Shown: piece by piece, positions 1-64,000 of the stretch | Layout: every line of letters begins with the position of its first letter | Numbering within the stretch: position 1 is the stretch's first letter | Origin: Ilex aquifolium | Taxonomy: Eukaryota > Streptophyta > Magnoliopsida > Aquifoliales > Aquifoliaceae | Length of the DNA stretch: 64,000 nucleotides | Assembly (NCBI GenBank): GCA_951799425.1 | Contig: OX637397.1 | Location: 41,644,409-41,708,408 of the forward strand | Direction of reading: 5' to 3' | Position numbers and translations under genes: made by a program | Notes under the pieces: generated by a model | The model's input: only the letters and a program-made list of their open reading frames with translations | What the model was told of the DNA's origin: nothing | Database searches by the model: none

Positions 1-28
1 GGAAAAAAAAGTAATTTCCCATTCTTTC
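1..28. repeat. Tail of a satellite unit cut by the window edge
   Basis: The window opens inside the end of half B, at the A-tract (3-10) followed by gtaatttcccattctttc. This is the same tail that precedes every later unit. Confidence 0.95.
3..10 (+). other. Eight-A tract (one per unit), first instance
   Basis: An (A)8 run preceded by aagg lies near the end of every half B and repeats at the unit period. It is almost invariant in length across the array. At 1525-1532 and 1904-1911 the following g is replaced by t. Rigid A-tracts are known to bend DNA and disfavour nucleosomes; a phasing role here is inference. Confidence 0.8.
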
Positions 29-220
29 TTATTTCTGACATAACTTTTTACTCCGGTCTCTGATTAAGTTGATTCTTGCGGCATTGTAAAGAATTCTTGA
101 ATCCCTAACCATTTTATTCACATCAAAAGTCATGAAAAATCCTCTAGCATGGGCTATATTGTAACGCAAATTTGGTGTAGTAAGTAGTCCTCCTTTAAAA
201 TGAAATAGTCTGTCGGACAT
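29..220 (-). other. Minus-strand 63-codon frame in half A, recurring; not called as a gene
   Basis: An ATG-to-stop frame of 63 codons spans half A in most units and begins MSDRLFHFKGG. No known domain is visible; it is basic, with no signal peptide or membrane segment. Differences between copies are largely amino-acid changing (G/R, T/I, R/C/S, H/R, R/I), F-type units break it at the opening, and the L-type T insertion shifts the start. This pattern fits repeat homogenisation without protein-level constraint. It is recorded here so that readers do not annotate some 130 copies as genes. Confidence 0.8.
37..215. repeat. Half A of the dimeric unit (about 179 bp)
   Basis: Half A runs from gacataactttttactcc to tagtctrtcg, just before the second gacataac. 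Its first ~90 bases align readily to half B without a gap: the openings, the core, the taaag(a)ga(a) stretch, the ccctaacc box and the atcaaaa segment all coincide. The distal part is more diverged but still parallel, for instance caaatttggtgtagtaagtag against aagtttggtatagttggcc. Half A lacks the long A-tract and the ~20-base tail that half B has, which explains its shorter length. Confidence 0.9.
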
Positions 221-250
221 AACATTTTCTCCCGAACTCGGATTGAGCTA

Positions 251-264
251 ATTCTTGCGGCATT
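251..264 (+). other. Conserved 14-base core shared by both halves
   Basis: attcttgcggcatt occurs once in half A (72-85) and once in half B (251-264), so it recurs at alternating spacings of about 179 and 199 bp throughout. Exceptions are type d (ttctttcggc in half A), the half B of type a (cttgcagc), and single copies such as cttgaggc near 2156, 11443 and 13717. Identity between halves that are otherwise clearly diverged makes it the best candidate for a constrained box. Confidence 0.6.
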
Positions 265-278
265 TTAAAGAGAACTTG

Positions 279-287
279 AAACCCTAA
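279..287 (+). promoter_or_regulatory. Telobox motif AAACCCTAA in half B, first of about 168
   Basis: Half B of essentially every unit has the exact nonamer aaaccctaa, equal to 1.3 units of the plant-type telomere repeat. In half A the matching place reads aatccctaa (100-108), one mismatch. A rare loss is aaacgctaa near 49537. In plants this motif is bound by telomere-repeat-binding (TRB) proteins. That the satellite binds them is inference. Confidence 0.5.
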
Positions 288-1543
288 CCAATATATTCAG
301 ATCAAAATTGGTGATTCATCTTCTAACAAATTCGAAATGCTGATGGAAGGTTGGTATAGTTGGCCATTCCCCTCCACAAGGAAAAAAAAGTAATTCCCAT
401 TCATTCTTATTTCTGACATAACTTTTTACTCCGGTCTCTGATTAAGTTGATTCTTGCGGCATTGTAAAGAATTCTTGAATCGCTAACCATTTTATTCACA
501 TCAAAAGTCATGAAAAATCCTCTAGCATGGGCTATATTGCAACGCAAATTTGGTGTAATAAGTAGTCCTCTTTTAAAATGAAATAGTCTATCGGACATAA
601 CTTTTTCTCCCGAACTCGGATTGTGCTAATTCTTGCGGCATTGTAAAGAGAACTTGAAACCCTAACCAATATATTGAGATCAAAATTGGTGATTCATCTT
701 CTAACAAGTTCGAAATGGTGATGGAAGTTTGGTATAGTTGTCCATTCCCCTCCACAAGGAAAAAAAAATAATTTCCCATTCTTTCTTATTTCTGACATAA
801 CTTTTTACTCCGGTCTCTGATTAAGTTGATTCTTGCGGCATTGTAAAGAATTATTGAATCCCTTACCATTTTATTCACATCAAAAGTCATGAAAAATCCT
901 CTAGCATGGGCTATATTGTAACGCAAATTTGGTGTAGTAAGTAGTCCTCCTTTAAAATGAAATAGTCTATCGGACATAACTTTTTCTCCCGAACTCGGAT
1001 TGAGCTAATTCTTGCGGCATTGTAAAGAGAACTTGAAACCCTAACCAATATATTCAGATCAAAATTGGTGATTCATCTTCTAACAAGTTCGAAATGGTGA
1101 TGGAAGTTTGGTATAGTTGACCATTCCCCTCCACAAGGAAAAAAAAGTAATTTCCCATTCTTTCTTATTTCTGACATAACTTTTTACTCTGGTCTCTGAT
1201 TAAGTTGATTCTTGCGGCATTGTAAAGAATTCTTGAATCCCTAACCATTTTATTCACATCAAAAGTCATGAAAAATCCTCTAGCATGGGCTATATTGTAA
1301 CGCAAATTTGGTGTAGTAAGTAGTCCTCCTTTAAAATGAAATAGTCTATCGGACATAACATTTTCACCCGAACTCAGATTGAGCTAATTCTTGCGGCATT
1401 TTAAAGAGAACTTGAAACCCTAACCAATATATTCAGATCAAAATTGGTGATTCATCTTCTAACAAGTTCGAAATGGTGATGGAAGTTTGGTATAGTTGGT
1501 CATTCCCCTCCACAAGGAAAAAAAATTAATTTCCCATTCTTTC

Positions 1544-2305
1544 TTATTTCTGACATAACTTTTTACTCCGGTCTCTGATTAAGTTGATTCTTGCGGCATT
1601 GTAAAGAATTCTTGAATCCCTTACCATTTTATTCACATCAAAAGTCATGAAAAATCCTCTAGCATGGGCTATATTGTAACGCAAATTTTTGGTGTAGTAA
1701 GTAGTCCTCCTTTAAAATGAAATAGTCTATCGGACATAACATTTTCACCCGAACTCGGATTCAGCTAATTCTTGCGGCATTTTAAAGAGAACTTGAAACC
1801 CTAACCAATATATTCAGATCAAAATTGGTGATTCATCTTCTAACAAGTTCGAAATGGTGATGGAAGTTTGGTATAGTTGGTCATTCCCCTCCACAAGGAA
1901 AAAAAATTAATTTCCCATTCTTTCTTATTTCTGACATAACTTTTTACTCCGGTCTCTGATTAAGTTGATTCTTGCGGCATTGTAAAGAATTCTTGAATCC
2001 CTTACCATTTTATTCACATCAAAAGTCATGAAAAATCCTCTAGCATGGGCTATATTGTAACGCAAATTTTTGGTGTAGTAAGTAGTCCTCCTTTAAAATG
2101 AAATAGTCTATCGGACATAACTTTTTCTCCCGAACTCGGATTGAGCTAATTCTTGAGGCATTGTAAAGAGAACTTGAAACCCTAACCAATATATTCAGAT
2201 CAAAATTGGTGATTCATCTTCTAACAAGTTCGAAATGGTGATGGAAGTTTGGTATAGTTGTCCATTCCCCTCCACAAGGAAAAAAAAGTAATTTCCCATT
2301 CTTTC
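1544..2305. repeat. Two adjacent 381-bp units with a shared +2 insertion
   Basis: Both units read gcaaatttttggtg where all others read gcaaatttggtg, giving 381 bp instead of 379. I found this TT insertion nowhere else in the window. The neighbouring position and shared gaattcttgaatccctta indicate a recent local duplication. Their half B sequences differ (cacccg with ttcagcta against ctcccg with ttgagcta), so the copy boundary lies within the unit. The insertion also breaks the minus-strand reading frame in half A. Confidence 0.8.
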
Positions 2306-3242
2306 TTATTTCTGACATTACTTTTTACTCCGGTCTCTGATTAAGTTGATTCTTGCGGCATTGTAAAGAATTATTGAATCCCTTACCATTTTATTCACAT
2401 CAAAAGTCATGAAAAATCCTCTAGCATGGGCAATATTGTAACGCAAATTTGGTGTAGTAAGTAGTCCTCCTTTAAAATGAAATAGTCTATCGGACATAAC
2501 TTTTTCTCCCGAACTCGGATTGAGCTAATTCTTGCGGCATTGTAAAGAGAACTTGAAACCCTAACCAATATATTCAGATCAAAATTGGTGATTCATCTTC
2601 TAACAAGTTCGAAATGGTGATGGAAGTTTGGTATAGTTGCCATTCCCCTCCACAAGGAAAAAAAAGTAATTTCCCATTCTTTCTTATTTATGACATAACT
2701 TTTTACTCCGGTCTCTGATTAAGTTGATTCTTGCGGCATTGTAAAGAATTCTTGAATCCCTAACCATTTTATTCACATCAAAAGTCATGAAAAATCCTCT
2801 AGCATGGGCTATATTGTAACGCAAATTTGGTGTAGTAAGTAGTCCTCCTTTAAAATGAAATAGTCTGTCGGACATAACATTTTCTCCCGAACTCGGATTG
2901 AGCTAATTCTTGCGGCATTTTAAAGAGAACTTGAAACCCTAACCAATATATTCAGATCAAAATTGGTGATTCATCTTCTAACAAATTCGAAATGCTGATG
3001 GAAGGTTGGTATAGTTGGCCATTCCCCTCCACAAGGAAAAAAAAGTAATTCCCATTCATTCTTATTTCTGACATAACTTTTTACTCCGGTCTCTGATTAA
3101 GTTGATTCTTGCGGCATTGTAAAGAATTCTTGAATCGCTAACCATTTTATTCACATCAAAAGTCATGAAAAATCCTCTAGCATGGGCTATATTGCAACGC
3201 AAATTTGGTGTAATAAGTAGTCCTCTTTTAAAATGAAATAGT

Positions 3243-3452
3243 CTATCGGACATAACTTTTTCTCCCGAACTCGGATTGTGCTAATTCTTGCGGCATTGTA
3301 AAGAGAACTTGAAACCCTAACCAATATATTGAGATCAAAATTGGTGATTCATCTTCTAACAAGTTCGAAATGGTGATGGAAGTTTGGTATAGTTGGCCAT
3401 TCGCCTCCACAAGGAAAAAAAAGTAATTCCCATTCATTCTTATTTCTGACAT
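3243..3452 (-). other. Minus-strand 69-codon frame in half B of R-type units; not called as a gene
   Basis: Only units whose half B has attgagatc and a one-base-shorter tail keep this frame open (for example 3243-3452, 21430-21639, 25978-26187, 33171-33380, 55901-56110). It begins MSEIRMNGNYFFF, where the phenylalanines are simply the A-tract read backwards. The frame overlaps the start of the half A frame of the next unit in another phase. Low-complexity content and dependence on single-base length variants argue against coding. Confidence 0.75.
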
Positions 3453-6400
3453 AACTGTTTACTCCGGTCTCTGATTAAGTTGATTCTTGCGGCATTGTAA
3501 ATAATTATTGAATCCCTTACCATTTTATTCACATCAAAAGTCATGAAAAATCCTCTAGCATGGGCTATATTGTAACGCAAATTTGGTGTAGTAAGTAGTC
3601 CTCCTTTAAAATGAAATAGTCTATCGGACATAACATTTTCACCCGAACTCGGTTAGAGCTAATTCTTGCGGCATTTTAAAGAGAACTTGAAACCCTAACC
3701 AATATATTCAGATCAAAATTGGTGATTCATCTTCTAACAAGTTCGAAATGGTGATGGAAGTTTGGTATAGTTGTCCATTCCCCTCCACAAGGAAAAAAAA
3801 GTAATTTCCCATTCTTTCTTATTTCTGACATAACTTTTTACTCCGGTCTCTGATTAAGTTGATTCTTGCGGCATTGTAAAGAATTATTGAATCCCTTACC
3901 ATTTTATTCACATCAAAAGTCATGAAAAATCCTCTAGCATGGGCTATATTGTAACGCAAATTTGGTGTAGTAAGTAGTCCTCCTTTGAAATGAAATAGTC
4001 TATCGGACATAACTTTTTCTCCCGAACTCGGATTGAGCTAATTCTTGCGGCATTATAAAGAGAACTTGAAACCCTAACCAATATATTCAGATCAAAATTG
4101 GTGATTCATCTTCTAACAAGTTCGAAATGGTGATGGAAGTTTGGTATAGTTGTCCATTCCCCTCCACAAGGAAAAAAAAGTAATTTCCCATTCTTTCTTA
4201 TTTCTGACATAACTTTTTACTCCGGTCTCTGATTAAGTTGATTCTTGCGGCATTGTAAAGAATTCTTGAATCCCTAACCATTTTATTCACATCAAAAGAC
4301 ATGAAAAATCCTCTAGCATGGGCTATATTGTAACACAAATTTGGTGTAGTAAGTAGTCCTCCTTTAAAATGAAATAGTCTATCGGACATAACATTTTCAC
4401 CCGAACTCGGATAGAGCTAATTCTTGCGGCATTTTAAAGAGAACTTGAAACCCTAACCAATATATTCAGATCAAAATTGGTGATTCATCTTCTAACAAGT
4501 TCGAAATGGTGATGGAAGTTTGGTATAGTTGTCCATTCCCCTCCACAAGGAAAAAAAAGTAATTTCCCATTCTTTCTTATTTCTGACATTACTTTTTACT
4601 CCGGTCTCTGATTAAGTTGATTCTTGCGGCATTGTAAAGAATTATTGAATCCCTTACCATTTTATTCACATCAAAAGTCATGAAAAATCCTCTAGCATGG
4701 GCAATATTGTAACGCAAATTTGGTGTAGTAAGTAGTCCTCCTTTAAAATGAAATAGTCTATCGGACATAACTTTTTCTCCCGAACTCGGATTGAGCTAAT
4801 TCTTGCGGCATTGTAAAGAGAACTTGAAACCCTAACCAATATATTCAGATCAAAATTGGTGATTCATCTTCTAACAAGTTCGAAATGGTGATGGAAGTTT
4901 GGTATAGTTGCCATTCCCCTCCACAAGGAAAAAAAAGTAATTTCCCATTCTTTCTTATTTCTGACATAACTTTTTACTCCGGTCTCTGATTAAGTTGATT
5001 CTTGCGGCATTGTAAAGAATTCTTGAATCCCTAACCATTTTATTCACATCAAAAGTCATGAAAAATCCTCTAGCATGGGCTATATTGTAACGCAAATTTG
5101 GTGTAGTAAGTAGTCCTCTTTTAAAATGAAATAGTCTATCGGACATAACATTTTCTCCCGAACTCGGATTGAGCTAATTCTTGCGGCATTTTAAAGAGAA
5201 CTTGAAACCCTAACCAATATATTCAGATCAAAATTGGTGATTCATCTTCTAACAAATTCGAAATGCTGATGGAAGGTTGGTATAGTTGGCCATTCCCCTC
5301 CACAAGGAAAAAAAAGTAATTCCCATTCATTCTTATTTCTGACATAACTTTTTACTCCGGTCTCTGATTAAGTTGATTCTTGCGGCATTGTAAAGAATTC
5401 TTGAATCGCTAACCATTTTATTCACATCAAAAGTCATGAAAAATCCTCTAGCATGGGCTATATTGCAACGCAAATTTGGTGTAATAAGTAGTCCTCTTTT
5501 AAAATGAAATAGTCTATCGGACATAACTTTTTCTCCCGAACTCGGATTGAGCTAATTCTTGCGGCATTGTAAAGAGAACTTGAAACCCTAACCAATATAT
5601 TCAGATCAAAATTGGTGATTCATCTTCTAACAAGTTCGAAATGGTGATGGAAGTTTGGTATAGTTGGCCATTCGCCTCCACAAGGAAAAAAAAGTAATTC
5701 CCATTCATTCTTATTTCTGACATAACTGTTTACTCCGGTCTCTGATTAAGTTGGTTCTTGCGGCATTGTAAATAATTATTGAATCCCTTACCATTTTATT
5801 CACATCAAAAGTCATGAAAAATCCTCTAGCATGGGCTATATTGTAACGCAAATTTGGTGTAGTAAGTAGTCCTCCGTTAAAATGAAATAGTCTATCGGAC
5901 ATAACTTTTTCTCCCGAACTCGGATTGAGCTAATTCTTGCGGCATTGTAAAGAGAACTTGAAACCCTAACCAATATATTCAGATCAAAATTGGTGGTTCA
6001 TCTTCTAACAAGTTCGAAATGGTGATGGAAGTTTGGTATAGTTGACCATTCCCCTCCACAAGGAAAAAAAAGTAATTTCCCATTCTTTCTTATTTCTGAC
6101 ATAACTTTTTACTCCGGTCTCTGATTAAGTTGATTCTTGCGGCATTGTAAAGAATTCTTGAATCCCTTACCATTTTATTCACATCAAAAGTCATGAAAAA
6201 TCCTCTAGCATGGGCTATATTGTAACGCAAATTTGGTGTAGTAAGTAGTCCTCCTTTAAAATGAAATAGTCTATCGGACATAACATTTTCACCCGAACTC
6301 GGATAGAGCTAATTCTTGCAGCATTTTAAAGAGAACTTGAAACCCTAACCAATATATTCAGATCAAAATTGGTGATTCATCTTCTAACAAATTCGAAATG

Positions 6401-7225
6401 CTGATGGAAGGTTGGTATAGTTGGCCATTCCCCTCCACAAGGAAAAAAAAGTAATTCCCATTCATTCCTATTTCTGACATAACTTTTTACTCCGGTCTCT
6501 GATTAAGTTGATTCTTGCGGCATTGTAAAGAATTCTTGAATCGCTAACCATTTTATTCACATCAAAAGTCATGAAAAATCCTCTAGCATGGGCTATATTG
6601 CAACGCAAATTTGGTGTAATAAGTAGTCCTCCTTTAAAATGAAATAGTCTATCGGACATAACTTTTTCTCCCGAACTCGGATTGAGCTAATTCTTGCGGC
6701 ATTGTAAAGAGAACTTGAAACCCTAACCAATATATTCAGATCAAAATTGGTGATTCATCTTCTAACAAGTTCGAAATGGTGATGGAAGTTTGGTATAGTT
6801 GACCATTCCCCTCCACAAGGAAAAAAAAGTAATTTCCCATTCTTTCTTATTTCTGACATAACTGTTTACTCCGGTCTCTGATTAAGTTGATTCTTGCGGC
6901 ATTGTAAATAATTATTGAATCCCTTACCATTTTATTCACATCAAAAGTCATGAAAAATCCTCTAGCATGGGCTATATTGTAACGCAAATTTGGTGTAGTA
7001 AGTAGTCCTCCGTTAAAATGAAATAGTCTATCGGACATAACTTTTTCTCCCGAACTCGGATTGAGCTAATTCTTGCGGCATTGTAAAGAGAACTTGAAAC
7101 CCTAACCAATATATTCAGATCAAAATTGGTGATTCATCTTCTAACAAGTTCGAAATGGTGATGGAAGTTTGGTATAGTTGACCATTCCCCTCCACAAGGA
7201 AAAAAAAGTAATTTCCCATTCTTTC

Positions 7226-7604
7226 TTATTTCTGACATAACTTTTTACTCCGGTCTCTGATTAAGTTGATTCTTGCGGCATTGTAAAGAATTCTTGAATC
7301 CCTAACCATTTTATTCACATCAAAAGTCATGAAAAATCCTCTAGCATGGGCTATATTGGAACGCAAATTTGGTGTAATAAGTAGTCCTCCTTTAAAATGA
7401 AATAGTCTATCGGACATAACATTTTCACCCGAACTCGGATAGAGCTAATTCTTGCAGCATTTTAAAGAGAACTTGAAACCCTAACCAATATATTCAGATC
7501 AAAATTGGTGATTCATCTTCTAACAAGTTCGAAATGGTGATGGAAGTTTGGTATAGTTGTCCATTCCCCTCCACAAGGAAAAAAAAGTAATTTCCCATTC
7601 ATTC
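7226..7604. repeat. HOR unit type a (first copy)
   Basis: Diagnostic bases are attggaacgc in half A (g at 7359), gtaataag rather than gtagtaag, cacccg and gatagagc in half B, cttgcagc (a at 7456) inside the conserved core, and ending ttgtcc. The same set returns at 9500, 11774, 14048, 16322 and 17459. Confidence 0.9.
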
Positions 7605-7983
7605 TTATTTCTGACATAACTTTTTACTCCGGTCTCTGATTAAGTTGATTCTTGCGGCATTGTAAAGAATTCTTGAATCGCTAACCATTTTATTCACATC
7701 AAAAGTCATGAAAAATCCTCTAGCACGGGCTATATTGTAACGCAAATTTGGTGTAATAAGTAGTCCTCCTTTAAAATGAAATAGTCTATCGGACATAACA
7801 TTTTCTCCCGAACTCGGATTGAGCTAATTCTTGCGGCATTTTAAAGAGAACTTGAAACCCTAACCAATATATTCAGATCAAAATTGGTGATTCATCTTCT
7901 AAAAAAATTCGAAATGCTGATGGAAGGTTGGTATAGTTGGCCATTCCCCTCCACAAGGAAAAAAAAGTAATTCCCATTCATTC
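7605..7983. repeat. HOR unit type b (first copy)
   Basis: Diagnostic bases are gaatcgctaacc and agcacggg in half A. In half B they are ctcccg, a run reading cttctaaaaaaattcg in place of cttctaacaagttcg, then atgctgatgg, and ending ttggcc. The copies at 11774+379 and 14048+379 additionally read atactgatgg. Related units recur in the right part of the array as type Q, with caaattcg. Confidence 0.9.
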
Positions 7984-8362
7984 TTATTTCTGACATAACT
8001 TTTTACTCCGGTCTCTGATTAAGTTGATTCTTGCGGCATTGTAAAGAATTCTTGAATCCCTAACCATTTTATTCACATCAAAAGTCATGAAAAATCCTCT
8101 AGCATGGGCTATATTGTAACACAAATTTGGTGTAGTAAGTAGTCCTCCTTTAAAATGAAATAGTCTATCGGACATAACATTTTCACCCGAACTCGGATTA
8201 AGCTAATTCTTGCGGCATTTTAAAGAGAACTTGAAACCCTAACCAATATATTCAGATCAAAATTGGTGATTCATCTTCTAACAAGTTCGAAATGGTGATG
8301 GAAGTTTGGTATAGTTGGTCATTCCCCTCCACAAGGAAAAAAAAGTAATTTCCCATTCTTTC
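7984..8362. repeat. HOR unit type c (first copy)
   Basis: Diagnostic bases are taacacaaat in half A, gattaagc in half B and ending ttggtc. The tail before it is the shorter gtaattccc form. The copy at 17080 is chimeric: it starts as c but ends ttgacc. Confidence 0.9.
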
Positions 8363-8741
8363 TTATTTCTGACATAACTTTTTACTCCGGTTTCTGATTA
8401 AGTTGATTCTTTCGGCATTGTAAATAATTATTGAATCCCTTACCATTTTATTCACATCAAAAGTCATGAAAAATCCTCTAGCAGGGGCTATATTGTAACG
8501 CAAATTTGGTGTAGTAAGTAGTCCTCCTTTAAAATGAAATAGTCTATCGGACATAACTTTTTCTCCCGAACTCGGATTGAGCTAATTCTTGCGGCATTGT
8601 AAAGAGAACTTGAAACCCTAACCAATATATTCAGATCAAAATTGGTGATTCATCTTCTAACAAGTTCGAAATGGTGATGGAAGTTTGGTATAGTTGACCA
8701 TTCCCCTCCACAAGGAAAAAAAAGTAATTTCCCATTCTTTC
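8363..8741. repeat. HOR unit type d (first copy)
   Basis: Diagnostic bases are ggtttctgatt, ttctttcggc (core altered), taaataattattg and agcagggg in half A, with ctcccg, cattgtaaag and ending ttgacc in half B. This first copy has aaaatgaaatag; all five later d copies (10637, 12911, 15185, 18596, 19733) read aaaatggaatag. Confidence 0.9.
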
Positions 8742-9120
8742 TTATTTCTGACATAACTTTTTACTCCGGTCTCTGATTAAGTTGATTCTTGCGGCATTGT
8801 AAAGAATTCTTGAATCCCTAACCATTTTATTCACATCAAAAGTCATGAAAAATCCTCTAGCATGGGCTATATTGTAACGCAAATTTGGTGTAGTAAGTAG
8901 TCCTCCTTTAAAATGAAATAGTCTATCGGACATAACATTTTCACCCGAACTCGGATAGAGCTAATTCTTGCGGCATTTTAAAGAGAACTTGAAACCCTAA
9001 CCAATATATTCAGATCAAAATTGGTGATTCATCTTCTAACAAGTTCGAAATGGTGATGGAAGTTTGGTATAGTTGTCCATTCCCCTCCACAAGGAAAAAA
9101 AAGTAATTTCCCATTCTTTC
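8742..9120. repeat. HOR unit type e (first copy)
   Basis: Half A is the array consensus (type P). Half B has cacccg, gatagagc, cattttaaag and ending ttgtcc. It recurs in the HOR at 11016, 13290, 15564, 18975 and 20112. The same unit is reused beside F units in the right part of the array (for example 24282, 25040, 36021, 40568, 47768). Confidence 0.9.
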
Positions 9121-9499
9121 TTATTTCTGACATTACTTTTTACTCCGGTCTCTGATTAAGTTGATTCTTGCGGCATTGTAAAGAATTATTGAATCCCTTA
9201 CCATTTTATTCACATCAAAAGTCATGAAAAATCCTCTAGCATGGGCTATATTGTAACGCAAATTTGGTGTAGTAAGTAGTCCTCCTTTAAAATGAAATAG
9301 TCTATCGGACATAACTTTTTCTCCCGAACTCGGATTGAGCTAATTCTTGCGGCATTGTAAAGAGAACTTGAAACCCTAACCAATATATTCAGATCAAAAT
9401 TGGTGATTCATCTTCTAACAAGTTCGAAATGGTGATGGAAGTTTGGTATAGTTGACAATTCCCCTCCACAAGGAAAAAAAAGTAATTTCCCATTCTTTC
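9121..9499. repeat. HOR unit type f (first copy)
   Basis: Diagnostic bases are gacattac instead of gacataac at the half A opening, gaattattgaatccctta (no EcoRI site), ctcccg and cattgtaaag in half B and ending ttgacc. The copy here has a private c-to-a change (gttgacaatt near 9455). Copies at 11395 and 13669 share cttgaggc in half A; copies at 15943 and 19354 do not. Confidence 0.9.
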
Positions 9500-12400
9500 T
9501 TATTTCTGACATAACTTTTTACTCCGGTCTCTGATTAAGTTGATTCTTGCGGCATTGTAAAGAATTCTTGAATCCCTAACCATTTTATTCACATCAAAAG
9601 TCATGAAAAATCCTCTAGCATGGGCTATATTGGAACGCAAATTTGGTGTAATAAGTAGTCCTCCTTTAAAATGAAATAGTCTATCGGACATAACATTTTC
9701 ACCCGAACTCGGATAGAGCTAATTCTTGCAGCATTTTAAAGAGAACTTGAAACCCTAACCAATATATTCAGATCAAAATTGGTGATTCATCTTCTAACAA
9801 GTTCGAAATGGTGATGGAAGTTTGGTATAGTTGTCCATTCCCCTCCACAAGGAAAAAAAAGTAATTTCCCATTCATTCTTATTTCTGACATAACTTTTTA
9901 CTCCGGTCTCTGATTAAGTTGATTCTTGCGGCATTGTAAAGAATTCTTGAATCGCTAACCATTTTATTCACATCAAAAGTCATGAAAAATCCTCTAGCAC
10001 GGGCTATATTGTAACGCAAATTTGGTGTAATAAGTAGTCCTCCTTTAAAATGAAATAGTCTATCGGACATAACATTTTCTCCCGAACTCGGATTGAGCTA
10101 ATTCTTGCGGCATTTTAAAGAGAACTTGAAACCCTAACCAATATATTCAGATCAAAATTGGTGATTCATCTTCTAAAAAAATTCGAAATGCTGATGGAAG
10201 GTTGGTATAGTTGGCCATTCCCCTCCACAAGGAAAAAAAAGTAATTCCCATTCATTCTTATTTCTGACATAACTTTTTACTCCGGTCTCTGATTAAGTTG
10301 ATTCTTGCGGCATTGTAAAGAATTCTTGAATCCCTAACCATTTTATTCACATCAAAAGTCATGAAAAATCCTCTAGCATGGGCTATATTGTAACACAAAT
10401 TTGGTGTAGTAAGTAGTCCTCCTTTAAAATGAAATAGTCTATCGGACATAACATTTTCACCCGAACTCGGATTAAGCTAATTCTTGCGGCATTTTAAAGA
10501 GAACTTGAAACCCTAACCAATATATTCAGATCAAAATTGGTGATTCATCTTCTAACAAGTTCGAAATGGTGATGGAAGTTTGGTATAGTTGGTCATTCCC
10601 CTCCACAAGGAAAAAAAAGTAATTTCCCATTCTTTCTTATTTCTGACATAACTTTTTACTCCGGTTTCTGATTAAGTTGATTCTTTCGGCATTGTAAATA
10701 ATTATTGAATCCCTTACCATTTTATTCACATCAAAAGTCATGAAAAATCCTCTAGCAGGGGCTATATTGTAACGCAAATTTGGTGTAGTAAGTAGTCCTC
10801 CTTTAAAATGGAATAGTCTATCGGACATAACTTTTTCTCCCGAACTCGGATTGAGCTAATTCTTGCGGCATTGTAAAGAGAACTTGAAACCCTAACCAAT
10901 ATATTCAGATCAAAATTGGTGATTCATCTTCTAACAAGTTCGAAATGGTGATGGAAGTTTGGTATAGTTGACCATTCCCCTCCACAAGGAAAAAAAAGTA
11001 ATTTCCCATTCTTTCTTATTTCTGACATAACTTTTTACTCCGGTCTCTGATTAAGTTGATTCTTGCGGCATTGTAAAGAATTCTTGAATCCCTAACCATT
11101 TTATTCACATCAAAAGTCATGAAAAATCCTCTAGCATGGGCTATATTGTAACGCAAATTTGGTGTAGTAAGTAGTCCTCCTTTAAAATGAAATAGTCTAT
11201 CGGACATAACATTTTCACCCGAACTCGGATAGAGCTAATTCTTGCGGCATTTTAAAGAGAACTTGAAACCCTAACCAATATATTCAGATCAAAATTGGTG
11301 ATTCATCTTCTAACAAGTTCGAAATGGTGATGGAAGTTTGGTATAGTTGTCCATTCCCCTCCACAAGGAAAAAAAAGTAATTTCCCATTCTTTCTTATTT
11401 CTGACATTACTTTTTACTCCGGTCTCTGATTAAGTTGATTCTTGAGGCATTGTAAAGAATTATTGAATCCCTTACCATTTTATTCACATCAAAAGTCATG
11501 AAAAATCCTCTAGCATGGGCTATATTGTAACGCAAATTTGGTGTAGTAAGTAGTCCTCCTTTAAAATGAAATAGTCTATCGGACATAACTTTTTCTCCCG
11601 AACTCGGATTGAGCTAATTCTTGCGGCATTGTAAAGAGAACTTGAAACCCTAACCAATATATTCAGATCAAAATTGGTGATTCATCTTCTAACAAGTTCG
11701 AAATGGTGATGGAAGTTTGGTATAGTTGACCATTCCCCTCCACAAGGAAAAAAAAGTAATTTCCCATTCTTTCTTATTTCTGACATAACTTTTTACTCCG
11801 GTCTCTGATTAAGTTGATTCTTGCGGCATTGTAAAGAATTCTTGAATCCCTAACCATTTTATTCACATCAAAAGTCATGAAAAATCCTCTAGCATGGGCT
11901 ATATTGGAACGCAAATTTGGTGTAATAAGTAGTCCTCCTTTAAAATGAAATAGTCTATCGGACATAACATTTTCACCCGAACTCGGATAGAGCTAATTCT
12001 TGCAGCATTTTAAAGAGAACTTGAAACCCTAACCAATATATTCAGATCAAAATTGGTGATTCATCTTCTAACAAGTTCGAAATGGTGATGGAAGTTTGGT
12101 ATAGTTGTCCATTCCCCTCCACAAGGAAAAAAAAGTAATTTCCCATTCATTCTTATTTCTGACATAACTTTTTACTCCGGTCTCTGATTAAGTTGATTCT
12201 TGCGGCATTGTAAAGAATTCTTGAATCGCTAACCATTTTATTCACATCAAAAGTCATGAAAAATCCTCTAGCACGGGCTATATTGTAACGCAAATTTGGT
12301 GTAATAAGTAGTCCTCCTTTAAAATGAAATAGTCTATCGGACATAACATTTTCTCCCGAACTCGGATTGAGCTAATTCTTGCGGCATTTTAAAGAGAACT

Positions 12401-15400
12401 TGAAACCCTAACCAATATATTCAGATCAAAATTGGTGATTCATCTTCTAAAAAAATTCGAAATACTGATGGAAGGTTGGTATAGTTGGCCATTCCCCTCC
12501 ACAAGGAAAAAAAAGTAATTCCCATTCATTCTTATTTCTGACATAACTTTTTACTCCGGTCTCTGATTAAGTTGATTCTTGCGGCATTGTAAAGAATTCT
12601 TGAATCCCTAACCATTTTATTCACATCAAAAGTCATGAAAAATCCTCTAGCATGGGCTATATTGTAACACAAATTTGGTGTAGTAAGTAGTCCTCCTTTA
12701 AAATGAAATAGTCTATCGGACATAACATTTTCACCCGAACTCGGATTAAGCTAATTCTTGCGGCATTTTAAAGAGAACTTGAAACCCTAACCAATATATT
12801 CAGATCAAAATTGGTGATTCATCTTCTAACAAGTTCGAAATGGTGATGGAAGTTTGGTATAGTTGGTCATTCCCCTCCACAAGGAAAAAAAAGTAATTTC
12901 CCATTCTTTCTTATTTCTGACATAACTTTTTACTCCGGTTTCTGATTAAGTTGATTCTTTCGGCATTGTAAATAATTATTGAATCCCTTACCATTTTATT
13001 CACATCAAAAGTCATGAAAAATCCTCTAGCAGGGGCTATATTGTAACGCAAATTTGGTGTAGTAAGTAGTCCTCCTTTAAAATGGAATAGTCTATCGGAC
13101 ATAACTTTTTCTCCCGAACTCGGATTGAGCTAATTCTTGCGGCATTGTAAAGAGAACTTGAAACCCTAACCAATATATTCAGATCAAAATTGGTGATTCA
13201 TCTTCTAACAAGTTCGAAATGGTGATGGAAGTTTGGTATAGTTGACCATTCCCCTCCACAAGGAAAAAAAAGTAATTTCCCATTCTTTCTTATTTCTGAC
13301 ATAACTTTTTACTCCGGTCTCTGATTAAGTTGATTCTTGCGGCATTGTAAAGAATTCTTGAATCCCTAACCATTTTATTCACATCAAAAGTCATGAAAAA
13401 TCCTCTAGCATGGGCTATATTGTAACGCAAATTTGGTGTAGTAAGTAGTCCTCCTTTAAAATGAAATAGTCTATCGGACATAACATTTTCACCCGAACTC
13501 GGATAGAGCTAATTCTTGCGGCATTTTAAAGAGAACTTGAAACCCTAACCAATATATTCAGATCAAAATTGGTGATTCATCTTCTAACAAGTTCGAAATG
13601 GTGATGGAAGTTTGGTATAGTTGTCCATTCCCCTCCACAAGGAAAAAAAAGTAATTTCCCATTCTTTCTTATTTCTGACATTACTTTTTACTCCGGTCTC
13701 TGATTAAGTTGATTCTTGAGGCATTGTAAAGAATTATTGAATCCCTTACCATTTTATTCACATCAAAAGTCATGAAAAATCCTCTAGCATGGGCTATATT
13801 GTAACGCAAATTTGGTGTAGTAAGTAGTCCTCCTTTAAAATGAAATAGTCTATCGGACATAACTTTTTCTCCCGAACTCGGATTGAGCTAATTCTTGCGG
13901 CATTGTAAAGAGAACTTGAAACCCTAACCAATATATTCAGATCAAAATTGGTGATTCATCTTCTAACAAGTTCGAAATGGTGATGGAAGTTTGGTATAGT
14001 TGACCATTCCCCTCCACAAGGAAAAAAAAGTAATTTCCCATTCTTTCTTATTTCTGACATAACTTTTTACTCCGGTCTCTGATTAAGTTGATTCTTGCGG
14101 CATTGTAAAGAATTCTTGAATCCCTAACCATTTTATTCACATCAAAAGTCATGAAAAATCCTCTAGCATGGGCTATATTGGAACGCAAATTTGGTGTAAT
14201 AAGTAGTCCTCCTTTAAAATGAAATAGTCTATCGGACATAACATTTTCACCCGAACTCGGATAGAGCTAATTCTTGCAGCATTTTAAAGAGAACTTGAAA
14301 CCCTAACCAATATATTCAGATCAAAATTGGTGATTCATCTTCTAACAAGTTCGAAATGGTGATGGAAGTTTGGTATAGTTGTCCATTCCCCTCCACAAGG
14401 AAAAAAAAGTAATTTCCCATTCATTCTTATTTCTGACATAACTTTTTACTCCGGTCTCTGATTAAGTTGATTCTTGCGGCATTGTAAAGAATTCTTGAAT
14501 CGCTAACCATTTTATTCACATCAAAAGTCATGAAAAATCCTCTAGCACGGGCTATATTGTAACGCAAATTTGGTGTAATAAGTAGTCCTCCTTTAAAATG
14601 AAATAGTCTATCGGACATAACATTTTCTCCCGAACTCGGATTGAGCTAATTCTTGCGGCATTTTAAAGAGAACTTGAAACCCTAACCAATATATTCAGAT
14701 CAAAATTGGTGATTCATCTTCTAAAAAAATTCGAAATACTGATGGAAGGTTGGTATAGTTGGCCATTCCCCTCCACAAGGAAAAAAAAGTAATTCCCATT
14801 CATTCTTATTTCTGACATAACTTTTTACTCCGGTCTCTGATTAAGTTGATTCTTGCGGCATTGTAAAGAATTCTTGAATCCCTAACCATTTTATTCACAT
14901 CAAAAGTCATGAAAAATCCTCTAGCATGGGCTATATTGTAACACAAATTTGGTGTAGTAAGTAGTCCTCCTTTAAAATGAAATAGTCTATCGGACATAAC
15001 ATTTTCACCCGAACTCGGATTAAGCTAATTCTTGCGGCATTTTAAAGAGAACTTGAAACCCTAACCAATATATTCAGATCAAAATTGGTGATTCATCTTC
15101 TAACAAGTTCGAAATGGTGATGGAAGTTTGGTATAGTTGGTCATTCCCCTCCACAAGGAAAAAAAAGTAATTTCCCATTCTTTCTTATTTCTGACATAAC
15201 TTTTTACTCCGGTTTCTGATTAAGTTGATTCTTTCGGCATTGTAAATAATTATTGAATCCCTTACCATTTTATTCACATCAAAAGTCATGAAAAATCCTC
15301 TAGCAGGGGCTATATTGTAACGCAAATTTGGTGTAGTAAGTAGTCCTCCTTTAAAATGGAATAGTCTATCGGACATAACTTTTTCTCCCGAACTCGGATT

Positions 15401-16321
15401 GAGCTAATTCTTGCGGCATTGTAAAGAGAACTTGAAACCCTAACCAATATATTCAGATCAAAATTGGTGATTCATCTTCTAACAAGTTCGAAATGGTGAT
15501 GGAAGTTTGGTATAGTTGACCATTCCCCTCCACAAGGAAAAAAAAGTAATTTCCCATTCTTTCTTATTTCTGACATAACTTTTTACTCCGGTCTCTGATT
15601 AAGTTGATTCTTGCGGCATTGTAAAGAATTCTTGAATCCCTAACCATTTTATTCACATCAAAAGTCATGAAAAATCCTCTAGCATGGGCTATATTGTAAC
15701 GCAAATTTGGTGTAGTAAGTAGTCCTCCTTTAAAATGAAATAGTCTATCGGACATAACATTTTCACCCGAACTCGGATAGAGCTAATTCTTGCGGCATTT
15801 TAAAGAGAACTTGAAACCCTAACCAATATATTCAGATCAAAATTGGTGATTCATCTTCTAACAAGTTCGAAATGGTGATGGAAGTTTGGTATAGTTGTCC
15901 ATTCCCCTCCACAAGGAAAAAAAAGTAATTTCCCATTCTTTCTTATTTCTGACATTACTTTTTACTCCGGTCTCTGATTAAGTTGATTCTTGCGGCATTG
16001 TAAAGAATTATTGAATCCCTTACCATTTTATTCACATCAAAAGTCATGAAAAATCCTCTAGCATGGGCTATATTGTAACGCAAATTTGGTGTAGTAAGTA
16101 GTCCTCCTTTAAAATGAAATAGTCTATCGGACATAACTTTTTCTCCCGAACTCGGATTGAGCTAATTCTTGCGGCATTGTAAAGAGAACTTGAAACCCTA
16201 ACCAATATATTCAGATCAAAATTGGTGATTCATCTTCTAACAAGTTCGAAATGGTGATGGAAGTTTGGTATAGTTGACCATTCCCCTCCACAAGGAAAAA
16301 AAAGTAATTTCCCATTCTTTC

Positions 16322-17458
16322 TTATTTCTGACATAACTTTTTACTCCGGTCTCTGATTAAGTTGATTCTTGCGGCATTGTAAAGAATTCTTGAATCCCTA
16401 ACCATTTTATTCACATCAAAAGTCATGAAAAATCCTCTAGCATGGGCTATATTGGAACGCAAATTTGGTGTAATAAGTAGTCCTCCTTTAAAATGAAATA
16501 GTCTATCGGACATAACATTTTCACCCGAACTCGGATAGAGCTAATTCTTGCAGCATTTTAAAGAGAACTTGAAACCCTAACCAATATATTCAGATCAAAA
16601 TTGGTGATTCATCTTCTAACAAGTTCGAAATGGTGATGGAAGTTTGGTATAGTTGTCCATTCCCCTCCACAAGGAAAAAAAAGTAATTTCCCATTCATTC
16701 TTATTTCTGACATAACTTTTTACTCCGGTCTCTGATTAAGTTGATTCTTGCGGCATTGTAAAGAATTCTTGAATCGCTAACCATTTTATTCACATCAAAA
16801 GTCATGAAAAATCCTCTAGCACGGGCTATATTGTAACGCAAATTTGGTGTAATAAGTAGTCCTCCTTTAAAATGAAATAGTCTATCGGACATAACATTTT
16901 CTCCCGAACTCGGATTGAGCTAATTCTTGCGGCATTTTAAAGAGAACTTGAAACCCTAACCAATATATTCAGATCAAAATTGGTGATTCATCTTCTAAAA
17001 AAATTCGAAATGCTGATGGAAGGTTGGTATAGTTGGCCATTCCCCTCCACAAGGAAAAAAAAGTAATTCCCATTCATTCTTATTTCTGACATAACTTTTT
17101 ACTCCGGTCTCTGATTAAGTTGATTCTTGCGGCATTGTAAAGAATTCTTGAATCCCTAACCATTTTATTCACATCAAAAGTCATGAAAAATCCTCTAGCA
17201 TGGGCTATATTGTAACACAAATTTGGTGTAGTAAGTAGTCCTCCTTTAAAATGAAATAGTCTATCGGACATAACATTTTCACCCGAACTCGGATTAAGCT
17301 AATTCTTGCGGCATTTTAAAGAGAACTTGAAACCCTAACCAATATATTCAGATCAAAATTGGTGATTCATCTTCTAACAAGTTCGAAATGGTGATGGAAG
17401 TTTGGTATAGTTGACCATTCCCCTCCACAAGGAAAAAAAAGTAATTTCCCATTCTTTC
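16322..17458. repeat. Truncated HOR copy: units a-b-c only (1137 bp)
   Basis: After c (17080) the next unit is a (17459), so d, e and f are missing. The c unit has the c-specific taacacaaat and gattaagc but ends ttgacc as f units do. It is therefore a c/f chimera, joined where f normally meets a. Confidence 0.9.
17317..17413. other. Recombination interval c-to-f (deletion junction)
   Basis: The last c-specific base is the t of cattttaaag (17316); the first f-specific base is the a of ttgacc (17414). Types c and f are identical in between, so the exchange point cannot be narrowed further. In unit coordinates the interval begins 237 bases after the unit start. Confidence 0.8.
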
Positions 17459-19590
17459 TTATTTCTGACATAACTTTTTACTCCGGTCTCTGATTAAGTT
17501 GATTCTTGCGGCATTGTAAAGAATTCTTGAATCCCTAACCATTTTATTCACATCAAAAGTCATGAAAAATCCTCTAGCATGGGCTATATTGGAACGCAAA
17601 TTTGGTGTAATAAGTAGTCCTCCTTTAAAATGAAATAGTCTATCGGACATAACATTTTCACCCGAACTCGGATAGAGCTAATTCTTGCAGCATTTTAAAG
17701 AGAACTTGAAACCCTAACCAATATATTCAGATCAAAATTGGTGATTCATCTTCTAACAAGTTCGAAATGGTGATGGAAGTTTGGTATAGTTGTCCATTCC
17801 CCTCCACAAGGAAAAAAAAGTAATTTCCCATTCATTCTTATTTCTGACATAACTTTTTACTCCGGTCTCTGATTAAGTTGATTCTTGCGGCATTGTAAAG
17901 AATTCTTGAATCGCTAACCATTTTATTCACATCAAAAGTCATGAAAAATCCTCTAGCACGGGCTATATTGTAACGCAAATTTGGTGTAATAAGTAGTCCT
18001 CCTTTAAAATGAAATAGTCTATCGGACATAACATTTTCTCCCGAACTCGGATTGAGCTAATTCTTGCGGCATTTTAAAGAGAACTTGAAACCCTAACCAA
18101 TATATTCAGATCAAAATTGGTGATTCATCTTCTAAAAAAATTCGAAATGCTGATGGAAGGTTGGTATAGTTGGCCATTCCCCTCCACAAGGAAAAAAAAG
18201 TAATTCCCATTCATTCTTATTTCTGACATAACTTTTTACTCCGGTCTCTGATTAAGTTGATTCTTGCGGCATTGTAAAGAATTCTTGAATCCCTAACCAT
18301 TTTATTCACATCAAAAGTCATGAAAAATCCTCTAGCATGGGCTATATTGTAACACAAATTTGGTGTAGTAAGTAGTCCTCCTTTAAAATGAAATAGTCTA
18401 TCGGACATAACATTTTCACCCGAACTCGGATTAAGCTAATTCTTGCGGCATTTTAAAGAGAACTTGAAACCCTAACCAATATATTCAGATCAAAATTGGT
18501 GATTCATCTTCTAACAAGTTCGAAATGGTGATGGAAGTTTGGTATAGTTGGTCATTCCCCTCCACAAGGAAAAAAAAGTAATTTCCCATTCTTTCTTATT
18601 TCTGACATAACTTTTTACTCCGGTTTCTGATTAAGTTGATTCTTTCGGCATTGTAAATAATTATTGAATCCCTTACCATTTTATTCACATCAAAAGTCAT
18701 GAAAAATCCTCTAGCAGGGGCTATATTGTAACGCAAATTTGGTGTAGTAAGTAGTCCTCCTTTAAAATGGAATAGTCTATCGGACATAACTTTTTCTCCC
18801 GAACTCGGATTGAGCTAATTCTTGCGGCATTGTAAAGAGAACTTGAAACCCTAACCAATATATTCAGATCAAAATTGGTGATTCATCTTCTAACAAGTTC
18901 GAAATGGTGATGGAAGTTTGGTATAGTTGACCATTCCCCTCCACAAGGAAAAAAAAGTAATTTCCCATTCTTTCTTATTTCTGACATAACTTTTTACTCC
19001 GGTCTCTGATTAAGTTGATTCTTGCGGCATTGTAAAGAATTCTTGAATCCCTAACCATTTTATTCACATCAAAAGTCATGAAAAATCCTCTAGCATGGGC
19101 TATATTGTAACGCAAATTTGGTGTAGTAAGTAGTCCTCCTTTAAAATGAAATAGTCTATCGGACATAACATTTTCACCCGAACTCGGATAGAGCTAATTC
19201 TTGCGGCATTTTAAAGAGAACTTGAAACCCTAACCAATATATTCAGATCAAAATTGGTGATTCATCTTCTAACAAGTTCGAAATGGTGATGGAAGTTTGG
19301 TATAGTTGTCCATTCCCCTCCACAAGGAAAAAAAAGTAATTTCCCATTCTTTCTTATTTCTGACATTACTTTTTACTCCGGTCTCTGATTAAGTTGATTC
19401 TTGCGGCATTGTAAAGAATTATTGAATCCCTTACCATTTTATTCACATCAAAAGTCATGAAAAATCCTCTAGCATGGGCTATATTGTAACGCAAATTTGG
19501 TGTAGTAAGTAGTCCTCCTTTAAAATGAAATAGTCTATCGGACATAACTTTTTCTCCCGAACTCGGATTGAGCTAATTCTTGCGGCATTG

Positions 19591-19687
19591 TAAAGAGAAC
19601 TTGAAACCCTAAGCAATATATTCAGATCAAAATTGGTGATTCATCTTCTAACAAGTTCGAAATGGTGATGGAAGTTTGGTATAGTTG
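19591..19687. other. Recombination interval f-to-c (duplication junction)
   Basis: The f unit at 19354 keeps the f-specific g of cattgtaaag (19590) but ends ttggtc as c units do (g at 19688), and is followed by d as c units are. In unit coordinates this is the same 97-base interval as at 17317-17413, with the opposite polarity. This unit also has two private changes, cctaagcaat (near 19613) and tcaatcccc (near 19692). Confidence 0.8.
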
Positions 19688-19732
19688 GTCAATCCCCTCC
19701 ACAAGGAAAAAAAAGTAATTTCCCATTCTTTC

Positions 19733-20869
19733 TTATTTCTGACATAACTTTTTACTCCGGTTTCTGATTAAGTTGATTCTTTCGGCATTGTAAATAATTA
19801 TTGAATCCCTTACCATTTTATTCACATCAAAAGTCATGAAAAATCCTCTAGCAGGGGCTATATTGTAACGCAAATTTGGTGTAGTAAGTAGTCCTCCTTT
19901 AAAATGGAATAGTCTATCGGACATAACTTTTTCTCCCGAACTCGGATTGAGCTAATTCTTGCGGCATTGTAAAGAGAACTTGAAACCCTAACCAATATAT
20001 TCAGATCAAAATTGGTGATTCATCTTCTAACAAGTTCGAAATGGTGATGGAAGTTTGGTATAGTTGACCATTCCCCTCCACAAGGAAAAAAAAGTAATTT
20101 CCCATTCTTTCTTATTTCTGACATAACTTTTTACTCCGGTCTCTGATTAAGTTGATTCTTGCGGCATTGTAAAGAATTCTTGAATCCCTAACCATTTTAT
20201 TCACATCAAAAGTCATGAAAAATCCTCTAGCATGGGCTATATTGTAACGCAAATTTGGTGTAGTAAGTAGTCCTCCTTTAAAATGAAATAGTCTATCGGA
20301 CATAACATTTTCACCCGAACTCGGATAGAGCTAATTCTTGCGGCATTTTAAAGAGAACTTGAAACCCTAACCAATATATTCAGATCAAAATTGGTGATTC
20401 ATCTTCTAACAAGTTCGAAATGGTGATGGAAGTTTGGTATAGTTGTCCATTCCCCTCCACAAGGAAAAAAAAGTAATTTCCCATTCTTTCTTATTTCTGA
20501 CATTACTTTTTACTCCGGTCTCTGATTAAGTTGATTCTTGCGGCATTGTAAAGAATTATTGAATCCCTTACCATTTTATTCACATCAAAAGTCATGAAAA
20601 ATCCTCTAGCATGGGCTATATTGTAACGCAAATTTGGTGTAGTAAGTAGTCCTCCTTTAAAATGAAATAGTCTATCGGACATAACTTTTTCTCCCGAACT
20701 CGGATTGAGCTAATTCTTGCGGCATTGTAAAGAGAACTTGAAACCCTAACCAATATATTCAGATCAAAATTGGTGATTCATCTTCTAACAAGTTCGAAAT
20801 GGTGATGGAAGTTTGGTATAGTTGACCATTCCCCTCCACAAGGAAAAAAAAGTAATTTCCCATTCTTTC
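19733..20869. repeat. Extra HOR half-copy: units d-e-f (1137 bp)
   Basis: Units d, e and f follow directly on the d-e-f of the preceding full HOR, making a tandem def-def. The last f (20491) ends ttgacc normally. The following unit (20870) is no longer type a: it has attgtaacgc and gtagtaag. The regular HOR therefore stops here. Confidence 0.9.
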
Positions 20870-23800
20870 TTATTTCTGACATAACTTTTTACTCCGGTCT
20901 CTGATTAAGTTGATTCTTGCGGCATTGTAAAGAATTCTTGAATCCCTAACCATTTTATTCACATCAAAAGTCATGAAAAATCCTCTAGCATGGGCTATAT
21001 TGTAACGCAAATTTGGTGTAGTAAGTAGTCCTCCTTTAAAATGAAATAGTCTATCGGACATAACATTTTCTCCCGAACTCGGATTGAGCTAATTCTTGCG
21101 GCATTTTAAAGAGAACTTGAAACCCTAACCAATATATTCAGATCAAAATTGGTGATTCATCTTCTAACAAATTCGAAATGCTGATGGAAGGTTGGTATAG
21201 TTGGCCATTCCCCTCCACAAGGAAAAAAAAGTAATTTCCCATTCTTTCTTATTTCTGACATAACTTTTTACTCCGGTCTCTGATTAAGTTGATTCTTGCG
21301 GCATTGTAAAGAATTCTTGAATCCCTAACCATTTTATTCACATCAAAAGTCATGAAAAATCCTCTAGCATGGGCTATATTGCAACGCAAATTTGGTGTAA
21401 TAAGTAGTCCTCCTTTAAAATGAAATAGTCTATCGGACATAACTTTTTCTCCCGAACTCGGATTGAGCTAATTCTTGCGGCATTGTAAAGAGAACTTGAA
21501 ACCCTAACCAATATATTGAGATCAAAATTGGTGATTCATCTTCTAACAAGTTCGAAATGGTGATGGAAGTTTGGTATAGTTGGCCATTCGCCTCCACAAG
21601 GAAAAAAAAGTAATTCCCATTCATTCTTATTTCTGACATAACTGTTTACTCCGGTCTCTGATTAAGTTGATTCTTGCGGCATTGTAAAGAATTCTTGAAT
21701 CCCTAACCATTTTATTCACATCAAAAGTCATGAAAAATCCTCTAGCATGGGCTATATTGTAACGCAAATTTGGTGTAGTAAGTAGTCCTCCTTTTAAAAT
21801 GAAATAGACTATCGGACATAACATTTTCACCCGAACTCGGATTGAGCTAATTCTTGCGGCATTTTAAAGAGAACTTGAAACCCTAACCAATATATTCAGA
21901 TCAAAATTGGTGATTCATCTTCTAACAAGTTCGAAATGGTGATGGAAGTTTGGTATAGTTGGCCATTCCCCTCCACAAGGAAAAAAAAGTAATTTCCCAT
22001 TCTTTCTTATTTCTGACATTACTTTTTACTCCGGTCTCTGATTAAGTTGATTCTTGCGGCATTGTAAAGAATTCTTGAATCCCTAACCATTTTATTCACA
22101 TCAAAAGTCATGAAAAATCCTCTAGCATGGGCTATATTGTAACGCAAATTTGGTGTAGTAAGTAGTCCTCCTTTTAAAATGAAATAGTCTATCGGACATA
22201 ACATTTTCACCCGAACTCGGATTGAGCTAATTCTTGCGGCATTTTAAAGAGAACTTGAAACCCTAACCAATATATTCGGATCAAAATTGGTGATTCATCT
22301 TCTAACAAGTTCGAAATGGTGATGGAAGTTTGGTATAGTTGGCCATTCCCCTCCACAAGGAAAAAAAAGTAATTTCCCATTCTTTCTTATTTCTGACATT
22401 ACTTTTTACTCCGGTCTCTGATTAAGTTGATTCTTGCGGCATTGTAAAGAATTATTGAATCCCTTACCATTTTATTCACATCAAAAGTCATGAAAAATCC
22501 TCTAGCATGGGCTATATTGTAACGCAAATTTGGTGTAGTAAGTAGTCCTCCTTTAAAATGAAATAGTCTATCGGACATAACTTTTTCTCCCGAACTCGGA
22601 TTGAGCTAATTCTTGCGGCATTGTAAAGAGAACTTGAAACCCTAACCAATATATTCAGATCAAAATTGGTGATTCATCTTCTAACAAGTTCGAAATGGTG
22701 ATGGAAGTTTGGTATAGTTGACCATTCCCCTCCACAAGGAAAAAAAAGTAATTTCCCATTCTTTCTTATTTCTGACATAACTTTTTACTCCGGTCTCTGA
22801 TTAAGTTGATTCTTGCGGCATTGTAAAGAATTCTTGAATCCCTAACCATTTTATTCACATCAAAAGTCATGAAAAATCCTCTAGCATGGGCTATATTGTA
22901 ACGCAAATTTGGTGTAGTAAGTAGTCCTCCTTTAAAATGAAATAGTCTATCGGACATAACATTTTCTCCCGAACTCGGATTGAGCTAATTCTTGCGGCAT
23001 TTTAAAGAGAACTTGAAACCCTAACCAATATATTCAGATCAAAATTGGTGATTCATCTTCTAACAAATTCGAAATGCTGATGGAAGGTTGGTATAGTTGG
23101 CCATTCCCCTCCACAAGGAAAAAAAAGTAATTCCCATTCATTCTTATTTCTGACATAACTTTTTACTCCGGTCTCTGATTAAGTTGATTCTTGCGGCATT
23201 GTAAAGAATTCTTGAATCCCTAACCATTTTATTCACATCAAAAGTCATGAAAAATCCTCTAGCATGGGCTATATTGTAACGCAAATTTGGTGTAGTAAGT
23301 AGTCCTCCTTTTAAAATGAAATAGTCTATCGGACATAACATTTTCACCCGAACTCGGATTGAGCTAATTCTTGCGGCATTTTAAAGAGAACTTGAAACCC
23401 TAACCAATATATTCAGATCAAAATTGGTGATTCATCTTCTAACAAGTTCGAAATGGTGATGGAAGTTTGGTATAGTTGGCCATTCCCCTCCACAAGGAAA
23501 AAAAAGTAATTTCCCATTCTTTCTTATTTCTGACATAACTTTTTACTCCGGTCTCTGATTAAGTTGATTCTTGCGGCATTGTAAAGAATTCTTGAATCCC
23601 TAACCATTTTATTCACATCAAAAGTCATGAAAAATCCTCTAGCACGGGCTATATTGTAACGCAAATTTGGTGTAATAAGTAGTCCTCCTTTAAAATGAAA
23701 TAGTCTATCGGACATAACATTTTCTCCCGAACTCGGATTGAGCTAATTCTTGCGGCATTTTAAAGAGAACTTGAAACCCTAACCAATATATTCAGATCAA

Positions 23801-26174
23801 AATTGGTGATTCATCTTCTAACAAATTCGAAATGCTGATGGAAGGTTGGTATAGTTGGCCATTCCCCTCCACAAGGAAAAAAAAGTAATTCTCATTCATT
23901 CTTATTTCTGACATAACTTTTTACTCCGGTCTCTGATTAAGTTGATTCTTGCGGCATTGTAAAGAATTCTTGAATCCCTAACCATTTTATTCACATCAAA
24001 AGTCATGAAAAATCCTCTAGCATGGGCTATATTGTAACGCAAATTTGGTGTAGTAAGTAGTCCTCCTTTTAAAATGAAATAGTCTATCGGACATAACATT
24101 TTCACCCGAACTCGGATTGAGCTAATTCTTGCGGCATTTTAAAGAGAACTTGAAACCCTAACCAATATATTCAGATCAAAATTGGTGATTCATCTTCTAA
24201 CAAGTTCGAAATGGTGATGGAAGTTTGGTATAGTTGACCATTCCCCTCCACAAGGAAAAAAAAGTAATTTCCCATTCTTTCTTATTTCTGACATAACTTT
24301 TTACTCCGGTCTCTGATTAAGTTGATTCTTGCGGCATTGTAAAGAATTCTTGAATCCCTAACCATTTTATTCACATCAAAAGTCATGAAAAATCCTCTGG
24401 CATGGGCTATATTGTAACGCAAATTTGGTGTAGTAAGTAGTCCTCCTTTAAAATGAAATAGTCTATCGGACATAACATTTTCACCCGAACTCGGATAGAG
24501 CTAATTCTTGCGGCATTTTAAAGAGAACTTGAAACCCTAACCAATATATTCAGATCAAAATTGGTGATTCATCTTCTAACAAGTTCGAAATGGTGATGGA
24601 AGTTTGGTATAGTTGTCCATTCCCCTCCACAAGGAAAAAAAAGTAATTTCCCATTCTTTCTTATTTCTGACATTACTTTTTACTCCGGTCTCTGATTAAG
24701 TTGATTCTTGCGGCATTGTAAAGAATTATTGAATCCCTTACCATTTTATTCACATCAAAAGTCATGAAAAATCCTCTAGCATGGGCTATATTGTAACGCA
24801 AATTTGGTGTAGTAAGTAGTCCTCCTTTAAAATGAAATAGTCTATCGGACATAACTTTTTCTACCGAACTCGGATTGAGCTAATTCTTGCGGCATTGTAA
24901 AGAGAACTTGAAACCCTAACCAATATATTCAGATCAAAATTGGTGATTCATCTTCTAACAAGTTCGAAATGGTGATGGAAGTTTGGTATAGTTGACCATT
25001 CCCCTCCACAAAGAAAAAAAAGTAATTTCCCATTCTTTCTTATTTCTGACATAACTTTTTACTCCGGTCTCTGATTAAGTTGATTCTTGCGGCATTGTAA
25101 AGAATTCTTGAATCCCTAACCATTTTATTCACATCAAAAGTCATGAAAAATCCTCTAGCATGGGCTATATTGTAACGCAAATTTGGTGTAGTAAGTAGTC
25201 CTCCTTTAAAATGAAATAGTCTATCGGACATAACATTTTCACCCGAACTCGGATAGAGCTAATTCTTGCGGCATTTTAAAGAGAACTTGAAACCCTAACC
25301 AATATATTCAGATCAAAATTGGTGATTCATCTTCTAACAAGTTCGAAATGGTGATGGAAGTTTGGTATAGTTGTCCATTCCCCTCCACAAGGAAAAAAAA
25401 GTAATTTCCCATTCTTTCTTATTTCTGACATAACTTTTTACTCCGGTCTCTGATTAAGTTGATTCTTGCGGCATTGTAAAGAATTCTTGAATCGCTAACC
25501 ATTTTATTCACATCAAAAGTCATGAAAAATCCTCTAGCACGGGCTATATTGTAACGCAAATTTGGTGTAATAAGTAGTCCTCCTTTAAAATGAAATAGTC
25601 TATCGGACATAACATTTTCTCCCGAACTCGGATTGAGCTAATTCTTGCGGCATTTTAAAGAGAACTTGAAACCCTAACCAATATATTCAGATCAAAATTG
25701 GTGATTCATCTTCTAACAAATTCGAAATGCTGATGGAAGGTTGGTATAGTTGGCCATTCCCCTCCACAAGGAAAAAAAAGTAATTCCCATTCATTCTTAT
25801 TTCTGACATAACTTTTTACTCCGGTCTCTGATTAAGTTGATTCTTGCGGCATTGTAAAGAATTCTTGAATCCCTAACCATTTTATTCACATCAAAAGTCA
25901 TGAAAAATCCTCTAGCATGGGCTATATTGCAACGCAAATTTGGTGTAATAAGTAGTCCTCCTTTAAAATGAAATAGTCTATCGGACATAACTTTTTCTCC
26001 CGAACTCGGATTGAGCTAATTCTTGCGGCATTGTAAAGAGAACTTGAAACCCTAACCAATATATTGAGATCAAAATTGGTGATTCATCTTCTAACAAGTT
26101 CGAAATGGTGATGGAAGTTTGGTATAGTTGGCCATTCGCCTCCACAAGGAAAAAAAAGTAATTCCCATTCATTC
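20870..26174. repeat. Mosaic domain, 14 units
   Basis: Unit starts and types: 20870 P, 21249 R, 21627 L, 22007 L, 22387 F, 22766 P, 23144 L, 23524 Q, 23902 L, 24282 P/e, 24661 F, 25040 P/e, 25419 Q/b, 25797 R. Type L (an extra T in cctccttttaaaa) appears here for the first time, at 21627, and is common from here on. The 21627 unit has the I-type opening (tgtttactcc) joined to an L body, so it is a within-unit chimera. Two tandem L units, the second opening gacatta, follow each other at 21627 and 22007. Confidence 0.75.
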
Positions 26175-29100
26175 TTATTTCTGACATAACTGTTTACTCC
26201 GGTCTCTGATTAAGTTGATTCTTGCGGCATTGTAAAGAATTATTGAATCCCTTACCATTTTATTCACATCAAAAGTCATGAAAAATCCTCTAGCATGGGC
26301 TATATTGTAACGCAAATTTGGTGTAGTAAGTAGTCCTCCTTTAAAATGAAATAGTCTATCGGACATAACATTTTCACCCGAACTCGGATAGAGCTAATTC
26401 TTGCGGCATTTTAAAGAGAACTTGAAACCCTAACCAATATATTCAGATCAAAATTGGTGATTCATCTTCTAACAAGTTCGAAATGGTGATGGAAGTTTGG
26501 TATAGTTGTCCATTCCCCTCCACAAGGAAAAAAAAGTAATTTCCCATTCTTTCTTATTTCTGACATAACTTTTTACTCCGGTCTCTGATTAAGTTGATTC
26601 TTGCGGCATTGTAAAGAATTCTTGAATCGCTAACCATTTTATTCACATCAAAAGTCATGAAAAATCCTCTAGCACGGGCTATATTGTAACGCAAATTTGG
26701 TGTAATAAGTAGTCCTCCTTTAAAATGAAATAGTCTATCGGACATAACATTTTCTCCCGAACTCGGATTGAGCTAATTCTTGCGGCATTTTAAAGAGAAC
26801 TTGAAACCCTAACCAATATATTCAGATCAAAATTGGTGATTCATCTTCTAACAAATTCGAAATGCTGATGGAAGGTTGGTATAGTTGGCCATTCCCCTCC
26901 ACAAGGAAAAAAAAGTAATTCCCATTCATTCTTATTTCTGACATAACTTTTTACTCCGGTCTCTGATTAAGTTGATTCTTGCGGCATTGTAAAGAATTCT
27001 TGAATCCCTAACCATTTTATTCACATCAAAAGTCATGAAAAATCCTCTAGCATGGGCTATATTGCAACGCAAATTTGGTGTAATAAGTAGTCCTCCTTTA
27101 AAATGAAATAGTCTATCGGACATAACTTTTTCTCCCGAACTCGGATTGAGCTAATTCTTGCGGCATTGTAAAGAGAACTTGAAACCCTAACCAATATATT
27201 GAGATCAAAATTGGTGATTCATCTTCTAACAAGTTCGAAATGGTGATGGAAGTTTGGTGTAGTTGGCCATTCGCCTCCACAAGGAAAAAAAAGTAATTCC
27301 CATTCATTCTTATTTCTGACATAACTGTTTACTCCGGTCTCTGATTAAGTTGATTCTTGCGGCATTGTAAAGAATTATTGAATCCCTTACCATTTTATTC
27401 ACATCAAAAGTCATGAAAAATCCTCTAGCATGGGCTATATTGTAACGCAAATTTGGTGTAGTAAGTAGTCCTCCTTTAAAATGAAATAGTCTATCGGACA
27501 TAACTTTTTCTCCCGAACTCGGATTGAGCTAAGTCTTGCGGCATTGTATAGAGAACTTGAAACCCTAACCAATATATTCAGATCAAAATTGGTGATTCAT
27601 CTTCTAACAAGTTCGAAATGGTGATGGAAGTTTGGTATAGTTGACCATTCCCATCCACAAGGAAAAAAAAGTAATTTCCCATTCTTTCTTATTTCTGACA
27701 TAACTTTTTACTCCGGTCTCTGATTAAGTTGATTCTTGCGGCATTGTAAAGAATTCTTGAATCCCTAACCATTTTATTCACATCAAAAGTCATGAAAAAT
27801 CCTCTAGCACGGGCTATATTGTAACGCAAATTTGGTGTAATAAGTAGTCCTCCTTTAAAATGAAATAGTCTATCGGACATAACATTTTCTCCCGAACTCG
27901 GATTGAGCTAATTCTTGCGGCATTTTAAATAGAACTTGAAACCCTAACCAATATATTCAGATCAAAATTGGTGATTCATCTTCTAACAAATTCGAAATGC
28001 TGATGGAAGGTTGGTATAGTTGGCCATTCCCCTCCACAAGGAAAAAAAAGTAATTCCCATTCATTCTTATTTCTGACATAACTTTTTACTCCGGTCTCTG
28101 ATTAAGTTGATTCTTGCGGCATTGTAAAGAATTCTTGAATCCCTAACCATTTTATTCACATCAAAAGTCATGAAAAATCCCCTAGCATGGGCTATATTGT
28201 AACGCAAATTTGGTGTAGTAAGTAGTCCTCCTTTTAAAATGAAATAGTCTATCGGACATAACATTTTCACCCGAACTCGGATTGAGCTAATTCTTGCGGC
28301 ATTTTAAAGAGAACTTGAAACCCTAACCAATATATTCAGATCAAAATTGGTGATTCATCTTCTAACAAGTTCGAAATGGTGATGGAAGTTTGGTATAGCT
28401 GTCCATTCCCCTCCACAAGGAAAAAAAAGTAATTTCCCATTCTTTCTTATTTCTGACATTACTTTTTACTCCGGTCTCTGATTAAGTTGATTCTTGCGGC
28501 ATTGTAAAGAATTCTTGAATCGCTAACCATTTTATTCACATCAAAAGTCATGAAAAATCCTCTAGCATGGGCTATATTGCAACGCAAATTTGGTGTAATA
28601 AGTAGTCCTCCTTTAAAATGAAATAGTCTATCGGACATAACTTTTTCTCCCGAACTCGGATTGAGCTAATTCTTGCGGCATTGTAAAGAGAACTTGAAAC
28701 CCTAACCAATATATTGAGATCAAAATTGGTGATTCATCTTCTAACAAGTTCGAAATGGTGATGGAAGTTTGGTATAGTTGGCCATTCGCCTCCACAAGGA
28801 AAAAAAAGTAATTCCCATTCATTCTTATTTCTGACATAACTGTTTACTCCGGTCTCTGATTAAGTTGATTCTTGCGGCATTGTAAAGAATTATTGAATCC
28901 CTTACCATTTTATTCACATCAAAAGTCATGAAAAATCCTCTAGCATGGGCTATATTGTAACGCAAATTTGGTGTAGTAAGTAGTCCTCCTTTAAAATGAA
29001 ATAGTCTATCGGACATAACTTTTTCTCCCGAACTCGGATTGAGCTAAGTCTTGCGGCATTGTAAAGAGAACTTGAAACCCTAACCAATATATTCAGATCA

Positions 29101-30717
29101 AAATTGGTGATTCATCTTCTAACAAGTTCGAAATGGTGATGGAAGTTTGGTATAGTTGACCATTCCCATCCACAAGGAAAAAAAAGTAATTTCCCATTCT
29201 TTCTTATTTCTGACATAACTTTTTACTCCGGTCTCTGATTAAGTTGATTCTTGCGGCATTGTAAAGAATTCTTGAATCCCTAACCATTTTATTCACATCA
29301 AAAGTCATGAAAAATCCTCTAGCACGGGCTATATTGTAACGCAAATTTGGTGTAATAAGTAGTCCTCCTTTAAAATGAAATAGTCTATCGGACATAACAT
29401 TTTCTCCCGAACTCGGATTGAGCTAATTCTTGCGGCATTTTAAATAGAACTTGAAACCCTAACCAATATATTCAGATCAAAATTGGTGATTCATCTTCTA
29501 ACAAATTCGAAATGCTGATGGAAGGTTGGTATAGTTGGCCATTCCCCTCCACAAGGAAAAAAAAGTAATTCCCATTCATTCTTATTTCTGACATAACTTT
29601 TTACTCCGGTCTCTGATTAAGTTGATTCTTGCGGCATTGTAAAGAATTCTTGAATCCCTAACCATTTTATTCACATCAAAAGTCATGAAAAATCCTCTAG
29701 CATGGGCTATATTGTAACGCAAATTTGGTGTAGTAAGTAGTCCTCCTTTTAAAATGAAATAGTCTATCGGACATAACATTTTCACCCGAACTCGGATTGA
29801 GCTAATTCTTGCGGCATTTTAAAGAGAACTTGAAACCCTAACCAATATATTCAGATCAAAATTGGTGATTCATCTTCTAACAAGTTCGAAATGGTGATGG
29901 AAGTTTGGTATAGTTGGCCATTCCCCTCCACAAGGAAAAAAAAGTAATTTCCCATTCTTTCTTATTTCTGACATAACTTTTTACTCCGGTCTCTGATTAA
30001 GTTGATTCTTGCGGCATTGTAAAGAATTCTTGAATCCCTAACCATTTTATTCACATCAAAAGTCATGAAAAATCCTCTAGCACGGGCTATATTGTAACGC
30101 AAATTTGGTGTAATAAGTAGTCCTCCTTTAAAATGAAATAGTCTATCGGACATAACATTTTCTCCCGAACTCGGATTGAGCTAATTCTTGCGGCATTTTA
30201 AAGAGAACTTGAAACCCTAACCAATATATTCAGATCAAAATTGGTGATTCATCTTCTAACAAATTCGAAATGCTGATGGAAGGTTGGTATAGTTGGCCAT
30301 TCCCCTCCACAAGGAAAAAAAAGTAATTCCCATTCATTCTTATTTCTGACATAACTTTTTACTCCGGTCTCTGATTAAGTTGATTCTTGCGGCATTGTAA
30401 AGAATTCTTGAATCCCTAACCATTTTATTCACATCAAAAGTCATGAAAAATCCTCTAGCATGGGCTATATTGCAACGCAAATTTGGTGTAATAAGTAGTC
30501 CTCCTTTAAAATGAAATAGTCTATCGGACATAACTTTTTCTCCCGAACTCGGATTGAGCTAATTCTTGCGGCATTGTAAAGAGAACTTGAAACCCTAACC
30601 AATATATTGAGATCAAAATTGGTGATTCATCTTCTAACAAGTTCGAAATGGTGATGGAAGTTTGGTATAGTTGGCCATTCGCCTCCACAAGGAAAAAAAA
30701 GTAATTCCCATTCATTC
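26175..30717. repeat. 12-unit block, first copy (4543 bp)
   Basis: The order is I-Q-R-I-Q-L-R-I-Q-L-Q-R at starts 26175, 26554, 26932, 27310, 27689, 28067, 28447, 28825, 29204, 29582, 29962 and 30340. Rare markers are ttggtgtagttgg (near 27256) and gcattgtatagag (near 27541), which recur only in the second copy. A change private to this copy is aatcccctagcatg near 28178. Confidence 0.85.
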
Positions 30718-33700
30718 TTATTTCTGACATAACTGTTTACTCCGGTCTCTGATTAAGTTGATTCTTGCGGCATTGTAAAGAATTATTGAATCCCTTACCA
30801 TTTTATTCACATCAAAAGTCATGAAAAATCCTCTAGCATGGGCTATATTGTAACGCAAATTTGGTGTAGTAAGTAGTCCTCCTTTAAAATGAAATAGTCT
30901 ATCGGACATAACATTTTCACCCGAACTCGGATAGAGCTAATTCTTGCGGCATTTTAAAGAGAACTTGAAACCCTAACCAATATATTCAGATCAAAATTGG
31001 TGATTCATCTTCTAACAAGTTCGAAATGGTGATGGAAGTTTGGTATAGTTGTCCATTCCCCTCCACAAGGAAAAAAAAGTAATTTCCCATTCTTTCTTAT
31101 TTCTGACATAACTTTTTACTCCGGTCTCTGATTAAGTTGATTCTTGCGGCATTGTAAAGAATTCTTGAATCGCTAACCATTTTATTCACATCAAAAGTCA
31201 TGAAAAATCCTCTAGCACGGGCTATATTGTAACGCAAATTTGGTGTAATAAGTAGTCCTCCTTTAAAATGAAATAGTCTATCGGACATAACATTTTCTCC
31301 CGAACTCGGATTGAGCTAATTCTTGCGGCATTTTAAAGAGAACTTGAAACCCTAACCAATATATTCAGATCAAAATTGGTGATTCATCTTCTAACAAATT
31401 CGAAATGCTGATGGAAGGTTGGTATAGTTGGCCATTCCCCTCCACAAGGAAAAAAAAGTAATTCCCATTCATTCTTATTTCTGACATAACTTTTTACTCC
31501 GGTCTCTGATTAAGTTGATTCTTGCGGCATTGTAAAGAATTCTTGAATCCCTAACCATTTTATTCACATCAAAAGTCATGAAAAATCCTCTAGCATGGGC
31601 TATATTGCAACGCAAATTTGGTGTAATAAGTAGTCCTCCTTTAAAATGAAATAGTCTATCGGACATAACTTTTTCTCCCGAACTCGGATTGAGCTAATTC
31701 TTGCGGCATTGTAAAGAGAACTTGAAACCCTAACCAATATATTGAGATCAAAATTGGTGATTCATCTTCTAACAAGTTCGAAATGGTGATGGAAGTTTGG
31801 TGTAGTTGGCCATTCGCCTCCACAAGGAAAAAAAAGTAATTCCCATTCATTCTTATTTCTGACATAACTGTTTACTCCGGTCTCTGATTAAGTTGATTCT
31901 TGCGGCATTGTAAAGAATTATTGAATCCCTTACCATTTTATTCACATCAAAAGTCATGAAAAATCCTCTAGCATGGGCTATATTGTAACGCAAATTTGGT
32001 GTAGTAAGTAGTCCTCTTTTAAAATGAAATAGTCTATCGGACATAACTTTTTCTCCCGAACTCGGATTGAGCTAAGTCTTGCGGCATTGTATAGAGAACT
32101 TGAAACCCTAACCAATATATTCAGATCAAAATTGGTGATTCATCTTCTAACAAGTTCGAAATGGTGATGGAAGTTTGGTATAGTTGACCATTCCCATCCA
32201 CAAGGAAAAAAAAGTAATTTCCCATTCTTTCTTATTTCTGACATAACTTTTTACTCCGGTCTCTGATTAAGTTGATTCTTGCGGCATTGTAAAGAATTCT
32301 TGAATCCCTAACCATTTTATTCACATCAAAAGTCATGAAAAATCCTCTAGCACGGGCTATATTGTAACGCAAATTTGGTGTAATAAGTAGTCCTCCTTTA
32401 AAATGAAATAGTCTATCGGACATAACATTTTCTCCCGAACTCGGATTGAGCTAATTCTTGCGGCATTTTAAATAGAACTTGAAACCCTAACCAATATATT
32501 CAGATCAAAATTGGTGATTCATCTTCTAACAAATTCGAAATGCTGATGGAAGGTTGGTATAGTTGGCCATTCCCCTCCACAAGGAAAAAAAAGTAATTCC
32601 CATTCATTCTTATTTCTGACATAACTTTTTACTCCGGTCTCTGATTAAGTTGATTCTTGCGGCATTGTAAAGAATTCTTGAATCCCTAACCATTTTATTC
32701 ACATCAAAAGTCATGAAAAATCCTCTAGCATGGGCTATATTGTAACGCAAATTTGGTGTAGTAAGTAGTCCTCCTTTTAAAATGAAATAGTCTATCGGAC
32801 ATAACATTTTCACCCGAACTCGGATTGAGCTAATTCTTGCGGCATTTTAAAGAGAACTTGAAACCCTAACCAATATATTCAGATCAAAATTGGTGATTCA
32901 TCTTCTAACAAGTTCGAAATGGTGATGGAAGTTTGGTATAGCTGTCCATTCCCCTCCACAAGGAAAAAAAAGTAATTTCCCATTCTTTCTTATTTCTGAC
33001 ATTACTTTTTACTCCGGTCTCTGATTAAGTTGATTCTTGCGGCATTGTAAAGAATTCTTGAATCGCTAACCATTTTATTCACATCAAAAGTCATGAAAAA
33101 TCCTCTAGCATGGGCTATATTGCAACGCAAATTTGGTGTAATAAGTAGTCCTCCTTTAAAATGAAATAGTCTATCGGACATAACTTTTTCTCCCGAACTC
33201 GGATTGAGCTAATTCTTGCGGCATTGTAAAGAGAACTTGAAACCCTAACCAATATATTGAGATCAAAATTGGTGATTCATCTTCTAACAAGTTCGAAATG
33301 GTGATGGAAGTTTGGTATAGTTGGCCATTCGCCTCCACAAGGAAAAAAAAGTAATTCCCATTCATTCTTATTTCTGACATAACTGTTTACTCCGGTCTCT
33401 GATTAAGTTGATTCTTGCGGCATTGTAAAGAATTATTGAATCCCTTACCATTTTATTCACATCAAAAGTCATGAAAAATCCTCTAGCATGGGCTATATTG
33501 TAACGCAAATTTGGTGTAGTAAGTAGTCCTCCTTTAAAATGAAATAGTCTATCGGACATAACTTTTTCTCCCGAACTCGGATTGAGCTAAGTCTTGCGGC
33601 ATTGTAAAGAGAACTTGAAACCCTAACCAATATATTCAGATCAAAATTGGTGATTCATCTTCTAACAAGTTCGAAATGGTGATGGAAGTTTGGTATAGTT

Positions 33701-35262
33701 GACCATTCCCATCCACAAGGAAAAAAAAGTAATTTCCCATTCTTTCTTATTTCTGACATAACTTTTTACTCCGGTCTCTGATTAAGTTGATTCTTGCGGC
33801 ATTGTAAAGAATTCTTGAATCCCTAACCATTTTATTCACATCAAAAGTCATGAAAAATCCTCTAGCACGGGCTATATTGTAACGCAAATTTGGTGTAATA
33901 AGTAGTCCTCCTTTAAAATGAAATAGTCTATCGGACATAACATTTTCTCCCGAACTCGGATTGAGCTAATTCTTGCGGCATTTTAAATAGAACTTGAAAC
34001 CCTAACCAATATATTCAGATCAAAATTGGTGATTCATCTTCTAACAAATTCGAAATGCTGATGGAAGGTTGGTATAGTTGGCCATTCCCCTCCACAAGGA
34101 AAAAAAAGTAATTCCCATTCATTCTTATTTCTGACATAACTTTTTACTCCGGTCTCTGATTAAGTTGATTCTTGCGGCATTGTAAAGAATTCTTGAATCC
34201 CTAACCATTTTATTCACATCAAAAGTCATGAAAAATCCTCTAGCATGGGCTATATTGTAACGCAAATTTGGTGTAGTAAGTAGTCCTCCTTTTAAAATGA
34301 AATAGTCTATCGGACATAACATTTTCACCCGAACTCGGATTGAGCTAATTCTTGCGGCATTTTAAAGAGAACTTGAAACCCTAACCAATATATTCAGATC
34401 AAAATTGGTGATTCATCTTCTAACAAGTTCGAAATGGTGATGGAAGTTTGGTATAGTTGGCCATTCCCCTCCACAAGGAAAAAAAAGTAATTTCCCATTC
34501 TTTCTTATTTCTGACATAACTTTTTACTCCGGTCTCTGATTAAGTTGATTCTTGCGGCATTGTAAAGAATTCTTGAATCCCTAACCATTTTATTCACATC
34601 AAAAGTCATGAAAAATCCTCTAGCACGGGCTATATTGTAACGCAAATTTGGTGTAATAAGTAGTCCTCCTTTAAAATGAAATAGTCTATCGGACATAACA
34701 TTTTCTCCCGAACTCGGATTGAGCTAATTCTTGCGGCATTTTAAAGAGAACTTGAAACCCTAACCAATATATTCAGATCAAAATTGGTGATTCATCTTCT
34801 AACAAATTCGAAATGCTGATGGAAGGTTGGTACAGTTGGCCATTCCCCTCCACAAGGAAAAAAAAGTAATTCCCATTCATTCTTATTTCTGACATAACTT
34901 TTTACTCCGGTCTCTGATTAAGTTGATTCTTGCGGCATTGTAAAGAATTCTTGAATCCCTAACCATTTTATTCACATCAAAAGTCATGAAAAATCCTCTA
35001 GCATGGGCTATATTGTAACGCAAATTTGGTGTAGTAAGTAGTCCTCCTTTTAAAATGAAATAGTCTATCGGACATAACATTTTCACCCGAACTCGGATTG
35101 AGCTAATTCTTGCGGCATTTTAAAGAGAACTTGAAACCCTAACCAATATATTCAGATCAAAATTGGTGATTCATCTTCTAACAAGTTCGAAATGGTGATG
35201 GAAGTTTGGTATAGTTGACCATTCCCCTCCACAAGGAAAAAAAAGTAATTTCCCATTCTTTC
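30718..35262. repeat. 12-unit block, second copy (about 4545 bp)
   Basis: The order I-Q-R-I-Q-L-R-I-Q-L-Q matches the first copy unit for unit at starts 30718 to 34505. It shares ttggtgtagttgg (near 31798) and gcattgtatagag (near 32083). The twelfth unit (34883) is L instead of R, so the duplication ends within or just after 34505. Private changes include cctcttttaaaa (near 32013) and ggtacagttgg (near 34829). Confidence 0.85.
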
Positions 35263-38200
35263 TTATTTCTGACATAACTTTTTACTCCGGTCTCTGATTA
35301 AGTTGATTCTTGCGGCATTGTAAAGAATTCTTGAATCCCTAACCATTTTATTTACATCAAAAGTCATGAAAAATCCTCTAGCATGGGCTATATTGTAACG
35401 CAAATTTGGTGTAGTAAGTAGTCCTCCTTTAAAATGAAATAGTCTATCGGACATAACATTTTCACCCGAACTCGGATAGAGCTAATTCTTGCGGCATTTT
35501 AAAGAGAACTTGAAACCCTAACCAATATATTCAGATCAAAATTGGTGATTCATCTTCTAACAAGTTCGAAATGGTGATGGAAGTTTGGTATAGTTGTCCA
35601 TTCCCCTCCACAAGGAAAAAAAAGTAATTTCCCATTCTTTCTTATTTCTGACATTACTTTTTACTCCGGTCTCTGATTAAGTTGATTCTTGCGGCATTGT
35701 AAAGAATTATTGAATCCCTTACCATTTTATTCACATCAAAAGTCATGAAAAATCCTCTAGCATGGGCTATATTGTAACGCAAATTTGGTGTAGTAAGTAG
35801 TCCTCCTTTAAAATGAAATAGTCTATCGGACATAACTTTTTCTCCCGAACTCGGATTGAGCTAATTCTTGCGGCATTGTAAAGAGAACTTGAAACCCTAA
35901 CCAATATATTCAGATCAAAATTGGTGATTCATCTTCTAACAAGTTCGAAATGGTGATGGAAGTTTGGTATAGTTGACCATTCCCCTCCACAAGGAAAAAA
36001 AAGTAATTTCCCATTCTTTCTTATTTCTGACATAACTTTTTACTCCGGTCTCTGATTAAGTTGATTCTTGCGGCATTGTAAAGAATTCTTGAATCCCTAA
36101 CCATTTTATTCACATCAAAAGTCATGAAAAATCCTCTAGCATGGGCTATATTGTAACGCAAATTTGGTGTAGTAAGTAGTCCTCCTTTAAAATGAAATAG
36201 TCTATCGGACATAACATTTTCACCCGAACTCGGATAGAGCTAATTCTTGCGGCATTTTAAAGAGAACTTGAAACCCTAACCAATATATTCAGATCAAAAT
36301 TGGTGATTCATCTTCTAACAAGTTCGAAATGGTGATGGAAGTTTGGTATAGTTGTCCATTCCCCTCCACAAGGAAAAAAAAGTAATTTCCCATTCTTTCT
36401 TATTTCTGACATAACTTTTTACTCCGGTCTCTGATTAAGTTGATTCTTGCGGCATTGTAAAGAATTCTTGAATCGCTAACCATTTTATTCACATCAAAAG
36501 TCATGAAAAATCCTCTAGCACGGGCTATATTGTAACGCAAATTTGGTGTAATAAGTAGTCCTCCTTTAAAATGAAATAGTCTATCGGACATAACATTTTC
36601 TCCCGAACTCGGATTGAGCTAATTCTTGCGGCATTTTAAAGAGAACTTGAAACCCTAACCAATATATTCAGATCAAAATTGGTGATTCATCTTCTAACAA
36701 ATTCGAAATGCTGATGGAAGGTTGGTATAGTTGGCCATTCCCCTCCACAAGGAAAAAAAAGTAATTCCCATTCATTCTTATTTCTGACATAACTTTTTAC
36801 TCCGGTCTCTGATTAAGTTGATTCTTGCGGCATTGTAAAGAATTCTTGAATCCCTAACCATTTTATTCACATCAAAAGTCATGAAAAATCCTCTAGCATG
36901 GGCTATATTGTAACGCAAATTTGGTGTAGTAAGTAGTCCTCCTTTTAAAATGAAATAGTCTATCGGACATAACATTTTCACCCGAACTCGGATTGAGCTA
37001 ATTCTTGCGGCATTTTAAAGAGAACTTGAAACCCTAACCAATATATTCAGATCAAAATTGGTGATTCATCTTCTAACAAGTTCGAAATGGTGATGGAAGT
37101 TTGGTATAGTTGACCATTCCCCTCCACAAGGAAAAAAAAGTAATTTCCCATTCTTTCTTATTTCTGACATAACTTTTTACTCCGGTCTCTGATTAAGTTG
37201 ATTCTTGCGGCATTGTAAAGAATTCTTGAATCCCTAACCATTTTATTTACATCAAAAGTCATGAAAAATCCTCTAGCATGGGCTATATTGTAACGCAAAT
37301 TTGGTGTAGTAAGTAGTCCTCCTTTAAAATGAAATAGTCTATCGGACATAACATTTTCACCCGAACTCGGATAGAGCTAATTCTTGCGGCATTTTAAAGA
37401 GAACTTGAAACCCTAACCAATATATTCAGATCAAAATTGGTGATTCATCTTCTAACAAGTTCGAAATGGTGATGGAAGTTTGGTATAGTTGTCCATTCCC
37501 CTCCACAAGGAAAAAAAAGTAATTTCCCATTCTTTCTTATTTCTGACATTACTTTTTACTCCGGTCTCTGATTAAGTTGATTCTTGCGGCATTGTAAAGA
37601 ATTATTGAATCCCTTACCATTTTATTCACATCAAAAGTCATGAAAAATCCTCTAGCATGGGCTATATTGTAACGCAAATTTGGTGTAGTAAGTAGTCCTC
37701 CTTTAAAATGAAATAGTCTATCGGACATAACTTTTTCTCCCGAACTCGGATTGAGCTAATTCTTGCGGCATTGTAAAGAGAACTTGAAACCCTAACCAAT
37801 ATATTCAGATCAAAATTGGTGATTCATCTTCTAACAAGTTCGAAATGGTGATGGAAGTTTGGTATAGTTGACCATTCCCCTCCACAAGGAAAAAAAAGTA
37901 ATTTCCCATTCTTTCTTATTTCTGACATAACTTTTTACTCCGGTCTCTGATTAAGTTGATTCTTGCGGCATTGTAAAGAATTCTTGAATCCCTAACCATT
38001 TTATTCACATCAAAAGTCATGAAAAATCCTCTAGCATGGGCTATATTGTAACGCAAATTTGGTGTAGTAAGTAGTCCTCCTTTAAAATGAAATAGTCTAT
38101 CGGACATAACATTTTCACCCGAACTCGGATAGAGCTAATTCTTGCGGCATTTTAAAGAGAACTTGAAACCCTAACCAATATATTCAGATCAAAATTGGTG

Positions 38201-38672
38201 ATTCATCTTCTAACAAGTTCGAAATGGTGATGGAAGTTTGGTATAGTTGTCCATTCCCCTCCACAAGGAAAAAAAAGTAATTTCCCATTCTTTCTTATTT
38301 CTGACATAACTTTTTACTCCGGTCTCTGATTAAGTTGATTCTTGCGGCATTGTAAAGAATTCTTGAATCGCTAACCATTTTATTCACATCAAAAGTCATG
38401 AAAAATCCTCTAGCACGGGCTATATTGTAACGCAAATTTGGTGTAATAAGTAGTCCTCCTTTAAAATGAAATAGTCTATCGGACATAACATTTTCTCCCG
38501 AACTCGGATTGTGCTAATTCTTGCGGCATTTTAAAGAGAACTTGAAACCCTAACCAATATATTCAGATCAAAATTGGTGATTCATCTTCTAACAAATTCG
38601 AAATGCTGATGGAAGGTTGGTATAGTTGGCCATTCCCCTCCACAAGGAAAAAAAAGTAATTCCCATTCATTC
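34883..38672. repeat. Five-unit HOR (1895 bp), two copies
   Basis: L-P-F-P-Q/b occurs at 34883 and again at 36778, exactly 1895 bp apart. In both, the second unit has attttatttacatc where other units read attttattcacatc (35263 and 37158 units). The 38295 unit has a private gattgtgc. Half B of the P units is type e (gatagagc, ttgtcc), so the P-F-P core equals e-f-e of the left HOR domain. Confidence 0.85.
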
Positions 38673-41600
38673 TTATTTCTGACATAACTTTTTACTCCGG
38701 TCTCTGATTAAGTTGATTCTTGCGGCATTGTAAAGAATTCTTGAATCCCTAACCATTTTATTCACATCAAAAGTCATGAAAAATCCTCTAGCATGGGCTA
38801 TATTGTAACGCAAATTTGGTGTAGTAAGTAGTCCTCCTTTTAAAATGAAATAGTCTATCGGACATAACATTTTCACCCGAACTCGGATTGAGCTAATTCT
38901 TGCGGCATTTTAAAGAGAACTTGAAACCCTAACCAATATATTCAGATCAAAATTGGTGATTCATCTTCTAACAAGTTCGAAATGGTGATGGAAGTTTGGT
39001 ATAGCTGTCCATTCCCCTCCACAAGGAAAAAAAAGTAATTTCCCATTCTTTCTTATTTCTGACATTACTTTTTACTCCGGTCTCTGATTAAGTTGATTCT
39101 TGCGGCATTGTAAAGAATTCTTGAATCGCTAACCATTTTATTCACATCAAAAGTCATGAAAAATCCTCTAGCATGGGCTATATTGCAACGCAAATTTGGT
39201 GTAATAAGTAGTCCTCCTTTAAAATGAAATAGTCTATCGGACATAACTTTTTCTCCCGAACTCGGATTGAGCTAATTCTTGCGGCATTGTAAAGAGAACT
39301 TGAAACCCTAACCAATATATTGAGATCAAAATTGGTGATTCATCTTCTAACAAGTTCGAAATGGTGATGGAAGTTTGGTATAGTTGGCCATTCGCCTCCA
39401 CAAGGAAAAAAAAGTAATTCCCATTCATTCTTATTTCTGACATAACTGTTTACTCCGGTCTCTGATTAAGTTGATTCTTGCGGCATTGTAAAGAATTATT
39501 GAATCCCTTACCATTTTATTCACATCAAAAGTCATGAAAAATCCTCTAGCATGGGCTATATTGTAACGCAAATTTGGTGTAGTAAGTAGTCCTCCTTTAA
39601 AATGAAATAGTCTATCGGACATAACTTTTTCTCCCGAACTCGGATTGAGCTAAGTCTTGCGGCATTGTAAAGAGAACTTGAAACCCTAACCAATATATTC
39701 AGATCAAAATTGGTGATTCATCTTCTAACAAGTTCGAAATGGTGATGGAAGTTTGGTATAGTTGACCATTCCCATCCACAAGGAAAAAAAAGTAATTTCC
39801 CATTCTTTCTTATTTCTGACATAACTTTTTACTCCGGTCTCTGATTAAGTTGATTCTTGCGGCATTGTAAAGAATTCTTGAATCCCTAACCATTTTATTT
39901 ACATCAAAAGTCATGAAAAATCCTCTAGCATGGGCTATATTGTAACGCAAATTTGGTGTAGTAAGTAGTCCTCCTTTAAAATGAAATAGTCTATCGGACA
40001 TAACATTTTCACCCGAACTCGGATAGAGCTAATTCTTGCGGCATTTTAAAGAGAACTTGAAACCCTAACCAATATATTCAGATCAAAATTGGTGATTCAT
40101 CTTCTAACAAGTTCGAAATGGTGATGGAAGTTTGGTATAGTTGTCCATTCCCCTCCACAAGGAAAAAAAAGTAATTTCCCATTCTTTCTTATTTCTGACA
40201 TTACTTTTTACTCCGGTCTCTGATTAAGTTGATTCTTGCGGCATTGTAAAGAATTATTGAATCCCTTACCATTTTATTCACATCAAAAGTCATGAAAAAT
40301 CCTCTAGCATGGGCTATATTGTAACGCAAATTTGGTGTAGTAAGTAGTCCTCCTTTAAAATGAAATAGTCTATCGGACATAACTTTTTCTCCCGAACTCG
40401 GATTGAGCTAATTCTTGCGGCATTGTAAAGAGAACTTGAAACCCTAACCAATATATTCAGATCAAAATTGGTGATTCATCTTCTAACAAGTTCGAAATGG
40501 TGATGGAAGTTTGGTATAGTTGACCATTCCCCTCCACAAGGAAAAAAAAGTAATTTCCCATTCTTTCTTATTTCTGACATAACTTTTTACTCCGGTCTCT
40601 GATTAAGTTGATTCTTGCGGCATTGTAAAGAATTCTTGAATCCCTAACCATTTTATTCACATCAAAAGTCATGAAAAATCCTCTAGCATGGGCTATATTG
40701 TAACGCAAATTTGGTGTAGTAAGTAGTCCTCCTTTAAAATGAAATAGTCTATCGGACATAACATTTTCACCCGAACTCGGATAGAGCTAATTCTTGCGGC
40801 ATTTTAAAGAGAACTTGAAACCCTAACCAATATATTCAGATCAAAATTGGTGATTCATCTTCTAACAAGTTCGAAATGGTGATGGAAGTTTGGTATAGTT
40901 GTCCATTCCCCTCCACAAGGAAAAAAAAGTAATTTCCCATTCATTCTTATTTCTGACATAACTTTTTACTCCGGTCTCTGATTAAGTTGATTCTTGCGGC
41001 ATTGTAAAGAATTCTTGAATCCCTAACCATTTTATTCACATCAAAAGTCATGAAAAATCCTCTAGCATGGGCTATATTGTAACGCAAATTTGGTGTAGTA
41101 AGTAGTCCTCCTTTTAAAATGAAATAGTCTATCGGACATAACATTTTCACCCGAACTCGGATTGAGCTAATTCTTGCGGCATTTTAAAGAGAACTTGAAA
41201 CCCTAACCAATATATTCAGATCAAAATTGGTGATTCATCTTCTAACAAGTTCGAAATGGTGATGGAAGTTTGGTATAGCTGTCCATTCCCCTCCACAAGG
41301 AAAAAAAAGTAATTTCCCATTCTTTCTTATTTCTGACATTACTTTTTACTCCGGTCTCTGATTAAGTTGATTCTTGCGGCATTGTAAAGAATTCTTGAAT
41401 CGCTAACCATTTTATTCACATCAAAAGTCATGAAAAATCCTCTAGCATGGGCTATATTGCAACGCAAATTTGGTGTAATAAGTAGTCCTCCTTTAAAATG
41501 AAATAGTCTATCGGACATAACTTTTTCTCCCGAACTCGGATTGAGCTAATTCTTGCGGCATTGTAAAGAGAACTTGAAACCCTAACCAATATATTGAGAT

Positions 41601-43598
41601 CAAAATTGGTGATTCATCTTCTAACAAGTTCGAAATGGTGATGGAAGTTTGGTATAGTTGGCCATTCGCCTCCACAAGGAAAAAAAAGTAATTCCCATTC
41701 ATTCTTATTTCTGACATAACTGTTTACTCCGGTCTCTGATTAAGTTGATTCTTGCGGCATTGTAAAGAATTATTGAATCCCTTACCATTTTATTCACATC
41801 AAAAGTCATGAAAAATCCTCTAGCATGGGCTATATTGTAACGCAAATTTGGTGTAGTAAGTAGTCCTCCTTTAAAATGAAATAGTCTATCGGACATAACT
41901 TTTTCTCCCGAACTCGGATTGAGCTAAGTCTTGCGGCATTGTAAAGAGAACTTGAAACCCTAACCAATATATTCAGATCAAAATTGGTGATTCATCTTCT
42001 AACAAGTTCGAAATGGTGATGGAAGTTTGGTATAGTTGACCATTCCCATCCACAAGGAAAAAAAAGTAATTTCCCATTCTTTCTTATTTCTGACATAACT
42101 TTTTACTCCGGTCTCTGATTAAGTTGATTCTTGCGGCATTGTAAAGAATTCTTGAATCCCTAACCATTTTATTTACATCAAAAGTCATGAAAAATCCTCT
42201 AGCATGGGCTATATTGTAACGCAAATTTGGTGTAGTAAGTAGTCCTCCTTTAAAATGAAATAGTCTATCGGACATAACATTTTCACCCGAACTCGGATAG
42301 AGCTAATTCTTGCGGCATTTTAAAGAGAACTTGAAACCCTAACCAATATATTCAGATCAAAATTGGTGATTCATCTTCTAACAAGTTCGAAATGGTGATG
42401 GAAGTTTGGTATAGTTGTCCATTCCCCTCCACAAGGAAAAAAAAGTAATTTCCCATTCTTTCTTATTTCTGACATTACTTTTTACTCCGGTCTCTGATTA
42501 AGTTGATTCTTGCGGCATTGTAAAGAATTATTGAATCCCTTACCATTTTATTCACATCAAAAGTCATGAAAAATCCTCTAGCATGGGCTATATTGTAACG
42601 CAAATTTGGTGTAGTAAGTAGTCCTCCTTTAAAATGAAATAGTCTATCGGACATAACTTTTTCTCCCGAACTCGGATTGAGCTAATTCTTGCGGCATTGT
42701 AAAGAGAACTTGAAACCCTAACCAATATATTCAGATCAAAATTGGTGATTCATCTTCTAACAAGTTCGAAATGGTGATGGAAGTTTGGTATAGTTGACCA
42801 TTCCCCTCCACAAGGAAAAAAAAGTAATTTCCCATTCTTTCTTATTTCTGACATAACTTTTTACTCCGGTCTCTGATTAAGTTGATTCTTGCGGCATTGT
42901 AAAGAATTCTTGAATCCCTAACCATTTTATTCACATCAAAAGTCATGAAAAATCCTCTAGCATGGGCTATATTGTAACGCAAATTTGGTGTAGTAAGTAG
43001 TCCTCCTTTAAAATGAAATAGTCTATCGGACATAACATTTTCACCCGAACTCGGATAGAGCTAATTCTTGCGGCATTTTAAAGAGAACTTGAAACCCTAA
43101 CCAATATATTCAGATCAAAATTGGTGATTCATCTTCTAACAAGTTCGAAATGGTGATGGAAGTTTGGTATAGTTGTCCATTCCCCTCCACAAGGAAAAAA
43201 AAGTAATTTCCCATTCTTTCTTATTTCTGACATAACTTTTTACTCCGGTCTCTGATTAAGTTGATTCTTGCGGCATTGTAAAGAATTCTTGAATCGCTAA
43301 CCATTTTATTCACATCAAAAGTCATGAAAAATCCTCTAGCACGGGCTATATTGTAACGCAAATTTGGTGTAATAAGTAGTCCTCCTTTAAAATGAAATAG
43401 TCTATCGGACATAACATTTTCTCCCGAACTCGGATTGAGCTAATTCTTGCGGCATTTTAAAGAGAACTTGAAACCCTAACCAATATATTCAGATCAAAAT
43501 TGGTGATTCATCTTCTAACAAATTCGAAATGCTGATGGAAGGTTGGTATAGTAGGCCATTCCCCTCCACAAGGAAAAAAAAGTAATTCCCATTCATTC
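38673..43598. repeat. Six-unit then seven-unit HOR copies sharing modules
   Basis: 38673-40946 (2274 bp) reads L-R-I-P-F-P. 40947-43598 (2652 bp) reads L-R-I-P-F-P-Q. The L-R-I module has the markers tatagctgtcc, gacatta opening in R, gctaagtcttg and attcccatcc. It is the same module as in the 12-unit blocks. The P unit after it keeps atttacatc (39810, 42084). The block therefore combines parts of the 12-mer and of the 5-mer. Confidence 0.8.
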
Positions 43599-46500
43599 TT
43601 ATTTCTGACATAACTTTTTACTCCGGTCTCTGATTAAGTTGATTCTTGCGGCATTGTAAAGAATTCTTGAATCCCTAACCATTTTATTCACATCAAAAGT
43701 CATGAAAAATCCTCTAGCATGGGCTATATTGTAACGCAAATTTGGTGTAGTAAGTAGTCCTCCTTTTAAAATGAAATAGTCTATCGGACATAACATTTTC
43801 ACCCGAACTCGGATTGAGCTAATTCTTGCGGCATTTTAAAGAGAACTTGAAACCCTAACCAATATATTCAGATCAAAATTGGTGATTCATCTTCTAACAA
43901 GTTCGAAATGGTGATGGAAGTTTGGTATAGCTGTCCATTCCCCTCCACAAGGAAAAAAAAGTAATTTCCCATTCTTTCTTATTTCTGACATTACTTTTTA
44001 CTCCGGTCTCTGATTAAGTTGATTCTTGCGGCATTGTAAAGAATTCTTGAATCGCTAACCATTTTATTCACATCAAAAGTCATGAAAAATCCTCTAGCAT
44101 GGGCTATATTGCAACGCAAATTTGGTGTAATAAGTAGTCCTCCTTTAAAATGAAATAGTCTATCGGACATAACTTTTTCTCCCGAACTCGGATTGAGCTA
44201 ATTCTTGCGGCATTGTAAAGAGAACTTGAAACCCTAACCAATATATTGAGATCAAAATTGGTGATTCATCTTCTAACAAGTTCGAAATGGTGATGGAAGT
44301 TTGGTATAGTTGGCCATTCGCCTCCACAAGGAAAAAAAAGTAATTCCCATTCATTCTTATTTCTGACATAACTGTTTACTCCGGTCTCTGATTAAGTTGA
44401 TTCTTGCGGCATTGTAAAGAATTATTGAATCCCTTACCATTTTATTCACATCAAAAGTCATGAAAAATCCTCTAGCATGGGCTATATTGTAACGCAAATT
44501 TGGTGTAGTAAGTAGTCCTCCTTTAAAATGAAATAGTCTATCGGACATAACTTTTTCTCCCGAACTCGGATTGAGCTAAGTCTTGCGGCATTGTAAAGAG
44601 AACTTGAAACCCTAACCAATATATTCAGATCAAAATTGGTGATTCATCTTCTAACAAGTTCGAAATGGTGATGGAAGTTTGGTATAGTTGACCATTCCCA
44701 TCCACAAGGAAAAAAAAGTAATTTCCCATTCTTTCTTATTTCTGACATAACTTTTTACTCCGGTCTCTGATTAAGTTGATTCTTGCGGCATTGTAAAGAA
44801 TTCTTGAATCCCTAACCATTTTATTCACATCAAAAGTCATGAAAAATCCTCTAGCACGGGCTATATTGTAACGCAAATTTGGTGTAATAAGTAGTCCTCC
44901 TTTAATATGAAATAGTCTATCGGACATAACATTTTCTCCCGAACTCGGATTGAGCTAATTCTTGCGGCATTTTAAATAGAACTTGAAACCCTAACCAATA
45001 TATTCAGATCAAAATTGGTGATTCATCTTCTAACAAATTCGAAATGCTGATGGAAGGTTGGTATAGTTGGCCATTCCCCTCCACAAGGAAAAAAAAGTAA
45101 TTCCCATTCATTCTTATTTCTGACATAACTTTTTACTCCGGTCTCTGATTAAGTTGATTCTTGCGGCATTGTAAAGAATTCTTGAATCCCTAACCATTTT
45201 ATTCACATCAAAAGTCATGAAAAATCCTCTAGCATGGGCTATATTGTAACGCAAATTTGGTGTAGTAAGTAGTCCTCCTTTTAAAATGAAATAGTCTATC
45301 GGACATAACATTTTCACCCGAACTCGGATTGAGCTAATTCTTGCGGCATTTTCAAGAGAACTTGAAACCCTAACCAATATATTCAGATCAAAATTGGTGA
45401 TTCATCTTCTAACAAGTTCGAAATGGTGATGGAAGTTTGGTATAGTTGGCCATTCCCCTCCACAAGGAAAAAAAAGTAATTTCCCATTCTTTCTTATTTC
45501 TGACATAACTTTTTACTCCGGTCTCTGATTAAGTTGATTCTTGCGGCATTGTAAAGAATTCTTGAATCCCTAACCATTTTATTCACATCAAAAGTCATGA
45601 AAAATCCTCTAGCACGGGCTATATTGTAACGCAAATTTGGTGTAATAAGTAGTCCTCCTTTAAAATGAAATAGTCTATCGGACATAACATTTTCTCCCGA
45701 ACTCGGATTGAGCTAATTCTTGCGGCATTTTAAAGAGAACTTGAAACCCTAACCAATATATTCAGATCAAAATTGGTGATTCATCTTCTAACAAATTCGA
45801 AATGCTGATGGAAGGTTGGTATAGTTGGCCATTCCCCTCCACAAGGAAAAAAAAGTAATTCCCATTCATTCTTATTTCTGACATAACTTTTTACTCCGGT
45901 CTCTGATTAAGTTGATTCTTGCGGCATTGTAAAGAATTCTTGAATCCCTAACCATTTTATTCACATCAAAAGTCATGAAAAATCCTCTAGCATGGGCTAT
46001 ATTGTAACGCAAATTTGGTGTAGTAAGTAGTCCTCCTTTTAAAATGAAATAGTCTATCGGACATAACATTTTCACCCGAACTCGGATTGAGCTAATTCTT
46101 GCGGCATTTTCAAGAGAACTTGAAACCCTAACCAATATATTCAGATCAAAATTGGTGATTCATCTTCTAACAAGTTCGAAATGGTGATGGAAGTTTGGTA
46201 TAGTTGGCCATTCCCCTCCACAAGGAAAAAAAAGTAATTTCCCATTCTTTCTTATTTCTGACATAACTTTTTACTCCGGTCTCTGATTAAGTTGATTCTT
46301 GCGGCATTGTAAAGAATTCTTGAATCCCTAACCATTTTATTCACATCAAAAGTCATGAAAAATCCTCTAGCACGGGCTATATTGTAACGCAAATTTGGTG
46401 TAATAAGTAGTCCTCCTTTAAAATGAAATAGTCTATCGGACATAACATTTTCTCCCGAACTCGGATTGAGCTAATTCTTGCGGCATTTTAAAGAGAACTT

Positions 46501-46629
46501 GAAACCCTAACCAATATATTCAGATCAAAATTGGTGATTCATCTTCTAACAAATTCGAAATGCTGATGGAAGGTTGGTATAGTTGGCCATTCCCCTCCAC
46601 AAGGAAAAAAAAGTAATTCCCATTCATTC
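43599..46629. repeat. Mosaic with an L-Q dimer duplicated in tandem
   Basis: The order is L-R-I-Q-L-Q-L-Q at 43599, 43979, 44357, 44736, 45114, 45494, 45872 and 46252. The L-Q pairs at 45114 and 45872 are 758 bp apart and both carry gcattttcaagag in half B in place of gcattttaaagag. I saw that change nowhere else, so it marks a recent two-unit duplication. Confidence 0.8.
45114..45377 (-). other. Minus-strand 87-codon frame spanning both halves; not called as a gene
   Basis: In the L units at 45114 and 45872 the extra T and the change to gcattttcaagag join the half B and half A frames. A third case, by another route, is at 60644-60907. The translated halves are visibly repeats of each other: MVRVSSSLENAARISSIRVR near residues 1-20 and MVRDSRILYNAARINLIRDR near residues 61-80. 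This confirms the dimeric origin of the unit. There is no sign of a real product. Confidence 0.75.
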
Positions 46630-48524
46630 TTATTTCTGACATAACTTTTTACTCCGGTCTCTGATTAAGTTGATTCTTGCGGCATTGTAAAGAATTCTTG
46701 AATCCCTAACCATTTTATTCACATCAAAAGTTATGAAAAATCCTCTAACATGGGCTATATTGTAACGCAAATTTGGTGTAGTAAGTAGTCCTCCTTTTAA
46801 AATGAAATAGTCTATCGGACATAACATTTTCACCCGAACTCGGATTGAGCTAATTCTTGCGGCATTTTAAAGAGAACTTGAAACCCTAACCAATATATTC
46901 AGATCAAAATTGGTGATTCATCTTCTAACAAGTTCGAAATGGTGATGGAAGTTTGGTATAGTTGACCATTCCCCTCCACAAGGAAAAAAAAGTAATTTCC
47001 CATTCTTTCTTATTTCTGACATAACTTTTTACTCCGGTCTCTGATTAAGTTGATTCTTGCGGCATTGTAAAGAATTCTTGAATCCCTAACCATTTTATTC
47101 ACATCAAAAGTCATGAAAAATCCTCTAGCATGGGCTATATTGTAACGCAAATTTGGTGTAGTAAGTAGTCCTCCTTTAAAATGAAATAGTCTATCGGACA
47201 TAACATTTTCACCCGAACTCGGATAGAGCTAATTCTTGCGGCATTTTAAAGAGAACTTGAAACCCTAACCAATATATTCAGATCAAAATTGGTGATTCAT
47301 CTTCTAACAAGTTCGAAATGGTGATGGAAGTTTGGTATAGTTGTCCATTCCCCTCCACAAGGAAAAAAAAGTAATTTCCCATTCTTTCTTATTTCTGACA
47401 TTACTTTTTACTCCGGTCTCTGATTAAGTTGATTCTTGCGGCATTGTAAAGAATTATTGAATCCCTTACCATTTTATTCACATCAAAAGTCATGAAAAAT
47501 CCTCTAGCATGGGCTATATTGTAACGCAAATTTGGTGTAGTAAGTAGTCCTCCTTTAAAATGAAATAGTCGATCGGACATAACTTTTTCTCCCGAACTCG
47601 GATTGAGCTAATTCTTGCGGCATTGTAAAGAGAACTTGAAACCCTAACCAATATATTCAGATCAAAATTGGTGATTCATCTTCTAACAAGTTCGAAATGG
47701 TGATGGAAGTTTGGTATAGTTGACCATTCCCCTCCACAAGGAAAAAAAAGTAATTTCCCATTCTTTCTTATTTCTGACATAACTTTTTACTCCGGTCTCT
47801 GATTAAGTTGATTCTTGCGGCATTGTAAAGAATTCTTGAATCCCTAACCATTTTATTCACATCAAAAGTCATGAAAAATCCTCTAGCATGGGCTATATTG
47901 TAACGCAAATTTGGTGTAGTAAGTAGTCCTCCTTTAAAATGAAATAGTCTATCGGACATAACATTTTCACCCGAACTCGGATAGAGCTAATTCTTGCGGC
48001 ATTTTAAAGAGAACTTGAAACCCTAACCAATATATTCAGATCAAAATTGGTGATTCATCTTCTAACAAGTTCGAAATGGTGATGGAAGTTTGGTATAGTT
48101 GTCCATTCCCCTCCACAAGGAAAAAAAAGTAATTTCCCATTCTTTCTTATTTCTGACATAACTTTTTACTCCGGTCTCTGATTAAGTTGATTCTTGCGGC
48201 ATTGTAAAGAATTCTTGAATCGCTAACCATTTTATTCACATCAAAAGTCATGAAAAATCCTCTAGCACGGGCTATATTGTAACGCAAATTTGGTGTAATA
48301 AGTAGTCCTCCTTTAAAATGAAATAGTCTATCGGACATAACATTTTCTCCCGAACTCGGATTGAGCTAATTCTTGCGGCATTTTAAAGAGAACTTGAAAC
48401 CCTAACCAATATATTCAGATCAAAATTGGTGATTCATCTTCTAACAAATTCGAAATGCTGATGGAAGGTTGGTATAGTTGGCCATTCCCCTCCACAAGGA
48501 AAAAAAAGTAATTCCCATTCATTC
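46630..48524. repeat. Third copy of the five-unit L-P-F-P-Q order (1895 bp)
   Basis: Starts 46630, 47010, 47389, 47768 and 48147 repeat the 34883/36778 order, but the P unit has attcacatc. The atttacatc change therefore arose in, or spread through, the other copies only. Private changes are aagttatgaaa and ctctaacatg in the L unit (near 46730-46750) and tagtcgatcgg (near 47567). Confidence 0.8.
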
Positions 48525-51500
48525 TTATTTCTGACATAACTTTTTACTCCGGTCTCTGATTAATATGATTCTTGCGGCATTGTAAAGAATTCTTGAATCC
48601 CTAACCATTTTATTCACATCAAAAGTCATGAAAAATCCTCTAGCATGGGCTATGTTGTAACGCAAATTTGGTGTAGTAAGTAGTCCTCCTTTTAAAATGA
48701 AATAGTCTATCGGACATAACATTTTCACCCGAACTCGGATTGAGCTAATTCTTGCGGCATTTTAAAAAGAACTTGAAACCCTAACCAATATATTCAGATC
48801 AAAATTGGTGATTCATCTTCTAACAAGTTCAAAATGGTGATGGAAGTTTGGTATAGTTGGCCATTCCCCTCCACAAGGAAAAAAAAGTAATTTCCCATTC
48901 TTTCTTATTTCTGACATAACTTTTTACTCCGGTCTCTGATTAAGTTGATTCTTGCGGCATTGTAAAGAATTCTTGAATCGCTAACCATTTTATTCACATC
49001 AAAAGTCATGAAAAATCCTCTAGCATGGGCTATATTGCAACGCAAATTTGGTGTAATAAGTAGTCCTCCTTTAAAATGAAATAGTCTATCGGACATAACT
49101 TTTTCTCCCGAACTCGGATTGAGCTAATTCTTGCGGCATTGTAAAGAGAACTTGAAACCCTAACCAATATATTGAGATCAAAATTGGTGATTCATCTTCT
49201 AACAAGTTCGAAATGGTGATGGAAGTTTGGTATAGTTGGTCATTCGCCTCCACAAGGAAAAAAAAGTAATTCCCATTCATTCTTATTTCTGACATAACTG
49301 TTTACTCCGGTCTCTGATTAAGTTGATTCTTGCGGCATTGTAAAGAATTATTGAATCCCTTACCATTTTATTCACATCAAAAGTCATGAAAAATCCTCTA
49401 GCATGGGCTATATTGTAACGCAAATTTGGTGTAGTAAGTAGTCCTCCTTTAAAATGAAATAGTCTATCGGACATAACTTTTTCTCCCGAACTCGGATTGA
49501 GCTAAGTCTTGCGGCATTGTAAAGAGAACTTGAAACGCTAACCAATATATTCAGATCAAAATTGGTGATTCATCTTCTAACAAGTTCGAAATGGTGATGG
49601 AAGTTTGGTATAGTTGACCATTCCCATCCACAAGGAAAAAAAAGTAATTTCCCATTCTTTCTTATTTCTGACATAACTTTTTACTCCGGTCTCTGATTAA
49701 GTTGATTCTTGCGGCATTGTAAAGAATTCTTGAATCCCTAACCATTTCATTGACATCAAAAGTCATGAAAAATCCTCTAGCACGGGCTATATTGTAACGC
49801 AAATTTGGTGTAATAAGTAGTCCTCCTTTAAAATGAAATAGTCTATCGGACATAACATTTTCTCCCGAACTCGGATTGAGCTAATTCTTGCGGCATTTTA
49901 AATAGAACTTGAAACCCTAACCAATATATTCAGATCAAAATTGGTGATTCATCTTCTAACAAATTCGAAATGCTGATGGAAGGTTGGTATAGTTGGCCAT
50001 TCCCCTCCACAAGGAAAAAAAAGTAATTCCCATTCATTCTTATTTCTGACATAACTTTTTACTCCGGTCTCTGATTAAGTTGATTCTTGCGGCATTGTAA
50101 AGAATTCTTGAATCCCTAACCATTTTATTCACATCAAAAGTCATGAAAAATCCTCTAGCATGGGCTATATTGTAACGCAAATTTGGTGTAGTAAGTAGTC
50201 CTCCTTTTAAAATGAAATAGTCTATCGGACATAACATTTTCACCCGAACTCGGATTGAGCTAATTCTTGCGGCATTTTAAAGAGAACTTGAAACCCTAAC
50301 CAATATATTCAGATCAAAATTGGTGATTCATCTTCTAACAAGTTCGAAATGGTGATGGAAGTTTGGTATAGCTGTCCATTCCCCTCCACAAGGAAAAAAA
50401 AGTAATTTCCCATTCTTTCTTATTTCTGACTTTACTTTTTACTCCGGTCTCTGATTAAGTTGATTCTTGCGGCATTGTAAAGAATTCTTGAATCCCTAAC
50501 CATTTTATTCACATCAAAAGTCACGAAAAATCCTCTAGCACGGGCTATATTGTAACGCAAATTTGGTGTAATATGTAGTCCTCCTTTAAAATGAAATAGT
50601 CTATCGGACATAACATTTTCTCCCGAACTCGGATTGAGCTAATTCTTGCAGCATTGTAAAGAGAACTTGAAACCCTAACCAATATATTGAGATCAAAATT
50701 GGTGATTCATCTTCTAACAAGTTCGAAATGGTGATGGAAGTTTGGTATAGTTGGCCATTCGCATCCACAAGGAAAAAAAAGTAATTCCCATTCATTCTTA
50801 TTTCTGACATAACTGTTTACTCCGGTCTCTGATTAAGTTGATTCTTGCGGCATTGTAAAGAATTATTGAATCCCTTACCATTTTATTCACATCAAAAGTC
50901 ATGAAAAATCCTCTAGCATGGGCTATATTGTAACGCAAATTTGGTGTAGTAAGTAGTCCTCCTTTAAAATGAAATAGTCTATCGGACATAACTTTTTCTC
51001 CCGAACTCGGATTGAGCTAAGTCTTGCGGCATTGTAAAGAGAACTTGAAACCCTAACCAATATATTCAGATCAAAATTGGTGATTCATCTTCTAACAAGT
51101 TCGAAATGGTGATGGAAGTTTGGTATAGTTGACCATTCCCATCCACAAGGAAAAAAAAGTAATTTCCCATTCTTTCTTATTTCTGACATAACTTTTTACT
51201 CCGGTCTCTGATTAAGTTGATTCTTGTGGCATTGTAAAGAATTCTTGAATCCCTAACCATTTTATTCACATCAAAAGTCATGAAAAATCCTCTAGCACGG
51301 GCTATATTGTAACGCAAATTTGGTGTAATAAGTAGTCCTCCTTTAAAATGAAATAGTCTATCGGACATAACATTTTCTCCCGAACTCGGATTGAGCTAAT
51401 TCTTGCGGCATTTTAAATAGAACTTGAAACCCTAACCAATATATTCAGATCAAAATTGGTGATTCATCTTCTAACAAATTCGAAATGCTGATGGAAGGTT

Positions 51501-53069
51501 GGTATAGTTGGCCATTCCCCTCCACAAGGAAAAAAAAGTAATTCCCATTCATTCTTATTTCTGACATAACTTTTTACTCCGGTCTCTGATTAAGTTGATT
51601 CTTGCGGCATTGTAAAGAATTCTTGAATCCCTAACCATTTTATTCACATCAAAAGTCATGAAAAATCCTCTAGCATGGGCTATATTGTAACGCAAATTTG
51701 GTGTAGTAAGTAGTCCTCCTTTTAAATGAAATAGTCTATCGGACATAACATTTTCACCCGAACTCGGATTGAGCTAATTCTTGCGGCATTTTAAAGAGAA
51801 CTTGAAACCCTAACCAATATATTCAGATCAAAATTGGTGATTCATCTTCTAACAAGTTCGAAATGGTGATGGAAGTTTGGTATAGTTGGCCATTCCCCTC
51901 CACAAGGAAAAAAAAGTAATTTCCCATTCTTTCTTATTTCTGACATTACTTTTTACTCCGGTCTCTGATTAAGTTGATTCTTGCGGCATTGTAAAGAATT
52001 CTTGAATCGCTAACCATTTTATTCACATCAAAAGTCATGAAAAATCCTCTAGCATGGGCTATATTGCAACACAAATTTGGTGTAATAAGTAGTCCTCCTT
52101 TAAAATGAAATAGTCTATCGGACATAACTTTTTCTCCCGAACTCGGATTGAGCTAATTCTTGCGGCATTGTAAAGAGAACTTAAAACCCTAACCAATATA
52201 TTGAGATCAAAATTGGTGATTCATCTTCTAACAAGTTCGAAATGGTGATGGAAGTTTGGTATAGTTGGCCATTCGCCTCCACAAGGAAAAAAAAGTAATT
52301 CCCATTCATTCTTATTTCTGACATAACTGTTTACTCCGGTCTCAAATTAAGTTGATTCTTGCGGCATTGTAAAGAATTATTGAATCCCTTACCATTTTAT
52401 TCACATCAAAAGTCATGAAAAATCCTCTAGCATGGGCTATATTGTAACGCAAATTTGGTGTAGTAAGTAGTCCTCCTTTAAAATGAAATAGTCTATCGGA
52501 CATAACTTTTTCTCCCGAACTCGGATTGAGCTAATTCTTGCGGCATTGTAAAGAGAACTTGAAACCCTAACCAATATATTCAGATCAAAATTGGTGATTC
52601 ATCTTCTAACAAGTTCGAAATGGTGATGGAAGTTTGGTATAGTTGACCATTCCCCTCCACAAGGAAAAAAAAGTAATTTCCCATTCTTTCTTATTTCTGA
52701 CATAACTTTTTACTCCGGTCTCTGATTAAGTTGATTCTTGCGGCATTGTAAAGAATTCTTGAATCCCTTACCATTTTATTCACATCAAAAGTCATGAAAA
52801 ATCCTCTAGCATGGGCTATATTGTAACACAAATTTGGTGTAGTAAGTAGTCCTCCTTTAAAATGAAATAGTCTATCGGACATAACATTTTCACCCGAACT
52901 CGGATAGAGCTAATTCTTGCGGCATTTTAAAGAGAACTTGAAACCCTAACCAATATATTCAGATCAAAATTGGTGATTCATCTTCTAACAAGTTCGAAAT
53001 GGTGATGAAAGTTTGGTATAGTTGTCCATTCCCCTCCACAAGGAAAAAAAAGTAATTTCCCATTCTTTC
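48525..53069. repeat. Mosaic domain, 12 units, with raised private variation
   Basis: Types are L-R-I-Q-L-R-I-Q-L-R-I then C (52691). Many units carry singletons: taatatgatt (48562), ctatgttgta (48651), gttcaaaatgg, which loses the TTCGAA site (near 48829), aaacgctaacc (near 49534), ttcattgac (near 49747), ttgtggc (near 51225) and ctcaaattaag (near 52342). The 51555 unit reads ccttttaaatg, an L-like unit with normal length. The C unit at 52691 resembles type c/C of the left domain and ends in gatgaaagtttgg. Confidence 0.75.
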
Positions 53070-55339
53070 TTATTTCTGACATTACTTTTTACTCCGGTCT
53101 CTGATTAAGTTGATTCTTGCGGCATTGTAAAGAATTCTTGAATCCCTAACCATTTTATTCACATCAAAAGTCACGAAAAATCCTCTAGCACGGGCTATAT
53201 TGTAACGCAAATTTGGTGTAATATGTAGTCCTCCTTTAAAATGAAATAGTCTATCGGACATAACATTTTCTCCCGAACTCGGATTGAGCTAATTCTTGCG
53301 GCATTGTAAAGAGAACTTGAAACCCTAACCAATATATTGAGATCAAAATTGGTGATTCATCTTCTAACAAGTTCGAAATGGTGATGGAAGTTTGGTATAG
53401 TTGGCCATTCGCCTCCACAAGGAAAAAAAAGTAATTCCCATTCATTCTTATTTCTGACATAACTGTTTACTCCGGTCTCAGATTAAGTTGATTCTTGCGG
53501 CATTGTAAATAATTATTGAATCCCTTACCATTTTATTCAGATCAAAAGTCATGAAAAATCCTCTAGCATGGGCTATATTGTAACGCAAATTTGGTGTAGT
53601 AAGTAGTCCTCCGTTAAAATGAAATAGTGTATCGGACATAACTTTTTCTCCTGAACTCGGATTGAGCTAATTCTTGCGGCATTTTAAAGAGAACTTGAAA
53701 CCCTAACCAATATATTCAGATCAAAATTGGTGATTCATCTTCTAACAAGTTCGAAATGGTGATGAAAGTTTGGTATAGTTGTCAATTCCCCTCCACAAGG
53801 AAAAAAAAGTAATTTCCCATTCTTTCTTATTTCTGACTTTACTTTTTACTCCGGTCTCTGATTAAGTTGATTCTTGCGGCATTGTAAAGAATTCTTGAAT
53901 CCCTAACCATTTTATTCACATCAAAAGTCACGAAAAATCCTCTAGCACGGGCTATATTGTAACGCAAATTTGGTGTAATATGTAGTCCTCCTTTAAAATG
54001 AAATAGTCTATCGGACATAACATTTTCTCCCGAACTCGGATTGAGCTAATTCTTGCGGCATTGTAAAGAGAACTTGAAACCCTAACCAATATATTGAGAT
54101 CAAAATTGGTGATTCATCTTCTAACAAGTTCGAAATGGTGATGGAAGTTTGGTATAGTTGGCCATTCGCATCCACAAGGAAAAAAAAGTAATTCCCATTC
54201 ATTCTTATTTCTGACATAACTGTTTACTCCGGTCTCAGATTAAGTTGATTCTTGCGGCATTGTAAATAATTATTGAATCCCTTACCATTTTATTCAGATC
54301 AAAAGTCATGAAAAATCCTCTAGCATGGGCTATATTGTAACGCAAATTTGGTGTAGTAAGTAGTCCTCCGTTAAAATGAAATAGTGTATCGGACATAACT
54401 TTTTCTCCTGAACTCGGATTGAGCTAATTCTTGCGGCATTTTAAAGAGAACTTGAAACCCTAACCAATATATTCAGATCAAAATTGGTGATTCATCTTCT
54501 AACAAGTTCGAAATGGTGATGAAAGTTTGGTATAGTTGTCCATTCCCCTCCACAAGGAAAAAAAAGTAATTTCCCATTCTTTCTTATTTCTGACTTTACT
54601 TTTTACTCCGGTCTCTGATTAAGTTGATTCTTGCGGCATTGTAAAGAATTCTTGAATCCCTAACCATTTTATTCACATCAAAAGTCACGAAAAATCCTCT
54701 AGCACGGGCTATATTGTAACGCAAATTTGGTGTAATATGTAGTTCTCCTTTAAAATGAAATAGTCTATCGGACATAACATTTTCTCCCGAACTCGGATTG
54801 AGCTAATTCTTGCGGCATTGTAAAGAGAACTTGAAACCCTAACCAATATATTGAGATCAAAATTGGTGATTCATCTTCTAACAAGTTCGAAATGGTGATG
54901 GAAGTTTGGTATAGTTGGCCATTCGCCTCCACAAGGAAAAAAAAGTAATTCCCATTAATTCTTATTTCTGACATAACTGTTTACTCCGGTCTCAGATTAA
55001 GTTGATTCTTGCGGCATTGTAAATAATTATTGAATCCCTTACCATTTTATTCAGATCAAAAGTCATGAAAAATCCTCTAGCATGGGCTATATTGTAACGC
55101 AAATTTGGTGTAGTAAGTAGTCCTCCGTTAAAATGAAATAGTGTATCGGACATAACTTTTTCTCCCGAACTCGGATTGAGCTAATTCTTGCGGCATTTTA
55201 AAGAGAACTTGAAACCCTAACCAATATATTCAGATCAAAATTGGTGATTCATCTTCTAACAAATTCGAAATGCTGATGGAAGGTTGGTATAGTTGGCCAT
55301 TCCCCTCCACAAGGAAAAAAAAGTAATTCCCATTCATTC
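53070..55339. repeat. 757-bp dimer HOR, three copies, most divergent units
   Basis: Pairs start at 53070, 53827 and 54584. The first unit of each pair has agtcacgaaaaatcc, agcacggg and gtaatatgtag in half A, and attgagatc with attcgc(c/a)tcc in half B; two of the three open with gactttac. The second unit has ggtctcagatt, taaataattattg, ttcagatcaaaagtc, cctccgttaaaa and tagtgtatcgg; the first two copies end gatgaaagtttgg. The third copy's last half B switches to the caaattcgaaatgctg type, so the exit from the block lies inside that unit (54962-55339). Confidence 0.85.
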
Positions 55340-58300
55340 TTATTTCTGACATAACTTTTTACTCCGGTCTCTGATTAAGTTGATTCTTGCGGCATTGTAA
55401 CGAATTCTTGAATCCCTAACCATTTTATTCACATCAAAAGTCATGAAAAATCCTCTAGCATGGGCTATATTGTAACGCAAATTTGGTGTAGTAAGTAGTC
55501 CTCCTTTTAAAATGAAATAGTCTATCGGACATAACATTTTCACCCGAACTCGGATTGAGCTAATTCTTGCGGCATTTTAAAGAGAACTTGAAACCCTAAC
55601 CAATATATTCAGATCAAAATTGGTGATTCATCTTCTAACAAGTTCGAAATGGTGATGGAAGTTTGGTATAGTTGGCCATTCCCCTCCACAAGGAAAAAAA
55701 AGTAATTTCCCATTCTTTCTTATTTCTGACATAACTTTTTACTCCGGTCTCTGATTAAGTTGATTCTTGCGGCATTGTAAAGAATTCTTGAATCGCTAAC
55801 CATTTTATTCACATCAAAAGTCATGAAAAATCCTCTAGCATGGGCTATATTGCAACGCAAATTTGGTGTAATATGTAGTCCTCCTTTAAAATGAAATAGT
55901 CTATCGGACATAACTTTTTCTCCCGAACTCGGATTGAGCTAATTCTTGCGGCATTGTAAAGAGAACTTGAAACCCTAACCAATATATTGAGATCAAAATT
56001 GGTGATTCATCTTCTAACAAGTTCGAAATGGTGATGGAAGTTTGGTATAGTTGGCCATTCGCCTCCACAAGGAAAAAAAAGTAATTCCCATTCATTCTTA
56101 TTTCTGACATAACTGTTTACTCCGGTCTCTGATTAAGTTGATTCTTGCGGCATTGTAAAGAATTATTGAATCCCTTACCATTTTATTCACATCAAAAGTC
56201 ATGAAAAATCCTCTAGCATGGGCTATATTGTAACGCAAATTTGGTGTAGTAAGTAGTCCTCCTTTAAAATGAAATAGTCTATCGGACATAACTTTTTCTC
56301 CCGAACTCGGATTGAGCTAATTCTTGCGGCATTGTAAAGAGAACTTGAAACCCTAACCAATATATTCAGATCAAAATTGGTGATTCATCTTCTAACAAGT
56401 TCGAAATGGTGATGGAAGTTTGGTATAGTTGACCATTCCCCTCCACAAGGAAAAAAAAGTAATTTCCCATTCTTTCTTATTTCTGACATAACTTTTTACT
56501 CCGGTCTCTGATTAAGTTGATTCTTGCGGCATTGTAAAGAATTCTTGAATCCCTAACCATTTTATTCACATCAAAAGTCATGAAAAATCCTCTAGCACGG
56601 GCTATATTGTAACGCAAATTTGGTGTAATAAGTAGTCCTCCTTTAAAATGAAATAGTCTATCGGACATAACATTTTCTCCCGAACTCGGATTGAGCTAAT
56701 TCTTGCGGCATTTTAAAGAGAACTTGAAACCCTAACCAATATATTCAGATCAAAATTGGTGATTCATCTTCTAACAAATTCGAAATGCTGATGGAAGGTT
56801 GGTATAGTTGGCCATTCCCCTCCACAAGGAAAAAAAAGTAATTCCCATTCATTCTTATTTCTGACATAACTTTTTACTCCGGTCTCTGATTAAGTTGATT
56901 CTTGCGGCATTGTAAAGAATTCTTGAATCCCTAACCATTTTATTCACATCAAAAGTCATGAAAAATCCTCTAGCATGGGCTATATTGTAACGCAAATTTG
57001 GTGTAGTAAGTAGTCCTCCTTTAAAATGAAATAGTCTATCGGACATAACATTTTCACCCGAACTCGGATTGAGCTAATTCTTGCGGCATTTTAAAGAGAA
57101 CTTGAAACCCTAACCAATATATTCAGATCAAAATTGGTGATTCATCTTCTAACAAGTTCGAAATGGTGATGGAAGTTTGGTATAGTTGACCATTCCCCTC
57201 CACAAGGAAAAAAAAGTAATTTCCCATTCTTTCTTATTTCTGACATAACTTTTTACTCCGGTCTCTGATTAAGTTGATTCTTGCGGCATTGTAAAGAATT
57301 CTTGAATCCCTAACCATTTTATTCACATCAAAAGTCATGAAAAATCCTCTAGCATGGGCTATATTGTAACGCAAATTTGGTGTAGTAAGTAGTCCTCCTT
57401 TTAAAATGAAATAGTCTATCGGACATAACATTTTCACCCGAACTCGGATTGAGCTAATTCTTGCGGCATTTTAAAGAGAACTTGAAACCCTAACCAATAT
57501 ATTCAGATCAAAATTGGTGATTCATCTTCTAACAAGTTCGAAATGGTGATGGAAGTTTGGTATAGTTGACCATTCCCCTCCACAAGGAAAAAAAAGTAAT
57601 TTCCCATTCTTTCTTATTTCTGACATAACTTTTTACTCCGGTCTCTGATTAAGTTGATTCTTGCGGCATTGTAAAGAATTCTTGAATCCCTAACCATTTT
57701 ATTCACATCAAAAGTCATGAAAAATCCTCTAGCATGGGCTATATTGTAACGCAAATTTGGTGTAGTAAGTAGTCCTCCTTTAAAATGAAATAGTCTATCG
57801 GACATAACATTTTCACCCGAACTCGGATTGAGCTAATTCTTGCGGCATTTTAAAGAGAACTTGAAACCCTAACCAATATATTCAGATCAAAATTGGTGAT
57901 TCATCTTCTAACAAGTTCGAAATGGTGATGGAAGTTTGGTATAGTTGACCATTCCCCTCCACAAGGAAAAAAAAGTAATTTCCCATTCTTTCTTATTTCT
58001 GACATAACTTTTTACTCCGGTCTCTGATTAAGTTGATTCTTGCGGCATTGTAAAGAATTCTTGAATCCCTAACCATTTTATTCACATCAAAAGTCATGAA
58101 AAATCCTCTAGCATGGGCTATATTGTAACGCAAATTTGGTGTAGTAAGTAGTCCTCCTTTAAAATGAAATAGTCTATCGGACATAACATTTTCACCCGAA
58201 CTCGGATAGAGCTAATTCTTGCGGCATTTTAAAGAGAACTTGAAACCCTAACCAATATATTCAGATCAAAATTGGTGATTCATCTTCTAACAAGTTCGAA

Positions 58301-59885
58301 ATGGTGATGGAAGTTTGGTATAGTTGGCCATTCGCCTCCACAAGGAAAAAAAAGTAATTCCCATTCATTCTTATTTCTGACATAACTGTTTACTCCGGTC
58401 TCTGATTAAGTTGATTCTTGCGGCATTGTAAAGAATTATTGAATCCCTTACCATTTTATTCACATCAAAAGTCATGAAAAATCCTCTAGCATGGGCTATA
58501 TTGTAACGCAAATTTGGTGTAGTAAGTAGTCCTCCTTTAAAATGAAATAGTCTATCGGACATAACTTTTTCTCCCGAACTCGGATTGAGCTAATTCTTGC
58601 GGCATTGTAAAGAGAACTTGAAACCCTAACCAATATATTCAGATCAAAATTGGTGATTCATCTTCTAACAAGTTCGAAATGGTGATGGAAGTTTGGTATA
58701 GTTGACCATTCCCCTCCACAAGGAAAAAAAAGTAATTTCCCATTCTTTCTTATTTCTGACATAACTTTTTACTCCGGTCTCTGATTAAGTTGATTCTTGC
58801 GGCATTGTAAAGAATTCTTGAATCCCTAACCATTTTATTCACATCAAAAGTCATGAAAAATCCTCTAGCACGGGCTATATTGTAACGCAAATTTGGTGTA
58901 ATAAGTAGTCCTCCTTTAAAATGAAATAGTCTATCGGACATAACATTTTCTCCCGAACTCGGATTGAGCTAATTCTTGCGGCATTTTAAAGAGAACTTGA
59001 AACCCTAACCAATATATTCAGATCAAAATTGGTGATTCATCTTCTAACAAATTCGAAATGCTGATGGAAGGTTGGTATAGTTGGCCATTCCCCTCCACAA
59101 GGAAAAAAAAGTAATTCCCATTCATTCTTATTTCTGACATAACTTTTTACTCCGGTCTCTGATTAAGTTGATTCTTGCGGCATTGTAAAGAATTCTTGAA
59201 TCCCTAACCATTTTATTCACATCAAAAGTCATGAAAAATCCTCTAGCATGGGCTATATTGTAACGCAAATTTGGTGTAGTAAGTAGTCCTCCTTTTAAAA
59301 TGAAATAGTCTATCGGACATAACATTTTCACCCGAACTCGGATTGAGCTAATTCTTGCGGCATTTTAAAGAGAACTTGAAACCCTAACCAATATATTCAG
59401 ATCAAAATTGGTGATTCATCGTCTAACAAGTTCGAAATGGTGATGGAAGTTTGGTATAGTTGGCCATTCCCCTCCACAAGGAAAAAAAAGTAATTTCCCA
59501 TTCTTTCTTATTTCTGACATAACTTTTTACTCCGGTCTCTGATTAAGTTGATTCTTGCGGCATTGTAAAGAATTCTTGAATCGCTAACCATTTTATTCAC
59601 ATCAAAAGTCATGAAAAATCCTCTAGCATGGGCTATATTGCAATGCAAATTTGGTGTAATAAGTAGTCCTCCTTTAAAATGAAATAGTCTATCGGACGTA
59701 ACTTTTTCTCCCGAACTCGGATTGAGCTAATTCTTGCGGCATTGTAAAGAGAACTTAAAACCCTAACCAATATATTGAGATCAAAATTGGTGATTCATCT
59801 TCTAACAAGTTCGAAATGGTGATGGAAGTTTGGTATAGTTGGCCATTCGCCTCCACAAGGAAAAAAAAGTAATTCTCATTCATTC
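55340..59885. repeat. Mosaic domain with runs of near-consensus units
   Basis: Types are L (55340), R (55720), I (56098), Q (56477), P (56855), L (57234), P (57614), P (57993), I (58371), Q (58750), L (59128), R (59508). From 56855 to 57992 three successive units share cacccg, ttgagc and ending ttgacc. The P-P-I at 57614-58749 already has the order of the trimer HOR further right. Confidence 0.75.
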
Positions 59886-62800
59886 TTATTTCTGACATAA
59901 CTGTTTACTCCGGTCTCTGATTAAGTAGATTCTTGCGGCATTGTAAAGAATTATTGAATCCCTTACCATTTTATTCACATCAAAAGTCATGAAAAATCCT
60001 CTAGCAGGGGCTATATTGTAACGCAAATTTGGTGTAGTAAGTAGTCCTCCTTTAAAATGAAATAGTCTATCGGACATAACTTTTTCTCCCGAACTCGGAT
60101 TGAGCTAATTCTTGCGGCATTGTAAAGAGAACTTGAAACCCTAACCAATATATTCAGATCAAAATTGGTGATTCATCTTCTAACAAGTTCGAAATGGTGA
60201 TGGAAGTTTGGTATAGTTGACCATTCCCCTCCACAAGGAAAAAAAAGTAATTTCCCATTCTTTCTTATTTCTGACATAACTTTTTACTCCGGTCTCTGAT
60301 TAAGTTGATTCTTGCGGCATTGTAAAGAATTCTTGAATCCCTAACCATTTTATTCACATCAAAAGTCATGAAAAATCCTCTAGCATGGGCTATATTGTAA
60401 CGCAAATTTGGTGTAGTAAGTAGTCCTCCTTTAAAATGAAATAGTCTATCGGACATAACATTTTCACCCGAACTCGGATTGAACTAATTCTTGCGGCATT
60501 TTAAAGAGAACTTGAAACCCTAACCAATATATTCAGATCAAAATTGGTGATTCATCTTCTAACAAGTTCGAAATGGTGATGGAAGTTTGGTATAGTTGAC
60601 CATTCCCCTCCACAAGGAAAAAAAAGTAATTTCCCATTCTTTCTTATTTCTGACATAACTTTTTACTCCGGTCTCTGATTAAGTTGATTCTTGCGGCATT
60701 GTAAAGAATTCTTGAATCCCTAACCATTTTATTCACATCAAAAGTCATGAAAAATCCTCTAGCATGGGCTATATTGTAACGCAAATTTGGTGTAGTAAGT
60801 AGTCCTCCTTTTAAAATGAAATAGTCTATCGGACATAACTTTTTCTCCCGAACTCGGATTGAGCTAATTCTTGCGGCATTGTAAAGAGAACTTAAAACCC
60901 TAACCAATATATTGAGATCAAAATTGGTGATTCATCTTCTAACAAGTTCGAAATGGTGATGGAAGTTTGGTATAGTTGGCCATTCGCCTCCACAAGGAAA
61001 AAAAAGTAATTCTCATTCATTCTTATTTCTGACATAACTGTTTACTCCGGTCTCTGATTAAGTTGATTCTTGCGGCATTGTAAAGAATTATTGAATCCCT
61101 TACCATTTTATTCACATCAAAAGTCATGAAAAATCCTCTAGCATGGGCTATATTGTAACGCAAATTTGGTGTAGTAAGTAGTCCTCCTTTAAAATGAAAT
61201 AGTCTATCGGACATAACTTTTTCTCCCGAACTCGGATTGAGCTAATTCTTGCGGCATTGTAAAGAGAACTTGAAACCCTAACCAATATATTCAGATCAAA
61301 ATTGGTGATTCATCTTCTAACAAGTTCGAAATGGTGATGGAAGTTTGGTATAGTTGACCATTCCCCTCCACAAGGAAAAAAAAGTAATTTCCCATTCTTT
61401 CTTATTTCTGACATAACTTTTTACTCCGGTCTCTGATTAAGTTGATTCTTGCGGCATTGTAAAGAATTCTTGAATCCCTAACCATTTTATTCACATCAAA
61501 AGTCATGAAAAATCCTCTAGCATGGGCTATATTGTAACGCAAATTTGGTGTAGTAAGTAGTCCTCCTTTAAAATGAAATAGTCTATCGGACATAACATTT
61601 TCACCCGAACTCGGATTGAGCTAATTCTTGCGGCATTTTAAAGAGAACTTGAAACCCTAACCAATATATTCAGATCAAAATTGGTGATTCATCTTCTAAC
61701 AAGTTCGAAATGGTGATGGAAGTTTGGTATAGTTGACCATTCCCCTCCACAAGGAAAAAAAAGTAATTTCCCATTCTTTCTTATTTCTGACATAACTTTT
61801 TACTCCGGTCTCTGATTAAGTTGATTCTTGCGGCATTGTAAAGAATTCTTGAATCCCTAACCATTTTATTCACATCAAAAGTCATGAAAAATCCTCTAGC
61901 ATGGGCTATATTGTAACGCAAATTTGGTGTAGTAAGTAGTCCTCCTTTAAAATGAAATAGTCTATCGGACATAACATTTTCACCCGAACTCGGATAGAGC
62001 TAATTCTTGCGGCATTTTAAAGAGAACTTGAAACCCTAACCAATATATTCAGATCAAAATTGGTGATTCATCTTCTAACAAGTTCGAAATGGTGATGGAA
62101 GTTTGGTATAGTTGGCCATTCGCCTCCACAAGGAAAAAAAAGTAATTCCCATTCATTCTTATTTCTGACATAACTGTTTACTCCGGTCTCTGATTAAGTT
62201 GATTCTTGCGGCATTGTAAAGAATTATTGAATCCCTTACCATTTTATTCACATCAAAAGTCATGAAAAATCCTCTAGCATGGGCTATATTGTAACGCAAA
62301 TTTGGTGTAGTAAGTAGTCCTCCTTTAAAATGAAATAGTCTATCGGACATAACTTTTTCTCCCGAACTCGGATTGAGCTAATTCTTGCGGCATTGTAAAG
62401 AGAACTTGAAACCCTAACCAATATATTCAGATCAAAATTGGTGATTCATCTTCTAACAAGTTCGAAATGGTGATGGAAGTTTGGTATAGTTGACCATTCC
62501 CCTCCACAAGGAAAAAAAAGTAATTTCCCATTCTTTCTTATTTCTGACATAACTTTTTACTCCGGTCTCTGATTAAGTTGATTCTTGCGGCATTGTAAAG
62601 AATTCTTGAATCCCTAACCATTTTATTCACATCAAAAGTCATGAAAAATCCTCTAGCATGGGCTATATTGTAACGCAAATTTGGTGTAGTAAGTAGTCCT
62701 CCTTTAAAATGAAATAGTCTATCGGACATAACATTTTCACCCGAACTCGGATTGAGCTAATTCTTGCGGCATTTTAAAGAGAACTTGAAACCCTAACCAA

Positions 62801-63673
62801 TATATTCAGATCAAAATTGGTGATTCATCTTCTAACAAGTTCGAAATGGTGATGGAAGTTTGGTATAGTTGACCATTCCCCTCCACAAGGAAAAAAAAGT
62901 AATTTCCCATTCTTTCTTATTTCTGACATAACTTTTTACTCCGGTCTCTGATTAAGTTGATTCTTGCGGCATTGTAAAGAATTCTTGAATCCCTAACCAT
63001 TTTATTCACATCAAAAGTCATGAAAAATCCTCTAGCATGGGCTATATTGTAACGCAAATTTGGTGTAGTAAGTAGTCCTCCTTTAAAATGAAATAGTCTA
63101 TCGGACATAACATTTTCACCCGAACTCGGATAGAGCTAATTCTTGCGGCATTTTAAAGAGAACTTGAAACCCTAACCAATATATTCAGATCAAAATTGGT
63201 GATTCATCTTCTAACAAGTTCGAAATGGTGATGGAAGTTTGGTATAGTTGGCCATTCGCCTCCACAAGGAAAAAAAAGTAATTCCCATTCATTCTTATTT
63301 CTGACATAACTGTTTACTCCGGTCTCTGATTAAGTTGATTCTTGCGGCATTGTAAAGAATTATTGAATCCCTTACCATTTTATTCACATCAAAAGTCATG
63401 AAAAATCCTCTAGCATGGGCTATATTGTAACGCAAATTTGGTGTAGTAAGTAGTCCTCCTTTAAAATGAAATAGTCTATCGGACATAACTTTTTCTCCCG
63501 AACTCGGATTGAGCTAATTCTTGCGGCATTGTAAAGAGAACTTGAAACCCTAACCAATATATTCAGATCAAAATTGGTGATTCATCTTCTAACAAGTTCG
63601 AAATGGTGATGGAAGTTTGGTATAGTTGACCATTCCCCTCCACAAGGAAAAAAAAGTAATTTCCCATTCTTTC
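59886..63673. repeat. Trimer HOR (1136-1137 bp), three copies and the start of a fourth
   Basis: I units begin at 59886, 61023, 62159 and 63295, spaced 1137, 1136 and 1136 bp. Each full copy is I, then P with ttgagc and ending ttgacc, then a third unit ending ggccattcgcc. In the copies at 61023 and 62159 the third unit is P with gatagagc. In the first copy it is a chimera (60644) of an L half A with an R-type half B (cttaaaaccc, attgagatc). The last two full copies look nearly identical, so this is a young HOR. Confidence 0.85.
60644..61022. repeat. Chimeric unit: L-type half A joined to R-type half B
   Basis: Half A has the extra T of type L; half B has ctcccg, cttaaaaccc, attgagatc, attcgcctcc and attctcattc. 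The same half B markers occur in the R unit at 59508, three units upstream. Exchange near the A/B boundary followed by sequence transfer is the simple reading. The combination opens an 87-codon minus-strand frame across both halves. Confidence 0.75.
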
Positions 63674-64000
63674 TTATTTCTGACATAACTTTTTACTCCG
63701 GTCTCTGATTAAGTTGATTCTTGCGGCATTGTAAAGAATTCTTGAATCCCTAACCATTTTATTCACATCAAAAGTCATGAAAAATCCTCTAGCATGGGCT
63801 ATATTGTAACGCAAATTTGGTGTAATAAGTAGTCCTCCTTTAAAATGAAATAGTCTATCGGACATAACATTTTCTCCCGAACTCGGATTGAGCTAATTCT
63901 TGCGGCATTTTAAAGAGAACTTGAAACCCTAACCAATATATTCAGATCAAAATTGGTGATTCATCTTCTAACAAATTCGAAATGCTGATGGAAGGTTGGT
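63674..64000. repeat. Last, incomplete unit
   Basis: Half A is close to consensus with gtaataag; half B is the ctcccg plus caaattcgaaatgctg type. The window ends in gaaggttggt before the A-tract. The array evidently continues beyond the window. Confidence 0.9.

Follow-up and report, generated by a model that had tools for sequence, protein, structure and literature searches.

Two reciprocal hybrid units in a 379-bp satellite array of Ilex aquifolium point to a probable off-register insertion of one whole six-unit repeat

The stretch of DNA analysed here, hereafter the window, is the 64 kb at C7:41644409-41708408 (C7 = OX637397.1) in an 800-Mb assembly of Ilex aquifolium with 103 contigs, and the whole of it is one 379-bp tandem array (a single row in TRF, 168.9 copies, 96% matches). 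From the window we cut and aligned 167 units, with the first 406 and the last 327 bases excluded. Unit alignment and labelling place a block of 36 units at 7226-20869 (+ strand), organised as a six-unit repeat, abcdef, with a repeat length of 2274 bp. The block runs through four clean abcdef repeats (HOR1-4) and then reads abc/f, abcdef/c and def, where c/f and f/c are hybrid units. A 40-base marker in unit d has six exact matches in the whole assembly and all six fall inside 7226-20869; hence, by this marker, the abcdef repeat is private to the block. Over the 190 kb upstream of the window, the nearest relatives of abcdef are diverged versions approximately 21-28 kb before the window (C7:41614409-41624408), in which the a, c, e and f units are near-identical to those of the block and the d-like units differ at three sites. 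Across HOR1-4 (7226-16321), a marker in b (column 315) is either G or A and one in f (column 51) is either C or A, and each of the four possible pairings occurs, reflecting either in-register recombination between repeats or recurrent mutation.

Ten alignment columns separate units c and f. The c/f unit (17080-17458) is identical to c apart from a pair of neighbouring bases at 17414-17415, where it has the f-like AC and a c-like unit would have GT, and the f/c unit (19354-19732) is f-like up to 19590 with the c-like GT at 19688-19689. Together with their neighbours, the two units delimit the following features:

16322-17316, + strand: left part of the putative host (a, b and the head of c), c-like up to 17316
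17317-17413, + strand: left joint interval, c to f, between the last c-like site (17316) and the first f-like site (17414); unique in the assembly
17414-19590, + strand: core of the putative insert (f tail, a, b, c, d, e, f head), which with its edges makes up one whole repeat, shifted by three units; its units equal those of the host bar the two joint substitutions
19591-19687, + strand: right joint interval, f to c, between the last f-like site (19590) and the first c-like site (19688)
19613, + strand: singleton C>G, inside the right joint interval; found a single time among the 167 window units, and likewise among the 669 units of the 254 kb
19688-20869, + strand: right part of the putative host (tail of c, then d, e, f), with GT at 19688-19689; d, e and f match the other copies in the block except as listed here
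19692, + strand: singleton T>A, three bases past the GT marker; once in the 167 window units and once in 669 units

A first-pass annotation of this DNA had read the order in 16322-20869 as abc-abcdef-def, with a c-to-f exchange in 17317-17413 and an f-to-c exchange in 19591-19687 that share one interval of the unit and have opposite polarity. Unit alignment bears this out in full: the region reads abc/f-abcdef/c-def, the sequence is c-like to 17316 and f-like from 17414 at the left joint and f-like to 19590 and c-like from 19688 at the right one, and both joints occupy the same unit columns (241-338, 98 alignment columns) in opposite sense, 2274 bp apart. At each joint the tail is assigned from two adjacent bases and from which unit, a or d, comes next; the GT tail marker is present in 9 of the 167 window units, and so is not confined to c. 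An exact 219-base pattern for the c/f joint has a single match in the 800-Mb assembly.

The joints are also reciprocal, as had been proposed, and a link between them is probable, given that a simple identity-tract weighting puts an independent, exactly matching second exchange at 0.004-0.009. Taken alone, the shared interval is weak evidence for linkage. At 98 columns it is the joint-longest identity tract between the abc and def halves, and the chance that two exchanges at this register share an interval is 0.05-0.30, depending on the minimum-identity setting.

Probably, though with considerable room for doubt, a single event inserted a whole 2274-bp repeat into a c unit with a register offset of three units. 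The region would then be bracketed as abc[f-abcde-f]c-def, with a host c unit split at one point and one whole repeat filling the split, and the ancestral array would have been 2274 bp shorter. The break or crossover point would lie in the c-f identity tract of the c unit in the last abcdef repeat, and because of that location the c/f left edge and the f/c right edge would fall at the same unit position. One insertion would thus produce both joints, their opposite sense, their shared position and their 2274-bp spacing, and it needs no deletion and no second ancestral abcdef. When a single c-by-f crossover was tried at four columns of the interval, all 4548 bases fitted except 19613 and 19692; six units of the region serve as templates in this model, and the real test is their accounting for the other six.

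The insert has the length of a whole number of units (2274 bp = six x 379), its removal leaves a normal abcdef host apart from the joint substitution assigned to the host, and it is the host repeat once 19613 and 19692 are set aside. None of HOR1-4 matches the insert. Neighbouring repeats differ at three sites (HOR1-2) or at one site (HOR2-3, HOR3-4 and HOR4-host), and an identical neighbour repeat has a chance near 0.22 (Poisson, mean 1.5); the identity of insert and host hence lends modest support to a fresh local copy. Judged from this assembly, donor and target are both local, because the d marker occurs nowhere outside the block. Against one insertion, the off-register pairings at registers 2 and 4 are closer (summed differences 71) than the one at register 3 (90).

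Two routes could lead to such an insertion. In route (a), a one-repeat circle, freed by ordinary in-register recombination, would integrate via a single c-by-f crossover. In route (b), a broken c end would invade the sister chromatid at an f unit, three units out of position, copy one repeat and rejoin the other end of the same break. Adjacency carries no penalty under route (a) and would carry a mild one under route (b). A point against the one-event reading is that copying of a broken end tends to produce a single joint rather than two. Of the two routes we lean slightly towards (b), because the best donor is local and the two substitutions lie at one joint only.

These substitutions, 19613 and 19692 in the f/c unit, were absent from the first-pass annotation and are the only singletons in the 36-unit block. 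Two random changes in the block would both land in that region with a chance of approximately 5e-5 to 1e-4, a figure judged post hoc. The c unit within the insert is without either substitution, so both date from the event or later. The 27-mer around 19692 has one match on C7 and three on a second contig, C14. A diverged donor was rejected, as the C14 units with the 27-mer are only 89-92% like the f/c unit and are without the 19613 change; chance recurrence of the 27-mer on C14 is likelier. A general mutagenic effect at junctions was not supported either (4 of 47 singletons in narrow junction zones, P = 0.18). In the portion of PMC3039667 available, break-induced replication is described as inaccurate and as stimulating frameshifts, but the fit is loose because the changes here are substitutions and not frameshifts.

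Whether the repeat arrived specifically as a 2274-bp circle, entering by one off-register crossover with the two joints as its left and right attachment sites, is more doubtful, and we hold it only tentatively. If true, the region would record, at the level of sequence, the return of a circle to a satellite array. Should any circle have taken part, this one is favoured because of the work of Navratilova et al. 2008 (PMC2543021), whose available text reports circles from all the satellites studied across ten plant species, as monomer or higher-order multiples. That study detected the circles themselves and, in the same portion of its text, left their role in satellite amplification open, whereas the present case is read from sequence alone.

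Because the rival explanations predict identical letters, the choice among models rests on likelihood, and the chances quoted for the rivals are weightings by identity-tract length and not measured rates. The models differ in what must be assumed in addition: a def circle must add adjacency, a length-neutral tract must add the shared position, and independent exchanges must add nearly everything. They also differ in the ancestral allele, which would be 2274 bp shorter under one insertion, of equal length with a possible 1137-bp-shorter intermediate under a def circle, and of equal length under a length-neutral tract.

The mechanism put forward in the first-pass annotation was an off-register c-by-f exchange on one chromatid that freed a 1137-bp def circle, which then reinserted by homology into the next def. 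Its reciprocal, linked joints hold up and the mechanism is possible, but the 1137-bp circle is not needed, as one insertion gives the same sequence. Such a circle would account exactly for the shared interval and the opposite sense, and it would have few in-register targets (six d-marker matches in the assembly, all in the block), so that a landing next door is less surprising. It nevertheless combines off-register excision with reinsertion one repeat away, at approximately 0.2 on the assumption that some five local copies are the only targets, and it requires an ancestor with two adjacent repeats that agreed at every marker, as none of the four neighbouring pairs do. The available text of PMC12321929 further calls re-integration of circles likely much rarer than excision. 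We regard this reading as unlikely.

We think still less of a length-neutral tract, in which one conversion or template-switch event would have overwritten 2274 bp of an existing abcdef-abcdef with sequence from a partner out of alignment by three units, and then returned to register. This too is a single event that covers the spacing and the opposite sense, and gene conversion without crossing over has been reported in maize centromeres (PMC2834711, as far as its available text goes). It leaves the shared interval to chance, at 0.011-0.072 if tracts average 1-3 kb and at 0.0002-0.011 if they average 300-500 bp, and the conversion tracts reported from Arabidopsis centromeres are near 125 bp (Dong et al. 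2025, as summarised in the accessible part of PMC12321929).

To obtain base rates, 669 units over 254 kb (the window plus the 190 kb upstream) were decoded with a copying model, and this gave 129 junctions. Insertion-type triples, in which the two outer segments derive from one uninterrupted source, number four with the present event included, compared with a mean of 1.14 for shuffled lags and four or more in 2.8% of 2000 shuffles (P 0.028). The other three comprise one with non-overlapping joint intervals, one of a single unit and one that copies a source three units away. Length-neutral returns number zero among 130 decoded segments in the 254 kb (shuffled mean 1.43). These counts favour an insertion over a length-neutral tract, although short conversions are invisible to the decoding because two jumps cost eight mismatches. 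The flanks of the insert fit equal and shifted lags alike, the block being periodic, and the present event can hence be placed in either class, insertion or length-neutral. A loose scan for insertions gave 263 candidate rows and was too permissive for counting; a stricter scan still yields other sites, many of them the present event read backwards, and no count was drawn from it.

An assembly artefact, by misjoining of near-identical copies or of haplotypes, is very unlikely in our judgement. The array is long and near-identical and contig C7 ends inside the satellite, which would favour misjoins, and the exchanges lie in a long identity tract, where real recombination would also put them; the f/c unit, in turn, has two substitutions of its own, each seen once in 669 units. 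Least credible are two independent unequal exchanges, one deleting a def and the other duplicating a def: junctions are common (34 in the window's 167 units, 129 in 669 units), but the joints would be expected to be unrelated in position and sense and instead share the unit pair and the interval in opposite sense, and identity-tract weighting gives 0.0039-0.0085 for the exact reciprocal given the first joint and 0.0036-0.068 for any two events being reciprocal in any tract.

Hybrid monomers that arise by exchange between two monomer types are familiar from the higher-order repeats of alpha satellite. Unlike those, the holly block has two reciprocal hybrids one repeat apart with a common exchange interval. 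The behaviour of the array is ordinary satellite turnover, and its unusual legibility is the interest: the routes of satellite growth (circle re-entry, post-break copying, unequal exchange) are seldom easy to reconstruct, given how similar the copies are, and a half-repeat register shift exposes the two sides of a single event. Unequal exchange, conversion, circles and break-induced replication are reviewed in section 8 of PMC12321929, whose available text also cites in-frame indels of 1-31 monomers in Arabidopsis centromeres (Dong et al. 2025). The single insertion that we prefer would resemble the in-frame insertions from adjacent sequence described there in its whole number of units and nearby source. 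It would differ from them, as far as that text describes them, in that the insert is half a repeat off register with both edges visible and that the array is terminal on its contig.

Regarding the chromosomal setting, C7 ends at 42.80 Mb inside the 379-bp satellite, and in its last 1001 bases the orientation is opposite to that of the window, so that the orientation seems to switch between the window and the contig end. C14 carries a related satellite with 378-379 bp spacing, whose units are 89-92% like the f/c unit at three places (31.63-32.39 Mb); the end of C14, at 32.47 Mb, lies in TTTAGGG repeats, with 143 of them in its last 1001 bases. TTTAGGG is the common plant telomere repeat. Because C14, with the related satellite, ends in this repeat and C7 ends within the satellite, the array is probably subtelomeric. 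A search of the window against Rfam at gathering thresholds gave no matches, and an exact scan of viral contigs for the satellite sequence gave none. Six satellite pieces of 19-20 bases had no match in a literature text search, and none of the papers listed for a 379-bp satellite with the centromere fitted, as judged by titles and the beginnings of abstracts.

Several further features of the array were seen. The left edge of the abcdef copying segment (6704-6802) lies at unit columns 240-339, the same unit interval as both joints. Exact copies of unit types occur far beyond the block, 12 of the e type from 8742 to 47768 and seven of the f type from 15943 to 42463. At 40568-40946 an e-like unit with an altered base near its end (column 380) sits at a decoding junction and is perhaps a single-unit deletion joint. 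A 16-base word repeats through the array at spacings of 179 and 200 bases, and each 379-bp unit appears to be made up of two related halves, approximately 190 bp each.
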